64,000 nucleotides of DNA from Candidatus Brocadia pituitae (GTDB taxonomy: Bacteria; Planctomycetota; Brocadiia; Brocadiales; Brocadiaceae): NCBI GenBank assembly GCA_017347445.1, contig AP021856.1:1434613-1498612 (forward strand), read 5' to 3'. Positions 1-64,000 of the stretch are shown here, piece after piece; the first letter of the stretch is position 1, and every line of letters begins with the position of its first letter. Below the pieces are notes generated by a model. It ran no database searches, was not told where the DNA came from, and saw only the letters and a list, made by a program, of their open reading frames with translations. The position numbers were made by a program, and so were the translations under genes.

Positions 1-114
1 CATTGGTAGCTCAGTATTATTTCTAGCAATAGAATCCCAAATGTCCTCAACCAGTATCAATTTCTCCGACAGACCTAAGTTATCTATTTCTTTTATAATT
101 TCATTCGGTCTCAT
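1..114 (-). CDS. Addiction-module antitoxin-like protein, partial
   Basis: The gene reads leftwards off the window edge, so only the first 38 residues are visible. They begin MRPNEIIKEIDNLGLSEKL and continue into the hallmark stretch LVEDIWDSIA, which matches the short 'putative addiction module component' family (TIGR02574-like antitoxins, usually paired with a RelE/ParE toxin). A strong GAGGAGG ribosome binding site lies 7-8 bases upstream of the ATG. The toxin, if present, would lie beyond the left edge. The gene has the orientation of the integron cassettes to its right, so it may be a cassette gene, but I see no attC directly upstream of it. Confidence 0.7.
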   Translation of the reverse strand, partial: MRPNEIIKEIDNLGLSEKLILVEDIWDSIARNNTELPM

Positions 115-188
115 GCAAACACCTCCTCTTTAAATTTTCCTTCTATTAAAAATAGGTTCTCATGCTGAGATTGGGCGTTGATCCAAAA

Positions 189-396
189 CTAGACAGATTT
201 AGGATATTGGTAGTTAGGATTAACAACTTTTCCATGCTCCTGACAGACATTACATATCCCAGCCCCATCATCCTTGCTCCCATTCCACGTGCGCGCGTTG
301 TTATTTCTATTCCACATGTCGCGCAATTGCAAGTTGTCTCTCCATTGCAGTGTGGGGACATAACTTGAAGCCAGTATCAGATTGCCTCAACGCCAT
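189..396 (-). pseudogene. Degraded small zinc-ribbon-like reading frame
   Basis: This is the first reading region after the attC at 416-508. A good AGGAGG site precedes an ATG at 396, but that frame stops after 29 codons. Two other frames hold complementary halves of a cysteine motif: one reads CNCATCG, the other CNVCQEHG about 20 residues later and then stops at 189. Together they would form a CxxC...CxxC zinc ribbon, so the gene appears frameshifted, possibly twice. The ancestral protein is not identifiable, and sequencing error is an alternative. Confidence 0.3.
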
Positions 397-415
397 ATAT
401 TCTCCCTCCTTTTTC

Positions 416-508
416 ACCTAACGACCCAAGCTCAGCGACCCGGCCCACAGGACGCCTCGATTGCAACCGCAGCGCGATGGCCGGGTTCGCTGCAGCGCAT
501 GGTTAGGC
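416..508 (-). other. Integron attC site (93 bp)
   Basis: The + strand begins with ACCTAAC (416-422) and ends with GTTAGGC (502-508), the inverse core sites RYYYAAC and GTTRRRY. Inside them the arms AGCTCAGCGACCCGGCC and GGCCGGGTTCGCTGCAGC are complementary apart from single-base bulges, the asymmetry used by integron integrases to choose the strand. In the minus orientation the site directly follows the gene at 516-992, as expected for the recombination site of a gene cassette. A related site occurs at 55635-55760. Confidence 0.88.
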
Positions 509-1008
509 AGCAGCTTCATATCAACCACTTCTTCATGTCTGCTCGCAACTCGAACATCGCAACCTTCGGGTCGCTCGAATACTGTGCCAAGTAAGCGTCA
601 GACATCTTCCAGCCAGACCCGCCACCGGATGTAAGCGGAAACAACTCTAGGAAATGCTCCATCGTGGTGATGAAAACTCGAATAATGCTGTCAGCATCAA
701 CAACGATGGCAAAGTATGGCGCGCAACCAAACGCCTCACACGCAGCCTTAACCTTGTCAAAATCGCCACTCCTGACAATCACATACTCGCTCTCTGTGCC
801 TGGCGTCCGAGTGCGACTCTTGACTGAAATGCCCATAACTTCCGATTTGCGTGGATGTCGAGCGATGAGGTCAATGCCGGTGTGGTCAACGCTGGCGCAC
901 TCGAAACCAGACTTCGACAACCAATAAAGCACTAACGTCTCGCCGAAATCTCCGACTATTTTGGAATGTCGTGAACTCTTGGTGATGTCCATGCGCTCTG
1001 CTGCCTAA
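422..1008 (-). mobile_element. Integron gene cassette, first position
   Basis: The unit of about 587 bp is bounded by the two G^TT recombination points, at the attI side (core GCCTAAC on the + strand, 1003-1009) and at the far end of attC (416-422). It contains one gene (516-992) that nearly fills it and an attC tail. The gene starts only 17 bases inside the boundary, which is normal for promoterless cassettes transcribed from an external promoter. Orientation is away from intI, as in classical integrons. Confidence 0.85.
516..992 (-). CDS. Cassette-encoded PD-(D/E)XK nuclease-like protein
   Basis: A 158-residue protein of unknown function. The N-terminal half reads GDFGETLVLYWLSKSGFE, then a conserved GIDLIA and a GISVKSR strand. 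This is the layout of Holliday-junction-resolvase/Mrr-like PD-(D/E)XK folds (Glu, Asp, then xVK). The residue before VK is Ser where Glu or Gln is usual, so activity is uncertain. The gene starts with ATG without a clear ribosome binding site, 17 bases from the cassette boundary. Proteins of this kind are common passengers in environmental integron cassettes. The GC-rich look compared with neighbours suggests transfer. The fold call is from motifs only. Confidence 0.7.
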   Translation of the reverse strand: MDITKSSRHSKIVGDFGETLVLYWLSKSGFECASVDHTGIDLIARHPRKSEVMGISVKSRTRTPGTESEYVIVRSGDFDKVKAACEAFGCAPYFAIVVDADSIIRVFITTMEHFLELFPLTSGGGSGWKMSDAYLAQYSSDPKVAMFELRADMKKWLI

Positions 1009-1042
1009 CATTCATTTTTATCTTTCTTCTACAAACGCCAGC
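1003..1042 (-). other. attI-type recombination site
   Basis: On the minus strand the sequence runs from the intI side into GAATG^TTAGGC, where the caret marks the inferred crossover point and TTAGGC begins the first cassette. The site lies between divergent intI and the first cassette, the canonical place for attI. A homologous sequence at 58345-58378 matches up to exactly this crossover point and then diverges. Confidence 0.7.
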
Positions 1043-1071
1043 ATTTTATGTTATGCCTTATGAGTTGTCAA
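1043..1071 (-). promoter_or_regulatory. Putative cassette promoter Pc
   Basis: The minus strand carries TTGACA (1066-1071), a 17-base spacer and TAAAAT (1043-1048), close to a consensus sigma-70 promoter, pointing into the first cassette. Cassette genes lack their own promoters, so this is a plausible Pc placed between intI and attI. The same -35, spacer length and a TAACAT -10 are conserved in the copy at 58379-58407, which supports function. Confidence 0.65.
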
Positions 1072-1092
1072 ACAAAAACAGGGAAAATTGTG

Positions 1093-1121
1093 TTGAAATA
1101 TCGGATGTACTTCTATAATAT
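1093..1121 (+). promoter_or_regulatory. Putative intI promoter
   Basis: TTGAAA (1093-1098) and TAATAT (1116-1121) are separated by 17 bases, about 50 bases upstream of the intI ATG. An overlapping TATAAT (1114-1119) would give a 15-base spacer. No CTG-N10-CAG LexA-type operator is visible, so SOS control as known for some intI genes is not supported here. Confidence 0.45.
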
Positions 1122-1171
1122 GAGTCTAATTTTATTAATATGTAGAATCTTAATAATTATTTGTTTTTATT

Positions 1172-2410
1172 ATGCATGCGGCTTTCAAAGATTACCTTAC
1201 TCAAAAAGCGCTGGTTAAAGATAAATACATACCTTTTTACCTGAAGTGGGTCTCTGATTGTTGTGCGTTCCTTAACGCAGTCGATTCAGCGATTATAAAC
1301 TCCGATCAAACGAACAAATTCCTGAAGTATTTGGCGAAAACTCATGAAGACTGGCAGGTCAGGCAGGCTGGCAATGCGCTAAGGCTCTATAGCTATTACC
1401 TCAGTTCTTTAGAAAAAAAGGCATCGATTAAATCTGCAGAAAGTGAAAACGAATGGAACCTGCTTGAAACGCAGACACGGGAAGCCCTCAGGCTCAGACA
1501 CCGGTCATACAGCACGGAAAAGACCTATATCGCCTGGTTGCGCTCGTTTCGGGGATATGTCTATGATATAAAACCATCACAACTAACCAGCGGGAATATA
1601 CAGGATTTTCTGAGTTATCTCGCCGTCGAACGAAAGGTGTCTGCTTCCACACAGAATCAGGCCTTGAATGCGCTTATTTTTGTTTACCGGCATGTGCTTG
1701 AAAAGGAGTTGGGTGAAAAGGAACTGAATGCTGTGCGGGCAATATATAAACGGCGCCTTCCCGTGGTGCTCACGCTCAAGGAGGTGCATGCAATATTTGA
1801 CCATCTGTCAGGAGTCCAACGTATTATGGCAATGCTCACGTACGGATGCGGACTCAGGTTGCAGGAATGCCTGAGTCTGCGGATAAAAGACATTGATCTC
1901 GAACAGAGCATTGTCATGGTGAGATCGGGTAAGGGAGATAAGGATCGGAGAACGATCCTCCCTGAGTCTCTGAAAGATGACCTCATTGCGCACATTTCGG
2001 AAGTAAGGGGCTTATACGATCAGGACAGAGAAAAGGGCATTCATGGAGTGTATCTCCCTGGTGCGCTGGAAAAGAAATATCCCAATGCAGGCAAGGAATG
2101 GGCATGGTTCTGGCTTTTTCCTTCTCAATCGCTTTCGGTTGATCCGCGCACGCATACGGTACGACGTCATCATATGCATCCTGCATCACTTCAGAAGGCG
2201 TTTAAGTCAGCTGTTACAAAATCTGGTATTACGAAACAGGCATCCGTACATACCCTAAGGCACAGCTTCGCCACCCATCTTCTGGAGAGTGGATATGATA
2301 TCAGGACAATTCAGGAATTGCTTGGTCACACAAATCTTCAAACCACTATGATATACACCCATGTTGCTGCAAAGAATGTCTTGGGGGTTCGGAGCCCCCT
2401 GGATAAATAA
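1172..2410 (+). CDS. intI: Integron integrase IntI
   Basis: Tyrosine recombinase of 412 residues that would recombine attI and attC sites. The core-binding domain starts near residue 95 (REALRLRHRSYSTEKTYIAW) and the catalytic domain near 200. Catalytic residues visible are R229 (GLRLQE), H360 and R363 (HTLRHSFATHLL), H386 (LLGH) and the nucleophile Y395 (TTMIYTHV). The integron-specific insertion is clear at about 296-336 (KKYPNAGKEW, SVDPR, RRHHMHP), which separates IntI from XerCD. The ending GVRSPLD is also typical. IntI proteins are usually 320-350 residues; this one carries about 90 extra N-terminal residues that resemble a further SAM-like helical domain. It is divergent from the cassettes, with attI between them. 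Confidence 0.95.
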   Translation: MHAAFKDYLTQKALVKDKYIPFYLKWVSDCCAFLNAVDSAIINSDQTNKFLKYLAKTHEDWQVRQAGNALRLYSYYLSSLEKKASIKSAESENEWNLLETQTREALRLRHRSYSTEKTYIAWLRSFRGYVYDIKPSQLTSGNIQDFLSYLAVERKVSASTQNQALNALIFVYRHVLEKELGEKELNAVRAIYKRRLPVVLTLKEVHAIFDHLSGVQRIMAMLTYGCGLRLQECLSLRIKDIDLEQSIVMVRSGKGDKDRRTILPESLKDDLIAHISEVRGLYDQDREKGIHGVYLPGALEKKYPNAGKEWAWFWLFPSQSLSVDPRTHTVRRHHMHPASLQKAFKSAVTKSGITKQASVHTLRHSFATHLLESGYDIRTIQELLGHTNLQTTMIYTHVAAKNVLGVRSPLDK

Positions 2411-2462
2411 TAGCTCGATGGTGTAGGAAATTTTCATTTTATTTATGCGGGTTTTTGAGTGG

Positions 2463-2490
2463 CACGGACAAACTTGTTTGTCCGTGTTTT
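2463..2490 (+). terminator. Intrinsic terminator after intI
   Basis: A perfect 10-bp stem (CACGGACAAA / TTTGTCCGTG) closes a CTTG loop and is followed by TTTT and a further T-rich tract. It separates intI from cbiD. It sits only 25 bases before the cbiD start, so it could also act as an attenuator for the cobalamin genes. Confidence 0.8.
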
Positions 2491-2511
2491 ACTTGATTTT
2501 TGAGACAGCAT

Positions 2512-3768
2512 ATGAGATTTGGCTATACAACTGGCAGTTGCGCAACTGCCGCGGCCAAGGCGGCGGCAATCGGATTGTTTTACGGAAACATTCCCGATGA
2601 GATAGAAATTGATACCCCCGTTGGTATAAAGCTCAGGCTTATTATTCATGATAAACAACTATCAGACAATGCGGCAGGTTGTGCTGTTCAAAAAGATGCA
2701 GGGGACGATCCGGATGTGACGAACGGATGCACGGTGTATGCACATGTTGAACGGATTTTTGGGGAAACCATTGAAATTGATGGCGGTGAAGGTGTGGGCC
2801 GGGTAACAAAACCAGGACTACAGGTGCCCGTCGGTCATGCAGCAATTAACCCTGTTCCAAGACGCATGATTGAGCATGCAGTGAGAGAAGTAATCGGTAA
2901 AAGGAATGGAGCAAGAGTCATCATTTCGGTACCCAAGGGAAGGGTTTTAAGTGAAAAAACGTTCAATTCCAAACTTGGCATTCTGGGGGGTATTTCCATT
3001 ATTGGCACCACAGGGATTGTGCGTCCCATGTCAGAGGATGCCTTTAAGACCTCTCTTTTATGTGGACTCGATATTGCCAGGGGAATTGGATACGAAACCG
3101 TCGCACTTGTGCCAGGTAGCCTGGGCGAACGCTCCATATTGAATCTGGTTGATATTACCAAAGACCAGATTATCCAGATCAGCAACTTTGTGGGCTTTAT
3201 GCTGGATGCAGCCCGGGAAAGACATTTTAAGAAGATCATCCTTGCAGGGCATCCGGGTAAGTTGGTCAAATTGCTACGCGGTGATTTTCATACCCACAGC
3301 TCCGTCTCTCAGCCTGCAAATGATATTCTGATCAGTATCATAGAGCAGCACATGCAGAACAGGGGGCAGGGGACAGGGGCCAGAAGTCAGAAACCTGAAG
3401 CGAGAAACCCGCCCCCCGACACCCGATACCCGATCCCAATGAAGCAACACGATGAAAATAAAACTTCTTTACACGATAATACTCCTATAGACAGCCCTCT
3501 CCGATCAAGTGCTATGCTTCATGGTGCAAAAGAGGCTGCCACCGTGGAGGGAATAGTTGAATTGTTGCATAAGCACGGAAATCTGTCTATAATGGATGAA
3601 ATCGCAGAAAGGATCGAGGATAAGGTGCTGGAATTTTACAAGGGCAAACTGCAGCCAGTCCCTGTGAAGGTTGGTGTGATTTTATTTGATATGAAGGGCT
3701 CGGTGGTAGGTATTTCAGATAGCGCTCAGTTATGGCTGAATCACGTAAAAACAAAGTCATTGTCGTAG
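2512..3768 (+). CDS. cbiD: Cobalt-precorrin-5B C1-methyltransferase
   Basis: CbiD methylates C-1 of cobalt-precorrin-5B in the anaerobic (early cobalt insertion) branch of cobalamin synthesis. The family start RFGYTTGSCATAAAKAA is clear, followed by GGEGVGRVTKPGL, PRRMI and an ILAGHPGKLVKL block with FHTHSS. I take the ATG at 2512 rather than an in-frame TTG 12 bases upstream because family members begin just before this motif. The protein has 418 residues against about 365 typically; the excess is an insertion of about 30 residues near 287-315 encoded by intergenic-repeat-like DNA. The C-terminal domain resumes with HGAKEAATVEG. It overlaps cbiE by 37 bases. Confidence 0.93.
   Translation: MRFGYTTGSCATAAAKAAAIGLFYGNIPDEIEIDTPVGIKLRLIIHDKQLSDNAAGCAVQKDAGDDPDVTNGCTVYAHVERIFGETIEIDGGEGVGRVTKPGLQVPVGHAAINPVPRRMIEHAVREVIGKRNGARVIISVPKGRVLSEKTFNSKLGILGGISIIGTTGIVRPMSEDAFKTSLLCGLDIARGIGYETVALVPGSLGERSILNLVDITKDQIIQISNFVGFMLDAARERHFKKIILAGHPGKLVKLLRGDFHTHSSVSQPANDILISIIEQHMQNRGQGTGARSQKPEARNPPPDTRYPIPMKQHDENKTSLHDNTPIDSPLRSSAMLHGAKEAATVEGIVELLHKHGNLSIMDEIAERIEDKVLEFYKGKLQPVPVKVGVILFDMKGSVVGISDSAQLWLNHVKTKSLS
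3360..3438 (+). repeat. Low-complexity repeat inserted inside cbiD
   Basis: The stretch has the character of dispersed intergenic repeats: G-rich tracts (GGGGGCAGGGGACAGGGGCC), then CAGAAGTCAGAAACCTGAAGC, then C-rich near-repeats ACCCGATACCCGATCCC. It is translated in frame as NRGQGTGARSQKPEARNPPP and following residues, which has no counterpart in CbiD. The reading frame stays open through it. Confidence 0.6.
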
Positions 3769-4391
3769 GCTGCGGGCCGGGGTTAAAGGCTTATATGTCG
3801 CCCAAGGCCATGTATCATATAAAAAAGGCAGAAATCCTTGTGGGAAGCCGGCGCTTATTGAAGCTGTTTCCTGGCGTTGATGCAGAGAAGGTCGTCCTGG
3901 AGAAGAATTACAGCGTCCTGACACAAAAGATTGCCGAATGGAGCCGCTCAAAACAGGTGGTGGTGCTTGTGAGTGGCGATCCGTGTTTCTTCAGTTACAC
4001 ACGGATGATTGTCAGGAAAATGGGGCGTGAACATTGCACCATCATTCCTGGCATTAGCAGTATACAGCTTGCCTTTGCGGCTGCGGGGGAAAGCTGGGAT
4101 GATGCCTGTTTCATCAGTTTGCACGGAAGAAATAACGAATATGAGCACCTCGTTAAAAAGGTCCGGGAATACAACAAGGTCGCTATCTTGACCGATCATA
4201 AAAATACACCCGCCGTAATTGCGCGCCATTTACTAAAACATGGCGTACAAAAGCGACAGATGTTTATATGCAAAAATCTTTCCCTGCCAGAAGAATCTGT
4301 TCTGGAGACAGATTTAGCCTCGGCAACAAACATGAATTCAGGCGGTTCTGCTGTAGTGATCATAAAAAATACGAACCATGAAGTTAGGTAA
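3732..4391 (+). CDS. cbiE: Cobalt-precorrin-7 C5-methyltransferase
   Basis: SAM-dependent methylase of the corrin tetrapyrrole family (219 residues) acting on C-5 during cobalamin synthesis. The N-terminal VVGCGPGLKAYMSPKA glycine-rich loop, VGSRRLL, the SGDPCFFSY motif and IIPGISSIQLAFA are standard CbiE signatures. It is CbiE alone; the decarboxylating CbiT domain found fused in CobL is absent and no cbiT lies next to it. The gene begins inside the end of cbiD and overlaps cbiL by 14 bases, so the three are translationally coupled in one operon. Confidence 0.9.
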   Translation: MAESRKNKVIVVGCGPGLKAYMSPKAMYHIKKAEILVGSRRLLKLFPGVDAEKVVLEKNYSVLTQKIAEWSRSKQVVVLVSGDPCFFSYTRMIVRKMGREHCTIIPGISSIQLAFAAAGESWDDACFISLHGRNNEYEHLVKKVREYNKVAILTDHKNTPAVIARHLLKHGVQKRQMFICKNLSLPEESVLETDLASATNMNSGGSAVVIIKNTNHEVR

Positions 4392-5100
4392 CTTTTACGG
4401 CATTGGCCTGGGCCCTGGTGACCCTGAGCTTCTTACAATAAAGGCGATCCATACCATGCAAGGGGCAGATTGTATCTTTGTTCCAAAGTCTGATACCAAA
4501 GAAGAGAGCCTGGCATTGGAAATCGTTAAGGATTATGTAAAAGAAAAGAGGGTAATCGAGCAGGTTTACCCTATGACGAAAGACAAAGCCATACTCAGCG
4601 ACGCATGGCTTGCAGCCGCTGAAGAAGTTTGTGCAGCGGTTAAAAACGGAAATAATGTGGCGTATCTCACCTTAGGCGATCCCCTGACGTTCAGCACCTA
4701 TATTTATTTGTTGCGTCATCTGCACACGATGCTGCCGGCACACGTCATCCATACCATTCCAGGGATCACCTCGTATAATGCTGCCGCTTGCATGGCAAAT
4801 TATCCGTTATTGACGGGCGACGAGCGACTGGCAGTAATCCCTGTGCCAAAGGATATCGAAACCTTGCGGCCTCTCCTGGAAACCTTTGATACGGTTGTGA
4901 TGATGAAGGTAGCCAAGAAGCTGGATGAGGTGATTCAATTACTCGAGGAGATGAAGCTTACAGAAAATGCCCTGTTTGCATCGTACATTGGACAAAAAGA
5001 TGCCTATCTCACGGGTGATATCGTATCACTGAAGGGGAGCGGCCGGGGTTACCTGTCCGTGCTGATTGTAAAGCGGACGGGGCATAGATTCAATGGCTAA
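4378..5100 (+). CDS. cbiL: Cobalt-precorrin-2 C20-methyltransferase
   Basis: 240-residue SAM-dependent methylase that methylates C-20 of (cobalt-)precorrin-2. It shows GIGLGPGDPELLTIKA at the start, TLGDPLTFSTYIYL in the middle and IPGITSYNAAAC, all typical of CbiL/CobI. The ATG at 4378 overlaps the end of cbiE. This is the last gene of the cbiDEL group; the remaining cobalamin genes are not in the window. Confidence 0.92.
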   Translation: MKLGNFYGIGLGPGDPELLTIKAIHTMQGADCIFVPKSDTKEESLALEIVKDYVKEKRVIEQVYPMTKDKAILSDAWLAAAEEVCAAVKNGNNVAYLTLGDPLTFSTYIYLLRHLHTMLPAHVIHTIPGITSYNAAACMANYPLLTGDERLAVIPVPKDIETLRPLLETFDTVVMMKVAKKLDEVIQLLEEMKLTENALFASYIGQKDAYLTGDIVSLKGSGRGYLSVLIVKRTGHRFNG

Positions 5101-5284
5101 ATATTTCTCCTTTACGTATTGAAAAACAGCATAAAGGTTTTTTGAAATTAAACATCTTGCCTCTTTATGAATGATTCTTCAGCTTCTCGCAATAGTTTTC
5201 TTCTGAGTGAGCTTGTATTAAATTGTCGTATGCCTGAAAGCAAAGGGGATGACGAAGAATGAATCGGGGGATTTTAAAAAGGGA

Positions 5285-5370
5285 TTAATAACCGACCGGC
5301 TAAAGTACAGTTATTAACCCCCTGGGACCAGGTCAAGGAGGTTTTAACACCTCTTTGCTAGGCCTTTTCT
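5285..5370 (+). ncRNA. Tandem structured RNA element, copy A
   Basis: An 8-bp perfect stem TTAATAAC/GTTATTAA closes a loop with the conserved sequence CGACCGGCT...GTACA. It is followed by CTGGGACCAGG, a GAGG/CCTC hairpin, CTCTTTGCTAGGCC and a T-run. Copies B and C share the loop, the TGGGAC box, the GAGG-type hairpin and the terminal T-run, while the closing stem differs in sequence but keeps its pairing. The T-run suggests terminator-based control. I do not recognise a known riboswitch class. Confidence 0.6.
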
Positions 5371-5510
5371 TAATTTTAGAAATTATTTGTATTAATGTCA
5401 ACACTAAACAGCAGGAGATTTTCAACGACTGTTTGAAATTCCTAAAATAGGATTTTTGTAAAAAAGTAGTTTTTTGAAAAATCATTCTATTTATAGATGA
5501 CCCACAAGAA

Positions 5511-5581
5511 ACGGAATACGTAGCTCTGGTGGCTTTCCCCCGCCAATATTGCTAACGAATGGAGCCAACCCAAGGGACCGT
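5511..5581 (+). ncRNA. Candidate structured RNA of unknown class
   Basis: Nested pairings can be drawn: ACGG/CCGT outside, TAGC/GCTA, then GGTGG/CCGCC around a CTTTCCC loop. The loop GGC..TCC could also pair with downstream GGAGCC as a pseudoknot. It is followed by a short T-run (CATTTTTAAAA). It is a single copy, so there is no covariation to support it, and it matches no class I know. Confidence 0.3.
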
Positions 5582-5687
5582 CGCGACATTTTTAAAACCT
5601 AAATTATTAGGATTTTTAATATTTCCATTGACAATGATATTTTTTGCTATATATTTATGAGACTAAGACTCAGTATAGTATGTTTTG

Positions 5688-5777
5688 TTTAACCGCAGAC
5701 CGGCTCATGTGTACAACGGTTAGACAAATGGGACAATGGCAGGGAGAAGGTGCCCCTCTTTTGTTGGGCTTTTTTTG
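5688..5777 (+). ncRNA. Tandem structured RNA element, copy B
   Basis: The closing stem is TTTAACCG/CGGTTAGA (8 bp with one G-U), around CAGACCGGCT...GTACAA. Then come TGGGACAATGG, an AGGG/CCCT hairpin and CTCTTTTGTTGGGC with a seven-T run. The loop CCGGC can pair with GTTGG just before the T-run using two G-U pairs. This long-range pairing would place a stem directly upstream of the U tract. The short hairpin around GGGAC seen in copies A and C is not conserved here. Confidence 0.62.
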
Positions 5778-5868
5778 TTGGATTTTTCAGAGACATTCAG
5801 GACTAAAAAAACAAGCACGTCTGTTTTTTCGGGTCCTCGGTGTCTTTAGTAAAGAAGACCGTGTGAGG

Positions 5869-5960
5869 TTGTTGGCCGACCGGCTGATAGTATAGCTAAC
5901 AATCTCTGGGACCAGGCGAGGGGGGGATGCCAACCCTCTTTGCCGGGCTTTTTGTGTTTT
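5869..5960 (+). ncRNA. Tandem structured RNA element, copy C
   Basis: The closing stem is TTGTTGGC/GCTAACAA (8 bp with one G-U), around CGACCGGCT...GTATA. It is followed by CTGGGACCAGG, a GAGGG/CCCTC hairpin and CTCTTTGCCGGGC with a five-T run. CCGGC in the loop is fully complementary to GCCGG before the T-run. This copy is the one nearest the downstream gene, whose start is about 230 bases away. Confidence 0.65.
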
Positions 5961-6190
5961 ATCAGGCGCTACCTCAATAATGCACCTGATGTATTGGGAT
6001 AAGGAGGTGATCTGGCAGGTGGCATGGATAAGAAAAAGGATCGGTAATTTCACAAGAGATTGGTGAATTTCAGCCGGTTCACTTCATCTTAGTGAAAGGA
6101 GGAGTTCCTTATAATCTGGGATTGAGAATGAAACAAAGATTCTCTAAAGAGTGCAAAATGGTTAAACACGAAATTATACAAGGAGGGCAT

Positions 6191-7258
6191 ATGAAATTGA
6201 GAAAAAAGATGAGGGCACTGTCGTGGATCTTCTTTTTGGGAGCAATTGTTGGCATCAATAGCGCCAATCTGCGTACAACAATGGCTGAGAACGGTTCAGA
6301 CACGGGATTGTTAATTGTTGGACACGGCTATTTTAGTCAGGATCAAAAATTCTTCGAGTTTGTAAATGAGGTGCAAAAACGATTGCCGGAATATCCGGTG
6401 GACAGTGGCCTGCACATGGTTATGGATATGCAGACGCATAAGATGTGGCAGACGGAAGATGAGGCCATTCGGCGCCTTGCATCTCAAAGAGTAAAAAAAG
6501 TGGTCGTTATCCCTTTTTATCTGAACACAAATTCCAGCACCGTTAATGCGATCAAATGGGCCATTGGTTGTCAGGTTGACGGGGAGCCAGGCAAAAGTAA
6601 CTATTTGGACGAAATCATAGAATGCCCCGAGACGTATGATCCCGAGAACGATCTGTGCATGCATATGGGTGGTGTGCATAGGAGATTTCACAATTTTAGC
6701 GATATTCAGTATATTGCCACCAATGCAATAGATTATCACGAAGATATTTCATCTGTGTTTTTGGAACGAGCCCTGGAATATAGTACCGACAAAGACAATG
6801 AAGTGGTATTCCTGATCGGACATGGAGATGGAGACGACGTCATAGACCAGGATTACCGTGACAATGTATTGGCAAAATATGCAAGTGACGTCAAGAGCAT
6901 GGGTGGATTTTATGACGTTCAATACGGCACCCTTCGTGAAGATTGGTGCGAGCAAAAACGCGTTGCCGTGGAGGATATCAGGAATAGGATTACTGCTGCG
7001 TACCATGAGGGGCGCAAGGTCATATGGGTGCCAGCTCGTGTCTCCAGCTGGAGTAAAGTGCATGATCAGGTATGGGACCCACAGGATTGCAGCATCCAGG
7101 ACGCCGGGAATAAATTAGGTACCAAAGACCTGCTGGATGCGGGCATGTATACGAAGGCGAATTTTCTGCTTTACGAGCCTGCATCATTAGCTGATTGGGC
7201 GGTTTCAATGTTTGAGGAAGCGCTGCGAAAGGATCACTATATAGATTGTCAAAAATGA
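6191..7258 (+). CDS. Exported CbiX/CbiK-like chelatase-superfamily protein
   Basis: 355 residues with an N-terminal signal peptide (LRKKMRALSWIFFLGAIVG...). The start at 6191 is chosen for its GGAGG site 4 bases upstream. Two half-repeats each carry an HG motif: GLLIVGHGYF near residue 40 and VVFLIGHGDGDD near 200, as in sirohydrochlorin chelatases. In the first half VVIPFYLNTNSST occupies the place where CbiX has its second metal-binding His, and that His is missing. A catalytic cobalt or iron chelatase is therefore doubtful; an exported metal- or tetrapyrrole-binding role is possible. It lies downstream of three RNA elements and upstream of a GEVED-domain gene. Confidence 0.6.
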   Translation: MKLRKKMRALSWIFFLGAIVGINSANLRTTMAENGSDTGLLIVGHGYFSQDQKFFEFVNEVQKRLPEYPVDSGLHMVMDMQTHKMWQTEDEAIRRLASQRVKKVVVIPFYLNTNSSTVNAIKWAIGCQVDGEPGKSNYLDEIIECPETYDPENDLCMHMGGVHRRFHNFSDIQYIATNAIDYHEDISSVFLERALEYSTDKDNEVVFLIGHGDGDDVIDQDYRDNVLAKYASDVKSMGGFYDVQYGTLREDWCEQKRVAVEDIRNRITAAYHEGRKVIWVPARVSSWSKVHDQVWDPQDCSIQDAGNKLGTKDLLDAGMYTKANFLLYEPASLADWAVSMFEEALRKDHYIDCQK

Positions 7259-7289
7259 CAAGGAATATCTTACGAAAGGAGAATTTTCT

Positions 7290-7892
7290 ATGACCCGCAA
7301 TAAAATGTTCGTCTTGCTTGCCGGTGCTCTGTTTTTTGCTTTGCTTATGTTTCTGTCGCCGGCAAAAGGAGAAACGATGATAGATGTAGGTTCTGCTCCC
7401 GCTCCATACCCGGAAGCAGCTGTCTTTAATCAGGAGTATGAATTCCTGGGGCAAGACGCATGCGCTGACGATGGTGTCTTTTTCAGTCACGATACGGAAG
7501 AATGGAAAGCCGGGGAACAAATTGACGTTATCTGGTTACTGAACACCACCACGAAGAGAAAGTTTTATCCTCAAGGGGTATATTTTAGAGTATATATTGA
7601 CTGGAATCACGATGGCGATTGGAATGATCCCGGGGAAATGGCGATAAATTCCTTCAAAGACGAGACGAAAGGCAAGTATCTGGCCATGCTGAAAGGAAGA
7701 AGGGTGACGGGGTTTAAGGATAGTTTTACGGTACCAGTACATACCCATGAAGGGCCTTTCTGGGCAAGGGCTTGGGTTTCCTATGGATACCCATCGCCTG
7801 TTTTTGGTGACATTTCTACTGCCTTTGGTGAGATTGAAGATTACAATCTGCTTGAAGGAGGGGAAGAAATGGTGCGTTTCAAAGAGTTTTAA
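7290..7892 (+). CDS. Secreted GEVED-domain protein
   Basis: 200 residues with a clear signal peptide (FVLLAGALFFALLMFLSPAKG). The body holds VYIDWNHDGDWNDPGE, a VPVHTHEGPFWARAWVSYG strand region and the closing FGEIEDYNL, the signature of the GEVED domain found in cell-surface proteins; the DWNHDGDWND loop resembles a calcium site. A GGAG site precedes the ATG. It is 31 bases downstream of the chelatase-like gene and probably co-transcribed with it. The molecular function is unknown. Confidence 0.7.
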   Translation: MTRNKMFVLLAGALFFALLMFLSPAKGETMIDVGSAPAPYPEAAVFNQEYEFLGQDACADDGVFFSHDTEEWKAGEQIDVIWLLNTTTKRKFYPQGVYFRVYIDWNHDGDWNDPGEMAINSFKDETKGKYLAMLKGRRVTGFKDSFTVPVHTHEGPFWARAWVSYGYPSPVFGDISTAFGEIEDYNLLEGGEEMVRFKEF

Positions 7893-7910
7893 AGAGATTT
7901 TTGATTTATT

Positions 7911-7949
7911 AAGAGGTACTGTGCATTTATTTCCTGCACAGTACCTCTT
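7911..7949. terminator. Strong 15-bp hairpin
   Basis: AAGAGGTACTGTGCA pairs perfectly with TGCACAGTACCTCTT across a 9-base loop. It lies 19 bases after the GEVED gene. There is no T-run after it, so it may stabilise the transcript end or be a mobile palindrome rather than a classical terminator. Confidence 0.5.
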
Positions 7950-7988
7950 GTTATCATTAAAAGAATTCATTATCAAACGGAGGATTTC

Positions 7989-8383
7989 ATGAAAAGGTGC
8001 CTTACGGGGGTTTTCGTTTGCAAATACCCTGGGGGGCATGGCCTGAAGGTCCTCCCGCCTATCGGACAGGTGCAATTGGTGATAAGGGTACGTGTCATGC
8101 GGACGAGTGTCATAATTCATACAGCCTTAATTCGGGAAACGCAAAGTTGTCAATTATTGCACCGCCCATCTACTCCGCCGGCAAGAGCGTTAAAATAGAG
8201 GTATCCTTTAGCAATACGCAGGGGATAGCGTACGGGTTTGAGATGACTGCGGTTGACGCTAACGGGAAAAGGGTTGGAAAATTTAAAAAAATTACGCACA
8301 AATTCACTTGCCCAACTGGTTATTGCAAAATTTTATTCAAGGTAACCTTCACACACTATCGGGATAGGGGAAATTACTTTTAA
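7989..8383 (+). pseudogene. Degraded Reeler/choice-of-anchor-V-like secreted protein
   Basis: A GGAGG site precedes an ATG at 7989, but that frame soon diverges. A second frame (from about 7997) reads GDKGTCHADECHNSYSLNSGNAKLSIIAPPIYSAGKSVKIEV and AYGFEMTAVDANG, a good match to the Reeler/choice-of-anchor V type of extracellular domain. No signal peptide remains and the protein stops after about 125 residues, earlier than usual. A frameshift near the start and a lost C-terminus are the simplest reading. It may once have been co-transcribed with the GEVED gene. Confidence 0.5.
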
Positions 8384-8428
8384 TTGCATTAAATTAGGCT
8401 ACCTGTGTCAGCGATTTTGCGTTACTTT

Positions 8429-8499
8429 GTCATTCCCGTGTAAACGGGAATCCAGATTTTTCAAAAAGGTGCCTGGATTCCCACTTTCGTGGGAATGAC
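8429..8499. repeat. Palindromic dispersed repeat (GTCATTCC family)
   Basis: The outer arms GTCATTCCC and GGGAATGAC are inverted, each arm is itself a small hairpin (CCCGTGTAAACGGG and CCCACTTTCGTGGG), and the inner parts ATCCAG/CTGGAT also pair. A related copy occurs at 39346-39414. It is non-coding and resembles a MITE or REP-type element. Confidence 0.7.
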
Positions 8500-8732
8500 A
8501 TACTAAAAACAATATACCTTGAAATTCCTTAATATTAAATTAGGCCTTCGACAACTTTGTAATGTAAAGAGACGAGGCACATCGCTCTACAACCGCAGCT
8601 TTGAAATTCCATATCATTGACGACAAAAAACCATCTTTCCAATATTTCCATTGGGTCCATCAAAGGAAAGATACAGTATGCGCTTGCCCAAGCGATATTT
8701 TCTTACCATGGCTTTACTGGGACAGGATACTG

Positions 8733-8760
8733 ACGTGAAGCCTTAAGGCTTCACGTTTTC
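8733..8760 (+). terminator. Intrinsic terminator
   Basis: A 10-bp perfect stem ACGTGAAGCC/GGCTTCACGT closes a TTAA loop and is followed by TTTTC. It lies upstream of the metal-uptake cluster. The 350 bases before it (8384-8732) hold only the palindromic repeat and no recognisable gene. Confidence 0.6.
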
Positions 8761-8850
8761 AGAATACATATTTTACTTGACTTGTCATAAAAAAAGATTA
8801 GCATCATTTTTATTTATTCTGGCGGAACCTATTTTAATTGCGCCCTTAAG

Positions 8851-9252
8851 ATGATGTTAAAGCAGTTTAACAGAAAAAAAGATATTGGTAGTATCTTCCT
8901 TGTTTCTTTTCTTGTTCCGTATCTCCTTTTGTGCCTTACGATGGGGGGATTCCATGGCGGCGTGTTCAACTCCAACCATTGTAACCATGAGCTACAAAAT
9001 GGGTCTCATGGTAACTATGATAATAAGCAGATCGGGACCAGAGATGATGTTACTCAGCACGACTCCGAAACATGTCAGGTCTGTCAATGGCTGAAAACCC
9101 CTTCATCGGTAGCACCATTGTTAACCATAGACGCGCAATTCGATTTTGTATGCGTTAGTTCCCTGCGGGATTTTAATCTAATACTGTCATCCTTATCTAT
9201 CCATAAATTCACCATTCGTCCGCCTCCCGCTTCCTCCAGGTTTTCTGCATAA
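8851..9252 (+). CDS. Small secreted His/Cys protein (DUF2946-like)
   Basis: 133 residues with an N-terminal hydrophobic segment (IFLVSFLVPYLLLCLTMGG), a His/Asn-rich middle and a CQVCQW motif (CxxC-W) followed near the C-terminus by IRPPPASS. This architecture is seen in DUF2946-like small proteins beside metal-uptake genes. It is the first gene before a porin-like protein and a metal ABC transporter, so a role in metal handling is inferred. A weak promoter (TTGACT at 8777, TAGCAT at 8799, 16-base spacer) lies upstream. The family assignment is tentative. Confidence 0.55.
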   Translation: MMLKQFNRKKDIGSIFLVSFLVPYLLLCLTMGGFHGGVFNSNHCNHELQNGSHGNYDNKQIGTRDDVTQHDSETCQVCQWLKTPSSVAPLLTIDAQFDFVCVSSLRDFNLILSSLSIHKFTIRPPPASSRFSA

Positions 9253-9383
9253 CCAAATTTAGGCCACTAAGACACAAAGACAAAAAGCCCTTAGGGGCAC
9301 GATGCACCGTGTCCCTGTATTGAATCCTAAACGGCAAATTATTATCTGCCTTCTCATTTCAAAGTGTTTTCCAGGAGAATGGT

Positions 9384-11069
9384 ATGAAACGGTTAAATTA
9401 TATATTGTATATATTGTTCCTATGCATACTCATTGCAGGCGGCTATGAATGGCCGTTCTCAACTACCAAAGTGTATGGTGAAGTGACATCAACAACCGAT
9501 AAAAATTCTCAACTAATGAGCATTACAGAAGGACAAGAAGAAACATCTGGAGACTCAAAAGAGATCCGTATTAGAAAGGACGAATTTGAAGAAATTGTCG
9601 AACAACTCCAGGGGATGAAGGAACTGCTTCTCAATATGAAACAGGACTACGAAGAACGTTTAAGAAAGATGCAGGAGAAGATTACTGCTCTTGAAAAAGA
9701 AAGGACACAGACAACCGGCATCGTCTCTCAACCAGCGGATATTCCAAAAGCATCAAGTGCTGGCAGTGAAGATGTTCCTATAAAAAAAGAGGAATATGTT
9801 ACAGTTGTCGAAAGACTTCAGAAAATAGAGTCAGATTATAATTCCCGTTTAAAAGAGATACAAGAGAACTATGATTCGCGCCTTGAAGAAATGCAGCAAA
9901 AGGTTGCCGTTGCTCCTCAACCTGTAAGCCCTGAAGCTGGGAAGTGGTCACCGGAACAACCGATCGCGTTGTTGAGTACGGGAAAGAGTTACATGAATAT
10001 TTCCTTTGACGGATTATTTGCAGCAGCAGGTTCTACGGGAGATTTAGAAACCCTTGAGACTGGTGGACACGATCCCAATCAGCGTGGATTTACCGTGCAA
10101 AATTTGGAAACCACGTTTGAAGGAGCAGTGGACCCATATTTTAAAGGGCAGGCAAATATTATATTTCATATCGATAAAGACGGTGAATCGTTTCTTGAAG
10201 TAGAAGAGGCATTTTTGACATCAATGTCTCTGCCCTTGAACTTACAGGTAAAAGCCGGTACCTTCTTTACCGAATTTGGGAGACTGAATCCATTTCATCC
10301 GCACGCATGGGACTTCGCAGACCAGCCGTTAGTCAATGGCCGTTTTTTAGGCCCTGATGGACTGAGGAACCCAGGGATGCGGCTATCATGGTTAGCGCCA
10401 ACTGACAACTATACAGAATTATTCTTCGCCGTTCAGGATAGCCAGGGAGAAACGGTGTATAGCTTTAGAAATGATGATGCACTGTTTGGCCGCGAGGCGG
10501 TTGAAACCCGTGTCCGAAGTATGGAAGACATGTTGTATACCCCGCGTGTTACTACTTCTTTTGACGTGACAGACGAAACGACTGTTTTACTAGGTGCGTC
10601 GGCCGCCTTTGGTCCAAATTCTACCGGAAGAGACAAAGACACCTTGATTTATGGTCTGGATATGTTCTGGAAATGGAAGTCCTCCTATGCCTCCGGCGGT
10701 TTTCCCTTTGTGACATGGCAGACAGAGGTGATGGGCAGGCGTTTTGAAGCGGGAGAAGATGCAGATGCCGGCTTGTCAGACGAGACGTTGAATAATTGGG
10801 GCGTTTATTCTCAAATCTGTTGGGGATTTAAGAAACGGTGGGTCGCTGGACTTCGTGGCGATTACGTCGATGGGGAAGAGGAAGCAAAAGATCCTATCGG
10901 TTTTGAACGTTGGCGGCTTTCACCTAATCTTACCTTTTATCCATCGGAATTTTCAAAGATTCGGCTGCAATATAATTATGATGATATCCTGGAGAACAAC
11001 AGAACCGAACATTCGGTATTTCTCCAATTCGAATTTTTGTTGGGTTCACACGGGGCACATAAGTATTAA
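9384..11069 (+). CDS. Outer-membrane porin-like protein with coiled coil
   Basis: 561 residues. A signal peptide is followed by two long charged helical stretches (about residues 60-115 and 135-180, for example ITALEKERTQTTG and IQENYDSRLEEMQQKVA) predicted as coiled coil. From about 210 the sequence is beta-rich (MNISFDGLFAAAG...) and ends in the aromatic-alternating pattern VFLQFEFLLG expected of an outer-membrane beta-barrel. An AGGAG site precedes the ATG. It lies directly before a metal-binding protein and ABC transporter genes, so it may admit metal ions through the outer membrane. The substrate is inferred from context. Confidence 0.65.
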   Translation: MKRLNYILYILFLCILIAGGYEWPFSTTKVYGEVTSTTDKNSQLMSITEGQEETSGDSKEIRIRKDEFEEIVEQLQGMKELLLNMKQDYEERLRKMQEKITALEKERTQTTGIVSQPADIPKASSAGSEDVPIKKEEYVTVVERLQKIESDYNSRLKEIQENYDSRLEEMQQKVAVAPQPVSPEAGKWSPEQPIALLSTGKSYMNISFDGLFAAAGSTGDLETLETGGHDPNQRGFTVQNLETTFEGAVDPYFKGQANIIFHIDKDGESFLEVEEAFLTSMSLPLNLQVKAGTFFTEFGRLNPFHPHAWDFADQPLVNGRFLGPDGLRNPGMRLSWLAPTDNYTELFFAVQDSQGETVYSFRNDDALFGREAVETRVRSMEDMLYTPRVTTSFDVTDETTVLLGASAAFGPNSTGRDKDTLIYGLDMFWKWKSSYASGGFPFVTWQTEVMGRRFEAGEDADAGLSDETLNNWGVYSQICWGFKKRWVAGLRGDYVDGEEEAKDPIGFERWRLSPNLTFYPSEFSKIRLQYNYDDILENNRTEHSVFLQFEFLLGSHGAHKY

Positions 11070-11402
11070 AGATTGCTAATCACAGAAGATGCAGGGGAAG
11101 ATTAAGAACAAAAAATATAAAAATGGAGTTTGTATGGCGCAATAGATTAACAAGTATACGGTATCGTGATATTTTGATATAATTACTTACAAAAGCACGG
11201 ATATTGTATGAAACTGGCAAAAGTTCGCCGTATGAAGGCGATCTTTGAAAGATTTTCCGGCAGAAATTAGATAAAATGCAGAAAGCCCTGTCCGATAATA
11301 TAACCGAAAAGAAACGGCATGAATGCCATTATGCCTTTAGGCAGCAACCGTCTTTGCCTCTCATAGGGGTGTGCATGTGATTTTCAAAAATAGGAGAATA
11401 CC
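11070..11402. other. Intergenic, no gene seen
   Basis: 333 bases between the porin-like gene and the substrate-binding protein. A 20-codon frame begins near 11208, but it has no family resemblance or strong ribosome binding site. No clear Zur-type palindrome was found. Confidence 0.4.
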
Positions 11403-12320
11403 ATGAAAACAAAATATCACATTTGTTTTTCCCTGCTGTTAACAATAATCTGGGCGTCTATGGCTCATGCGAAATTACATATTGTTACAACAACTTCCGA
11501 TCTGGGCGCTATCGCCAGGGAAATCGGAAAGGATAAAGTTGAGGTAAACAGCATTGCAAAACCCACGGAGGATCCACACTTCGTGGATGCTAAACCTGGT
11601 TTTATTGTTAAGCTGAATAAAGCAGATATGCTTATCGATGGCGGATTACAGCTGGAAATTGGATGGTTGCCTACCCTGGTTACTGGCGCACGAAATCAAA
11701 AAATACTTCCCGGGAATCCCGGATACTTAGTTGCTGCTACAGGAATTTCTGTTTTAGAAGCGCCTGCCTCGCTTGACCGCGCTATGGGTGATGTTCATCC
11801 CCTTGGTAATCCCCATTTCATGCTTGACCCGGTAAATGGAAAGATCGTTGCAGCGCATATCTGTGATCGGTTATGTCTAATTGATGCGGTAAATTGCACG
11901 TATTATAAAAATAATTTAAATGATTTTGTAAAGAGACTGGATGATAAGTTGCCCGAATGGCAAAAAATGTTAAAACCTTATCAGGGTATAAAGATTGTCA
12001 CGTATCATAAAACATTTCCTTACTTTGCGAAACGGTTCAATCTGGATGTGGTGGATACCCTTGAACCAAAACCAGGTATTCCTCCATCTCCCACCCACAT
12101 TAGCCATCTTATTCCTATGATGAAACATGAAGGAGTGAAACTTGTTGTGATTGAGCAGTTCCGGGAACGCAAAATACCGGGATTTGTTGCAGATCAAACC
12201 GGGGCAAAAGTTGTTATCTTGCCAATCATGGTTGGTGGATTGAAAGAAACAGATGACTATTTGTCATTTTTCGATTATACTATTCAACAAATTATATCGG
12301 CTCTTACAACAAAATCCTAG
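11403..12320 (+). CDS. Metal (zinc/manganese) ABC transporter substrate-binding protein
   Basis: 305 residues of the ZnuA/TroA cluster A-I family with signal peptide MKTKYHICFSLLLTIIWASMAHA. The mature start KLHIVTTTSDLGAIAREIG is typical. Expected metal ligands are present: His in EDPHFVD, His in GNPHFMLD, His in VTYHKTFPYF and the distal acidic residue region in VGGLKETDDY. There is no long His-rich loop. It is followed by the ATPase and permease of the same transporter, so the role is periplasmic metal capture. Zinc is favoured by family but manganese cannot be excluded. Confidence 0.88.
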   Translation: MKTKYHICFSLLLTIIWASMAHAKLHIVTTTSDLGAIAREIGKDKVEVNSIAKPTEDPHFVDAKPGFIVKLNKADMLIDGGLQLEIGWLPTLVTGARNQKILPGNPGYLVAATGISVLEAPASLDRAMGDVHPLGNPHFMLDPVNGKIVAAHICDRLCLIDAVNCTYYKNNLNDFVKRLDDKLPEWQKMLKPYQGIKIVTYHKTFPYFAKRFNLDVVDTLEPKPGIPPSPTHISHLIPMMKHEGVKLVVIEQFRERKIPGFVADQTGAKVVILPIMVGGLKETDDYLSFFDYTIQQIISALTTKS

Positions 12321-12490
12321 GCAGAAACAATCGGTGGGCACGAAATACTAGCTATGACAGCAGATTTCATCGGAGTAATAAAAAGTGGTTAGCCGGTACA
12401 ACCGTTTCATTGGTGGTGCTGGTTAATCGTCAACATGGATTTCCGTAATTAGCAGCATGGTAACTATTGACAAACTATGATAAAATACGA

Positions 12491-13210
12491 ATGAATACAG
12501 ACCATTGTATTACCTTAAAAGACGTCTCTGTAGGTTATCACGGACATCAGATTCTCACCGATATTAATTTTTCTCTAAAAACAGGTGGATTTACCGTCAT
12601 GTTTGGACCAAACGGCTGCGGCAAAACCACCTTGTTTAAAACCATTCTTGGGATCATTTCACCGATTCATGGGACGATTACCTACGGTGACAGCCATTAC
12701 CCCAGATTTGGTTATGTGCCACAACGTCAGATATTGGATGAGATATATCCTTTCACTGCTGAAGAGGTTGTTTTTATGGGTACCTTTGGGCAGGTAAAGC
12801 CTTTCTGCCCCACCACAAAAGAAAATCGTGACTGGGTAGAGCAGTGTCTGGAGGATGTTGGCATGCTTGATCTGAAAAAACGTCTGTTTTCTGAATTATC
12901 CGGCGGCCAGAAACAGCGTATCCTGATAGCACGGGCACTGGCGACAAAACCGGAAATTCTCCTGCTGGATGAACCTATTACCGGAGTTGATATTATTGCA
13001 CAGAGAAAGATCATGGAACTGATTTCCCTGTTGCATAAAAAACATGAATTGACGATCGTTATGGTTACCCATGAAATTCATAGCATTCCCAAGTGGATAG
13101 ACAAATTAATTTGGATTAATGATAACAAGGTGCAGATTGGTAATTCGCTTGAGATCCTTGCGCCACTGCTAGCTGAAGAAGCGTCATTCCAGGGAACCTT
13201 GTGGCATTGA
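12491..13210 (+). CDS. znuC: Metal ABC transporter ATP-binding protein
   Basis: ATPase subunit with Walker A GPNGCGKTT, signature LSGGQKQR, Walker B ILLLDEP and switch His in VTHEIHS. The ATG at 12491 is preferred to an in-frame TTG 24 bases upstream; neither has a strong ribosome binding site. Length, about 240 residues, is usual. It sits between the substrate-binding protein and the membrane permease and would energise the same importer. The symbol assumes zinc specificity. Confidence 0.9.
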   Translation: MNTDHCITLKDVSVGYHGHQILTDINFSLKTGGFTVMFGPNGCGKTTLFKTILGIISPIHGTITYGDSHYPRFGYVPQRQILDEIYPFTAEEVVFMGTFGQVKPFCPTTKENRDWVEQCLEDVGMLDLKKRLFSELSGGQKQRILIARALATKPEILLLDEPITGVDIIAQRKIMELISLLHKKHELTIVMVTHEIHSIPKWIDKLIWINDNKVQIGNSLEILAPLLAEEASFQGTLWH

Positions 13211-13284
13211 CCTGATCGTGGCAGAGCTATGGAAAAACCAATAAGACTCATTTCCCCATGAATTATTTGAAATACTATTAAACC

Positions 13285-14151
13285 ATGGAACAACTCCTGG
13301 AAATATTGAGTCCTCATTTTCTTTTGAAAAACTCCCTCTATGCCGGATTGATTGTCGGATTTGTATGTCCACAGGTAGGAATATTTTTCGTATTACGCCG
13401 TATGGTACTTTTGGGCATAGCCTTGCCTCAGGTGTCAAACGCAGGAATTACCTTTGCCTTTTTATTGCACACGATAGGACTGCATTTTCTTCCTCATATG
13501 GAATCTGAAAAGTTTATGGCGCTGACCGGTTCCGTGTTCTTCACGCTCGTCGCCATATTTATTTTGGCCATTCTTGAACGGAGACGAAAAGGTTTTAACG
13601 AAAACCGTATTGGGTTTACCTATTCAATTGCAGGTGCTGCTTCCATCTTGTTTGTTTCGTGGAACCCGTACGGACAAACGGAGGTGCTTTCCCTGCTCAA
13701 AGGAGAGATTGTTTCCGTACCGGATATCTACCTGTGGCTGATGCTTGCCATTTATGGTACCATTTTCATCTGTTTAGTTGGGTTTCATCGCAGCTTTGTC
13801 GTGGTATCCTATGATGCAGATATGGCTACTACGATTGGCAAAAAGGTCATATTCTGGGATGTGTTGCTCTATCTTATTATTGGTGTTGTCATCTCATTTG
13901 GTGTGATGACCGTCGGTCCGCTGGTCATCTTTGGCTTTTTGCTGATACCAGCAATCACCGCCAGAATGATCACGCGCGGGATACTTCCTTTTTGCATCAT
14001 TTCTTCAATCATTGGCGTTGTCTCAGCTTTCCTCGGCTTTTACCTTTCTTACCGTTATGATCTTCCCACAGGCCCTACGGATGTTGTTCTGCTCAGCGCC
14101 ATACTCCTGTTATCATTCCTTGGAAAAATGGCTCTCTCATGGAAAAAATAA
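13285..14151 (+). CDS. znuB: Metal ABC transporter permease
   Basis: 288-residue membrane protein of the ABC-3 family (ZnuB/TroC-like) with about eight transmembrane helices. GFVCPQVGIFFVLRRMVLLGIALPQVSNAGI and FGVMTVGPLVIFGFLLIPAITA are family-typical. It completes the metal importer with the two preceding genes; the 74-base gap to the ATPase gene suggests one transcript. Confidence 0.9.
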   Translation: MEQLLEILSPHFLLKNSLYAGLIVGFVCPQVGIFFVLRRMVLLGIALPQVSNAGITFAFLLHTIGLHFLPHMESEKFMALTGSVFFTLVAIFILAILERRRKGFNENRIGFTYSIAGAASILFVSWNPYGQTEVLSLLKGEIVSVPDIYLWLMLAIYGTIFICLVGFHRSFVVVSYDADMATTIGKKVIFWDVLLYLIIGVVISFGVMTVGPLVIFGFLLIPAITARMITRGILPFCIISSIIGVVSAFLGFYLSYRYDLPTGPTDVVLLSAILLLSFLGKMALSWKK

Positions 14152-14252
14152 GGTGAATCAAGAGCCGGACAATCGATAAAATAATTTTTTTAAAGCCAGA
14201 GGGAGAAATATCTGATACACTTTATCTTCATAGGTTATTTTTAGGTCAAATT

Positions 14253-15242
14253 ATGGGAGAAAGTGTAGTGAAGAAGAAAAAATTAACGGGTGCAATGGTC
14301 AATTGTCTTGCCGTGATAACCTTATTGCTTCCAGCCTGTTGTTTTGCAAAAGAGGGGGCGGTTACAGCAGAAAGTAGGGGGGCGACTCAAAGAGAGGCAC
14401 AATTAGGCCGTTTTGATATCCCTGAAGAGCTCTATAAACAAGGTTTGCATTATGCACAGTACGGCTTTTTTGATGAAGCGATTGAGATGTATAAAAAGGC
14501 GCTTGCCAGGAACCCCAGTTATCCTGATGTGTATAATAAACTTGGCGTTGCTTATACACAAAAGGGACTATACGACCTTGCCATTGAGTCATTTCAGAAG
14601 GCGATCGAACAGAAGCCCAGAGACGCTGAAACTTACTACAATCTTGGTTCAGCGTATTTTGACAAAGGGAGTTTTGATAACGCTATTACCGCATTTCAAA
14701 AAACCATTCAAATGAATCCTGAGTATCTGTCTGCCTACTCGCTTCTGGGTATTGCTTATACAAAAGTTGGTAAGTACGATGAAGCAATTCAAATATTAAA
14801 GAAACGGGTGGAATTCGATCCGGGTCTTGCAATAGCGCATTCGAACTTAGGTATCGTGTATTCAATGAAAGGTATGGCTGCAGAAGCCCTGACGGCATAT
14901 AATAAGGCGCTCGAAATTGACCCGGGACATGAAACTGCACTCTACAATATCGGGTTGTTATATGATAAGGAGGGAAATACAGATAAGGCCATTCAATATT
15001 ACAACAGAACCGTTGAAATTAATGTAAGTAATGCAGATGCCCAATGCCGGCTTGGTAAGAATTATATGAAGAATAAACAATACGACGAGGCTATCGATGC
15101 CTTTCAGACGGCGGTAATGTCTAACCCGGATAATATAGAAATTTATAACGACCTGGGAAATGCTTATAAAGCAAAAGGGATGGAAAAGGAGGCGGAGGGG
15201 TACTTTTCTTTGTATAAAAAAAAGTCGAAAAAGGTGAAATAG
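14253..15242 (+). CDS. Secreted TPR-repeat protein
   Basis: 329 residues. An N-terminal hydrophobic export segment ends near VLLPACCFAKEG, then about eight tandem tetratricopeptide repeats fill residues 55-325 (for example YNKLGVAYTQKGLYDLAIESFQKAIEQKP). TPR arrays are protein-interaction scaffolds; no catalytic domain is present. The PACC sequence could be a lipobox-like site, but the match is imperfect. The partner is unknown. Confidence 0.8.
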   Translation: MGESVVKKKKLTGAMVNCLAVITLLLPACCFAKEGAVTAESRGATQREAQLGRFDIPEELYKQGLHYAQYGFFDEAIEMYKKALARNPSYPDVYNKLGVAYTQKGLYDLAIESFQKAIEQKPRDAETYYNLGSAYFDKGSFDNAITAFQKTIQMNPEYLSAYSLLGIAYTKVGKYDEAIQILKKRVEFDPGLAIAHSNLGIVYSMKGMAAEALTAYNKALEIDPGHETALYNIGLLYDKEGNTDKAIQYYNRTVEINVSNADAQCRLGKNYMKNKQYDEAIDAFQTAVMSNPDNIEIYNDLGNAYKAKGMEKEAEGYFSLYKKKSKKVK

Positions 15243-15257
15243 GAAGAAAGTAAAACA

Positions 15258-15527
15258 TTAAAATAATTCTGCCAATTTTTTTGAAATTACGGTAAGATTA
15301 TTGTCCTTCGTTAAGAATTCTATCTCGTTCGGATGTATCTTGAGATCATCAAGCATCTTTTTTATCTTTTTCCATCCAGATTCCTTTTTTTTCTCATTGG
15401 TTTCGAGATACATGTCTGAGACTAATTCTCCCAGTTTTTGTATAATCCGGAGGTCTTTGTTTTCATAAAAATTTCTGATTACCTTTTTCTGGTATTCAGT
15501 GTATCCTTTTTCAATTTTCTGATCCAT
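15258..15527 (-). CDS. Small hypothetical charged helical protein
   Basis: 89 residues, rich in Lys and Glu and predicted mostly helical, with no recognised domain. An AGGG-type ribosome binding site precedes the ATG, and codon use looks coding. It lies downstream of gcvPB on the same strand, about 130 bases away, and converges with the TPR gene. No function can be assigned. Confidence 0.55.
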   Translation of the reverse strand: MDQKIEKGYTEYQKKVIRNFYENKDLRIIQKLGELVSDMYLETNEKKKESGWKKIKKMLDDLKIHPNEIEFLTKDNNLTVISKKLAELF

Positions 15528-15660
15528 TGATTTTTCCCTCTGTATCGTTTATTGGATGAGTTTTTTCTGTTTATAAAAGATCACATTCCCTGGCAATGAA
15601 GAGCGCGAAAAGCCTGAAGCGAAGAAAAAAATGAACAGGTAAATTATCATGCAGCTTTTA

Positions 15661-17166
15661 TCAATGCTCCCACTTCAATGTCGGTTCTCGTGCAGCCTTT
15701 ACTTCATCGGGGCGACCAACCGGGGTGGTTTTGGGTGCGTTTCGCACCGACTCTGGCTTTTGTTCGATATCTGTGGCTATTTGTACCATTGCGTCAGCAA
15801 AGGCATCTAATGTTTCCAGCGATTCCGTCTCTGTCGGTTCGATCATTAATGCCTCCTCGACTATGAGTGGGAAATAGATCGTAGGGGCGTGGAAGCCGTA
15901 ATCAAGGAGTCTCTTTGCAATGTCGAGCGCAGAAGCGCCTTGCTGTCTCTGTTTTTTTGCGGAAATGACAAATTCATGCATGCAGGTTTTTCCATAAGGA
16001 ATGTCATAATATTTGATAAGTTTATGACGCAGGTAGTTAGCGTTTAAGATAGAAAATTTTCCCACCTTGCAAATACCTTCTTTGCCCAGGGACAAGAGGT
16101 AGGTATAGGTCCTGATCATTATGCCGATATGACCATAAAATGCCCTCACCCTTCCTATGGAATCGGGATGCTGGTAATTCAGGAAATAGTACTTTTGGCC
16201 TTGTCCGGCCACAGAGGTATCTTGCCTGACGCCCTCCGTTGTTGATTTCTTTCCTGTTTCAATCCGGGGAACAGGTAAAAATGGCTTTAACTTTTCAGTG
16301 ACGCCGATAGGACCAGCGCCCGGTCCTCCACCGCCATGAGGTGTTGAAAAGGTTTTGTGTAAATTCAGGTGTAAAATGTCGATGCCCATATCCCCGGGAC
16401 GGGTAATGCCTAAAAGGGCATTCATGTTAGCTCCGTCACAATAAACAAGCCCACCGGCATCATGAGCGATCTTGCATATCTCCAGGATGTCCTTCTCAAA
16501 CAATCCCAGAGTATTGGGATTTGTGATCATGAGGGCAGCGGTATTTCTGTCAAAGGCAGTCTTCAGTTTGTTTACATCAATGAGGCCGGCTGGATTTGAT
16601 CGAATGGATTCGACCTCATAACCGCAAAGGGCGGCTGACGCTGGATTGGTGCCGTGGGCGGAATCGGGGATAATAATCTTGTGTCTCTTCTCACCCTGTT
16701 TGTCCAGGTAGGCCCGGATGATCATCATGCCCGTTAATTCGCCGTGGGCGCCTGCAGCAGGTTGCAGAGTAAAGGCTTTCATTCCGGAAATAGTTACCAG
16801 CATTTGCTCCAGGGTGTACAGAAGTTCCAGGATGCCCTGACATTGTTCGACTGGCTGATAGGGATGTAGTTTCGTGAAACCCTCCAGGCGTGCGGCATCT
16901 TCATTGATTTTAGGATTGTACTTCATGGTGCATGAACCCAGGGGATAAAAATTGGTATCAACGCAGAAGTTTTTCTGAGAGAGTCTGGTAAAATGACGGA
17001 CAACGTCAATCTCTGAAACTTCCGGCAATTTTATCTCCCGCTTCCGGAGCATCTTTTGGGGAAGAAGGTTCGTTATCGGTTTTTCTGGCACGTCACAGGC
17101 GGGAGGGATAAAACAGCGTCTGCCGGGAGACGATTTTTCAAAGATGAGTGGTTCATTTTGGTACAT
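15661..17166 (-). CDS. gcvPB: Glycine decarboxylase subunit 2 (P-protein, beta)
   Basis: PLP-dependent subunit of the two-subunit glycine cleavage P-protein, which decarboxylates glycine and passes the aminomethyl group to GcvH. The PLP lysine lies in [17 protein letters not shown]. Other family blocks are [28 protein letters not shown] and [13 protein letters not shown] choose the second ATG (17166) because the AAGGA site overlaps the first one. Its partner gcvPA lies upstream on the same strand, separated by a diguanylate cyclase gene. Confidence 0.93.
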
Positions 17167-17213
17167 GATGTACATTCCTTATCTGGAAGGGGCGTTTTCC
17201 CAACACAAAAGTT

Positions 17214-19007
17214 TTATGGTATTTCGACACGATTCCGCCCTCCTTTTTTTGCCTTATAAAGGGCAAGGTCGGCAGCCGCTATCAGGGTTTCATATTCGGT
17301 GCCATGGTCCGGGAACGAAGAGACTCCGATGCTTATCGTTATTTGAGGAGGTTGCCCAACGGAGCCAATCTGAAATTGAAATGATTCTATATGCCTGCGG
17401 AGCCCTTCTGCCTTCTTGATGGCGTTGCTGATATCTATAGAAGGCATGATAATAACAAATTCTTCCCCTCCGTATCGCGACAGAATGTCTGACGAGCGTA
17501 TGGAATTTTTCATAATAGAAGCTATCTGTTGTAATGCCTGGTCGCCTGCAATATGTCCGTAGGTGTCGTTTATGTTTTTAAAGTGGTCCAGGTCTGCAAG
17601 GATAAGTCCAAGTGGTTCGTTACGCCTCTTTGCCAGTGCGATCTGTTTCTTCAGCATTTCATCAAAAAATCGCCGGTTGTAAGTTCCCGTAAGTGAATCG
17701 GTTATAGCGGCGCGCCTTGTAATATCGATAAGTCTGACTCGCTGGAGTGCCGATGCTGTCAGACCCACATAGACCAGGAGCAGTTTGCGTATCTCTTCGT
17801 TGTACCAGTAACCCTTATCTCTTTTTCCTATGAGGACCATGCCAGCGATGGCACCACCTGTTATCAAGGGAAGGCACGCATATCCTCCCCCTTCAATTTT
17901 GTGAGTGATGCACTCACAGGGAATGTCTTTGTCGATGTTGCCCACAATAATTTCTCGGCCAGTTCTTATTACCTGGCACAACGAAGGGTCTGCAATAACT
18001 TCCGACTTGATAAGTTTATTGAGGGGCATGGGGGGACTCATGTGCGTTGTGTCAAATACATTTTTCGTCTTGTCGATGGTTAACACGGCCAGAAGTTCCG
18101 GCTGAAAGTGTTCCTGTAAGGCCTTTACCATATGATGAATTAATTTATCCTCCCGTACTTCTTCATTCATGAGGGTTGAAAAATACATGAGATATCCCAT
18201 GTCTTTGATATTTTCGTCCTTCTGGGACACGGCTTTCTTCAGGTCTGCCTCTATGCGCTTTCGTTCAGTAATGTCGAGCGCTACGCAAACAATCCCCGCT
18301 ATGTTACCGTTATTTCCGCGGATTGCATTGCACGAAAAGAGCACCGGTATTTTTCTGCCATCTTTTGATAAATAGGTTTTTTCTGTCTTACGAAGGAGAT
18401 CTTTTTCGATAAGATCAAACCATGGTGCAGGAGAGGTGTCTTTTTCACAAAAGAGTATATTAATGGGTTTTCCCGTGAGTTCTTCCGCGTTGTAGCCCAG
18501 GAGATCACAGGTAGACTGATTTGCTATTCGTATCGTGAAATCGGGAGATGTAACCACAAGAGAGTCGTCCATGCTTTGGATAATGTTTTCTGCATACTTC
18601 TTCGAAGCGATTGTTTCCTGCAACTCCGTGGCCACGGTATTTAAAGCATGAGCAATCTTGCCTGCATCGTCTCCCGATGGTAACTCAATCCGGTGAAGTC
18701 GATCTCCTTGAACGCTCTTTCCAATACCAGAAATTATTTTCTGCAGGGGTGACGTGAATCCCTGCAGGAGCAACCATCCGATAATCATTGCAGGAATGGT
18801 GATTGCCGGCAGGGAAAGAAGGATGTTTCGTTTAAAGACTACCGCCGATTGCTGAATGGGTATGTGTTCTATGGGGAAGAAATTCTGCTGATGAAAATGT
18901 AATGTGAGACCGGCAAGAATTCCTGCCGGTAAAATTGTAAGTAAGGAAACGAGCAAAATGAGTTTTATTCTGATACTTCTCAATTGAAAAACTTTCATAA
19001 AATTCAT
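17214..19007 (-). CDS. Membrane diguanylate cyclase (HAMP-PAS-GAF-GGDEF)
   Basis: 597 residues. Two transmembrane segments lie near 12-33 and 50-70 with only a short loop between them, then a HAMP-like linker (to about 120), a PAS domain (about 135-255), a GAF domain (about 275-425) and a GGDEF domain to the end. The active site is GGEEF at residues 513-517, and an RSSD inhibitory site lies five residues before it, so the enzyme should make cyclic di-GMP and be product-inhibited. The first ATG is used; an alternative lies three codons in. It lies between gcvPB and gcvPA on the same strand, which is unusual. Confidence 0.88.
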   Translation of the reverse strand: MNFMKVFQLRSIRIKLILLVSLLTILPAGILAGLTLHFHQQNFFPIEHIPIQQSAVVFKRNILLSLPAITIPAMIIGWLLLQGFTSPLQKIISGIGKSVQGDRLHRIELPSGDDAGKIAHALNTVATELQETIASKKYAENIIQSMDDSLVVTSPDFTIRIANQSTCDLLGYNAEELTGKPINILFCEKDTSPAPWFDLIEKDLLRKTEKTYLSKDGRKIPVLFSCNAIRGNNGNIAGIVCVALDITERKRIEADLKKAVSQKDENIKDMGYLMYFSTLMNEEVREDKLIHHMVKALQEHFQPELLAVLTIDKTKNVFDTTHMSPPMPLNKLIKSEVIADPSLCQVIRTGREIIVGNIDKDIPCECITHKIEGGGYACLPLITGGAIAGMVLIGKRDKGYWYNEEIRKLLLVYVGLTASALQRVRLIDITRRAAITDSLTGTYNRRFFDEMLKKQIALAKRRNEPLGLILADLDHFKNINDTYGHIAGDQALQQIASIMKNSIRSSDILSRYGGEEFVIIMPSIDISNAIKKAEGLRRHIESFQFQIGSVGQPPQITISIGVSSFPDHGTEYETLIAAADLALYKAKKGGRNRVEIP

Positions 19008-19076
19008 TTAGCAACGCCTTTCCAGGTAAACAGTCAGCGCGTTATAAAATCCATTATTATTCCTGATGCCAACACA

Positions 19077-20417
19077 TTATAGATTGGTTAATGCAGCAAT
19101 CAGCCGGTCGATCGATTCTTTGGTCTTTGTTTCAGTTACACACAGCAGCATGCTATTGGCCAGATCAGGATAAAATTCAGCGAGTTCGAATCCACCAAGA
19201 ATACCTTTTTTTAACAGGTATTCATTAATTTTTCGTATCGGCAATATGTCTTTTGATTTCAAGACGAATTCATGAAAGAATGGTTGTATAAATGCAGGTT
19301 CCACGATATCGAGGGTACAGAGCTTTTCATAGGCGTAGTGGCTTTTTTGGATATTCAGCATGGCAAGTTCTGCCAGACCCTTTTTCCCCAAAGTACAAAG
19401 GTAGATGCATGTTCTCAATGCAAGGAGCGCCTGATTGGTGCATATATTAGAGGTTGCTTTTTCCCTCCGGATATGCTGCTCCCTGGCCTGGAGGGTAAGG
19501 ACAAAACATCGCCTTCCGCGATGATCAACCGTCTCTCCTGCAATTCTCCCGGGCATCTTTCGTAGCAGATCCTTTTTTACCGTAAAAAAACCCAGATAGG
19601 GACCGCCATAATTCAGATAGTTTCCTAACATCTGAGCCTCGCCAATGGCAATGTCGGCGTCATATTCACCAGGTGGTTTCAGAACAGCCAGAGAAAGAGG
19701 ATTGACGCAGGCTATAAAAAGGGCGTCGTGCCGGTGGGCTATCTGTGAAATGATTTCCATGTCTTCAACACAGCCAAAAAAGTTAGGGTTCTGAATAAGC
19801 ACGGCAGCAGTATTACTGTCGATGGACTTTTCCAGTTGATGGATGCCGGTTATTCCTTCAGGGGCGTCTACTTCCACTATTTCAGTATGCAGCCCTTTTA
19901 CATATGTCCTGAGCACGTGCCGGTATTCCGGATGAATTGCCCGCGAACAAACGACCTTGTTCTTGTCCTTCAATCGTATGGATAATAACGCTGCTTCTGC
20001 AAATGCAGTTGAGCCGTCGTACAGGGAGGCATTGGCTACATCCATGCCGGTGAGTTCGCACATTAAGGTTTGGAATTCGTAAATTGCCTGAAGGGTGCCC
20101 TGGCTTACTTCCGGCTGATAAGGTGTGTAGCAGGTATAAAACTCACTCCTTGATGACAGATGGTCAACCAGAGAAGGGATAAAATGTTCATAGGCACCAG
20201 CGCCTACAAATGAAAGGCATTGGTCGGTATTTGTATTTTTTTCACTTAAATGTTTTAAAGATTTTACTACTTGTGGTTCAGAAAGACCGTCCGGTAATTT
20301 TAAGGTAATATCCCGCAGGGTCTTGGGAATGTCCTCAAGAAACGATTCCAAAGAGGATACCCCCATTTCCTGGAGCATTTTTTCTTTATCGCCTTCGGTA
20401 TTTGGAATGTAATCCAT
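19077..20417 (-). CDS. gcvPA: Glycine decarboxylase subunit 1 (P-protein, alpha)
   Basis: 446 residues of the alpha subunit of the split glycine cleavage P-protein. It begins MDYIPNTEGDKEKMLQEMG and shows FVGAGAYEHFIPSLVDHL, FYTCYTPYQPEVSQGTLQ and YGGPYLGFF, all typical. The PLP-binding lysine is in the GcvPB subunit, as expected. No gcvT or gcvH gene is present in the window. Confidence 0.93.
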   Translation of the reverse strand: MDYIPNTEGDKEKMLQEMGVSSLESFLEDIPKTLRDITLKLPDGLSEPQVVKSLKHLSEKNTNTDQCLSFVGAGAYEHFIPSLVDHLSSRSEFYTCYTPYQPEVSQGTLQAIYEFQTLMCELTGMDVANASLYDGSTAFAEAALLSIRLKDKNKVVCSRAIHPEYRHVLRTYVKGLHTEIVEVDAPEGITGIHQLEKSIDSNTAAVLIQNPNFFGCVEDMEIISQIAHRHDALFIACVNPLSLAVLKPPGEYDADIAIGEAQMLGNYLNYGGPYLGFFTVKKDLLRKMPGRIAGETVDHRGRRCFVLTLQAREQHIRREKATSNICTNQALLALRTCIYLCTLGKKGLAELAMLNIQKSHYAYEKLCTLDIVEPAFIQPFFHEFVLKSKDILPIRKINEYLLKKGILGGFELAEFYPDLANSMLLCVTETKTKESIDRLIAALTNL

Positions 20418-20458
20418 GGCACTTCTGCTGATATACAGGAAAATACAGCGGCGAAAAT

Positions 20459-20644
20459 GTGTCCGCTATTAAAGTAAATATTGAAACAATAAAAGGCAGT
20501 ACAATCAATGAAAAAACATTCGTCATGCAAGAATTTGTGCAGCGAATACAACAGTCGTCAGATCATGAAGTTTTTGCTGACCACTCAGAGATGCTTCTCT
20601 ATCTAAAGAATGGCCGTTTAAATTTGTCTGAGTTGCCGGAATGA
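20459..20644 (+). CDS. Possible small hypothetical protein
   Basis: A 61-codon frame starts with GTG and ends in RLNLSELPE. It lies alone between two minus-strand genes. Its composition is plausible for a soluble helical protein, but it has no recognised family, no strong ribosome binding site and an overlapping ATG in another frame. It may be a real short gene or chance. Confidence 0.3.
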   Translation: MSAIKVNIETIKGSTINEKTFVMQEFVQRIQQSSDHEVFADHSEMLLYLKNGRLNLSELPE

Positions 20645-20654
20645 GAAAGTGAAT

Positions 20655-23600
20655 TTACGCCCGGTAGTACTCCTGAATGGGTTTAACGTCGAGGCTTCCC
20701 TCTCTGAGCGCTTCAATGGCTTTTGTTGCAGCTATGGCGCCGGCGATGGTTGTAAAATAGGGGACGTGGTGAACAAGCGCTGTGCGACGGATGGAATAAG
20801 AGATCTCCTGGGCTGCCTTGCCTTCCGTGGTATTAATAACGAGCTGGATTTCGTTACTCTTGATGTGGTCGACAATATTGGGACGTCCTTCATTCACCTT
20901 TAAGACTGGGGTGACGGAGACGTTGTTTTCATTGAGCACCATCACGGTGCCACTGGTAGCAACAAGCTTGAAGCCCATCTGTAAAAGCTTTCGCGCAATA
21001 GGAATAATAAGCATTTTATCTCTGTCTCTCACACTCACGAAAACCGTGCCCCCTAAGGGGAGACTGCTGTCTGCAGCCATTTGCGATTTGGCATAGGCGC
21101 GGCCAAAGTCTGTGTCTATTCCCATAACCTCACCCGTCGATTTCATTTCCGGTCCAAGGATGGTGTCCACTCCCTTGAACTTAATAAAGGGAAAAACAGC
21201 CTCTTTTACGGCAATGTGGTTTAACCTTGCGTTCATGGAGAGGTGTAAATCGCTGAGTTTCTTTCCCATGATCACCTTTGTCGCTGTCTTTGCCAGAGGA
21301 ACACCAATTGCTTTGCTTACAAAGGGTACGGTTCTTGACGCACGGGGATTGACCTCTAGCACATACACAACTTTCTCTTTAATGGCAAATTGTATGTTGA
21401 TAAGACCGATTACTTTCAGTGCCAGGGCAATGGTCTGCGTCTGGCTTTTTAATTCATGAATAATGTCGGCGCCGATGGAATAGGGTGGAAGAGAGCAGGC
21501 ACTGTCTCCTGAGTGGATGCCGGCTTCCTCTATGTGTTCCATGATGCCACCAATGAATACCTCGCTTCCGTCGCAAATTGCGTCGACATCGATTTCTGTC
21601 GCGTCTTCTAAAAACCGGTCAATTAAAACGGGGTGTTCCGGCGAGACATGGACCGCATGAGTAATATACTCTTCTACGCCGGCTTCATCATACACAATCC
21701 GCATAGCCCTTCCGCCCAGGACATAAGAAGGACGCAGGAGTACCGGATAGCCTATCGCGCCAGCGATATCTTTTGCCTCGGTGGCAGAACGGGCGCAGCC
21801 GTTATCGGGCTGTCGTAAATGTAATTGGTTCAGCAGGGCTGCAAACCGCTCCCGGTCCTCTGCAATATCAATATTCTCCGGAGAAGTCCCCAGGATTTTT
21901 ACTCCTTCTTTTTCTAAAGGGATGGCCAATTTTAAAGGGGTTTGTCCGCCAAATTGCACAATAACACCTTCCGGTTTTTCCTGAGCAACAATTTCAAGGA
22001 CGTCTTCCAGGGTGAGCGGTTCAAAATAGAGACGATCTGAGGTGTCATAATCCGTACTCACCGTCTCCGGATTACAATTAACCATAATCGTTTCGTAACC
22101 GAGTTCTTTTAGCGCAAAGACTCCGTGCACGCAACAGTAATCGAATTCAATACCCTGTCCAATGCGGTTGGGGCCGCTTCCAAGGATAAGCACCTTTTTC
22201 TTCCGGGTTGATTCGGCTTCACAGGAATCTTCATAGGTGGAATACAAATAAGGGGTAAAGGTCTTAAATTCAGCTGCACAGGTATCCACGTGTTTGAAAA
22301 CGGGTCTGAGTCCATGCCTGTGGCGGTATGTCCGCACTGTTTTCTCATCAACGCCGCAAAGAGAGGCGAGATATTTGTCTGAATAACCATATTGCTTGGC
22401 CGTCATAAGCGTGTTCGTATCCATGGCAAATGAATTTCCGGCTAGTGAGGCATGAGCGCCTTTTGCAGCGTTCTGTATTATTTCGGTTTCCATATCCAGC
22501 ACCTGCTTGATGTTGTGAAGAAACCACCGGTCGATACGAGTCCATTTACCTATGTCATCCAGTTCCGTCCCATACCGTATCGCATCAGCAATATGCCAGA
22601 GCCTGTCGGGATTTGGGGTGATGAGTTTCGTCCTTAAAAACTCGTGTTTCTGCTCCGCGGACCATTTGTCGCTTCCCGGAGGCCACAGGGACTCAAATCC
22701 GTACCGTCCTGATTCTAAGGAACGGATTGCTTTGCCAAGGGCTTCCTTAAAGGTACGTCCGATGGCCATAACCTCTCCAACGGATTTCATGTGGATGGTG
22801 AGGGTTTGATCGGTATCAGGGAATTTATCAAAATTGAATCGAGGTATCTTCACCACACAATAATCAATGGTTGGCTCGAAACAGGCAGGGGTATAACGGG
22901 TGATGTCATTCGGGATTTCGTCAAGGGTATAACCAACAGCCAGTTTTGCGGCAATCTTGGCAATAGGAAAACCCGTAGCCTTTGAGGCCAGGGCGGAACT
23001 CCTTGAAACCCTGGGGTTCATTTCAATGGCCAGCATCTCGCCATTCTCCGGGTTGATAGCGAACTGGATATTTGAACCTCCGGTTTCCACGCCGATCTCC
23101 CGTATGATTTTTATTGCCGCATCCCGCATCATTTGATATTCGACGTCGGTAAGGGTCTGGGCAGGGGCGACCGTTATACTATCGCCGGTATGAACGCCCA
23201 TGGGGTCGAAATTTTCAATGGAGCAGATGATAACGACATTGTCTTTCAGGTCGCGCATTACCTCCAGCTCATATTCCTTCCAGCCCAATACGGAGCGTTC
23301 CACAAGCACCTCATGGACAGGGCTCGCTTCAAGGGCGACCTTGATGTATTCCCGGTATTCTTCGATATTGTATGCCGCATTGCCACCGGTGCCTGCGAGG
23401 GTAAATGAAGGCCGGATAATGGCGGGAAAACCTATCGTTTCTATGATCGTCATTGCATCCTCATACGAACGAATATAGCTGCTTTCAGCGACCATGACGC
23501 CGATACGTTTCATGGCGGATTTGAACAGAGACCTGTCCTCTGCCATTTTGATGGCGCCTAATTTAGCGCCAATCAACTCTACGCCAAATTCATCCAGGAT

Positions 23601-23918
23601 TCCCTTTTCCGCAAGGCTGACGGCTGTATTCAAGCCGGTCTGCCCACCCAGGGTCGGAAGTAATGCCTGCGGGCGTTCTTTTGCTATGATCTTTGCCACC
23701 ATCTCCGTCGTTATCGGTTCGAGGTACGTCTTGTCGGCAATTTCCGGGTCTGTCATAATCGTGGCGGGATTGCTGTTCACTAAAACAACCTCATACCCCT
23801 CTTCCCGGAGCGCCTTACAGGCCTGGGTGCCGGAATAATCGAATTCGCAGGCCTGGCCAATGACAATTGGTCCGGAGCCGATGATCATAATTTTTTGTAT
23901 GTCATTTCTCTTGGGCAT
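20655..23918 (-). CDS. carB: Carbamoyl-phosphate synthase large subunit
   Basis: 1087 residues. Two homologous ATP-grasp halves are visible, each beginning with a nucleotide-type motif ([23 protein letters not shown] near 10 and [20 protein letters not shown] near 565). The C-terminal MGS-like allosteric domain starts near 950 ([12 protein letters not shown]). It makes carbamoyl phosphate from bicarbonate, ATP and ammonia channelled from CarA, for pyrimidines and arginine. Length fits the family (about 1070). carA lies 140 bases upstream on the same strand, separated by a palindromic repeat. Confidence 0.97.
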
Positions 23919-23972
23919 AATTTCTACAATTTAATGTATAAGGAATTCCAAAGTTTTGTTATTGCCTTACAC

Positions 23973-24036
23973 ACCCCTACCCCTCTCAAGAGGGGAATTT
24001 GAAAAATCCCCTCTTAGGAGGGGATTCAGGGGCGGG
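23973..24036. repeat. Palindromic repeat between carA and carB
   Basis: CCCCTACCCCTCTCAAGAGGGG and a second unit CCCCTCTTAGGAGGGG with outer CCCC/GGGG arms form nested inverted repeats around a short AT-rich centre. A similar C/G-rich palindrome lies at 38032-38078. It is non-coding and may form a hairpin in the carAB transcript. Confidence 0.6.
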
Positions 24037-24058
24037 TATTAATCTCGAATTTATAGAA

Positions 24059-25186
24059 TCATCTTTTCGGTTCCATCATCTCAATAAACCGATCAAACAG
24101 ATAACTTGCATCGTGCGGACCAGGTGAAGCCTCAGGATGATATTGAACTGAAAAGGCTGGTATCGAGTGGCACTTCAATCCCTCTACCGATTTGTCATTG
24201 AGATTAACATGGGTAATTTCCACGTTTCCAAAGGGGCTCTTGTGCACAGATCCTTCCTGTGGCGGCGTTACGGCGAAGCTGTGATTTTGTGCCGTAATCT
24301 CCACTTTTCTGGTGGACAAATCCATAACAGGTTGGTTTCCGCCATGGTGACCAAACTTCAACTTGTAGGTCTTTAATCCCATGGTAAGCGCCAATAACTG
24401 ATGGCCAAGGCAGATACCAAATACCGGTTTTTTCCCTAATAAACCTCTGATATTTTCTATCATATATGGAACGCCTGCGGGGTCGCCAGGACCATTGGAA
24501 AGAACGATACCATCGGGTTTCATATCCAAAACGGTGTGGAAGTGAGTCTTGGCTGGGACCACCGTCACAGAGCAACCCGCACTGCTCAGTTTCCTCAGGA
24601 TGTTATATTTTACGCCACAATCATAGACAACGACATCGAATCTTTTCGATTTTCCCGCGTCTGAATCAGCATCTTTCCACGTATACACATCATTACATGT
24701 GACAGTCTTTACAAGATCTATTCCGTCTAGTCCCGGTGATGAATGTGCTTTTTTGGTAAGACAGGGAACATCAAAATCTTCAGTGGAAATAATTCCATGC
24801 TGGGCGCCGAAATCGCGTAACCTTTTTGTCAATGCGCGTGTGTCGATACCCTGGATGCCCACAATCTTTTTGCTCTTAAGAAAAGTATCCAGGCTTACCT
24901 GTGAACGCCAATTGCTGGGGAAAGGGCTGTATTCTTTTACGATGAATCCCGCTAAAAAGGGGCTGCGGGATTCGTAATCTTTTTCATTGATCCCATAATT
25001 GCCAATGAGGGGGTAGGTCATGACGACCATCTGTCCCTTGTATGATGGGTCAGTAAGGATTTCCTGATAACCCATCATGCTCGTGTTAAAAACGACCTCA
25101 CCGGTCGTTTCACCGGCAGCGCCTAAGGAGTATCCTGGAAAACCTGTCCCATCTGCCAGGACAAGCATTGCCCGTTTTTTATCCAT
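24059..25186 (-). CDS. carA: Carbamoyl-phosphate synthase small subunit
   Basis: 375 residues. The class I glutamine amidotransferase domain occupies the C-terminal half, with the nucleophile in [14 protein letters not shown] and the catalytic His/Glu in [14 protein letters not shown]. The N-terminal CPSase domain shows [22 protein letters not shown]. It hydrolyses glutamine and delivers ammonia to CarB. Confidence 0.97.
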
Positions 25187-25600
25187 AAACTATTTTAAAA
25201 AGCAGGAAAAAAAATGAATACGTAGGTGCCATAGATCACAAAGACGGGCATTGGAAATTCATACTGTTGATGTTTCTGCACGGTCTTTATTTACTAATCG
25301 CCACACAAAATCCGATAAATCGTACACTGAAAAGTTGAACGTGTCAAGTCAAAGTTGTTTTTCTGTGATCAACGGTGTTTTTCGCTTGACTAAGGCAGGG
25401 TCTCTGCTATATTACATTTCAAAAGTACAAGACCATGGCACAGAAAAGCCTCAACTAAAATTATCATCTTTCAATTCCCTCCTTCGTAAGGAGGAAATTC
25501 TCTGCGAGCGTTTGGCCGAAAGATAAAGGGTGATAAATAATTTCCCCGAAAGGAGTTTGCATAACGTCATACTCTCCCTGTTTGAAAGGGTAATGATTTC
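25187..25600. other. Intergenic between carA and epimerase
   Basis: 414 bases without a convincing gene. A short inverted repeat CCTCCTTCGTAAGGAGG is near 25480-25497. An open frame at 25251-25526 runs through that repeat and has no ribosome binding site or family resemblance. The promoters of the two divergent genes must lie here but none is clear. Confidence 0.45.
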
Positions 25601-26551
25601 ATGACAATTCTCGTTACTGGCGGTGCTGGTTTTATTGGTTCTCACTTGGTAGAAAGGTTGTTATCAGAAGGAGAACGGGTCGTTATCATCGACAATTTTA
25701 ACGATTTCTATCTACCGTCATATAAGAGGGAAAATATCTTTGCTGTTCTTGGCAATTCAAACTTAACGTTATATGAAACTGATATTTGCAATACGGTTTT
25801 ATGCCGGGAGATATTTGAAAAACACGGTATTGAAAGAGTCGTTCATTTGGCGGCGTATGCGGGGGTAAGACCGTCTATTGAACGCCCATTGCTTTACGAA
25901 GAGGTTAATTGCATGGGCACCTTAAATCTGCTTGAACTTTCCCGGATATATAAGGTCAGGCAATTTATCTTTGGTTCTTCTTCCTCAGTTTACGGGAATA
26001 ATAAAAAGATTCCATTTTCAGAAGACGATCCGGTAAATGAGCCTATATCCCCTTACGCAGCGACCAAAAGGGCGGGAGAGCTGTACTGTTATAACTATCA
26101 TCACCTCTATAAGCTACCGGTTGTCTGTCTGCGATTTTTCACGGTGTATGGTCCAAGGCAACGGCCTGACCTTGCTATCCGGAAATTTGCCGGGCTTATC
26201 AATCGGGGACAACCGGTTACCATGTATGGGGACGGGACAACCCAGAGAGATTATACCTTCGTTTCTGACATCATTGATGGGGTTGTCTCTGCCGTTAACC
26301 GGCAATTCAATTTTGAGATTATTAATCTGGGTAATTCAATGCCTGTTCAGTTGTCAAGACTTATTGAACTTATTGAACAGGAATTGGGCAACAAAGCGAA
26401 AATCAAAAGACTCCCTGAACAACCCGGAGACGTGCACAGGACGTGTGCAGATATTGAAAAAGCAGAGCGGTTTTTGGCGTATCGGCCAAAAGTATCCATT
26501 GAACACGGTATCCATTTGTTCATAACATGGTATAAAGAGCATAAAAAATAA
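25601..26551 (+). CDS. NAD-dependent epimerase, UDP-glucuronate 4-epimerase-like
   Basis: 316-residue extended short-chain dehydrogenase. The NAD-binding GGAGFIGSHL is at the start, the catalytic Ser region SSSSVYG and YAATK (Tyr and Lys of YxxxK) follow, then the substrate-loop block FTVYGPRQRPD. AAYAGVRPSIERP is characteristic of UDP-glucuronate/galacturonate 4-epimerases. It would supply a nucleotide sugar for surface polysaccharide. Exact substrate is inferred from family resemblance. Confidence 0.85.
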   Translation: MTILVTGGAGFIGSHLVERLLSEGERVVIIDNFNDFYLPSYKRENIFAVLGNSNLTLYETDICNTVLCREIFEKHGIERVVHLAAYAGVRPSIERPLLYEEVNCMGTLNLLELSRIYKVRQFIFGSSSSVYGNNKKIPFSEDDPVNEPISPYAATKRAGELYCYNYHHLYKLPVVCLRFFTVYGPRQRPDLAIRKFAGLINRGQPVTMYGDGTTQRDYTFVSDIIDGVVSAVNRQFNFEIINLGNSMPVQLSRLIELIEQELGNKAKIKRLPEQPGDVHRTCADIEKAERFLAYRPKVSIEHGIHLFITWYKEHKK

Positions 26552-26684
26552 AAGGTCAAATCTTTTCCTCAAAGAAAAAATATCGTGATTGAAACTCTAA
26601 ACATACAGACTATTGTTCATAAGGGTGCTTCAGATTAGAAGTACCTTTATCCTCATTTTCCGCTTTAGGGGATACGCTTTACCT

Positions 26685-26712
26685 GCCTGGTATCATTCGG
26701 CCGGGCGTTTTC
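26685..26712 (+). terminator. Probable intrinsic terminator
   Basis: GCCTGG pairs with CCGGGC (one G-U) across a 10-base loop and is followed by GTTTTCT. It lies 130 bases after the epimerase gene and before pgsA. A further inverted motif (CATTCGGCC / GGCCGAATG) overlaps it. Confidence 0.4.
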
Positions 26713-26845
26713 TATGTCCTTGGCGTGAACCTGGCCGAATGCTGACGTTGAAGACAAATGCCATCTTAGCAGGAGAGGAAAGGTGGGTCGGTAAATTTGA
26801 TTGTGGCTCTGCTCTGTTATAAAACCTCATTCAGGGGGTTTTCCC

Positions 26846-27394
26846 ATGCTAAATCTCTCAAATAAAATAAGCCTCAGCAGGATATTTTTCATACCTCCGC
26901 TGGTGTTTTGCATAACGCAAGTTCAGCATAACAATCATTACCGGTATCTCTGCCTTTTTATTATGATGATAATCTGGTTCAGCGATATGCTTGATGGCTA
27001 TTTTGCACGGAAGAGAAATGAAATAACAAATCTGGGAAGGTATTTGGATCCGGTTGCAGACAAGCTTGTACTGGTGGTCTCCTGCATTATACTGTCATCT
27101 GACCATATATGGCCGGAACCAAGATTCCCCAATTGGATTACGACGGTGATTATTTGCAGAGACCTGGTGCTTATGCTGGGGACCGTTGTTTTGCTTGTTA
27201 TTACCGGCAGAATGGACTGTCAGCCAACCATGCTGGGTAAAGCTACAACTGGCCTTCAAATCATTGCGATCATATCGGTAATCATGGGAAATCATATCCC
27301 GCTGACCATCCTCATTGCTATCTGGTGGTTGGCCGTTATATTGACCTTTGCTTCCGGACTCCTGTACATGTACAGAGGGGTAAAACAATTGTGA
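26846..27394 (+). CDS. pgsA: CDP-diacylglycerol-glycerol-3-phosphate phosphatidyltransferase
   Basis: CDP-alcohol phosphatidyltransferase (about 182 residues) that starts phosphatidylglycerol synthesis in the membrane. The diagnostic motif DG-x2-AR-x8-G-x3-D-x3-D is complete in SDMLDGYFARKRNEITNLGR followed by YLDPVADK. The ATG at 26846 is used because the family starts at NLSNKISLSR; an upstream in-frame start would add 15 unusual residues. About five transmembrane helices are evident. Confidence 0.85.
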   Translation: MLNLSNKISLSRIFFIPPLVFCITQVQHNNHYRYLCLFIMMIIWFSDMLDGYFARKRNEITNLGRYLDPVADKLVLVVSCIILSSDHIWPEPRFPNWITTVIICRDLVLMLGTVVLLVITGRMDCQPTMLGKATTGLQIIAIISVIMGNHIPLTILIAIWWLAVILTFASGLLYMYRGVKQL

Positions 27395-27593
27395 TAAAAT
27401 ACCAGGCCTCTCTCTTATATTTATACAAAAAGGCTTTACATCAACTAGCTTTTGTAATACTATGGGTGCAGAGAAAATTTCCGGAATCAATCGGCCATCA
27501 GCATTCAGTACTTTGTGTTGCGGTGAGGTTCGCTGTCGATTGTTGAGCCCTTACAAAGATAACTCACCGAAATTGAAATTATGAGGGATTTTT

Positions 27594-28823
27594 ATGAAAT
27601 TTAACACGGTACAAGAAATCGTAGAGGATCTGAAAAACGGGAAGATGATCATTTTGGTGGATGACGCAAACCGTGAAAATGAGGGGGATATTACGATTGC
27701 CGCTGAAAAGATTACCCCGGAGACAATTAATTTTATGCTTACCCACGCACGGGGCATTATCTGCCTTGCAATTCACGCAGAACGGGCAGAAGAACTCGAG
27801 CTGTATCCCATGGTATCTCACAACACGTCAAATTTTCAGACACCATTTACGGTTTCTATTGATGCCAGAAATGGTATCACCACGGGTGTTTCTTCAAAGG
27901 ACCGGGCCACAACGATTTTAACCACTATTGACGAGAAGTCAACCGCAGATGACCTTGTGAGACCTGGCCATGTGTTTCCGCTCAAGGCACAGAGAGGCGG
28001 GGTGCTGGTCAGGACGGGGCACACCGAGGGCGCTGTGGACCTTACCCGTATTGCTGGCCTTAAGCCTGCTGCCGTTATTTGTGAAATCATGACCGAAGAC
28101 GGAAATATGGCTAAACTTCCGGACCTGAAAATGTTTGCCGAAAAACATCATCTGAAGATATGCACCATAGCCGACATCATTAAGTATCGTCATGAACAGG
28201 AACGTCTCATCGAAAAGCGTGTGACGGTAAAATTACCTACGATGTATGGCAATTTTACGCTTCACCTTTATCGTTCCTTTGTTGATGATTATCTCCATCT
28301 GGCTCTGTGTCTTGGTGTGGGCAGTGAGAGTGGGAACGACCCTTCCCCATTGCACAATGAACCGGTGCTGGTAAGGGTGCATGATGAATGTCTGACCGGC
28401 GACATCTTTGGCTCTCTCCGGTGTGACTGCGGAGAACAGTTGCATAATACCCTTAAGATCATACAGGAAGCAGGAAAAGGTATCCTGCTGTATATGCGCC
28501 AGGAAGGCCGCGGGATAGGCCTGGAGAACAAATTGCACGCCTATCTGTTACAGGAAAAGGGCCTTGACACCGTTGAAGCCAATGAAAGACTTGGTTTTCC
28601 CGCGGATAAGCGCGACTATGGCATCGGTGCGCAAATCTTGAGGGACCTGGGTGTAACAAAGATGCGGTTGCTTACCAATAACCCTAAAAAGTTTGCTGCC
28701 CTGGCCGGGTATGGCCTTGAAATTGTGGAACGGGTACCCATTATCATGGAGCCAAAAGATGAAAATAAGGATTATCTGCGTACAAAGAAGGAAAAATTGG
28801 GACACATTATAGAGAAGATATAG
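27594..28823 (+). CDS. ribBA: Bifunctional DHBP synthase / GTP cyclohydrolase II
   Basis: 409 residues. The N-terminal half (about 1-200) is 3,4-dihydroxy-2-butanone 4-phosphate synthase (DDANRENEGDI, HARGIICLA, RTGHTEGAVDL). The C-terminal half is GTP cyclohydrolase II with the zinc Cys set in CLTGDIFGSLRCDCGEQL and the catalytic region RQEGRGIGLENK. It feeds both starting branches of riboflavin synthesis. No FMN riboswitch is visible in the 200 bases upstream. Confidence 0.96.
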   Translation: MKFNTVQEIVEDLKNGKMIILVDDANRENEGDITIAAEKITPETINFMLTHARGIICLAIHAERAEELELYPMVSHNTSNFQTPFTVSIDARNGITTGVSSKDRATTILTTIDEKSTADDLVRPGHVFPLKAQRGGVLVRTGHTEGAVDLTRIAGLKPAAVICEIMTEDGNMAKLPDLKMFAEKHHLKICTIADIIKYRHEQERLIEKRVTVKLPTMYGNFTLHLYRSFVDDYLHLALCLGVGSESGNDPSPLHNEPVLVRVHDECLTGDIFGSLRCDCGEQLHNTLKIIQEAGKGILLYMRQEGRGIGLENKLHAYLLQEKGLDTVEANERLGFPADKRDYGIGAQILRDLGVTKMRLLTNNPKKFAALAGYGLEIVERVPIIMEPKDENKDYLRTKKEKLGHIIEKI

Positions 28824-28857
28824 GCTGTTTTATATGATTGGGTCAATAGTGATATTT

Positions 28858-28970
28858 CACCGCAGAGGGCGCGAAGAACGCAGAAAAATAAAGGAAAGGT
28901 AGAAATTTTGTATAATACTTCTGCTTATACCTCTATTACCTTTTCAGCGACCTCGGCGTTCTCTGCGGTG
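28858..28970. repeat. Long inverted repeat after ribBA
   Basis: The outer arms CACCGCAGAG and CTCTGCGGTG are inverted, with further complementarity inside (CGCGAAGAACGCAG against CTCGGCGTTCT) and an AT-rich centre. Elements with this 'CACCGCAGAG' end are common intergenic palindromes in many bacteria. It is non-coding. Confidence 0.6.
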
Positions 28971-29033
28971 GACTGACTGTTATGATCAATAACACTTCTG
29001 TATGCCCTGTGGATTAAGGTTATTTTTGGAGCA

Positions 29034-30545
29034 ATGAAAAAACTGTTCGCGAAAAAGACACTGCGTGACCTTGCTGAAGAATCCAATCATCATCATTTTA
29101 AACGGGTATTAGGACCGTTCTCACTCACCGCTTTAGGGATCGGCGCCGTTATTGGCGCCGGGATCTTTGTTTTAACCGGACTGGCTGCTAAGGAATTTGC
29201 CGGCCCCAGCCTAATCCTTTCCTTTGTCCTTTCGGGCATTGCCTGTATCTTTGTGGCCCTCTGCTATGCTGAGTTTGCATCCATGGTTCCTTTGGCAGGC
29301 AGCGCTTATACTTACTCATACGCAGCCCTCGGCGAGATCTTTGCCTGGATTATTGGATGGGATCTTATCCTGGAATATTCGCTTGCCTCAAGCCTTGTTG
29401 CTGTGGGATGGTCACATTATTTTATAAAACTGATAGGCCTCTTTGGCTTGCATATTCCTTCATGGCTTACCAATGACTATTGGACTTTGTCTCATCTGGC
29501 ACCTGATCTCATTGATCAAAGTGTACCGTACCTTTTTGGTATTCCGATCGTATTCAATTTACCCGCGGCATTGATTATTATTGCCATTACGACCTTATTG
29601 GTCGTTGGCATCAAGGAAAGCGCCCGTTTTAACAGTATTATCGTGGGAGTAAAACTTGCCGTGATTCTCCTGGTGATCTTTGTTGGATGGTTTTATGTGA
29701 AGCCTGACAACTGGGGCAATAGTTTTAGCGCCTTCGCACCTTTTGGTATCGGTGGAATCGGTACGGGTGCGGCTTACGTATTCTTTGCCTACATCGGTTT
29801 TGACGCCGTTTCAACGACCGCACAGGAGGCAAGAAATCCAAAAAGGGACGTACCGATCGGTATCATTGTATCACTGGTGCTGTGTACCATATTATACATT
29901 GCCGTGACCGCTGTCCTCACCGGCATGGTTTATTACAAAGACATCAACATCGATGCCCCTCTGGCTGATGCCTTTACCCGATACGGGCTGATGAAGGTGT
30001 CTTTTTTTGTTTCTGTCGGTGCCGTAGCCGGACTAACGAGTGTGCTCCTGGTGCTACTCTTAAGCCAATCCAGGATATTCTGGGCAATAGCCAGGGACGG
30101 ACTCCTGCCCGACCGTATCTTTGCTGCCGTACATCCCCGTTTTGGAACACCCTATATTTCAACCATCATTGTTGGTGCCTGTGTTGCACTTACCGCCAGT
30201 TGCTTTCCCATTGAGGAGATAGCAAAGCTGGTCAACATTGGGACACTCCTTGCCTTCTGCCTTGTCAGTGCCGCAGTCATTATCCTGCGCAGGAAAGACC
30301 CGCATCACCCCCGTGCATTTAAGTGTCCCTTTGTACCGGTAATACCCATCCTGGGTATACTCTCCTGTGGATATATGATGATCCGTCTCGAATTCTCCAC
30401 CTGGCTCAGACTCATCGCATGGCTAGCACTCGGCGCCATTATTTATGCCGCCTATGGCAGACGCCACAGCAGACTGGCAAGGAAATATGCCCTGATGGAG
30501 AAACCAAATGAGTCGTTAGTGGAGATGGATAAGAGTTACCGGTAG
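29034..30545 (+). CDS. APC-family amino acid permease
   Basis: 503-residue membrane transporter with about 12 transmembrane helices. The N-terminal LTALGIGAVIGAGIFVLTG is the substrate/ion-binding helix 1 of the APC superfamily. FFAYIGFDAVSTTAQEARNPKRDVPIGI is typical of cationic amino acid transporter relatives. It stands alone, so the substrate is not known from context. Confidence 0.85.
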   Translation: MKKLFAKKTLRDLAEESNHHHFKRVLGPFSLTALGIGAVIGAGIFVLTGLAAKEFAGPSLILSFVLSGIACIFVALCYAEFASMVPLAGSAYTYSYAALGEIFAWIIGWDLILEYSLASSLVAVGWSHYFIKLIGLFGLHIPSWLTNDYWTLSHLAPDLIDQSVPYLFGIPIVFNLPAALIIIAITTLLVVGIKESARFNSIIVGVKLAVILLVIFVGWFYVKPDNWGNSFSAFAPFGIGGIGTGAAYVFFAYIGFDAVSTTAQEARNPKRDVPIGIIVSLVLCTILYIAVTAVLTGMVYYKDINIDAPLADAFTRYGLMKVSFFVSVGAVAGLTSVLLVLLLSQSRIFWAIARDGLLPDRIFAAVHPRFGTPYISTIIVGACVALTASCFPIEEIAKLVNIGTLLAFCLVSAAVIILRRKDPHHPRAFKCPFVPVIPILGILSCGYMMIRLEFSTWLRLIAWLALGAIIYAAYGRRHSRLARKYALMEKPNESLVEMDKSYR

Positions 30546-30687
30546 AGGCGTATTGCAATATGCCCCCGCTCTTGATGTTCATGTTCAGGAATGTCATTAA
30601 ATGGTGATACGGACAAGCTTGATGCATGGGAATTTCAATCAGGTAGCCGCCCTTTTAGGGTGCACTTTTGTGTTATATGTAACAGAT

Positions 30688-31591
30688 ATGCAGATAAATG
30701 AAGTGGTGGTATCATCTGGACATCAGTTGGTTAAAAAAAAGGCGAAGGACTGCATATTAAGGTGGAAACGTATGTGTTAGAGACGAACGTACACTTTCCG
30801 ACAGATGTGAATTTGTTGTGGGATGCAGGATGCAAGAGCCTGGACATGATAGAGGATGCAATAGAGGAAGGCATTCTGGGTTGGAAGGGATGGCGCAAGG
30901 GAAAATATTGGAGGAGAGCGTTAAAAAAGCTGATGAGGATGAGCGCAAAGGCGTCAAGTGGCGGGGGGAAGAATAAGGAGGAACACAAGAAAGAGCAAGT
31001 GAGGAGTTACTTGGAATTGTCGAGGAATTTGAGTGAAAAGATAGGTGCAGGCCTGTTAGCCATCTACGAAAGGGTAATAACGGCGAACCAGGTAGAGATG
31101 CATGCAAAGAAAATAGAGGCCCTGGAGTATTTTCACGGGATGATGAATAAACAAATAGACCTTGTGGAGAGAAGGGTGATCCGTAATGAGACAATACCCG
31201 CAGAAGAAAAGATTCATTCGTTATTTGAGCCGCATACAGAATGGTTGTGCAAAGGCAAATTTGATAAAGGTTTTTACAAGAAAGAGAATAAGGAGTTGCT
31301 GAGTTTGTACTTACCTGCGGTAATTATGCCCAAGAAGGGCAAGAAGAATAAGGCGGAGCAGGAAGAGGAATCGGGTAGGACGTTTAAGAATCTAAGGCAC
31401 AAGCGCTCGGCGATAGAGTCGGATATCAATCGTTTGGAGCATCATGGCCTGGATAGTTGTCCGGATAAAGGGTTGATGCCTTTAAAAGATATTGTGCGTT
31501 GGGCGTGTTAGCAGCGAATTTGCACAAGCTGGGGAACGTGCTTCAGGAGAAGGCGCGGAAGCAGTGCGAAAAGTCGAAAAAAGCCGCCTAA
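30688..31591 (+). pseudogene. Decayed ISNCY-type transposase
   Basis: The best-preserved part (30762-31511) reads VLETNVHFPTDVNLLWDA and IHSLFEPHTEWLCKGK, hallmarks of ISNCY/IS1202-like DDE transposases. The N-terminal third is missing. The segment VVVSSGHQLVKK (30700 onward) is in another frame, joined at a run of eight A. Between EWLCKGK and FDKGFYKKENKELL about 30-40 residues are lost, including a catalytic-core strand. A final shift near 31505 puts the tail LAANLHKLGNVLQEKARKQ out of frame. A possible terminal repeat (ACGTTTTCGTTCAGACAC) lies at 31771-31789. Confidence 0.8.
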
Positions 31592-31793
31592 GCAAACAGA
31601 AAACACGAAGAAAAACAGTCTGCAGGGCGGAAGGTGCGCCCAGACAAGGTTAAAATAAAGAAAAAATCAAGAGAAACGGGGAAAAGAACCGTATTTTAGC
31701 GAAAACCCAATCGCAAATTTTAAAATGATCTCTTGGTAAGAAAAAAATCGTCCTCACACTTTTACAAAAAGTACGTTTTCGTTCAGACACTAT

Positions 31794-32450
31794 TTATAAC
31801 CTTTCAAGCCATGTCAGCCATTCACGGAAATGTCTGCATTCATGCCGAATTATCTCTAATCCGATTCTCTTCGTAATAAGTGGGCCATGTAATGTTTTTT
31901 GATATCCAGGGAATAGCCCTGTAATACGTTTTGATGGTGCAGTTTCGGGATTGTCGTTGATATCTTCAGGTGTTGGGAATTCGTTGCGAATTTTTTCAAG
32001 TTCCGACAGCATGTCAGACTTATTTAGTACCCTGCCAAGTTCCTCCGGCTTGGCAAACAGTAAGGCTTCAAATTCATGGACCATCAGATAGGGGTGAAAT
32101 CGGGGGTTATCTATCCTGCGTCTCCATTCTGTCTCAACGTGCCGTGCTCTGTCATGAGCAGAACCAGGTGGCCGGCTGTCTACGCCCGGAAAATCAGAAG
32201 GTAATCCGTAATAATCAAGAAACGTTGTCACAGAAACAGCCCCTGTATCATTTAGAAGACGACGAAGATCATTCGCTACTTTCTGATAATCTGTAATTCC
32301 ACCTTTGAAATCCGGCCCTCTTTTAACCCTTTTTGTAATGGCAACTTTAGGAATCATATCTATTTCCAATGGCCAGAGATGAGGGCGAAGGACATCCTTA
32401 ACAAAGCGTTCTTCTGTCTGCCCTTCGACAAGAACCAGAACCCGTTTCAC
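31794..32450 (-). CDS. DUF4276 (TOPRIM-like) protein
   Basis: 218 residues. It begins VLVLVEGQTEERFVKDVL, the acidic first motif of TOPRIM-like DUF4276 proteins, with TFLDYYGLPSDFPG and MVHEFEALLFA as further family blocks. It starts with GTG overlapping the TAG stop of the upstream ATPase gene by one base (TAGTG), so the two are translationally coupled. ATPase plus TOPRIM pairs of this kind resemble split OLD nucleases used in phage defence. Nuclease activity is inferred, not shown. Confidence 0.8.
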   Translation of the reverse strand: MKRVLVLVEGQTEERFVKDVLRPHLWPLEIDMIPKVAITKRVKRGPDFKGGITDYQKVANDLRRLLNDTGAVSVTTFLDYYGLPSDFPGVDSRPPGSAHDRARHVETEWRRRIDNPRFHPYLMVHEFEALLFAKPEELGRVLNKSDMLSELEKIRNEFPTPEDINDNPETAPSKRITGLFPGYQKTLHGPLITKRIGLEIIRHECRHFREWLTWLERL

Positions 32451-33541
32451 TATGGACGGCCTCCAAGGATGTTCTTTTCCCAGAGCTCACCGAGACTATA
32501 ATCCTCAAGCCACGAGGACATGTCAGCCTCCTTCAGATGCCTGAAAACGCTTTGCCCTTCCTCCCTGTCAACAATCCATACGTGTTCGGGCAGAAGCTGG
32601 TTGATAAGGGTCATCGATTGTGTAGCCACAATAAGCTGAGTACGGGTAGCTACCGATTGGAGAAGCCCTGCAAGCACCTGAATGGCCGCAGGATGAAGCC
32701 CTAACTCCGGCTCGTCTATTAAGATGAGCGAAGGAAGTGCAGGCTGAAGAAGCAATGTTGAAAGGCAGATAAATCGCAGAGTACCGTCAGATAGCGCCGC
32801 AGGTCCAAAGTAAGTATCGCTGCCGTGCTCTTCCCACTCAAGGCGAATCTTTTCAGGATTCAGGGCATCTGGTTCAAGCTTAAAGCGCCGAAAGAAAGGG
32901 GCGGCCTGGCGAATAGTGCCTTCAATATTCTCAAAATAATCGGGATTCATTTTTCTGAGCCTGTAGAGAAATGCTGCAAGATTACCTGCGTCGGCGCGTA
33001 AGAAACGATTGTCAGATACATCACAGGTTTGCTTGACCCTTGCTGTGGGGCTTGTGTCGTGGAAATGGTATATACGATAGCTATTGAGGTGTTCTTGAAC
33101 ATACCGGGCAATTCGTTCATTAGGTTCACCTATCTTCGCTTCTACATGACCCAGCCAAGAATCACCAGAATAAGGCTTTGAATAACGGCTTTTATCCCAA
33201 AAATAAGTGGCTTCTTTTTCAAATATGAACCGGTCTTGATCTGTAGGCTTTAACTCGAATTCAAAAATGTTTGACATATTGGGGCGCGTCTCAAATTCTA
33301 TACGTAAACCCATCTTCCCGGTCCGCTTGCGTCCAAAATGGAGCAGGGCATTTGCCCCGCCTGCTACGCCCGTGTATGTCTGAAGTTGCTGATTTGCTAT
33401 TCGATTAAGGAAATGGAATACGCCGACCAGGTTGGATTTACCAGAACCGTTCCCCCCGATGAAAACATTGAGAGGCCCAAACAGAAGCTTCTGGTCCCGA
33501 ATCGATTTAAAACCTTGGATATGGATTTCATGAAGACTCAT
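32450..33541 (-). CDS. OLD/RecF-like AAA ATPase
   Basis: 363 residues. Walker A is GGNGSGKSN near residue 30, preceded by IQGFKSI. The ABC-type ATPase C-terminal lobe has LSDGTLRFICLSTLL and Walker B SLILIDEPELGLHP, then the D-loop and VATQSMTLINQL. There is no TOPRIM domain in this protein; the next gene supplies one (DUF4276). The pair is a candidate anti-phage or nucleic-acid-damage system. It sits next to a decayed transposase, in keeping with an accessory origin. Confidence 0.85.
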   Translation of the reverse strand: MSLHEIHIQGFKSIRDQKLLFGPLNVFIGGNGSGKSNLVGVFHFLNRIANQQLQTYTGVAGGANALLHFGRKRTGKMGLRIEFETRPNMSNIFEFELKPTDQDRFIFEKEATYFWDKSRYSKPYSGDSWLGHVEAKIGEPNERIARYVQEHLNSYRIYHFHDTSPTARVKQTCDVSDNRFLRADAGNLAAFLYRLRKMNPDYFENIEGTIRQAAPFFRRFKLEPDALNPEKIRLEWEEHGSDTYFGPAALSDGTLRFICLSTLLLQPALPSLILIDEPELGLHPAAIQVLAGLLQSVATRTQLIVATQSMTLINQLLPEHVWIVDREEGQSVFRHLKEADMSSWLEDYSLGELWEKNILGGRP

Positions 33542-33626
33542 TAATTCCTCTTCTCCTGAACGGCCACTTTTTATAAGAATTATAGCGTATCGCAGGAGTT
33601 ATTTTTACAGACTATCTTTTCAACGA

Positions 33627-33827
33627 TTATTTCTGCTCTTCCAGATATTTTTTAACGGCTAATTGTGCAATAGCAAATTCCTCAATCTTCCGTACCATGT
33701 GCAAGACGTGATGCCATTCCTCCTGCGTACCATAGGGGCCTTCTTCCTTAAATTTCCTTTCCAATTTTTTCAAATCTAATTCCAGCAAGTCGAGTCTGTT
33801 TTTAAGATCTTTCATGGTGTTCTCCAA
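33627..33827 (-). CDS. Small coiled-coil hypothetical protein
   Basis: 66 residues with a heptad-like N-terminal half (MKDLKNRLDLLELDLKKLERKF) and a helical tail ending KKYLEEQK. No family is recognised. It lies between the ATPase pair and a TPR lipoprotein gene on the same strand, and composition looks coding. Confidence 0.55.
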   Translation of the reverse strand: MENTMKDLKNRLDLLELDLKKLERKFKEEGPYGTQEEWHHVLHMVRKIEEFAIAQLAVKKYLEEQK

Positions 33828-33849
33828 ATATTGCTGTGTCCAAACTACC

Positions 33850-33952
33850 GCAAAGGTGCAAAGAAAGTTGTGAGTTGTAAGATTTAAGTTGAACTTTTAA
33901 CTATCAACTGCCTACTGTCAACTTACAACTGATTTAAACCTTTGCATCTTTG
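33850..33952. repeat. Inverted repeat
   Basis: The arms GCAAAGGTGCAAAG and CTTTGCATCTTTG are inverted around a centre that itself contains AGTTGTAAG and CTTACAACT. It is intergenic and non-coding, of the dispersed palindrome type seen elsewhere in the window. Confidence 0.5.
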
Positions 33953-33971
33953 TGTTGAGTTGTCTTGTGTT

Positions 33972-34721
33972 TTACGGGATTTTCTTTGGTGGCTTATCAT
34001 CCGCGCGATAGAATAAAAACTCATCTTTGGCTTTATCCGTCCAACCCTTTGCTGTATAGGCGATACCAAGTTTTTGGTGGATTTCCCTGTCTTTGGGTTT
34101 ATAGGCCAGGGCTTGGTTGAATTCCCTGATCGCATCGTCAATCATCCCGTGGGCGAAGTATGAGAATCCCAGGTTGTAATGCACAGAGGCCTTTTGTTTT
34201 GTTTTGTCTTCAGAAAGGAGTGCCAGGGACTTTTGATATTGCGGGATAGCCTCATGGTGTAATCCCTTGCACCGGTAAGCGAAGCCAAGATTATAGTGTG
34301 CCTCCGCCGAGGCCGGATTTTGAGTAACCGCCGTCTGAAAGGCACAGATAGCTTCATCCTGCAAACCCATGTCCCGGTATAACAGGCCCTGGTAATAGTA
34401 GATATCAGGATAATTTTTGTCCTTTTCCAGGAGGGTAGTATATGCCATGAGCGCCGCTGCATAGTTCCCTTCATTTCCGCAGATCAGGGCAAATTGAAAC
34501 AAATCATTATTGTTCATCGATCTTAATTTGTTGTTAAGTTCTTGTGGATCAAGGAGCGGAGACGATTTCTTTTGGTTATCCCCTCCTTTGGCGATTTCAT
34601 TATTGACATCATCTGTACGGTAAATGATCCCGGTATTGGGATACGTGGCATCGTTCTTATTACAGCACAGCACAGAAGTTGCAAGGAAAAGACACAGGAA
34701 GGCAACGGTACAACTTTTCAT
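33972..34721 (-). CDS. TPR-repeat (lipo)protein
   Basis: 249 residues. The N-terminus MKSCTVAFLCLFLATSVLCC is a signal sequence with a possible, imperfect lipobox before the double Cys. Five to six tetratricopeptide repeats follow from about residue 75 (YPDIYYYQGLLYRDMGLQDEAICAFQTA and so on). It is likely a cell-envelope scaffold protein. The tail KDEFLFYRADDKPPKKIP is charged. Confidence 0.8.
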   Translation of the reverse strand: MKSCTVAFLCLFLATSVLCCNKNDATYPNTGIIYRTDDVNNEIAKGGDNQKKSSPLLDPQELNNKLRSMNNNDLFQFALICGNEGNYAAALMAYTTLLEKDKNYPDIYYYQGLLYRDMGLQDEAICAFQTAVTQNPASAEAHYNLGFAYRCKGLHHEAIPQYQKSLALLSEDKTKQKASVHYNLGFSYFAHGMIDDAIREFNQALAYKPKDREIHQKLGIAYTAKGWTDKAKDEFLFYRADDKPPKKIP

Positions 34722-34851
34722 GATAAAAGACCTTTCTTAGGGAAAACGATAATGCTGAATTACTATTTTGTCAGGTTAAAGGAATCAGAAGGAATTTGCA
34801 AGAAAAATAAGCGGGAAAGAGTTTTTATCGTATAGCAACGGGCAGAAAGGG

Positions 34852-36138
34852 TTATTTAAGCATGGCAATGGTATGTTTCTTACTCATCAAATTATAGCTA
34901 CCCACCACGACAAAATTCCGTTTTTCTGGTACAAAGATTTCTGCAATAGCATTTTGTACGGCCTCCAGTTTAATGTCATGAATCTTTTGCGCCTGATTTT
35001 CCGGGGTGTCAGGTGTCTTTGGGGCAAGTAAAAGTTCTTCTATGCCAAACCAGTTTGCCATGGCGAGTGGACTATCCATAATGAGTTGTGTCTGGCTGAA
35101 GACCCGTTCCTCTGTTCTGTTCAGTTCCTGTTCCGTTATTCCTTTCCGGAAAAGCTTATGCACCTCATCCATCACGGCTCTCGTTGTTTTTTCAAAATTT
35201 TCTTTTTTTGTCGATGTGTGGATGTCAAGAGATCCGACGTCAGAAAACATGGTGGGATAACAGGTAATGTCATACACCAAGCCTAATTTTTCACGGACGT
35301 TGAGTGATAATCGGGAACTAATCCCGCCACCTAAAATATCAGCGAGGATGAGCATGATGATGACCTTGTCATGTTTATAGGGATATGCCTTATGGCAGAG
35401 TTTAAAACTGGTGGTTTGCGACGGTGATTTTTTAAATAAATACCTTGGCTCCGTTTGTGTGGTTTTGAGAGGGGGTTTCTCTCCGGAAATGGTTCCGCGT
35501 ATAGTTCCGAATATTTCATTTGCGTAATTGGTAACCGCGTCCTTCCTGAAGTTTCCGCTGATGCAGAGTACGATATTTTCCGGGACGAAGAATTTTTTAT
35601 AATGGACGTTCAGATCCTTGGCAGACAAGGATGCGATGGTTTTTTCGTCTCCGAATAGCGGCACCCCGCTTGAGCTATCCTTCCACATCAGGGAAAAGGA
35701 CATGTCGTCAATTCCCACATAATCCCCCTTGACGTCCACAAATTGTTTCATTTCTTCCTGGATAATGCGCCTTTCTATTGCAATATCAGTTGCCCTGAAA
35801 TTTCCTCCCAGGAGGACGTCCCCCAGGATGTGCATGCCCTTTTCGGTATGTTTGTGGTGCACCTGAATAATTGCGGCGGAATATTCCGGTGATGTATAGG
35901 CATCGATATCACCGCCGATCGTATCTATGGCCTGAAATAATTCAAAGGAATTTTTAAAACGCCTTGTCCCCCGAAAAAGCATGTGTTCAAGGAAATGTGA
36001 GATGCCGAACTTCTTCTCCTCTTCGTATCGGGATCCAACGCCGATATAAGCGGAGATAACCACGGAGTGGATTTGAGGCATTTCAATATAAATTACGCGT
36101 AATCCGTTTGACAATATTTCTTTTCGGTAGGTGTACAT
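34852..36138 (-). CDS. M16-family (pitrilysin-like) zinc peptidase
   Basis: 428 residues. The inverted zinc motif HFLEH lies at residues 48-52 in GISHFLEHMLFRGT, and the third ligand is in the ERRIIQEEMK helix. The second, non-catalytic M16 half follows from about 200. It resembles bacterial processing-peptidase-type proteins. No signal peptide is evident, so it is probably cytoplasmic. Substrate unknown. Confidence 0.9.
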   Translation of the reverse strand: MYTYRKEILSNGLRVIYIEMPQIHSVVISAYIGVGSRYEEEKKFGISHFLEHMLFRGTRRFKNSFELFQAIDTIGGDIDAYTSPEYSAAIIQVHHKHTEKGMHILGDVLLGGNFRATDIAIERRIIQEEMKQFVDVKGDYVGIDDMSFSLMWKDSSSGVPLFGDEKTIASLSAKDLNVHYKKFFVPENIVLCISGNFRKDAVTNYANEIFGTIRGTISGEKPPLKTTQTEPRYLFKKSPSQTTSFKLCHKAYPYKHDKVIIMLILADILGGGISSRLSLNVREKLGLVYDITCYPTMFSDVGSLDIHTSTKKENFEKTTRAVMDEVHKLFRKGITEQELNRTEERVFSQTQLIMDSPLAMANWFGIEELLLAPKTPDTPENQAQKIHDIKLEAVQNAIAEIFVPEKRNFVVVGSYNLMSKKHTIAMLK

Positions 36139-36534
36139 ACGTTTTCAAGTAAGGGAAAATGTCCAGGCAATAGTTATTGCCGCTATAATATTTAGTATCT
36201 ATAACTAATTATTTGCTAACTGAATTTGCAGAAGATTAGGTAAAGGTGACTTGATTTCTATCTTAATTATCCTGTCTGATTCCTGATTAATAGAACAAAT
36301 TGTAATAGAAATTTCAAACATGAAATAATAAGCGGAACAAAAATAACAGCGTATAACTCATAAATTAATTATATAAACATAGCTAAACAGCGTATATCAG
36401 GATAATAAAGCCATAGAGTTAGAGGGTAAATTATTTTTCTGGAATGAATGTTGCTTATTTGGAGATAAACATGTTTTCATGTTCTGTTGAGTTTCAGCAT
36501 CAATAGGTAATATCGTTTAAATTAAGGGGGGAAA
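36139..36534. other. AT-rich intergenic region
   Basis: About 400 bases between the divergent M16 peptidase and sbtA-like genes. It is very AT-rich and contains no open frame or hairpin I can support. Promoters for both genes are expected here. Confidence 0.4.
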
Positions 36535-37533
36535 ATGGACACAAGTCTTATTATAAATAATCTGGTACATCCACCTGTACTCTTCTTTTTTCTTGGGATG
36601 ATCGCGTCATTCTGTAAATCAGACCTAAAAATCCCCGAACCGTTACCCAAGCTTTTTTCCCTCTATTTATTACTTGCCATAGGATTCCATGGCGGGGTTG
36701 AATTAAGGAAAACCGGGATTACTGAAGAAGTGGTATACTCCCTGTCTGCCGCCATGTTTATGGCTATTCTTGTGCCATTTTATGCGTTCTTCATTCTAAG
36801 AATAAAATTGGATGTTTACAATGCCGCTGCAATTGCCGCAACCTATGGTTCCATAAGTGCCGTGACCTATATTACGGCAGTAACTTTTCTGCAAACGTTA
36901 GGTCTCGTACCTGGCGGATATATGGTAGCGGCGTTGGCGCTTATGGAGTCGCCGGCAATTGTTGTCGGTATTATCCTGGCAAGGATATTTGCTCCGAAGA
37001 AAGAGAATAACGAAGATGGGTTTTCCTGGTCTGCGGTCTTGCGAGAGGCCTTCCTGAATGGTTCTGTATTACTGATAACGGGTAGTCTTTTGATAGGGCT
37101 AGCTTCCGGAGAAGAGGGATGGGACACCTTAAAGCCCTTTACCAAAGATATCTTCAAAGGCATGCTCAGTTTTTTTCTCTTAGACATGGGACTTCTGGCT
37201 GCAAAGAGAATCGGCGATTTAAAAAGTGCTGGATTTTTTTTGCCACCATTTGCTATATTAATGCCGGTTTTCAATGGGTGTATTGGTGTTGTGTTAGCAA
37301 AACTTATCGGTTTGCAGCCGGAAAATGCTCTTATGCTTGCAGTGCTTTGTGCAAGTGCTTCATATATTGCAGTTCCCGCGGCAATGAGATTATCGCTTCC
37401 CGAGGCAAACCCAAGCTTATTCGTTCCCATGTCATTAGGTATTACGTTTCCGTTTAATATCATTATCGGGATACCGTTATATTATTATTTAATTAAGAGA
37501 GCCAATGCTTTATTTCCTGCACTTTTAGGGTAG
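36535..37533 (+). CDS. sbtA: SbtA-like sodium-dependent bicarbonate transporter
   Basis: 332-residue membrane protein with about ten transmembrane helices in two related halves. Blocks such as PPVLFFFLGMIASFCKSDLKIPEPLPKLFSLYLLLAIGFHGG and GSISAVTYITA match the SbtA/DUF897 family of bicarbonate importers. The next gene is an SbtB-like PII protein, the known regulator of SbtA, which strengthens the call. In an autotrophic anaerobe the bicarbonate would feed carbon fixation. Substrate is inferred. Confidence 0.87.
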   Translation: MDTSLIINNLVHPPVLFFFLGMIASFCKSDLKIPEPLPKLFSLYLLLAIGFHGGVELRKTGITEEVVYSLSAAMFMAILVPFYAFFILRIKLDVYNAAAIAATYGSISAVTYITAVTFLQTLGLVPGGYMVAALALMESPAIVVGIILARIFAPKKENNEDGFSWSAVLREAFLNGSVLLITGSLLIGLASGEEGWDTLKPFTKDIFKGMLSFFLLDMGLLAAKRIGDLKSAGFFLPPFAILMPVFNGCIGVVLAKLIGLQPENALMLAVLCASASYIAVPAAMRLSLPEANPSLFVPMSLGITFPFNIIIGIPLYYYLIKRANALFPALLG

Positions 37534-37539
37534 AAGATT

Positions 37540-37845
37540 ATGAAACCTGTATCAAAAGTAGAAATTATCATAGATGCTCTTGAAGTCGATCACATAACGA
37601 AGTTTCTCGATGAGATAGGAGTTTCTGGTTATAGCATTATCAATGATGTGATTGGAAAAGGTCATCGAGGGATAAGGTCTGGTGATGCACTTACTGACCT
37701 GTTTAAAAATAGTTATATCATGGTCGTTTGTGAAGAAAAGGAAATGCACATGATTGTTGAGGCTATTCGGCCGATTGTTAAGAAATTTGGCGGCCTTTGC
37801 ATCGTTTCCGATGTTATCATGAGAATACATAGGGGAAGCGAATAA
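37540..37845 (+). CDS. sbtB: SbtB-like PII signalling protein
   Basis: 101 residues of the PII family. KVEIIIDALEVDHITKFLDEIGVSGYSI is the first beta-alpha-beta unit; the T-loop region is GKGHRGIRSGDALTDLFKNS, without the uridylylated Tyr of GlnB. It begins 6 bases after the transporter gene. SbtB proteins bind adenine nucleotides and gate SbtA. Confidence 0.85.
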   Translation: MKPVSKVEIIIDALEVDHITKFLDEIGVSGYSIINDVIGKGHRGIRSGDALTDLFKNSYIMVVCEEKEMHMIVEAIRPIVKKFGGLCIVSDVIMRIHRGSE

Positions 37846-38437
37846 GGGTAGGAGTGTTTATGAACCATTCAAATACGCTTTACAAGAATGGTTTATAACT
37901 TAAAAACCAGAATGTGTGCTTGCATTCCTTTTAATATTACGTGCCAACGTAAGCCTGTAATATAAAAATGGGACGACACCCTTCCGCATGAGGGAAAAAG
38001 GCTCAGAGTGGCGTAGCCGTAACCAAATTAACCTCCCCTGTATCCCTTCCATTGTAAAGGAGGGGGTACAGGGGAGGGAAAAAACTTATACAAAAAAGAA
38101 ATTTTTTGTAAGGTAATGCTACATCGTTAATGCATACGTAATCTCCTTTTCCATCCACAAATTATTTCAAATCTTCCCGGTTATTGTACCTTTCAGCTTC
38201 AACGTTTTCCGGTCTAAAATTTCCACCAGGAATGAGGTCCCGCAGGATGATGTCAACTTGGGGATGGTTGGCCTACCTTAATCCACCTTACACATAATTT
38301 AATGGGGGATTCTCGTGATACGACAGGAAATGCCGGTATTTTGCAGTTTTAATTCTTTTATATTCCCAATAAATTTGTTATATCTATTGTCATATCTCTG
38401 AATTATAAATGCTTAAAACCTTTTCCTGCGCAATATT
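37846..38437. other. Intergenic region with palindromic repeat
   Basis: Nearly 600 bases without a gene. CCTCCCCTGTA and TACAGGGGAGG form an inverted repeat at 38032-38078, with inner CCCTTCC/GGAGGG pairing. A short copy of M16-gene-like text lies near 38195-38245 (CGTTTTCCGGTC, AAATTTCCACCAGGA) but is too short to call. Nothing else recognisable. Confidence 0.4.
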
Positions 38438-39298
38438 ATGACAAAGGCAATGAGAAAGTTATCAACAACCAAAATACATTTGCTGAAAGAATATTTTTCC
38501 GGCAGGCCAGAGGTCTCAATGGCGTTTCTTTTTGGCTCTTATGCGAAAGGGCAGGCTTTTTTTGATTCTGATGTTGATATTGCAGTTTATTTTCAACCAA
38601 GAGAAAGAAGGCTGGAATGGGAGGAGGCCGGAGAGTGGCCAGAAGAAATGAAAATCTGGGCAGATACCGAAAAAATTCTGGGGAAAAATGTCGATATCCT
38701 GGTTTTAAACAAGGCGCCGTGTCTCATCGCCTTCGATGCGGTGCATACAGGCATTCCACTGGTAATTAAAGACCATTCATTATATCTGCGGTTTTTGTTG
38801 ACTATCAATTCTGCTGCGATAGATTTTAAAGAATTTGTAAAAGATTATTGGCAAATCGAACAGCGTTCGACTTCTCTCAGCGATTTTGATAAAACAAGGT
38901 TGATTGAAATAATAAAATTTTTGACTAATGAGATGGATGATTGGAATATTTACCGTGAACTCACTTGGGATGAATATCAAAATGACAGGGTAAAAAGAAG
39001 AAGTCTGGAACATTGGATAGAAAATATCGTGAATGCTTCAATTGACATTGCAAAAATTCTTCTCGCATCTGAAAAAAAATCTCTACCCGGTACGTATAGA
39101 GAAGTGTTAAGGTCGTTTATGTCCTTAAAAAACTTTGATAAAAATGCCGCTGAAAGACTGGGTGAATTCGCCAGGTTACGAAATATTATTACCCATGAAT
39201 ATCTGAATATTCGCTGGGAACAGATAACGAATTTTGTAAAGACCGCTAAGCCGCTATTTGAATACACGGTAGAGTTTGTTAAGAAAAATTTCTTGTGA
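38438..39298 (+). CDS. Fused MntA nucleotidyltransferase-HepT HEPN protein
   Basis: 286 residues combine two parts normally encoded separately. Residues about 15-115 are a minimal nucleotidyltransferase with the complete GS-x10-DxD motif (G33, S34, D45, D47), as in antitoxin MntA. Residues about 140-285 are a HEPN domain with the RX4HXY motif (R248, H253, Y255) as in toxin HepT, whose Tyr is AMPylated by MntA. In the known system the modification silences the RNase. Here both are in one chain, so the toxin may be constitutively modified. The gene stands alone with no separate partner beside it. Confidence 0.8.
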   Translation: MTKAMRKLSTTKIHLLKEYFSGRPEVSMAFLFGSYAKGQAFFDSDVDIAVYFQPRERRLEWEEAGEWPEEMKIWADTEKILGKNVDILVLNKAPCLIAFDAVHTGIPLVIKDHSLYLRFLLTINSAAIDFKEFVKDYWQIEQRSTSLSDFDKTRLIEIIKFLTNEMDDWNIYRELTWDEYQNDRVKRRSLEHWIENIVNASIDIAKILLASEKKSLPGTYREVLRSFMSLKNFDKNAAERLGEFARLRNIITHEYLNIRWEQITNFVKTAKPLFEYTVEFVKKNFL

Positions 39299-39345
39299 TA
39301 ATGAAATTCCAAGGTCAGCATTATCGTGAACCAAATAAGTAAGTT

Positions 39346-39414
39346 GTCATTCCTGCGAAAGCAGGAATCCAGTCGTTCGCTATTTTCCCGGATTCCCACC
39401 TGCGTGTGAATGAC
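39346..39414. repeat. Palindromic dispersed repeat (GTCATTCC family), second copy
   Basis: GTCATTCCTGCGAAAGCAGG and the inverse unit CCCACCTGCGTGTGAATGAC, with GGAATCCAG and CCGGATTCC inside, repeat the architecture of the copy at 8429-8499. The surrounding 39299-39689 shows no gene. Confidence 0.68.
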
Positions 39415-39689
39415 ACCGAGGGACAGAATGTCAACTTAATTAATACGTTAGTACTGCGAATTTCCTAACCGAACGAGTCGGGAAAGACAAAGTCCGAAGC
39501 GTGAAATTCGCGGGGTAATCCTGTTAGGGTTAATTTAATGTTTTGGAATTTCCAAGGTATGCTGTAGAGCGAAGAACCTCTTCGCCCTGCATCGAAAAGT
39601 TGCCGACGGCCTGGTTTGTTCGCAATTATTGCAAAAAATGCAACAATTGTCTCCGGAAGATACTATTGGTTGAATCCACAGACCTGGTT

Positions 39690-40313
39690 TTATTTGATGA
39701 TCCTTACCTTCCTGCCTTCAATTTTTAGTCTTCCCTCTGCAAAGAGGCGTATTGCCTCAGGATACGCCTCACATTCTGCTTGAAAGACCCGCTCTGCAAG
39801 GGTGTCTGGTGTGTCATCATCATGGACAGATACCGCCCTCTGGATGATAATGGGTCCATTATCATAAATGTTGTCGGCAAAATGCACCGTGCATCCGGAA
39901 ACCTTTGCGCCATACGTAATAACCGCCTCATGCACCTTCCTGCCGTAGTAATGATGACCGCTAAAGGCAGGGATGAGTCCCGGATGAATATTCATCACCT
40001 TGCCGCGATACTTTTCCGGGATGTTATAAAAATGAACAAAGCCTGCAAGGGTAATGAGGTCGATAGGGTACTTATCCAGTTCGTCCGTAATTGCACGACT
40101 AAAGGCATCGATGCTCGTATAATTTGCATAAGGAATAACGGTCGTCCTGAGGTTGTGTTTTCGTGCCCGGTTAAGCCCGGCAACGTCCGGTTTGCTGCTG
40201 ATTACAATTTGGATCGTGGCAGGTAATTTCTGTGTCTCTATTTGATCGATAAAATTTTGAAGGGTATTACCACTCCCTGAAATTAAGATACCTAAATTTA
40301 ATTTGTTTGTCAT
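39690..40313 (-). CDS. purN: Phosphoribosylglycinamide formyltransferase
   Basis: 207 residues. It transfers a formyl group from 10-formyl-tetrahydrofolate to GAR in purine synthesis. It shows LGILISGSGNTLQNFI at the start, the catalytic NIHPGLIPAFSG (Asn, His), the His in HHYYGRKVHEAV and the Asp in DNGPIIIQ. Length is usual. It stands alone in the minus orientation before hemL. Confidence 0.94.
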   Translation of the reverse strand: MTNKLNLGILISGSGNTLQNFIDQIETQKLPATIQIVISSKPDVAGLNRARKHNLRTTVIPYANYTSIDAFSRAITDELDKYPIDLITLAGFVHFYNIPEKYRGKVMNIHPGLIPAFSGHHYYGRKVHEAVITYGAKVSGCTVHFADNIYDNGPIIIQRAVSVHDDDTPDTLAERVFQAECEAYPEAIRLFAEGRLKIEGRKVRIIK

Positions 40314-40427
40314 AAAAAAATAAGCAAAGATATTGACAACGAATTTATGATTTGCTATTATGCTCGTCTTCGTATTTTTAAAGGATAGTTTTGTAGATGA
40401 TGCATAAATTATACTAATAGATTATAC

Positions 40428-41720
40428 ATGTCAAAGATAATTCTCGAAAGATCAAAAAAAGCGTTTGCTGAAGCGCAGGGTTTTATACCAGGGGGCGTAA
40501 ACAGTCCTGTCAGGGCCTTTGGTGCCGTCGGCGGCACTCCCATTTTCATAAAGTCGGGGGCAGGTTGTCGTCTGACCGACGTTGACGGCAACACGTATGT
40601 GGATTACGTAGGTTCGTGGGGTCCGCTTATTTTAGGGCATGCTGATCCACGGGTGGTAAAGAAGATTAACGAGGCTGTTGCCAACGGGACAAGCTATGGC
40701 GCTCCAACGGAGTTGGAGATTAAACTGGCACAACTTATCAAAGAAGCCATGCCATCGATAGAGAAGGTGAGGATGGTTAATTCCGGCACAGAGGCTACCA
40801 TGAGCGCCATCAGGCTGGCCAGGGGTTTCACCAAACGGGATGCAGTGATTAAGTTTGAGGGTTGTTACCATGGCCATGTGGATAGTTTGTTGATCCAGGC
40901 GGGTTCTGGAGCTACTACATTGGGAACGCCAACCAGCCCTGGCGTACCACAGGACTTTGTTAAGCATACCATATCCCTGCCGTATAACGATATTGATACA
41001 GTACAGGAAGTTTGTGCAAGGCGCGGGAAGGATATTGCGTGTATTATTGTTGAGGCCGTTGCCGGTAATATGGGGGTTGTGTTGCCAAAGAAAGGTTATT
41101 TGGAGGGACTCAGAGAAATAACCAAAAAGCATGGCATTGTGCTGATATTTGACGAGGTGATGACCGGTTTCAGGGTTGCGCATGGTGGGGTGCAATCGCT
41201 GTATCATATTACCCCTGACCTAACTACGTTGGGAAAAATTATTGGTGGAGGGCTACCGGTTGGGGCATATGGCGGGAAGAGAGAGATCATGGACAGCATT
41301 TCCCCGGTTGGACCCGTGTATCAGGCGGGTACGTTATCCGGTAACCCTGTGGCTATGACTGCCGGTATCGCTACCTTGGAAATACTCAGGGATAGCGCTC
41401 TTTATAAAACGCTGGAGGAAAAATCAAAGCGATTGGCCGCCGGTATTGAGAAGGCGTGTGTGGATGCCAGGTTGCCTGCTTATCATACCCGTGTCGGCTC
41501 GATGTTGTGCACCTTTTTTACCGATCAGCCGGTGACGGATTATGCTACGGCAAAGAAATGTGATACCAAACGATATGCGAAGTTCTTTCACGGTATGTTG
41601 GAACGCGGCTTCTATTTTGCCCCCTCTCAGTTTGAAGCGGTATTTGTTTCAACGGTTCATGGTGAAAGAGAACTTGATGCGACAATTGATGCCTTCAGGG
41701 ATGTCATAAAGGATTTTTAG
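40428..41720 (+). CDS. hemL: Glutamate-1-semialdehyde 2,1-aminomutase
   Basis: 430 residues. PLP enzyme converting glutamate-1-semialdehyde to 5-aminolevulinate, the start of tetrapyrrole synthesis by the C5 route. The PLP Lys is in [32 protein letters not shown] and [16 protein letters not shown] are standard. Heme demand is high in anammox bacteria, and cobalamin genes elsewhere in the window use the same precursor. Confidence 0.96.
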
Positions 41721-41833
41721 AAACACCTTGTTCTTTAGAATAGCAAAACAGATCTGTTTGTGGCCTTGTTTTTTAAAGGTGGAAAAACCATTCTCAATTT
41801 TCCTCGTGGCATGGAAGGAGATGGAGGTGTGTT

Positions 41834-42463
41834 GTGGATGCAATAAATTCGAATAGCGACTTAAAAGAAGTATTGGAACGTGTCCGCGGAATGTGCTTCC
41901 AGGCAGAGTCGATTCTAAGCCTTTGCATGGATGGTTTTATGAAACACAAGATCGGCATGATTGACGAGGCAAAGAAAATAAGCCAGGCTATTTATGACGA
42001 GGAGAACGAATTGATAGGGCTGCTGACTCGTAAGGCTTCAGCGTCTGCTGTGGACAAGGAAACGATAAAGCCTGTCATGGCGGTTATTAGTCAAATTGAG
42101 ATGGCAACGAATGGCTTGGTCAACATACTGCAAGGGGTGAAAAGAAAGATGGATGAGGGGGTGCTCTTCAGCGACAAAGGTGTGAATGAGATATCCCATC
42201 TCTTCAGGGAAACCCTTGACATTTTGAGGACTGCCGGTGACGTCATTTTAACCAAAAATGAAGTTTTAAAAAAACATCTTGCAGACAAATATATAAGCCT
42301 CGGTCAAACTATTGATGCTTATTCAGAAGAACATGAAGACAGGTTAATTAAAGGGGTGTGCCAACCCAAAAGCTCCTCGTTGTATCTGAATATTGTCGAT
42401 TCCCTGGTGAAGGTGGCTGGCCATGTAAAACAGGCAATCGATAGGCTTTGTGAAAACAGGTGA
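41834..42463 (+). CDS. PhoU-like helical protein
   Basis: 209 residues, entirely helical. It has PhoU-type alternating patterns (FMKHKIGMIDEAKKISQAIYDEENELIGLL and later similar repeats). It starts with GTG, 8 bases after a GGAGGTG site. It ends 4 bases before the first ATP synthase gene and may be part of that transcript. PhoU relatives regulate phosphate transport, but the link here is unproven. Confidence 0.65.
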   Translation: MDAINSNSDLKEVLERVRGMCFQAESILSLCMDGFMKHKIGMIDEAKKISQAIYDEENELIGLLTRKASASAVDKETIKPVMAVISQIEMATNGLVNILQGVKRKMDEGVLFSDKGVNEISHLFRETLDILRTAGDVILTKNEVLKKHLADKYISLGQTIDAYSEEHEDRLIKGVCQPKSSSLYLNIVDSLVKVAGHVKQAIDRLCENR

Positions 42464-42466
42464 CGG

Positions 42467-42706
42467 GTGTCTTTTCTTAAGAATGAGAGTGAAGCATACC
42501 GCATCATTGGGGTGATCGGGAGTTTTGGTTTTACGACGGCTGGCGCTGTAGCGGGCGGGTATTTTATCGGTAGTTATCTCGACAAAAAACTCAATACCTA
42601 TCCCTGGCTTATGTTGATATTTATGATATTGGGGATTGTGACGAGTTTTATTGAGTTTTTTAAAATGGTGAAGAAGTTGTTGGGTGAAAATGAAAAGAAG
42701 CCATGA
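42467..42706 (+). CDS. atpZ: ATP synthase accessory subunit AtpZ-like
   Basis: 79 residues with two transmembrane segments (TAGAVAGGYFIGSYLD and WLMLIFMILGIVTSFIEFF), the AtpZ/AtpI-like pattern. It starts with GTG just after the preceding gene's stop and overlaps the next gene by 4 bases. AtpZ has been linked to c-ring assembly and ion uptake. It is the first gene of the F-type ATP synthase operon. Confidence 0.75.
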   Translation: MSFLKNESEAYRIIGVIGSFGFTTAGAVAGGYFIGSYLDKKLNTYPWLMLIFMILGIVTSFIEFFKMVKKLLGENEKKP

Positions 42707-43176
42707 CTAGAGAGAACGAAGGAAAAGATTTTTTATCACTCGATGCTGGTTTTCCCGACAGGGTGCTCAAGACATCCTTTTATCTGTCTGTGATTACCAT
42801 CGTTGCTTGCTTGTCATATATGACCATGATGGTAACTGTGAGTTTTGCCATAGGGTGCTGCATCAGTCTTGTTTTATATAAGATGTTGTGGTGGACGGTG
42901 CAATATGCGGTTCGGAATAAGAGGTCTGAAATAAAGGGTTTTTTTCTTAAGGCCAGTTTGTTGAAGTATGGTATCGTGGGAGTAATGCTGCTTTCTGCAT
43001 GTTTATTTCTGGAAGTTCAGGTAGAGGCTCTGGCTCTTGGGCTCGGCATGGTGTTGATCGTGCTTGTTATGAAAATTGGAAGCAGGATACTGGTGAATTT
43101 TATGAATACATCGATAAAAGTTTCTTCTCAGGAGATTGGCGATGTTTCTGCCAAGATTAGTAAGAAAGGGGTGTAG
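42703..43176 (+). CDS. atpI: ATP synthase subunit I-like membrane protein
   Basis: 157 residues with four predicted transmembrane helices (for example VITIVACLSYMTMMVTVSFAIGCCISLVLYKMLWW). It sits at the AtpI position between atpZ and atpB. The sequence itself is poorly conserved, so the call relies on topology and place. Confidence 0.65.
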   Translation: MTRENEGKDFLSLDAGFPDRVLKTSFYLSVITIVACLSYMTMMVTVSFAIGCCISLVLYKMLWWTVQYAVRNKRSEIKGFFLKASLLKYGIVGVMLLSACLFLEVQVEALALGLGMVLIVLVMKIGSRILVNFMNTSIKVSSQEIGDVSAKISKKGV

Positions 43177-43181
43177 GTGAC

Positions 43182-43940
43182 GTGTCTGCTGAAGGTGAAC
43201 TGACAACTGAATTACCATCGTTTGTGGACTTTGCGCCTATCGAGGCCCACAGCCATTTTTTCGGTCTTACCAAGCACGAATGGGTGCCAATCATTATGTC
43301 TGCCGTGATCATTATAAGTCTTGGCTTGTTCGCAATCATTGCCACCATGCGGTTGAAAAAAGTGCCTGGCAGACTTCAGGCGCTTTTAGAAATTATTGTA
43401 GAAGGGCTTGGAAATTTCACCAAATCACAGATGGGACATGCAGCAGGGCCTTTTATTCCATTCATAGGCACCCTGTTTTTATACATATTTGCAATGAATA
43501 TGCTGGGACAGATACCGCTCTTCCATTCACCTACCAGTAATTTCAATACCACGATAGCTTTAACATTAATCGTTTTCTTTGTTACCCATTATCAGGGGGT
43601 GAAAAATAATGGCGTTACGGGGTATTTGAAGCATATGGCAGGTAAGCCGATTTGGCTTGCGCCGTTGGTATTCCCCTTACACTTGATGCAGGAACTGCTT
43701 TCCCGCCCCCTGTCGCTCTCCATGCGTCTCTTTGGAAATATTATGGGTGAGGATACTATTATTGCGATATTCATCGGCCTTTCGCCGTTTCTCTTGGGTC
43801 TGATTCCGGTTCCTATGCATCTGCCGATGGTATTTCTAGCATTATTGGGAAGCACGATACAAGCGATGATATTTTCTCTTTTAGCGAGTTTTTATATTGC
43901 GGGTGCAATTGGCATCCATGATGAAGAAGAACATCATTAA
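43182..43940 (+). CDS. atpB: F0 ATP synthase subunit a
   Basis: 252-residue membrane subunit forming the ion half-channels against the c-ring. The essential Arg is in PLSLSMRLFGNIMGEDTII. It starts with GTG (VSAEGELTTELP...). The N-terminus has HSHFFGLTKHEWVP before the first helix. It is followed by atpE in canonical order. Confidence 0.94.
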   Translation: MSAEGELTTELPSFVDFAPIEAHSHFFGLTKHEWVPIIMSAVIIISLGLFAIIATMRLKKVPGRLQALLEIIVEGLGNFTKSQMGHAAGPFIPFIGTLFLYIFAMNMLGQIPLFHSPTSNFNTTIALTLIVFFVTHYQGVKNNGVTGYLKHMAGKPIWLAPLVFPLHLMQELLSRPLSLSMRLFGNIMGEDTIIAIFIGLSPFLLGLIPVPMHLPMVFLALLGSTIQAMIFSLLASFYIAGAIGIHDEEEHH

Positions 43941-43964
43941 TTTTTTTAAAAAGGAGGTTGCGTC

Positions 43965-44237
43965 GTGATTTATTTTGCATTGTTGGCAATAGCAGTTGCT
44001 TTAATTGCAATTGCAGCGTTTGGTTGCGGTCTGGGGCAGGGTATTGCAGTGTATGGTGCCGCGAACAGTATGGCCAGGCAGCCTGAGATGGCCGGAAAAA
44101 TCCAGCTGGTTATGTTTGTTGGCTTGGCATTTATTGAGTCATTAACGATTTACTCATTGATGATGTCTTTCATTTTGATGGGAAAATTGCCAAAAACAGA
44201 GGCAGTCCTTGAGTTAATTCAGCACGCTGTTAAATAA
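43965..44237 (+). CDS. atpE: F0 ATP synthase subunit c
   Basis: 90-residue two-helix proteolipid of the rotor ring. It starts with GTG after a strong AAGGAGG site. The loop ARQPE is present. The ion-binding carboxylate is in helix 2, LAFIESLTIYSLMMS, and helix 1 has GLGQGIAVYG. Gln in helix 1, Glu-Ser and Tyr in helix 2 are ligands shared with sodium-binding rings, but the Thr after Ser is Leu, so H+ versus Na+ coupling is open. Confidence 0.95.
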   Translation: MIYFALLAIAVALIAIAAFGCGLGQGIAVYGAANSMARQPEMAGKIQLVMFVGLAFIESLTIYSLMMSFILMGKLPKTEAVLELIQHAVK

Positions 44238-44255
44238 GCGTAGGAGGAAAGTGGA

Positions 44256-44765
44256 TTGGATATATTAAATACCCTGGGAATTAATTTTAAATCCATAATT
44301 ATCCAGGGTGTAGGTTTCTTGATTCTGCTTTTTGTCCTGAAAAAGTTTCTTTTCGGTAAGATATCCGCCATGATAAAGGCGAGAACTGATGAGGTAAAAA
44401 ATACCTACGAAAAGACTGAAAAGGATAGGGCTGAAGCCGAGAGGCTGATGCTGGAATACCAAAAGAAACTTGCTGAAGCTGAAGATACGGCGGCAAAGAA
44501 GGTGCAGGAGGCAATTAATGAAGGAAATCGTATTAGTGAAGATATCGTTAAACGTGCCAAAGAAGAGGTAGAACAGATTAGGGAAAAGGCAAAAGAAAGT
44601 ATTGACCTGGAACGGAAGAAGGCTCTGACTGAGATCAGGAACCAGGTTGTGACGCTTTCTATTCTGGCATCTTCCAAGATCATTCAGCAATCCATAAGTC
44701 AAAAGACAGCGGAAAAGCTCGTTGACGACTTTATTGAAGAAATAGGGGAATTGAGTGTTAGATAA
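44256..44765 (+). CDS. atpF: F0 ATP synthase subunit b
   Basis: 169 residues. One N-terminal transmembrane helix (IIIQGVGFLILLFVLKKFLF) is followed by a long charged helix (KARTDEVKNTYEKTEKDRAEAERLMLEYQKKLAEAE...), the peripheral stalk. The start is TTG, 8 bases after GGAGGAAA. It overlaps atpH by 11 bases. Confidence 0.92.
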   Translation: MDILNTLGINFKSIIIQGVGFLILLFVLKKFLFGKISAMIKARTDEVKNTYEKTEKDRAEAERLMLEYQKKLAEAEDTAAKKVQEAINEGNRISEDIVKRAKEEVEQIREKAKESIDLERKKALTEIRNQVVTLSILASSKIIQQSISQKTAEKLVDDFIEEIGELSVR

Positions 44766-45303
44766 AAGCGTAGCAATTACATTTATCAATGCCCTTTTAG
44801 AAGTTGCTTTAAAAAAGGGGCAGTTTGAGCAGATCGAAAAAGATTTAGATTTGGTGTGCGGGGTGATGAAAAAACACGGCAACCTGAAAAAGGTGTTGTT
44901 TCATCCGTCGATTTCACGGGACAGCAAGAAGGATGTGCTGGATAATGTCTTTGGTAAAGCAGTGTCTTCCCTTATGCTGAACTTTTTGTGCTTGCTCGTT
45001 GACCGGAGGAAGGAAGAGATATTGGAATTTATTCCTGATGTATACCGGGCGGTTACTGATGAAAAGAAAGGGATTGTGAAAGCTATTGTGCAGACGGTGG
45101 ATGCTTTAAGCGGTGAACGGATGGAGTATTTTAGAAAACAACTGAAAAAAATTACCGGTAAGACGGTAGAGTTAGAGGTTCTGCAAAACCCGGATATCCT
45201 TGGTGGGATGGTAATTCAAATCGGTAACAAGATGATTGATGGAAGCGTTGCAAGCCGGCTAAAAAATCTGAAAACCAGATTACTGTCATTGAGAACTGCG
45301 TAG
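44755..45303 (+). CDS. atpH: F1 ATP synthase subunit delta
   Basis: 182 residues of the OSCP/delta family. The N-terminal helical domain (VAITFINALLEVALKKGQFEQIEKDLDLV) is followed by the C-terminal strand-helix part (VEVLQNPDILGGMVIQIGNKMIDGSVASRL). It starts with GTG inside the end of atpF. It joins the stalk to the F1 head. Confidence 0.92.
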   Translation: MLDKSVAITFINALLEVALKKGQFEQIEKDLDLVCGVMKKHGNLKKVLFHPSISRDSKKDVLDNVFGKAVSSLMLNFLCLLVDRRKEEILEFIPDVYRAVTDEKKGIVKAIVQTVDALSGERMEYFRKQLKKITGKTVELEVLQNPDILGGMVIQIGNKMIDGSVASRLKNLKTRLLSLRTA

Positions 45304-45559
45304 GGTTTTGTGTGGTCTTATTGTGAGAATTACTCAGCGGGCTTGGTGGGGGTTTTTAGGTGAGCTCTTTTTCAGGTCTGATGAAATACCATGGACATAA
45401 GTGGCAGGAGCTTGGCTCCTGCCATACATTTTGACAATTATGAGTTTCGGTAACGAAAACTCTTCAAACTGTTATAGTGTTTCAGAATGGCGCAGGAAAT
45501 GGTTGTTTACCATTTTGGTTAAAGACGAGAGATCTCAATTATTATGAGGAGCGGGGTAT
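45304..45559. other. Gap within the ATP synthase operon
   Basis: 256 bases between atpH and atpA, unusually long for this operon. It holds a perfect 9-bp hairpin GGCAGGAGC-TTG-GCTCCTGCC (45403-45423) without a T-run. A TTGACA at 45431 has no matching -10 that I can support. The hairpin may be a processing site or a mobile palindrome. Confidence 0.45.
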
Positions 45560-47074
45560 ATGGCAATAACATCCACTGATATTACTTCAATCATTAAAAA
45601 AGAGATTGAAGGGTATGAAGAAAAATTAAAGCTAGAAAACGTTGGATACGTTATGCAGGTGGGAGACGGTGTCGCTCGCATTTACGGACTTGATGATTGT
45701 TTGTCCAGCGAACTCCTGGAATTTCCGGAAAATGTGTACGGTATTGCTATGAACCTTGAGGAGGATAACGTAGGTGCGATCCTTCTTGGTTCTGACGAGA
45801 AGATTCGGGAAGGTGATATCGTAAAAACTACCGGAAAGATTGTCCAGGTCCCGGTGGGTAAGGCATTATTGGGTCGCGTGGTAAATGCCCTGGGTCAGCC
45901 GATTGACGGGAAAGGGCCGATCGCTACAGATCAATACCGGGCTATTGAAGGTCCTTCTCCCAACGTTGTTGAGAGACAACCGGTAAAAGAGCCGCTACAA
46001 ACTGGCATTAAGGCTATTGACGCTATGATACCGATCGGCAGGGGTCAGCGTGAGCTTATTATAGGCGACCGGCAGACAGGGAAAACCGCTATTCTCATTG
46101 ATACGATTATTAATCAACGTGAGTCGGGTGTCTACTGTATTTATGTAGCGATTGGCCAGAAAATGTCAACCGTTGCAGACGTTGTGAAGACGCTGGAAGA
46201 GAATAAGGTGATGGATATCAGTATTGTTGTTGTGGCTTCTGCCTCTGATCCGGCACCGCTCCAATATATTGCGCCGTATGCAGGGTGCGCTATGGGTGAA
46301 TACTTCAGAGATAATGGTATGCATGCGGTGGCAATCTATGATGATTTGTACAAACATGCGATTGCATATCGCCAGATTTCCCTGTTATTAAGACGACCAC
46401 CGGGACGTGAAGCCTTTCCTGGAGACATTTTCAACCTTCATTCGAGGTTGCTGGAAAGGGCAGCAAAATTGAATAATGAGCTTGGCGGTGGTTCCCTGAC
46501 GGCGCTTCCTGTGGTGGAAACACAGGGGGGTGATTACTCAGCTTATATTCCTACGAACGTGATCTCTATTACTGATGGTCAGATCTATTTGGAGAGTGAT
46601 TTGTTTAATGCCGGTATCCGTCCGGCAATCTCAGTGGGCCTTTCTGTATCCAGGGTTGGTGGAAATGCCCAGATTCCGGCGATGAAAAAGGTTGCCGGTA
46701 CGTTGCGATTAACACTGGCTCAATACCGGGAACTGGCTTCTTTTGCCCAGTTTGGTTCCGAACTGGATAAATTTACTCAGGCACAGTTGTCCAAGGGGAG
46801 CAGGTTGGTCGAATTGCTGAAGCAGCCGCAATATACGCCCGTTCCGGTAGAAGATCAGATTATGGCAATCTTTGCCGGTATTAATGGATATCTTGATGAT
46901 ATTGCCGTGGATAAGGCCAGGGTTTTTGAACGAGAATTCATGAAGTTTATGAAAGAAAAGTATGCCTCGATTGGTATCGAGATTAAGGAAAAGAAAAAAC
47001 TCGACCCGGAAGTTACGAGTAAATTAGAGAACGCAATCAAAGAATTCAAACAAATCTTTGCAAAAAAGGGTTAG
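45560..47074 (+). CDS. atpA: F1 ATP synthase subunit alpha
   Basis: 504 residues. Walker A is GDRQTGKTA, and the alpha-type signature [17 protein letters not shown] is complete. It forms the non-catalytic nucleotide sites of the F1 hexamer. A GGAG-containing site precedes the ATG. Confidence 0.97.
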
Positions 47075-47077
47075 GGA

Positions 47078-47953
47078 ATGCTGAGTACCAGAGAAATTAA
47101 ACAACGAATCAGAAGTATTACGAGCATTAAACAGATTACCCGCGCCATGGAAATGGTGGCGGCAAGCAGGCTGAAGAAGGTTGAGTCACGGGTGCTAGCC
47201 TCGCGTGCATTTACCGAAAAGATGCACGCTGTTTTGAGCCATCTGGTTTCCTCGCTTGAAGGCAGTCATCCTTGGTTTGCAGAGAAAGAGCAGAAAGCTC
47301 CGGTAATTAAAGTTATTTTAATCACGGCTGACAAGGGGCTTTGCGGTGCATATAATAATAACATAATCCAAAAAGTGGTAAAATATATTAAGGAAAAGGC
47401 CGGACAGGAGATCAAACTTACCCTTATTGGAAAAAAGGGGTATTCGTATTTTTCGAGGGGTAAATATGCCTCCCTTATAGAGAAATACATTCCCGAGAGT
47501 GTAGAGAAACTTGGATACGGGCAGATGCAGGCATTAGCAGGTCAGTTAATAAAAGGATATGAACGGAGTGAGTTTAGCGAACTGCATCTGTTCTTTACAA
47601 AGTTTCACACCGTTATGCAATCTTTTTCGACGAGCATGCGCCTGTTGCCTATTGATAAAGGTGCGTTTGAGACGAAAGAGAAAAAAACTGTCGGAGAGTA
47701 TATCTTTGAGCCTAACGCCGAGCAGATAGTCGATCATCTCTTCCCGAAATTTGTTGAAACAAGGCTATATCAGTGCATCCTGGAATCGTTGACTTCCGAA
47801 TATGCGGCCAGACGCGTTGCTATGATTGCTGCAACGGAAAATGCCGGTGAAATGATTGATGAATTGGTCAGTTCATATAACAAGGCGCGTCAGGCGGCGA
47901 TCACCAAAGAACTTCTTGAAGTTGTTTCCGGTGCTGAGGCTCTTGTGCGATAA
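47078..47953 (+). CDS. atpG: F1 ATP synthase subunit gamma
   Basis: 291 residues. It begins with the central-shaft helix (STREIKQRIRSITSIKQITRAMEMVAASRLKK) and ends with ENAGEMIDELVSSYNKARQAAITKELLEVVSGAEAL, both gamma hallmarks. It starts 3 bases after atpA. Confidence 0.96.
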   Translation: MLSTREIKQRIRSITSIKQITRAMEMVAASRLKKVESRVLASRAFTEKMHAVLSHLVSSLEGSHPWFAEKEQKAPVIKVILITADKGLCGAYNNNIIQKVVKYIKEKAGQEIKLTLIGKKGYSYFSRGKYASLIEKYIPESVEKLGYGQMQALAGQLIKGYERSEFSELHLFFTKFHTVMQSFSTSMRLLPIDKGAFETKEKKTVGEYIFEPNAEQIVDHLFPKFVETRLYQCILESLTSEYAARRVAMIAATENAGEMIDELVSSYNKARQAAITKELLEVVSGAEALVR

Positions 47954-48069
47954 ATAGGATAAGAATTGTCACAGGGCTCTAAGCAGAGGTTTTTCAGCGA
48001 AAGCCGGTTTCTTACATAATACAGGTAAATCGCAAAACATTATCTGTCAGCCCTGCGGTTAGGTTTTGA

Positions 48070-49524
<1,455 letters not shown>

Positions 49525-49526
49525 CT

Positions 49527-49931
49527 ATGGCAAAAACATTTAAACTCGAGATTATTACCCCTGAAAAAGTTGTCTATACGGATACTGTTCAAAGCTTTTC
49601 TGCCGATGGGACAGAAGGTTCATTTGGTGTCCTTGCTGACCATGCGCCTTTGATTACAGAATTGCAAACCAGCATTTTCACTGTGCATGATACTGGTAAC
49701 AAAACCATACGGTTTGCCCTGGATCGGGGTTTTTTAGAGGTGATGGCAAATAACGCCGTTGTCCTGACCGATGCCTGTGTTAAGGAAGGCGAGGTGAATG
49801 TGGAAAAAATACGCACTGAAAAGGATGTCGCTGAAAAGAGCTTGTCCAGTGCCGGAACTGCAGAAGAGAAAGAAAAAGCTCTGTCGCTGCTCAAACGAGC
49901 TAACACATGGCTAAAGTTAGCAAATAAATAA
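49527..49931 (+). CDS. atpC: F1 ATP synthase subunit epsilon
   Basis: 134 residues. The N-terminal beta-sandwich (FKLEIITPEKVVYTDTVQSFSADGTEGSFGVLADHAPLITEL) is followed by a helical C-terminal hairpin (EKIRTEKDVAEKSLSSAGTAEEKEKALSLLKRA) that can inhibit ATP hydrolysis. It starts 2 bases after atpD and ends the operon before a terminator. Confidence 0.95.
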   Translation: MAKTFKLEIITPEKVVYTDTVQSFSADGTEGSFGVLADHAPLITELQTSIFTVHDTGNKTIRFALDRGFLEVMANNAVVLTDACVKEGEVNVEKIRTEKDVAEKSLSSAGTAEEKEKALSLLKRANTWLKLANK

Positions 49932-49950
49932 ATTGTGGTACTGAATTCCA

Positions 49951-50003
49951 AATCCCCTTGATTTTCTGCCGATTGAAGTGGAAGAACAAGGGGATTTTTA
50001 TTT
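49951..50003 (+). terminator. Terminator of the ATP synthase operon
   Basis: AATCCCCTTG and CAAGGGGATT form a 10-bp stem across a loop of about 26 bases, followed by TTTATTTT. It lies 20 bases after atpC. Confidence 0.7.
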
Positions 50004-50177
50004 TGACAAAAAAAGATAGTACGAACGGTTTTTGTTTTGTTATAATGATGAAAAGTCTGACGTAGCCAATACAAAAAGGGTTGTACAGCAATGCATAATA
50101 AATACTAATGACGGGATTTTGAGTTTGAAATTGAAATATCGAAACCGGTTTATGACAGATTCAGGAATCCGAAACCC

Positions 50178-50720
50178 ATGCAAACAAGTTTAAGATATAA
50201 TTATCAGGACTACCTGCAACTCCCAGAGGACAAACGGTACGAAATTATCGACGGAGACCTCTTTATGGTGCCTTCACCGAATGAAGGCCATCAGCGTATT
50301 TTGTCTAATATTTTTTATATTCTTTCTCATTATGTCAGACAAAACAAACTTGAACGTGTTTATTTTGCTCCCCTTGACGTCCTTTTTTCAGAGGAAGATA
50401 TCGTTCAGCCCGACATCATCTTTGTTTCCCATGAAAATAAAAGGATTATTACGAAGGATAACATTAAGGGTATTCCCGATTTGATTATTGAAGTATTATC
50501 ACCTTCTTCGGGTAATCGTGATATAGGAATTAAAAAGAAATTATACGCAAGGAATAGGGTGCGGGAATATTGGATTGTTGATCCTGAGCATGAAACGGCT
50601 GACGTGTTGCTCTTGAAAGGCAAGGGATTTGAAGGTAAGCGGTATTGTTTTAAAGACACGATCTGTTCTTCTGTAATTCAGGATTTGCGTATCGGGGCTA
50701 AAGAAATATTCTTGGAATGA
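50178..50720 (+). CDS. Uma2-family (DUF820) putative nuclease
   Basis: 180 residues. It has the Uma2 pattern: YEIIDGDLFMVPSPNEGHQRILSNI, then VQPDIIFVS and LIIEVLSPSSGNRDIGIKKKLYARNRVREYWIVDPE. The Asp, Glu and Lys of the PD-(D/E)XK-like fold are in place. Members are common in cyanobacteria and planctomycetes; their biological role is not settled. No partner gene is adjacent. Confidence 0.87.
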   Translation: MQTSLRYNYQDYLQLPEDKRYEIIDGDLFMVPSPNEGHQRILSNIFYILSHYVRQNKLERVYFAPLDVLFSEEDIVQPDIIFVSHENKRIITKDNIKGIPDLIIEVLSPSSGNRDIGIKKKLYARNRVREYWIVDPEHETADVLLLKGKGFEGKRYCFKDTICSSVIQDLRIGAKEIFLE

Positions 50721-50834
50721 TTCACTGTTTTAACTTTATTGTATAGGAAATATATTATATTGTAGCAGGTTTTGTGGTGGGTGGGTTAGGCGGAGCGACC
50801 CATCATTTACAAGAATGTGATAGGTAGAATGTTT

Positions 50835-51875
50835 ATGGCAATACTCATTACTGGCGGTGCGGGATTTATCGGTAGCCACTTTGTCCGGAGAATGATTCAT
50901 CAGGGCAGGCGGGCAGTAGTGCTGGATAAATTGACCTATGCCGGAAATCTAGAAAACCTGAAAGATATCGTTGATGATTCAAAGACGTCCCGGCAGTTTA
51001 AATTTTATAAAGGTGACATTTGTAATCAGGAGTTGGTAGAACATATTTTTTCAGAGGAAGATATTGACACGCTTGTCAACTTTGCCGCTGAATCACATGT
51101 TGACCGGAGCATTAGCAGCGCAAGCGACTTCATTGACACGGATATGAAGGGTGTCTTTGTCCTGCTTGAGGCATCGAGACGTTTTAGTATTAAAAAGTTC
51201 ATCCAGATATCCACCGACGAGGTGTATGGCACGGCTCATCAAGGTGCATTCCGGGAGACGGATGCATTGAATCCCAGCAATCCGTATGCTGCTAGTAAAG
51301 CAGGGGGAGACCGGCTTGCTTATGCTTACTGGGTGACATATAAATTGCCGGTCGTTATTACCAGGGCCTCTAACAACTATGGACCCAATCAACATCCGGA
51401 AAAATTTATCCCCCTTTTTATTACCAATGCCTTAGAGGATAAAGTGCTTCCTCTCTATGGCGATGGAAGGCAGGTAAGGGATTGGATTCATGTTGAAGAT
51501 CATTGTGCGGGTATTGATTTTATTATAAATCACGGGAAAGATGGTGAGGTATATAATATCGGGGGAGGGAATGAACGATACAATATCGATACGGCTCGTC
51601 TCATTTTAGATGAACTCAGAAAGCCTCATTCACTGCTGGAGCACGTGAAAGACAGGGAAGGGCACGACCGGCGTTACGCGCTGGATTGTAGTAAGCTAAA
51701 GTCTTTGGGATGGAAAGCACAGATAAAATTTGAAAATGGGCTGAAAGATACGGTACAATGGTATGAAAATAACCAGTTATGGTGGAAACGGATAAAAAAC
51801 GATGAATTCATGGAATATTACCACAAGCAATATAAACATCGATTTGCAGACACCGGTTTTACGGTAAAATCGTGA
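50835..51875 (+). CDS. rfbB: dTDP-glucose 4,6-dehydratase
   Basis: About 346 residues. GGAGFIGSHFVRRM binds NAD; ISTDEVYGTAHQGAFRETD carries the catalytic Asp-Glu; YAASKAGGD has the Tyr/Lys pair; ITRASNNYGPNQHPEKFIPLFI is typical of RfbB. I start at the ATG giving MAILITGG, as in the family; in-frame GTG and ATG starts lie 18 and 6 bases upstream. It makes dTDP-4-keto-6-deoxyglucose for surface sugars. The other rml genes are not adjacent. Confidence 0.92.
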   Translation: MAILITGGAGFIGSHFVRRMIHQGRRAVVLDKLTYAGNLENLKDIVDDSKTSRQFKFYKGDICNQELVEHIFSEEDIDTLVNFAAESHVDRSISSASDFIDTDMKGVFVLLEASRRFSIKKFIQISTDEVYGTAHQGAFRETDALNPSNPYAASKAGGDRLAYAYWVTYKLPVVITRASNNYGPNQHPEKFIPLFITNALEDKVLPLYGDGRQVRDWIHVEDHCAGIDFIINHGKDGEVYNIGGGNERYNIDTARLILDELRKPHSLLEHVKDREGHDRRYALDCSKLKSLGWKAQIKFENGLKDTVQWYENNQLWWKRIKNDEFMEYYHKQYKHRFADTGFTVKS

Positions 51876-51905
51876 GAGGTACATTTGTCATGAAAGGATT
51901 ATAAT

Positions 51906-52358
51906 ATGTTGCGTACGACACTTTCCAAAGATACAACATGGGTTATGAAAGGTGAGAAAAAAGCAAGGCAATTGCTGGAATCTGTTTGTGATATGATAGC
52001 ATTGCACAAATCCTTTCTGCTGAAGTGTGCAACGATATTTATGGCGGTAAAGGTAGGGATCATCCTCCTTGCAACGATCACAACCATGGTCTTCTTGCTG
52101 AACACGGCAACTTCGTATCTTAGTATAGAAATGTCAAAGGCGCACTCAATATTCTTTGCATTTCCTCTAACCATGATCATTATGCTAAAGTTGTATTTCA
52201 TAGGTAAGATATTGATGACTTGCGATACCTCGAGGTGCGTTATTCAATCAGTTGTTCAGATAATTTTGTTGAAGGGTAAGCTAGGTATGCGACAGATAGG
52301 GGAGTCAATTCCTGCCGATGTATCGCCGCTTTCCCTGAAAAGAGTCAGAGATTGTTAA
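51906..52358 (+). CDS. Hypothetical membrane protein
   Basis: 150 residues with two hydrophobic segments (about 45-70, TIFMAVKVGIILLATITTMVFLL, and 82-100, HSIFFAFPLTMIIMLKLYFIG). The C-terminal tail is soluble and ends LSLKRVRDC. No family is recognised. It follows rfbB by 30 bases and may be in the same transcript. Confidence 0.5.
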   Translation: MLRTTLSKDTTWVMKGEKKARQLLESVCDMIALHKSFLLKCATIFMAVKVGIILLATITTMVFLLNTATSYLSIEMSKAHSIFFAFPLTMIIMLKLYFIGKILMTCDTSRCVIQSVVQIILLKGKLGMRQIGESIPADVSPLSLKRVRDC

Positions 52359-52380
52359 ACCGGAAGGTACCAATTACAGC

Positions 52381-53172
52381 TTATTTTTTGCTCATCCGCT
52401 TTTCAATGGCCTCGGCTTGCCGTAAATAAAGAGGCAACAGTTTGCCGGTCTCACATCGATGCCCTGATTCATACATCCTTTCTCCTAACAGGGCAACATA
52501 CTCAACCTTTGGTAATGCCCACTCCTCTTTGTCGATAAAGATATCTTTGTCATGAAATACTTCCTTATAAGGGGAGACACCGTTTCCAAAAATAATTATT
52601 GGTCGTGGAAGTATAGATACAAGACTTTCCGGCTGAATTACCAGAAACTCCGTCTCTCTTTTCCATTGAACATCATCGAATCCACCTTCAAGGCTCACCG
52701 AAGCAAAGGTATAGATACAGGCGTAAACATGACTTCGCCTTGCATCTATAACGGGGCATAGTGAGAATCTCCCCCTATGAACAGATTCATAAAACCTTTT
52801 TTCTTCTTTCAGACTTTCTGCTGGTGAAGAGGGCCGTAGCGCAGCGGAATCACATAAGTTCCTTTGATAATTCTCTGCGATGATGTCGAATATCGGTACG
52901 TCAATGACGGGTTTACGCAATGCGTAGGCCATCGTCTTCGCGCAGGTCACACCCACTCGTAGCCCTGTATATGAACCTGGTCCCACATCCACGGCGATAA
53001 GGTCGATATCTTGAGGTGACCAGCCAATTTCTTGAAAGGCGCTCTTGATAGCAGGCACCAGTTCTTTACCATGTTGCATGCTTCCAAATTCCTTGGAAAG
53101 GATGACCTGGAAGTCTTTGCTAAGGACAATACCACCCCTATTCCCTGATGTTTCTATTCCGAGTACTTTCAT
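52381..53172 (-). CDS. tsaB: tRNA threonylcarbamoyladenosine biosynthesis protein TsaB
   Basis: 263 residues, YeaZ/TsaB type. VLGIETSGNRGGIVL, the MQHGKELVPAI block and DVGPGSYTGLRVGVTCAKTMAYALRKPVIDV are clear. It is an inactive ASKHA-fold paralogue of TsaD and acts with TsaD and TsaE in making t6A on tRNAs. A Ser/Lys-rich stretch near residues 115-135 looks like an insertion relative to shorter homologues. Confidence 0.9.
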   Translation of the reverse strand: MKVLGIETSGNRGGIVLSKDFQVILSKEFGSMQHGKELVPAIKSAFQEIGWSPQDIDLIAVDVGPGSYTGLRVGVTCAKTMAYALRKPVIDVPIFDIIAENYQRNLCDSAALRPSSPAESLKEEKRFYESVHRGRFSLCPVIDARRSHVYACIYTFASVSLEGGFDDVQWKRETEFLVIQPESLVSILPRPIIIFGNGVSPYKEVFHDKDIFIDKEEWALPKVEYVALLGERMYESGHRCETGKLLPLYLRQAEAIEKRMSKK

Positions 53173-53185
53173 AGATTTAATACAG

Positions 53186-53584
53186 CTATATTACCTCAGC
53201 TGCTTCCTGGAGTTTTTGGAGTATTGATTCGATATCCAGCCTTTTTGCCCAACTTTGAAGACAGTCTATATTGAGACACTTGAATTGTACTTCATAGACA
53301 CGCAGTGCATCGACAAACTGTTTTTCACTGCCACCGGATAATTTGGCCGACCTCATTTTTGCCAGTATGGTATCTTCTGGACTGGTAACCGTAATTCGCA
53401 TTCCTGTCACTTCCTCGGTATATCTTCTTGCAAACCGCGATTGGTCGAAAGGTTCATTCGTTACTATCCAAAAATCGACTTTATCTCCTGAGTTTACATC
53501 AAGGAGGTTGAACATACCCTGTCTTTTGATTGCATCCATGATACTTCCCGCGTCCAGACGTCCGTAAAGAAATGGATTAGACAT
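53186..53584 (-). CDS. N-terminally truncated nucleotidyltransferase-like protein
   Basis: 132 residues from the ATG at 53584, chosen for its GGAG site; an upstream in-frame start would overlap the next gene. The sequence SIMDAIKRQGMFNLLDVNSGDKVDFWIV, RFARRY and SPEDTILAKMRSAKLSGGSEKQFVDALRVYEVQ matches the C-terminal two-thirds of a family of nucleotidyltransferase-fold proteins. The usual start with its T-x-DIDLV catalytic motif is missing. Catalysis is unlikely. Its last 14 codons are nearly identical to those of the gene at 54651. Confidence 0.55.
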   Translation of the reverse strand: MSNPFLYGRLDAGSIMDAIKRQGMFNLLDVNSGDKVDFWIVTNEPFDQSRFARRYTEEVTGMRITVTSPEDTILAKMRSAKLSGGSEKQFVDALRVYEVQFKCLNIDCLQSWAKRLDIESILQKLQEAAEVI

Positions 53585-53909
53585 GTGATATCTCCATTTC
53601 TTTCTCGTAGAACACAATACCAATACGCCGGATGTGATCAATCACATCAGGGTCGCTAATCTGCTGAAAAATGGACAGGTCGAATGTATAGGGCAGGAGG
53701 AGGTCATCTATTTCATCCATAATACGACAAAGCACCTCGTGAGTCAAATCCTCCCCACCGAGTAGCGTCAGGTCAATATCGGAGCCGTTCTTAAAGTTAC
53801 CTTTGGCGCGCGAGCCGTACAGAACGGCCTTTTCAACCTGAGGACATTTAGCAAACACGCTACAGATTCTTTGGATAGTTGTTTCTTTCAATCCGAAACG
53901 TGGCATCAT
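53577..53909 (-). CDS. MNT-type minimal nucleotidyltransferase (antitoxin-like)
   Basis: 110 residues. The motif GS-x10-DxD is intact (G32, S33, D44, D46 in YGSRAKGNFKNGSDIDL), as in MntA-type antitoxins that AMPylate HEPN partners. It overlaps the stop of the HEPN-type gene upstream (GAATGATG), so the two were coupled, and overlaps the start of the next gene by 8 bases. Because the upstream HEPN gene is frameshifted, this enzyme may now lack its partner. Confidence 0.75.
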   Translation of the reverse strand: MMPRFGLKETTIQRICSVFAKCPQVEKAVLYGSRAKGNFKNGSDIDLTLLGGEDLTHEVLCRIMDEIDDLLLPYTFDLSIFQQISDPDVIDHIRRIGIVFYEKEMEISHV

Positions 53910-54332
53910 TCCTGCTCCTCTTTCAATTTTTGCATGCGGACATGAAAATCTGAAAATTCAGCAAAGTAGGAATGTATGATGGCAGATACCATTGCTGTCG
54001 CAGTTTCTTCATTGTATGTATGCGAGGTCAGGTTGCGGCTTTCAATCATTTTCATCCACGCTTCCCCATTTTCAATCAAGCCTGTTTTAAAGGCTTCGCG
54101 CGTTGTATCTTTTGAACCATATATCTTTCTTTCTGGTGCCGCGATCCTCCAGAAAATCCTTCAGGACGTTCCATGCCATTTCATGAGTATATTCAAAAGC
54201 CTGGATCAGTCCTTGTTCTTCGAGTTTTGAAAGGTTACGTTTTCCCGACAGTTCGACTGCTTCCTTCAATTGGGCAAATGCCTTGCTGAAGTGGTTGAAA
54301 CGTTGAATCCAACGGACGTCTTGTGTGGTCAT
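53906..54332 (-). pseudogene. Frameshifted HI0074/HepT-like HEPN gene
   Basis: The first frame from 54332 reads MTTQDVRWIQRFNHFSKAFAQLKEAVELSGKR and reaches KKDIWFKRYNARSL then stops. The rest of the protein is in another frame: YGSKDTTREAFKTGLIENGEAWMKMIESRNLTSHTYNEETATAM, ending EEQE at 53906. The break is in a short AT repeat near 54118; adding AT restores DIYGSKDTTREAF, the family sequence. The RX4HXY motif (RNLTSHTY) lies after the break, so the toxin part is lost unless translation slips. Sequencing error is possible. Confidence 0.75.
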
Positions 54333-54646
54333 AAAGCGCCTCCATAAAACTTTTTGTACAACTTCTTCATGCCCTCTTTAGGAAGCAGATAATAAAATTC
54401 ATCAACATCTTTGACCTTGCCACATATCTTGCATACCTCATTTTTATCACGTGTCTTTTTATATCCCTCTTGGTGTCTGCAATGCAAACCTAAAAACTCC
54501 CAAGCCAGGCCGAGTTGTTGATAGATATTACAATAAATCTGAACCTCCTTTTTGTTAGTGCCTTTACCATGAAGGAAATTATTGCTCACAAAATCCATGC
54601 TTTTCAAGAGTTTTTTAAGGTCTTTCTTTAATTGCTTTTGATTCAT
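54329..54646 (-). CDS. Hypothetical protein with CxxC motif
   Basis: 105 residues. An N-terminal charged helix (KQLKKDLKKLLKSMDFV) is followed by GLHCRHQEGY and CKICGKVKDVDEFYYLLP, a possible zinc-binding Cys/His cluster. It overlaps the HEPN pseudogene start by 4 bases (ATGA), so it belongs to the same transcription unit. No family is recognised. Confidence 0.55.
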   Translation of the reverse strand: MNQKQLKKDLKKLLKSMDFVSNNFLHGKGTNKKEVQIYCNIYQQLGLAWEFLGLHCRHQEGYKKTRDKNEVCKICGKVKDVDEFYYLLPKEGMKKLYKKFYGGAL

Positions 54647-54650
54647 GCAG

Positions 54651-54908
54651 CTATATTACCTCGGCTTCTTCCTGTAGTCTTTGGAGTATTGATTCGTAAT
54701 TCCTGTTGTGACATTTATTCAGGCGTTCCAGATATATTTTTTTGATTTTATCATCCGGTAGATCAGGAAATCTTTTATGCAATCCATGAAGAAAGAGCTC
54801 CCGGGAAAATTGGGACAATTCGAATGCCTTGAGCAGCCTCTGCTCAGGTGACATACGGCGGAGTGCCTGGATGTATAACTTGTGATTTGGGCGTTTTTTG
54901 ATATTCAT
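54651..54908 (-). CDS. Hypothetical protein with duplicated tail
   Basis: 85 residues from an ATG at 54908. YIQALRRMSPEQRLLKAFELSQFSRELFLHGLHKRFPDL followed by LERLNKCHNRNY matches a small conserved hypothetical family that normally ends at about that point. Here it continues with ESILQRLQEEAEVI, nearly the same as the end of the gene at 53186. An alternative start at 54977 would add 23 residues. The tail suggests fusion to a duplicated gene end. No function can be assigned. Confidence 0.5.
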   Translation of the reverse strand: MNIKKRPNHKLYIQALRRMSPEQRLLKAFELSQFSRELFLHGLHKRFPDLPDDKIKKIYLERLNKCHNRNYESILQRLQEEAEVI

Positions 54909-55006
54909 AGTACCAAGTACTGCGCAATTCTGCAATGAGAGATAGGGAACGAAGCCTTGAATATATAGTTTTTTCAAAATACTGTAGTAAACGCATGAAG
55001 AAAGTT

Positions 55007-55074
55007 GTCATTGCGATGGCGCTAGCCAGAAGCAATCTCTATAGTAGGATTGATTCGTTGCCGCTCGCAATGAC
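55007..55074. repeat. GTCATTGCGA-type palindromic repeat
   Basis: GTCATTGCGA at the left and TCGCAATGAC at the right are inverted, with inner AAGCAATC / GATTGATTCG arms. Repeats with these ends are widespread intergenic elements in bacteria. It lies between the DUF2283 gene and the 54651 gene. Confidence 0.65.
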
Positions 55075-55144
55075 CAGCACACGTCAACTTATTTAATACG
55101 TTTACTATAGTGTCGTGCGGCAGCACGTCCACTGGAATTTCTTG

Positions 55145-55363
55145 TTATGTCATAATCTTTTTTATTTCAGACGGCAATCTATTAATAATAAGTTCCTTCA
55201 ATTTTACTTTACTGCTGGCATTATCTATATCAATGCCTACCAATTTCCCCTCATCATCGTAATCAAGCACTATACCTTCTGAAATTTCCGTGCTTTTAAC
55301 ACTTGTTTTTTCTGAAAGGTCAATATAAAGAGAATCCGTTTCGGGATAGTATGCTAACTTCAT
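55145..55363 (-). CDS. DUF2283 protein (antitoxin-like)
   Basis: 72 residues: MKLAYYPETDSLYIDLSEK, then EISEGIVLDYDDEGKLVGIDIDNAS, the full DUF2283 pattern. Such genes usually follow a small DUF4258-type gene and are thought to be antitoxin-like. It overlaps the upstream gene by 4 bases (ATGA). It lies in the cassette that begins at the attC end at 55641. Confidence 0.8.
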   Translation of the reverse strand: MKLAYYPETDSLYIDLSEKTSVKSTEISEGIVLDYDDEGKLVGIDIDNASSKVKLKELIINRLPSEIKKIMT

Positions 55364-55602
55364 GGCTTAAACCTCCTGTCTGGAAATGCATTATGAATAG
55401 TTCGTTTATCTTCAAGGGTAATGACTCGTAATATCTTTCCTTCAAGTTCTGATATTAAACCCCAAAACCTGAACCGATTGTTTTCTTGAGGTTCAACTTT
55501 AATTGGATTTTCAATAACTTGAATACACCATTTTTTCTTGAGATATGGACGCTTCCTCATTGCCTCGTTTTCAAAATATTCTGTAAATTTATATTTGTCC
55601 AT
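55360..55602 (-). CDS. Small toxin-like protein paired with DUF2283
   Basis: 80 residues: KKKWCIQVIENPIKVEPQENNRFRFWGLISELEGKILRVITLEDKRTIHNAFPDRRF. The pattern resembles DUF4258/BrnT-like RelE-fold proteins that precede DUF2283. It starts 33-39 bases after the end of the attC site at 55635-55760, the usual spacing for a cassette gene, so it should be read from an external promoter. The toxin role is inferred from pairing. Confidence 0.65.
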   Translation of the reverse strand: MDKYKFTEYFENEAMRKRPYLKKKWCIQVIENPIKVEPQENNRFRFWGLISELEGKILRVITLEDKRTIHNAFPDRRFKP

Positions 55603-55634
55603 TTAGCAATATATTTGCCCCTGCATTTATAATG

Positions 55635-55760
55635 GTATAACGTGGAGCTGAGCTACCCCGCTTGGCGAATAGAGCTTTATATAAGAATAAAATACTAAAG
55701 GAAACTAAAAACATGAAAGTCGCACAAGATAGAGGGGTTAGCTTCAGCGTTTGGTTATAC
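55635..55760 (-). other. Integron attC site (126 bp)
   Basis: GTATAAC (55635-55641) and GTTATAC (55754-55760) are inverted cores. The inner arms AGCTGAGCTACCCCGC and GAGGGGTTAGCTTCAGC pair with an extra T and mismatches, giving the asymmetric fold of attC. The arms align with the attC at 416-508: AGCTSAGCKACCC on the left and GGTTMGCTKCAGCGYWTGGTTA on the right, about 72% identity over 29 bases for the right arm. It starts 11 bases after the RelE stop, exactly where a cassette's attC belongs. Confidence 0.78.
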
Positions 55761-55770
55761 TTTTTTATGC

Positions 55771-56040
55771 TTAGAAAGGAAAATATCTATAGATTTCTCT
55801 ACGGTGTAGAAATCTTATAAAAACTACAACCTCATTTTCAAGTTTGATCCCCATCCGGTAATCACCTATTCTGATTCGATAGTATTTTCCATCGCTTGTA
55901 AGCTGCTTAACATTTTTTATTTCCTGTAGTTTTGGAGTGTTTTCAATCGTATCAATTATCGCTTTAACCTTCTTCAAAATATTTGTATCATTAATCTTCT
56001 TAAGGTCTCTGGAGAAACTTTTCTTAAAGTCAATTTTCAA
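55771..56040 (-). CDS. RelE/ParE-family toxin
   Basis: 89 residues. MKIDFKKSFSRDLKKINDTNILKKVKAIIDTIE, KNVKQLTSDGKYYRIRIGDYRMGIKLENEVVVFIRFLHRREIYRYFP is the compact RelE fold, with basic residues R and K in YRIRIGDYR and HRREIYRYFP typical of active toxins. It overlaps its antitoxin gene by 4 bases. The attC at 55635-55760 follows its stop, so the pair forms one integron cassette. Confidence 0.87.
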   Translation of the reverse strand: MKIDFKKSFSRDLKKINDTNILKKVKAIIDTIENTPKLQEIKNVKQLTSDGKYYRIRIGDYRMGIKLENEVVVFIRFLHRREIYRYFPF

Positions 56041-56246
56041 GATTTTCCCTCTATAATGTTAAATATTTCTTCTCTGCTTGCAGATTCGGTGGATTCTCCT
56101 TCTTTAATTGCATTTGTTAAGGCAATGTCTTCTATTGCCTCTGCGACAATATCATGGAACAGATTCCTTTTTTGTTCTATTACTTCTAGAAGTGTTTCTT
56201 TTAATAACTTTTTCAATTTTTCTTCATCAACCGATAATTGTTCCAT
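56037..56246 (-). CDS. Antitoxin of the RelE pair
   Basis: 69 residues, acidic and helical: EQLSVDEEKLKKLLKETLLEVIEQKRNLFHDIVAEAIEDIALTNAIKEGE. I start at 56246 because GGAGG lies 5 bases upstream; an ATG 12 bases further up overlaps that site. It is translationally coupled to the toxin (ATGA overlap). It does not match RelB or VapB strongly, so only the position and size support the antitoxin call. Confidence 0.75.
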   Translation of the reverse strand: MEQLSVDEEKLKKLLKETLLEVIEQKRNLFHDIVAEAIEDIALTNAIKEGESTESASREEIFNIIEGKS

Positions 56247-56470
56247 TTTGACCTCCATTATAATTTGAAATACAACATTAGACGTCAGTTTTAGTTAATC
56301 TAATAGTTTATTGAGGTATGTAATCAATATTTTTTCCAACATCCTCAAGTTTATTTTGGCTTTCCAATTCTTTCAATTGTTTAATATCGTGCCCCTTGCA
56401 AATCTGAATCTACGAAAGGATAACCCTAACGGAGTACATTAGCAATAAGGTAATCAGAGAAATCTTTGAA

Positions 56471-58267
56471 TCATAGTGTTTCAAACCATTTCTTGATTTT
56501 TTGTGCCATTAGCTTACGTCTTTCTTCAAGAAATTCATCGTATGATGGGATTGCTCCTTCCAATAACGACTCAAGCAGACAGTTTGCCTTCAAGTTGGCC
56601 TTCATCTCTTTAATGTCAGTGATACCACCGTATTTTTTCTTCCCACCACTGCACTGTTCTGCCAGTTCTGCAAAGTATGTTTCCGGTGGTTTATCGCCGA
56701 TAGCAATATTGACTTCACTCTGAGCAAGTACAAAGTTAGCTATCTGGTTGTATCGTCCGCGGGCGAGTCCCTGTTTCTTCAAGTGGTTTTTGGGATAGAC
56801 GTGGTGTACATCACTGCGATTGAGCACCAGATCTCGCACCGTAATGTCACGCGACAAAAAACCCTTATCGCCAAGTTTTATTTGGGCTGCATGATAGCAA
56901 AGAAAATAAGGACTATTTGATGATGATGTGTCCATAACTTGGGGAAGCATCCCCGTCCAGAAGCTTTCGGGTAATTCGTTTTCAACTACCAACGCAGCGT
57001 ATGATGTCAACCCGCGACTTTCGATTTGGCGAATGTCTAAATCAAAAGCAGTTTCGGGGCTACCTGCATAACGTCCGCGTAGGAGTGACATGGCATACCA
57101 GCGCCGCACTAAACGCTCAAGATCGGCAGCAGGGATGTCTTCTGCTCTACCACGCAAGTAAATGATGTAGGCGAAGTTGACGGCATTGCGGCCACCAATC
57201 AAATCACTTGTGACAAAGCCTGCAGAGCGCAAGATCATTGTGATGCGGTCGAAGTGGGTTTTGTTGATAAAGGCGAGAATACCTTCCTTGAGTTTTCCGA
57301 ATGACTCTTCAGCAATAGATTCTTCAAATTGCTTCGTCTCGAAGTTACGCCCAGAAAGCAGCGCCACCAGATCTTGGAGCTTTCCTCTCCCAAATTCCGA
57401 TGTGAAGGCCACGCGCAGCATATCTGTGTATGTTGGGTCGTAAATATCATCGTTTATATCCTTGAGCCAGCGCATCTGTGATAGGAATTCTGAAGCCGTA
57501 AAATCCTTATCGTTCTTTTCAATTGTCGCCAAGAACTCTGGTGCTACGGCCAGATGGCAGAAATAATCGATTGTCTTGCGTAAAAGATTTCCGCCGTAAG
57601 TCTCGTTGACGGCAATTTTCGACATGGCAAAGTCAGCTTGCGAGAGCTCTGTACCAGCAGAGTTCACACGGATGAATATTTCAGTGACGGTTTCAATATC
57701 AAGGTCGTCAGCAAGCTCAATCACTCCGACGTGATTGTTGATGATCTTGCGAAGCCTCTCAATGCTGGAAAAGACCGCATCTTGAGACACACCAGTATTG
57801 GCAGCGCAGTAATTACCAACAAGTTGGAATATACTGGTTGAGGGCTTAAACACATCAGCCACATCATAGATCCACGATGCATCTTTGCGTATAGCAGGGT
57901 TAGCAACCTCAAAACGTTCATCTTGCGGATGAAAGGCAATGCGGATACGGACGGTTTCGTAGTCCTTGGTTAAAACTTCGCGGCCTAGAAGTGCCGCCAT
58001 GAGTGCCGTTATTCGCTGTTGACCATCTATAAGAATGCGCCTTCCAATCGATGATGTGCCATCTTTAAGTTTTACCGTTGGATTACGCCAGGCGATCAAA
58101 TAGCCGACTGGGTAGCCTTGATAGAGTGAATCGAGAAGGTTACGGACCTTGGTCGCCTCCCACACAAAGGGACGCTGTATCTCTGGGATTGCGATTTCAC
58201 CTGACTTTACCCATGTAAGAAGGGTTTCGATTGGGTGGGGAGTTACCGAATAGCGTTGTGTACTCAA
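56471..58267 (-). CDS. GmrSD-like DUF262/DUF1524 protein
   Basis: 598 residues. The N-terminal DUF262 domain (ParB/Srx fold) has [34 protein letters not shown] and [16 protein letters not shown]. The C-terminal DUF1524 HNH-type domain has [29 protein letters not shown]. This is the single-chain layout of GmrSD-type IV enzymes that attack modified phage DNA, and of several other defence proteins. The start TTG (58267) fits homologues that begin [16 protein letters not shown] and has GGAG upstream; a more distal TTG at 58324 coincides with attI-proximal sequence. It lies directly behind an attI-like site and promoter at 58345-58410. Confidence 0.85.
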
Positions 58268-58344
58268 TTCAAATATTCTCCGTGTGACGGCTATGTGAAG
58301 TCTAAATTGCTCCGTTCTTCCCAACCGCCTGTTAGGTCGGGAGA

Positions 58345-58378
58345 AACATTCTTTTATCCTTATTCTGCAATTGACAGC
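58345..58378 (-). other. Second attI-like site without integrase
   Basis: Together with the promoter next to it, this sequence aligns with 1007-1074 beside intI: 59 gap-free positions with about 12 mismatches and a shared 12-base run AGTTGTCAAACA at the far end. On the minus strand both read ...GAATGTT, and similarity ends exactly after that G^TT, the inferred crossover point. In place of the TTAGGC cassette start there is TTTCTCCC, then ACCTAAC and GTTGGGA core-like motifs, then the DUF262 gene. No integrase gene is near. Confidence 0.65.
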
Positions 58379-58407
58379 ATGTTATATCATACCATATCAG
58401 TTGTCAA
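58379..58407 (-). promoter_or_regulatory. Putative promoter homologous to Pc
   Basis: The minus strand has TTGACA (58402-58407), a 17-base spacer and TAACAT (58379-58384), aligned base for base with the promoter at 1043-1071. It points into the DUF262 gene, whose start is about 110 bases downstream. Confidence 0.6.
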
Positions 58408-58534
58408 ACAGAATGTAAACCAACGAAAGATTGCTATTGTGATTGAGTTATAAAGTTTTGACTTTGCCTCTTTTGAATATCTCTGAAAAAAAATATGTCT
58501 AAAATGGGCACATTATTACCGCGGTGTGGGCATG

Positions 58535-58918
58535 TTATTTCAATTTATTGATAAAGTCTCTTGCTGCCGCAAGATAATCTTTTACTGCATGGACATTGTA
58601 GATACCACCTTGATAGTATCAATAAATATGCAGAGAATCGTAAAGAATTTCGAATTCTTTTAATAATTTACCATTAAGGACTGCGAAGTACTTCCTTAAT
58701 ACCTTTCTGTATTCATCTACTGACTTTGGTAATTCTTTTTCCAGGATACCTTTTTTAATAAGGTTATCATTAATAGCTTCGAGTACCGCCAGGTATGCCG
58801 TTCCAAATGCCTCCCGTATCGGCTTCTTATCGGTGTAGAATTTTCCTTCGATGGGCGCTTTTGCAAGTATATCTTTTGCATTCTGTAAATAACGTAACGT
58901 TTCTTTCGTTGTAACTAT
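58535..58918 (-). pseudogene. DUF5618-like gene with nonsense codon
   Basis: The frame reads VTTKETLRYLQNAKDILAKAPIEGKFYTDKK, then AFGTAYLAVLEAINDNLIKKGILEKELPKSVDEYRKVLRKYFAVLNGKLLKEFEILYDSLHIY, a TGA, then YYQGGIYNVHAVKDYLAAARDFINKLK and a TAA. This is the DUF5618 (HEPN-like helical) family. The TGA stands where relatives have a Gly-like codon (GGA to TGA is one change), and the expected start codon is ATA. Both ends therefore argue for a dead gene. The 470 bases from 58919 to 59407 contain repeats only. Confidence 0.65.
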
Positions 58919-58970
58919 TCAGCGTATTTTTACACACAATCACTACGAGTGAACAAGATATTGATTATGT

Positions 58971-59130
58971 AATCCCGGAGGGATGTCATTATTATAGCAT
59001 AACGTTATGCAATTATTGTTAACCCCGTAGGGGTGACATGGTATCATTATTTTCGCAATATTTCACCCCCATGGGGTTGAACATTGTGGTGTGTTTTTTT
59101 CTATAATCATGTCATCCCTTCGGGATTTTT
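58971..59130. repeat. Cluster of short palindromes
   Basis: Hairpin-forming units recur: ATCCCGGAGGGATGTCAT, GTTAACCCCGTAGGGGTGACAT, TTTCACCCCCATGGGGTTGAAC and CATCCCTTCGGGAT. Such 'cccgaaggga' units are typical dispersed repeats. A 14-base perfect palindrome GCATAACGTTATGC (58997-59010) lies among them and looks like two attC core sites back to back. Confidence 0.5.
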
Positions 59131-59407
59131 CCGTCTGCCTGTTTTTCCTGTCGACTCTTAACTATTCTGAGAAAAAATCTCTGTCAGTTTCGATGAATAG
59201 TTATCTTTCATTTCCCCCATTCCTTTCGCTTCCATCCCAGCCGCATATCGGTGTACTCTCCGTGTTTCCAGAAGGAATCAAAAGTTCAATTCGAATTTTT
59301 GTATTCTGACCTTTAGACCTTTGTTTCTTCTCTATCAAATTTAATAGCAGGGACTGAGATTCTTGGCGCTTTTGAAATCCGTTCGGTATTTTCTAATAAG
59401 TTTGTAA

Positions 59408-59827
59408 TCAATCAATAAATTTTTCAATATTTATTTCTTCAATATCTTCAAAGTCCTTACTATTAAATGTGGCAATTTGATTAATTCCATTGACCAAGCC
59501 AATACTTATAATTTCATAATCATGGATTTTTAATCCTGTGGGTCTATATTTCTCAAGCAACTCTTCAAAAATCGCAAAAGAGCCTTTTGTGGGATAGAGA
59601 ATTGTAAATGCGCGAGAAAAGTCTCTTACAACTGACATCGCCTTCTCAATAGGTAGAGGGATTTCTTTACCTCTTGTAACTACAGTTAAAAACTCAATTA
59701 AATTTTTAGAAGTGGTAAACAATTCAAAATTTGATTCAAATAACAATTGCCGAGATCGGAAATAAAATCTCGAATCTTTATCAATTGCATACACTAAAAC
59801 GTTTGTATCAACTAAGATTTTATTCAT
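59408..59827 (-). CDS. PIN-domain ribonuclease toxin (VapC-like)
   Basis: 139 residues from the ATG at 59827. The PIN-domain acidic residues are visible: D in ILVDTNVLVYAID, E in NLIEFLTVV and D in LKIHDYEIISIGLVNG with a final NSKDFEDI. It would cut RNA, probably tRNA. It overlaps the antitoxin gene upstream by 8 bases. An in-frame ATG 12 bases upstream lies within the antitoxin and is less likely. Confidence 0.85.
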   Translation of the reverse strand: MNKILVDTNVLVYAIDKDSRFYFRSRQLLFESNFELFTTSKNLIEFLTVVTRGKEIPLPIEKAMSVVRDFSRAFTILYPTKGSFAIFEELLEKYRPTGLKIHDYEIISIGLVNGINQIATFNSKDFEDIEEINIEKFID

Positions 59828-59999
59828 ATGCGTTTTCACGAATATTTATATCATCAAACTGTCCCTTTAATTTAAACGACCGAATCCTATTCTTTTTACC
59901 AGTTTTTCCCTTCATCGAGTGAATAAACTGATAAACTTGCTTTAACAAATCTTGAGGTAGTTTATCAATCTCCTTTTTCAAATTTGCTTTTGTAACCAT
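59820..59999 (-). CDS. Antitoxin of the VapC pair (DUF2281-like)
   Basis: A 59-residue gene: MVTKANLKKEIDKLPQDLLKQVYQFIHSMKGK, then IRSFKLKGQFDDINIRENAYE and TAA. The 'KEIDKLP..LL..V..FI' helix and 'LKGxFDDINIRxxAYE' tail are typical of DUF2281-type VapB antitoxins. A GAAAGGAAGG site lies 6 bases before the ATG. The VapC start lies within its last codons (TATGAATAA), so translation is coupled. Confidence 0.85.
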   Translation of the reverse strand: MVTKANLKKEIDKLPQDLLKQVYQFIHSMKGKTGKKNRIRSFKLKGQFDDINIRENAYE

Positions 60000-60036
60000 T
60001 TTTAACCTTCCTTTCTAACAATGTTTTCGATCGACA

Positions 60037-60240
60037 TCAATTTTTCTTTGCTGTTGATACCACATATTCAAGGCAGGCAAGAATATCGTCCCGGCTTATC
60101 GAAGAATACTCTTCAAGAAGTTTCTCAATTGTGTTGCTGTTGACCATCATGCGTATGATCTGGTGAACGGGAGTTCTTGTTCCTTTGATACAAGCCTGAC
60201 CATGGCACACCTTTGGATCAATTGAAATTCGTTTATCCAT
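60037..60240 (-). CDS. DUF433 antitoxin-like protein
   Basis: 67 residues: ISIDPKVCHGQACIKGTRTPVHQIIRMM and EEYSSISRDDILACLEYV, the complete DUF433 pattern (MarR/HTH-like). DUF433 proteins usually precede a DUF5615 PIN-like toxin, but the next gene on this strand is the vapB-like antitoxin 38 bases away, so it appears to be an orphan. GGGGG before the ATG may serve as ribosome binding site. 60241-60431 holds nothing recognisable. Confidence 0.8.
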   Translation of the reverse strand: MDKRISIDPKVCHGQACIKGTRTPVHQIIRMMVNSNTIEKLLEEYSSISRDDILACLEYVVSTAKKN

Positions 60241-60431
60241 AAATTACCCCCTAAATACCTAAAAAAAATTCTCTTTGGCGTATTTAATCAATCGAGCGTG
60301 ACAAACGCCAGCCTTCTTTGCTTGGAAGGAACCACCGTTATTCGTAAGTGAATCTCCCGATGTTGAGGCACGTAAAACCCGCGGTGAATGCCGTGTTTAT
60401 TTAGACTAATTCGTGGCTGAACGGTTGTTGT

Positions 60432-61529
60432 CTAAAATACCTGATAATACAAATCCCTTTGCCGTGCCTCATATCCAAGGTCGTTGATAAGGAATTCGAT
60501 TTCATCTTTGTCCATCTGATAGCTTACCCCGGTTGCACGAACGACATTTTCCTCAATCATGGTGCTGCCCATGTCATTAGCGCCAAATTTTAAAGAAAGT
60601 TGAGCGATTTTGGCCCCCTGGGTTACCCACGATGCCTGAATGTTGGGAATGTTGTCTAAATAAAGACGTGTTACGGCTATGGTTCTTAGGTAATCGTAAC
60701 TTCCGATTCGTCCCATGTCTCTGTATTGCGAAGTGAGCAAAGGATCTAACTGGGTATTCTTCGGTTGAAATGTCCAGGCGATAAAGGCGGTGAAACCGCC
60801 GGTTTCATCCTGAATTCTGCGGATCTTTTCCAGGTGTTCGATGCGTTCTTCTATCGTTTCGATGTGACTGAACATCATCGTGGCTGTGGTTTTCATACCA
60901 AGGTTATGCGACTCGCGCATGACGTCAAGCCATTCCTGCGCCGTGCATTTGCCAGGACTCAGGAGATTGCGGCACCGGTCGTTCAGGATTTCTGCGCCAC
61001 CACCAGGCATAGAATCAAGTCCGGCGGTCTTGAGCCTTTGTATGATGTCACGGACGGGGATACCCTGTAATTTCGAAAAATGTACCATTTCCGGCGGTGA
61101 GAAGGCGTGGATGTGTATATCAAATTCCCTTTTGATAGATTGTAAGAGGTCCACATAATAATCCAAGGGTAAAGACGGATGCAACCCGCCCTGCATGAGG
61201 ATTTGCCGACCACCAAGGGACATGGTTTCTTCTATCTTTTTGAATAAGATGTCTTTTGTGATAATATAGCCATCGTGGTGTTCATCTGTTTTATAAAAGG
61301 CGCAGAATTTACAACCGGAGGTGCAGATATTGGTATAATTGATGTTTCGGTCGATGATGTACGTCCGGTAATCTTCCGGATGTTTTTTTTTGCAGACCGT
61401 ATCGGCTGCCATACCCAGGATGGTAATGTCTTTGATCGAGAAGAGTTTTACGCCCTCATCAGTAGATAGTCTCTTACCATTAACAGATTTATCAAGAATG
61501 TCTTCGGCTTCGCTGAACAGTATCGTCAT
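60432..61529 (-). CDS. mqnC: Cyclic dehypoxanthinyl futalosine synthase
   Basis: 365-residue radical SAM enzyme that cyclises dehypoxanthine futalosine in menaquinone synthesis by the futalosine route. The CxxxCxxC cluster motif is in YTNICTSGCKFCAFYK, with GGRQILMQGGLHPSLPLDYYVDLL and PGGGAEILNDRCRNLLSPGKCTAQEWLDVM. It is 100 bases downstream of mqnA on the same strand. mqnB/D/E are not in the window. Confidence 0.94.
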   Translation of the reverse strand: MTILFSEAEDILDKSVNGKRLSTDEGVKLFSIKDITILGMAADTVCKKKHPEDYRTYIIDRNINYTNICTSGCKFCAFYKTDEHHDGYIITKDILFKKIEETMSLGGRQILMQGGLHPSLPLDYYVDLLQSIKREFDIHIHAFSPPEMVHFSKLQGIPVRDIIQRLKTAGLDSMPGGGAEILNDRCRNLLSPGKCTAQEWLDVMRESHNLGMKTTATMMFSHIETIEERIEHLEKIRRIQDETGGFTAFIAWTFQPKNTQLDPLLTSQYRDMGRIGSYDYLRTIAVTRLYLDNIPNIQASWVTQGAKIAQLSLKFGANDMGSTMIEENVVRATGVSYQMDKDEIEFLINDLGYEARQRDLYYQVF

Positions 61530-61629
61530 GTCGGTATTATAAGTGGTGGTTTATTGAAAGGCTATTTTCAAACGCTCAAGTGTTACGTTATCGAATAGGA
61601 CAAAACCTCTTTGGCCCAGATCGTCTCAA

Positions 61630-62424
61630 CTAATTGCTATTAAAGATAAGTTCAACCCCATGGGGGGCAAGTCCTAAAGCGACGGCATATTGATAAAATG
61701 TCTGAAGTCCCCTGATCTCCTCAGTGCCCAAATTATAGTGAATTGAGTTTGTAAGGTAGTGCAAACATCTCTCCTCCGTTAATTGCAGGCGATGTGATTC
61801 GGTGACTGCCAATGCCTGAGCTGACCGCATACCGGCCTCTTTTGCATTTTTTAATAATGTGTTTATGCCCGGTATGCGGCGGTTTTTTTTAACGACCCAG
61901 ACGGCATAGACAAAGGGAAGTCCGGTATGTTCAAACCATGCCTGGCCCAGGTCCAGGGTGATGTACCCATTGTCAGAAATTTTCATGGCATTATCACCGA
62001 TGATAAGCACGGCATCCGTATCAGTCTGTGAAATATCGTATTGATTATTCCATTGGGAAAACTGGGGCGAAAGGTGATACTTTTCCTTCAGAATAATTCT
62101 GGTGAGTGCACAGGAGGTTAAAGAACTTTTGTCTAAAGCTGCAGTGCGCATGTGTTGTATTGGTACCTTTGAATAGATCTTTACACTCTCAACGGCTTCA
62201 TAAGAAGAGATGGAAATATCAGGGATGATGGCATACGTGCCACCTCTGAAATACTCAATTGAGGGTATGATGGCCACATCGATCTGATCATTGTTCAGCA
62301 TGGTTGGCAGGAGGGAAGGCACTTCAAACAATAACTCAATGGAATTCGTGTGTTCATGTAGTCCGTAAATCAACGGTTTGGCGTTCATATAGGGAACAAC
62401 GCCAAGTCTGAGTTTTTTTGCCAT
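61630..62424 (-). CDS. mqnA: Chorismate dehydratase
   Basis: 264 residues. MqnA converts chorismate to 3-enolpyruvoylbenzoate, the first step of the futalosine pathway. LRLGVVPYMNAKPLIYGL, the VPSLLPTMLNNDQIDVAIIPSIEYFRG block and LIIGDNAMK, followed by LDLGQAWFEHTGLPFVYAVWVV, are family signatures of this periplasmic-binding-like fold. No signal peptide is present, as expected. Confidence 0.93.
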   Translation of the reverse strand: MAKKLRLGVVPYMNAKPLIYGLHEHTNSIELLFEVPSLLPTMLNNDQIDVAIIPSIEYFRGGTYAIIPDISISSYEAVESVKIYSKVPIQHMRTAALDKSSLTSCALTRIILKEKYHLSPQFSQWNNQYDISQTDTDAVLIIGDNAMKISDNGYITLDLGQAWFEHTGLPFVYAVWVVKKNRRIPGINTLLKNAKEAGMRSAQALAVTESHRLQLTEERCLHYLTNSIHYNLGTEEIRGLQTFYQYAVALGLAPHGVELIFNSN

Positions 62425-62576
62425 AATGCCTGAATACTCTTGCCTAAATAAGGCTTCTTCTATAAACTATTGTATTGTAATTTTCTAGATCTATTCTATA
62501 GGACTTTTCATAATTCTTCAATAGAGAATTATGGTGGTTGTAACGGATTGTCTTATTATTGTAAAGGAAGGAAAAT

Positions 62577-63329
62577 ATGAATCGTGAATTTTGCAAGACG
62601 TATCTGGTAAAGAGGCTCGTAGCAAGCGTGCTGGTTGCATTTATGGTCTGTGGTACAATAACATGCAAGCATCTCTATGCCGAGGGACAGACAAAATATA
62701 GCAAGGATTTTTTTGATAAATCGGAGTCTATAAAAGTTAAGGATCCCCTGGCGAGTATGCTCGGCGCAATGGATAAAGACGATGTGTTTGTTTATACGTA
62801 TGCCGATGCAGTAAAATTTGCAGGACACTCCTGTCCGGCTGTTGCCGGCGCCTATAAGTCTACACAGATGGCGCTAAAGGCTTTATACGGTGATGAAATA
62901 CCGGTCAGGGGAAATATAAAGGTCACCTTTAAAGGTGATATTGACTATAAGGTAAACGGGCCGATTTCTCAGATAGTGACCATGATAACCGGGGCTGCAG
63001 CGGAAAGTGGATTCAAGGGATTTGGTCCGGCCGGAAAACATGAAAGACGTAATTTAATGACGTTTGATAATAACCATGCGCCTGATCCATTGGCAATCTG
63101 TGACATAACATTTCAAAGGAGTGACACTGGAAAAAGGGTGGAAATAATGTATTGTGTTGAACGTGTATCAGGCAATGAGCGCATGGATAAGCTGATGTCC
63201 CTCGTGCTTTCTGGCAAGGCATCAGGGGATGAATCAAAGGAGTTTGGCAACTTGTGGCAGGAACGTGTTAAAACGATACTTCTCAATCCGCCGGAAGGCA
63301 CCTTTGTTGTAAAAGAAGTGAAAGAGTAA
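62577..63329 (+). CDS. Exported FmdE-domain protein
   Basis: 250 residues. The N-terminus has an export signal (RLVASVLVAFMVCGTITCKHLYAEG; the Cys could serve a lipobox). The FmdE domain begins near residue 80: DAVKFAGHSCPAVAGAYKSTQMALKAL, with the conserved GHSCP metal-binding motif. FmdE domains were first described in formylmethanofuran dehydrogenase, but this protein stands alone and is exported, so that activity is not implied. A GGAAGG site precedes the ATG. Confidence 0.82.
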   Translation: MNREFCKTYLVKRLVASVLVAFMVCGTITCKHLYAEGQTKYSKDFFDKSESIKVKDPLASMLGAMDKDDVFVYTYADAVKFAGHSCPAVAGAYKSTQMALKALYGDEIPVRGNIKVTFKGDIDYKVNGPISQIVTMITGAAAESGFKGFGPAGKHERRNLMTFDNNHAPDPLAICDITFQRSDTGKRVEIMYCVERVSGNERMDKLMSLVLSGKASGDESKEFGNLWQERVKTILLNPPEGTFVVKEVKE

Positions 63330-63384
63330 TTGCAAAATTATGCGCTGAGAAATTGGAGTAAAATAAGTAGTCGGGTAAAGATCT

Positions 63385-63567
63385 ATGCCGTTTTATAACG
63401 ACGATGGAACAGAAATCAATCCGGATTTAGTGCCAAAACCGAGCCTTTGTGTGTCCTGTAAAAAGGATGATGATCCAGGGGAGGAGGTTCTCTGTATCTT
63501 AACCCGGGCAGACCAACAGGATCAGGCAGAATTTCAGTGCTTTGCTTATACTCCCGGGAAAAAGTGA
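63385..63567 (+). CDS. Small conserved cysteine protein
   Basis: 60 residues: MPFYNDDGTEINPDLVPKPSLCVSCKKDDDPGEEVLCILTRADQQDQAEFQCFAYTPGKK. Four Cys (CVSC, one in EEVLC, one in FQC) could bind a metal. The sequence resembles small conserved proteins of unknown role in anaerobic bacteria. It follows the FmdE-like gene by 55 bases. Confidence 0.65.
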   Translation: MPFYNDDGTEINPDLVPKPSLCVSCKKDDDPGEEVLCILTRADQQDQAEFQCFAYTPGKK

Positions 63568-63675
63568 TGGAGGCACGAGTTTTTTATCGGGATGTATTAT
63601 TCCTATGTGAAACTTTTTTCGCAATTTTTTCTAAAAAAATGAACGAGTGGTAATTTTGAGCAGGAGGATAGATCG

Positions 63676-64000
63676 ATGAAAAAGCTATCTGTAACTATAG
63701 TTATTTGGTTCACATGCTTATTACCTATCCGATATGTCCATGCGCAACAGGAGCAAAAAATATTTTCACCCTTGAATGAGTCAGGTAATCTGCATATATC
63801 GGAAATCCATAAATCTGATGGCACTCAGCATCATATCTCCTTGTATAAATTTGAATATGCAGCTCAGTTTATATGTGGTATACAAAAAGATCCGTTGAGT
63901 ACGAGGCTTGGAAAGGGGTATTATATAACGTCAATAACGATACACAACCCCAATGATACCGAAGTAAAATATTGTAAAAGCCTCGTGTTAACATACCCTC
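63676..64000 (+). CDS. Secreted hypothetical protein, partial
   Basis: The gene runs off the right edge; 108 residues are visible. An AGGAGG site precedes the ATG. A signal peptide (LSVTIVIWFTCLLPIRYVHA) is followed by YKFEYAAQFICGIQKDPLSTRLGKGYYITSITIHNPNDTEVKYCKSLVLTYP, a beta-rich pattern found in small secreted proteins of unknown function (the 'NIHNPN' type). No enzymatic motif is seen. Confidence 0.65.
   Translation, partial: MKKLSVTIVIWFTCLLPIRYVHAQQEQKIFSPLNESGNLHISEIHKSDGTQHHISLYKFEYAAQFICGIQKDPLSTRLGKGYYITSITIHNPNDTEVKYCKSLVLTYP

What the first reader, a model, noticed from the sequence alone, without database searches (positions are those of the whole stretch)
5285..5960. Three tandem covarying RNA elements upstream of an exported chelatase-like gene
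Each copy has an 8-bp closing stem with different sequence but preserved pairing (TTAATAAC/GTTATTAA, TTTAACCG/CGGTTAGA, TTGTTGGC/GCTAACAA), an almost invariant loop CNGACCGGCT...GTAYA, a TGGGAC box, a GAGG-type hairpin, CTCTTT and a T-run. The loop CCGGC can pair with the segment just before the T-run (perfectly in C, with G-U in B, imperfectly in A). Conserved loop, variable helix and terminator-like end are what a riboswitch or attenuator family looks like. Three in a row could give a graded or AND-type response. Context suggests a corrinoid, tetrapyrrole or metal ligand.
Basis: partly seen in the sequence, partly recalled or inferred. Interest (0 to 1): 0.85.

Follow-up and report, generated by a model that had tools for sequence, protein, structure and literature searches.

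The report
Tandem leader-RNA switches in anammox bacteria
Three copies of a previously uncatalogued folded RNA element sit in a row in front of an exported-protein gene in an anammox bacterium; relatives in 11 genomes, mostly next to promoters that carry the same box as the iron-transporter gene feoB, suggest a new family of RNA switches whose signal is still unknown.

Summary
The three copies belong to a structured RNA family of 33 copies in 11 Brocadiaceae (anammox) genomes from 3 genera. I found it nowhere else among 392 Planctomycetota genomes, and it matches nothing in Rfam 15. In all 33 copies the loop CCGGC can pair with a tail before the T-run, forming a pseudoknot that competes with the terminator-like hairpin. 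Copies B (13/13) and C (10/10) end in a T-run; A does so in only 3/10. A, B and C are separate old clades in fixed order. They head operons for a chelatase-like protein, a DUF1559 pilin-like protein, cytochrome b and a NodU-type carbamoyltransferase. Copy B usually follows a promoter with a Fur-type box shared with feoB and DUF2325. A corrinoid ligand is not supported; iron-linked control is the better lead. Best reading: serial leader attenuators, riboswitch-like, ligand unknown. The transcripts and the sensing step are not shown.

The parts
5281..5368 (+). Copy A: P1 5281-5292/5310-5321, loop 5293-5309 (GACCGGCT 5294-5301), P2 hairpin and tail 5324-5364, weak T-run 5365-5368
   Evidence: Sequence; fold; CM hit E 2.4e-14
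5684..5776 (+). Copy B: P1 5684-5695/5717-5728, loop 5696-5716, P2 and tail 5730-5769, T-run 5770-5776
   Evidence: CM hit E 5.1e-17
5865..5953 (+). Copy C: P1 5865-5876/5895-5906, loop 5877-5894, strong terminator-like P2 and tail 5908-5948, T-run 5949-5953
   Evidence: CM hit E 1.8e-13; terminator scan hit
5628..5655 (+). Predicted promoter of the B transcript: TTGACA-N16-TATATT
   Evidence: 11 of 12 matches; similar promoter upstream of B copies at chelatase, pilin and cytochrome b loci
5658..5672 (+). Fur-type palindrome TGAGACTAAGACTCA just after the -10
   Evidence: 13/14 match to TGAGACTNAGTCTCA; same box in 11 of 13 B leaders and in front of feoB in 10 of 11 Brocadia genomes and of DUF2325
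5961..5990 (+). P3 hairpin ATCAGG...CCTGAT after copy C
   Evidence: Comparable hairpin after other C copies
6001..6012 (+). AAGGAGGTGATC, complementary to the usual 16S rRNA 3' end (from general knowledge), followed by a short possible leader ORF
   Evidence: Similar string in 10 aligned leaders; short ORF read by eye, peptide not conserved
6191..7258 (+). Downstream gene: exported protein with weak similarity to sirohydrochlorin chelatases (CbiX/CfbA)
   Evidence: NCBIfam CfbA E 4e-5, far below its curated cut-off; no Pfam hit (longer ORF); signal peptide by eye

Best explanation
The three copies are modules of a cis-acting leader RNA. Each has a 12-bp hairpin (P1) with an invariant loop and a second hairpin (P2). 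A tail can close the base of P2 or pair with the P1 loop as a pseudoknot. In B and C this tail runs into a U-tract, so RNA polymerase would stop or read through depending on which pairing forms. B and C would act as two gates in series on one transcript that starts at a promoter with a Fur-type box. A is a sister module that mostly lacks the U-tract and lies near the 3' end of DUF2325 genes in several genomes. Shown by computation: the RNA fold, the strand, the family, the gene association, the promoter box and the constant order. Inferred: attenuation, the switch between the two pairings, and sensing of a ligand or protein. A small-molecule or metal ligand is my first guess for the signal, ahead of a binding protein.
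For: P1 covariation: 6 of 8 core pairs change on both sides; P1 and P2 together have 53 two-sided cells against 18.5 in shuffles, no shuffle as high. The outer 4 bp, not used to build the model, pair in 119 of 132 cells with TA/AT/GC exchanges. P2 has 79 G-U against 20 A-C cells, so the RNA is read from the + strand. Loop-tail pairing is possible in 33/33, although the lower P2 stem is not complete in 9/33; two cytochrome b copies keep a GCCGG tail with no P2 partner. T-run present in 13/13 B and 10/10 C. Copies lie in the same orientation as the operon that follows. In the cytochrome b loci roughly 100-220 nt lie between the T-run and the start codon and I saw no promoter there by eye, so read-through is the likely route. 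Clades A, B and C keep their order across three genera, and the cytochrome b and NodU copies derive from B and C. B promoters carry the feoB-type box.
Against: No transcript or termination data exist here. The loop is invariant, so the pseudoknot has no two-sided changes to support it. P2 in B copies is weak (mostly -5 to -12.6 kcal/mol). A lacks a T-run in most loci, so termination is not the function of every member. The family is small (33 copies, 11 genomes) and the copies are related. Two chelatase-like genes (G001 and G026) have no detected copy upstream, though the G026 contig ends soon after. The ligand is unknown.
Confidence: 0.58

Rival explanations
1. The same leader fold is bound by a regulatory protein that favours or blocks termination, with the P1 loop as binding site, rather than by a small ligand.
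For: A single highly conserved loop on a variable stem and a narrow taxonomic range would fit a protein target.
Against: No candidate protein tracks with the element: DUF2325, the neighbour, is in 31 of 33 family genomes whether or not the element is present.
Confidence: 0.2
2. Copy B (and perhaps C) mainly makes a Fur-controlled small RNA of the RyhB/PrrF type that acts in trans, with the T-run as its own end.
For: B follows its own promoter with a Fur-type box and ends with a T-run about 110-120 nt later.
Against: A and C have no such promoter and A mostly has no T-run. In the cytochrome b loci the leader seems to be the only route to the gene. A constant position upstream of operons is unlike a trans-acting RNA.
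Confidence: 0.15
3. The copies are passive insulating terminators or a spreading repeat with no sensing role.
For: Intergenic repeats are common here: a repeat with inverted ends lies between A and B, and the leader-operon unit is duplicated at 199 kb.
Against: Invariant loop, two-sided covariation in P1 and three position-specific clades kept across genera; A is strongly conserved although it mostly lacks a T-run.
Confidence: 0.07

Closest known systems
Guanidine-IV riboswitch and its Gd4v variant (PMC7736828, PMC9788692)
   Same: Two hairpins joined by a pseudoknot, highly conserved bases in and around it, and a 3' hairpin that looks like an intrinsic terminator.
   Different: No Rfam hit on the window copies even at E 10; different gene contexts; here P1 is 11-13 bp and part of the family (A) lacks the T-run.
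HMP-PP (thiS) riboswitch (PMC6478431)
   Same: Alternative pairings built into the terminator itself, with a possible pseudoknot that disrupts the terminator stem near the U-run.
   Different: The thiS motif serves thiamin genes; no Rfam match here; in the new element a separate 5' hairpin supplies the competing loop.
Tandem c-di-GMP-I riboswitches (review PMC9481103)
   Same: Doublets and triplets of switches in one leader. A c-di-GMP-I element lies in the same pilin leader in G001 and in G015.
   Different: The new copies do not match RF01051 or any other Rfam model; the genome has 44 c-di-GMP-I matches of its own elsewhere.
Fur-regulated small RNAs RyhB/PrrF (from general knowledge)
   Same: Fur-type box at the start site, roughly 100-nt RNA, intrinsic terminator.
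   Different: Copies A and C lack the promoter; B appears to be the leader of the gene in the cytochrome b loci.

Membership tests
c-di-GMP-I riboswitch (RF01051) | Match to the family covariance model | tested here: not met
   No hit on the window copies at gathering score or E 10; members elsewhere in the genome are found
Cobalamin riboswitch | Match to the family covariance model | tested here: not met
   Rfam scans of the window and 19 further loci give no such hit
Cobalamin riboswitch | Consistent link to corrinoid genes | tested here: not met
   Other copies head DUF1559 pilin, cytochrome b and NodU genes
Guanidine-IV / Gd4v | Two hairpins, pseudoknot, terminator-like 3' hairpin | tested here: inconclusive
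   Layout fits B and C, but the pseudoknot has no two-sided changes and A lacks the T-run
Guanidine-IV / Gd4v | Family-specific conserved bases (sequence membership) | tested here: inconclusive
   No Rfam match, but I did not confirm that a guanidine-IV model is in the library
Riboswitch in general | Conserved fold with covariation upstream of several unrelated gene families | tested here: met
Riboswitch in general | Direct ligand binding that changes expression | not testable with these tools
   Needs in-line probing or transcription assays
Fur-regulated sRNA (RyhB/PrrF type) | Fur-type box at own promoter | tested here: inconclusive
   Met for 11 of 13 B copies, not seen for A and C

The most novel reading that the evidence does not exclude
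A new riboswitch class, confined to anammox Brocadiaceae, that senses iron or an iron-linked metabolite (Fe2+, a heme or siroheme precursor) and gates read-through in two steps on transcripts already under a Fur-type promoter box, giving a double check at initiation and elongation.
Probability: 0.2. Interest if true: 0.85.

Novelty: new member of a known kind. Interest (0 to 1): 0.62.

Why it matters
No regulatory RNA of anammox bacteria came up in the papers I could search, and these organisms depend heavily on iron and heme. A compact, well-delimited RNA family with clear alignments, a predicted promoter box shared with feoB and defined target operons makes a testable entry point. If it binds a ligand it would be a new riboswitch class with an unusual layout: two terminator modules in series plus a mostly non-terminating sister.

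Tried and rejected
Known Rfam families: none, also at E 10 on the window and on L041. Wider spread: an exact-pattern scan of the GTDB genome collection gave 37 places; the non-Brocadia ones fail the covariance model, as do 2 viral-contig matches. Diverged copies next to DUF2325 in other Brocadiaceae: none. DUF2325 as binding partner: no co-occurrence. Corrinoid ligand: rejected as the default, since target genes are mixed. The short DNA hits of the first BLAST other than the 199-kb copy are a different repeat lying between A and B. First MAFFT alignments misplaced the GGGA linker; I padded loops with N by hand for the seed. Literature searches found no description of this motif, but the library holds open-licence papers only.

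Full report
WHAT IS THERE. The window lies in a 4.08-Mb single-contig genome (G000) of the genus that holds named Candidatus Brocadia records. Copies A, B and C sit between a cobalamin-pathway gene run (CbiD, a CbiE-type and a CbiL-type methyltransferase) and an exported protein with weak similarity to sirohydrochlorin chelatases. A second cluster with B and C, 97% identical, lies at 199 kb before a near-identical copy of the same operon, with a transposase-like gene between leader and chelatase-like gene.

THE FAMILY. A hand-padded seed of 13 copies found 33 copies in 11 of 33 family genomes, in 3 genera, E 7e-5 to 1e-19. The same set came back with a second model over 62 order genomes, and nothing outside the family among 392 Planctomycetota (stricter filters). 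Rfam has no match.

STRUCTURE. P1 is 11-13 bp and ends next to GGGA. Six of its eight core pairs change on both sides. The four outer pairs, not part of the model, form in 119 of 132 cells with TA, AT and GC types (I allowed shifts of up to 2 nt, used in 3 copies). G-U exceeds A-C in P2 by 79 to 20, which marks the + strand. P2 folds as a long hairpin reaching the GGGA at its 5' base in A and C and is weaker in B. The tail GYY-R-GG can pair with the loop CC-GGC in 33/33 copies, while the lower P2 pairs are complete in 24/33. Two cytochrome b copies keep GCCGG with no P2 partner. This favours a real loop-tail pseudoknot, but the invariant loop allows no two-sided test. T-runs: A 3/10, B 13/13, C 10/10.

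HISTORY. A tree of the 33 copies groups them by position A, B or C. The array is therefore older than the genus split, the cytochrome b copies derive from B and the NodU copies from C.

CONTEXT. Arrays or single copies precede the chelatase-like operon (G000 twice, G009, G010, G006, G007), a DUF1559 pilin-like gene (G001, G013, G015, G022), a cytochrome b operon (G000, G001, G004) and a carbamoyltransferase cluster (G015, G022); one A copy lies after a chelatase operon in G026. A follows a DUF2325 gene in several loci.

PROMOTER AND IRON LINK. Most B copies follow TTGACA-N16/17-TATAnT-like promoters and then a palindrome close to TGAGACTNAGTNTCA. The box scores 12-13 of 14 in 11 of 13 B leaders and 11-13 of 14 in front of feoB in 10 of 11 Brocadia genomes; background 350-nt stretches reach 11 in 4 of about 880 cases. 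The window genome's own feoB is the exception. The box also precedes DUF2325 through most of the family and porin-like genes. It resembles the 7-1-7 Fur box (general knowledge), and two Fur-family genes are present in the genome. I infer iron control of these transcripts; Fur binding itself is untested.

MECHANISM. I think B and C are two intrinsic terminators in series whose closure competes with loop-tail pairing, set by a ligand or a protein. Shown: fold, strand, family, context, box. Inferred: termination, switching, sensing. The nearest architecture is guanidine-IV/Gd4v (two hairpins joined by a pseudoknot with a terminator-like 3' hairpin, PMC9788692, PMC7736828), then the terminator-embedded HMP-PP switch (PMC6478431). 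Triplets of whole riboswitches of one class are known (PMC9481103). In two pilin leaders the array shares the leader with a c-di-GMP-I riboswitch, so the new module probably reads a different signal.

LIMITS. Copies are related, so shuffle counts are not probabilities. No RNA data were available. The count of 44 c-di-GMP-I elements is of matches over the family cut-off.

Noticed in passing
G000 whole genome; L084:10570-10686, L085:13653-13800: The genome has 44 c-di-GMP-I riboswitch matches over the Rfam cut-off; relatives carry one inside the leader that also holds the new array. Many seem to head genes for exported or surface-related proteins, judged by eye.
   Followed up: partly
window 5452-5600 (approx.): Between A and B lies a dispersed repeat with inverted ends (GTTTTTTGAAAAA ... 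TTTTTCAAAAAAC in other copies), similar to at least six other places in the genome; it looks like a small non-autonomous mobile element.
   Followed up: partly
L014:7770-8843: In the second operon copy at 197-199 kb a transposase-like gene separates the B-C leader from the chelatase-like gene.
   Followed up: no
window 5961-6060: After C (or the last B) a hairpin, a long Shine-Dalgarno-like AAGGAGGTGATC and a string like ATTGGTG..TTTCAGCCGGT recur between chelatase and pilin leaders; a short leader ORF with no conserved peptide may start there.
   Followed up: partly
L078, L079, L080, L085, L086 and L134-L163: A Fur-type box precedes DUF2325 in most Brocadiaceae; a paper lists DUF2325 as possible secondary cargo of anammox encapsulins (PMC6934571). 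DUF2325 genes are linked here to copy A.
   Followed up: partly
upstream of C copies, e.g. L085, L086, L076: A recurring string like CTCTGTATTCTCTGTGTCCTCTGTGGTTA lies a few tens of bases before several C copies.
   Followed up: no
L214, L219, L222, L224, L226, L229: A porin-like gene with a coiled-coil start has the same box at its promoter in six Brocadia genomes.
   Followed up: no
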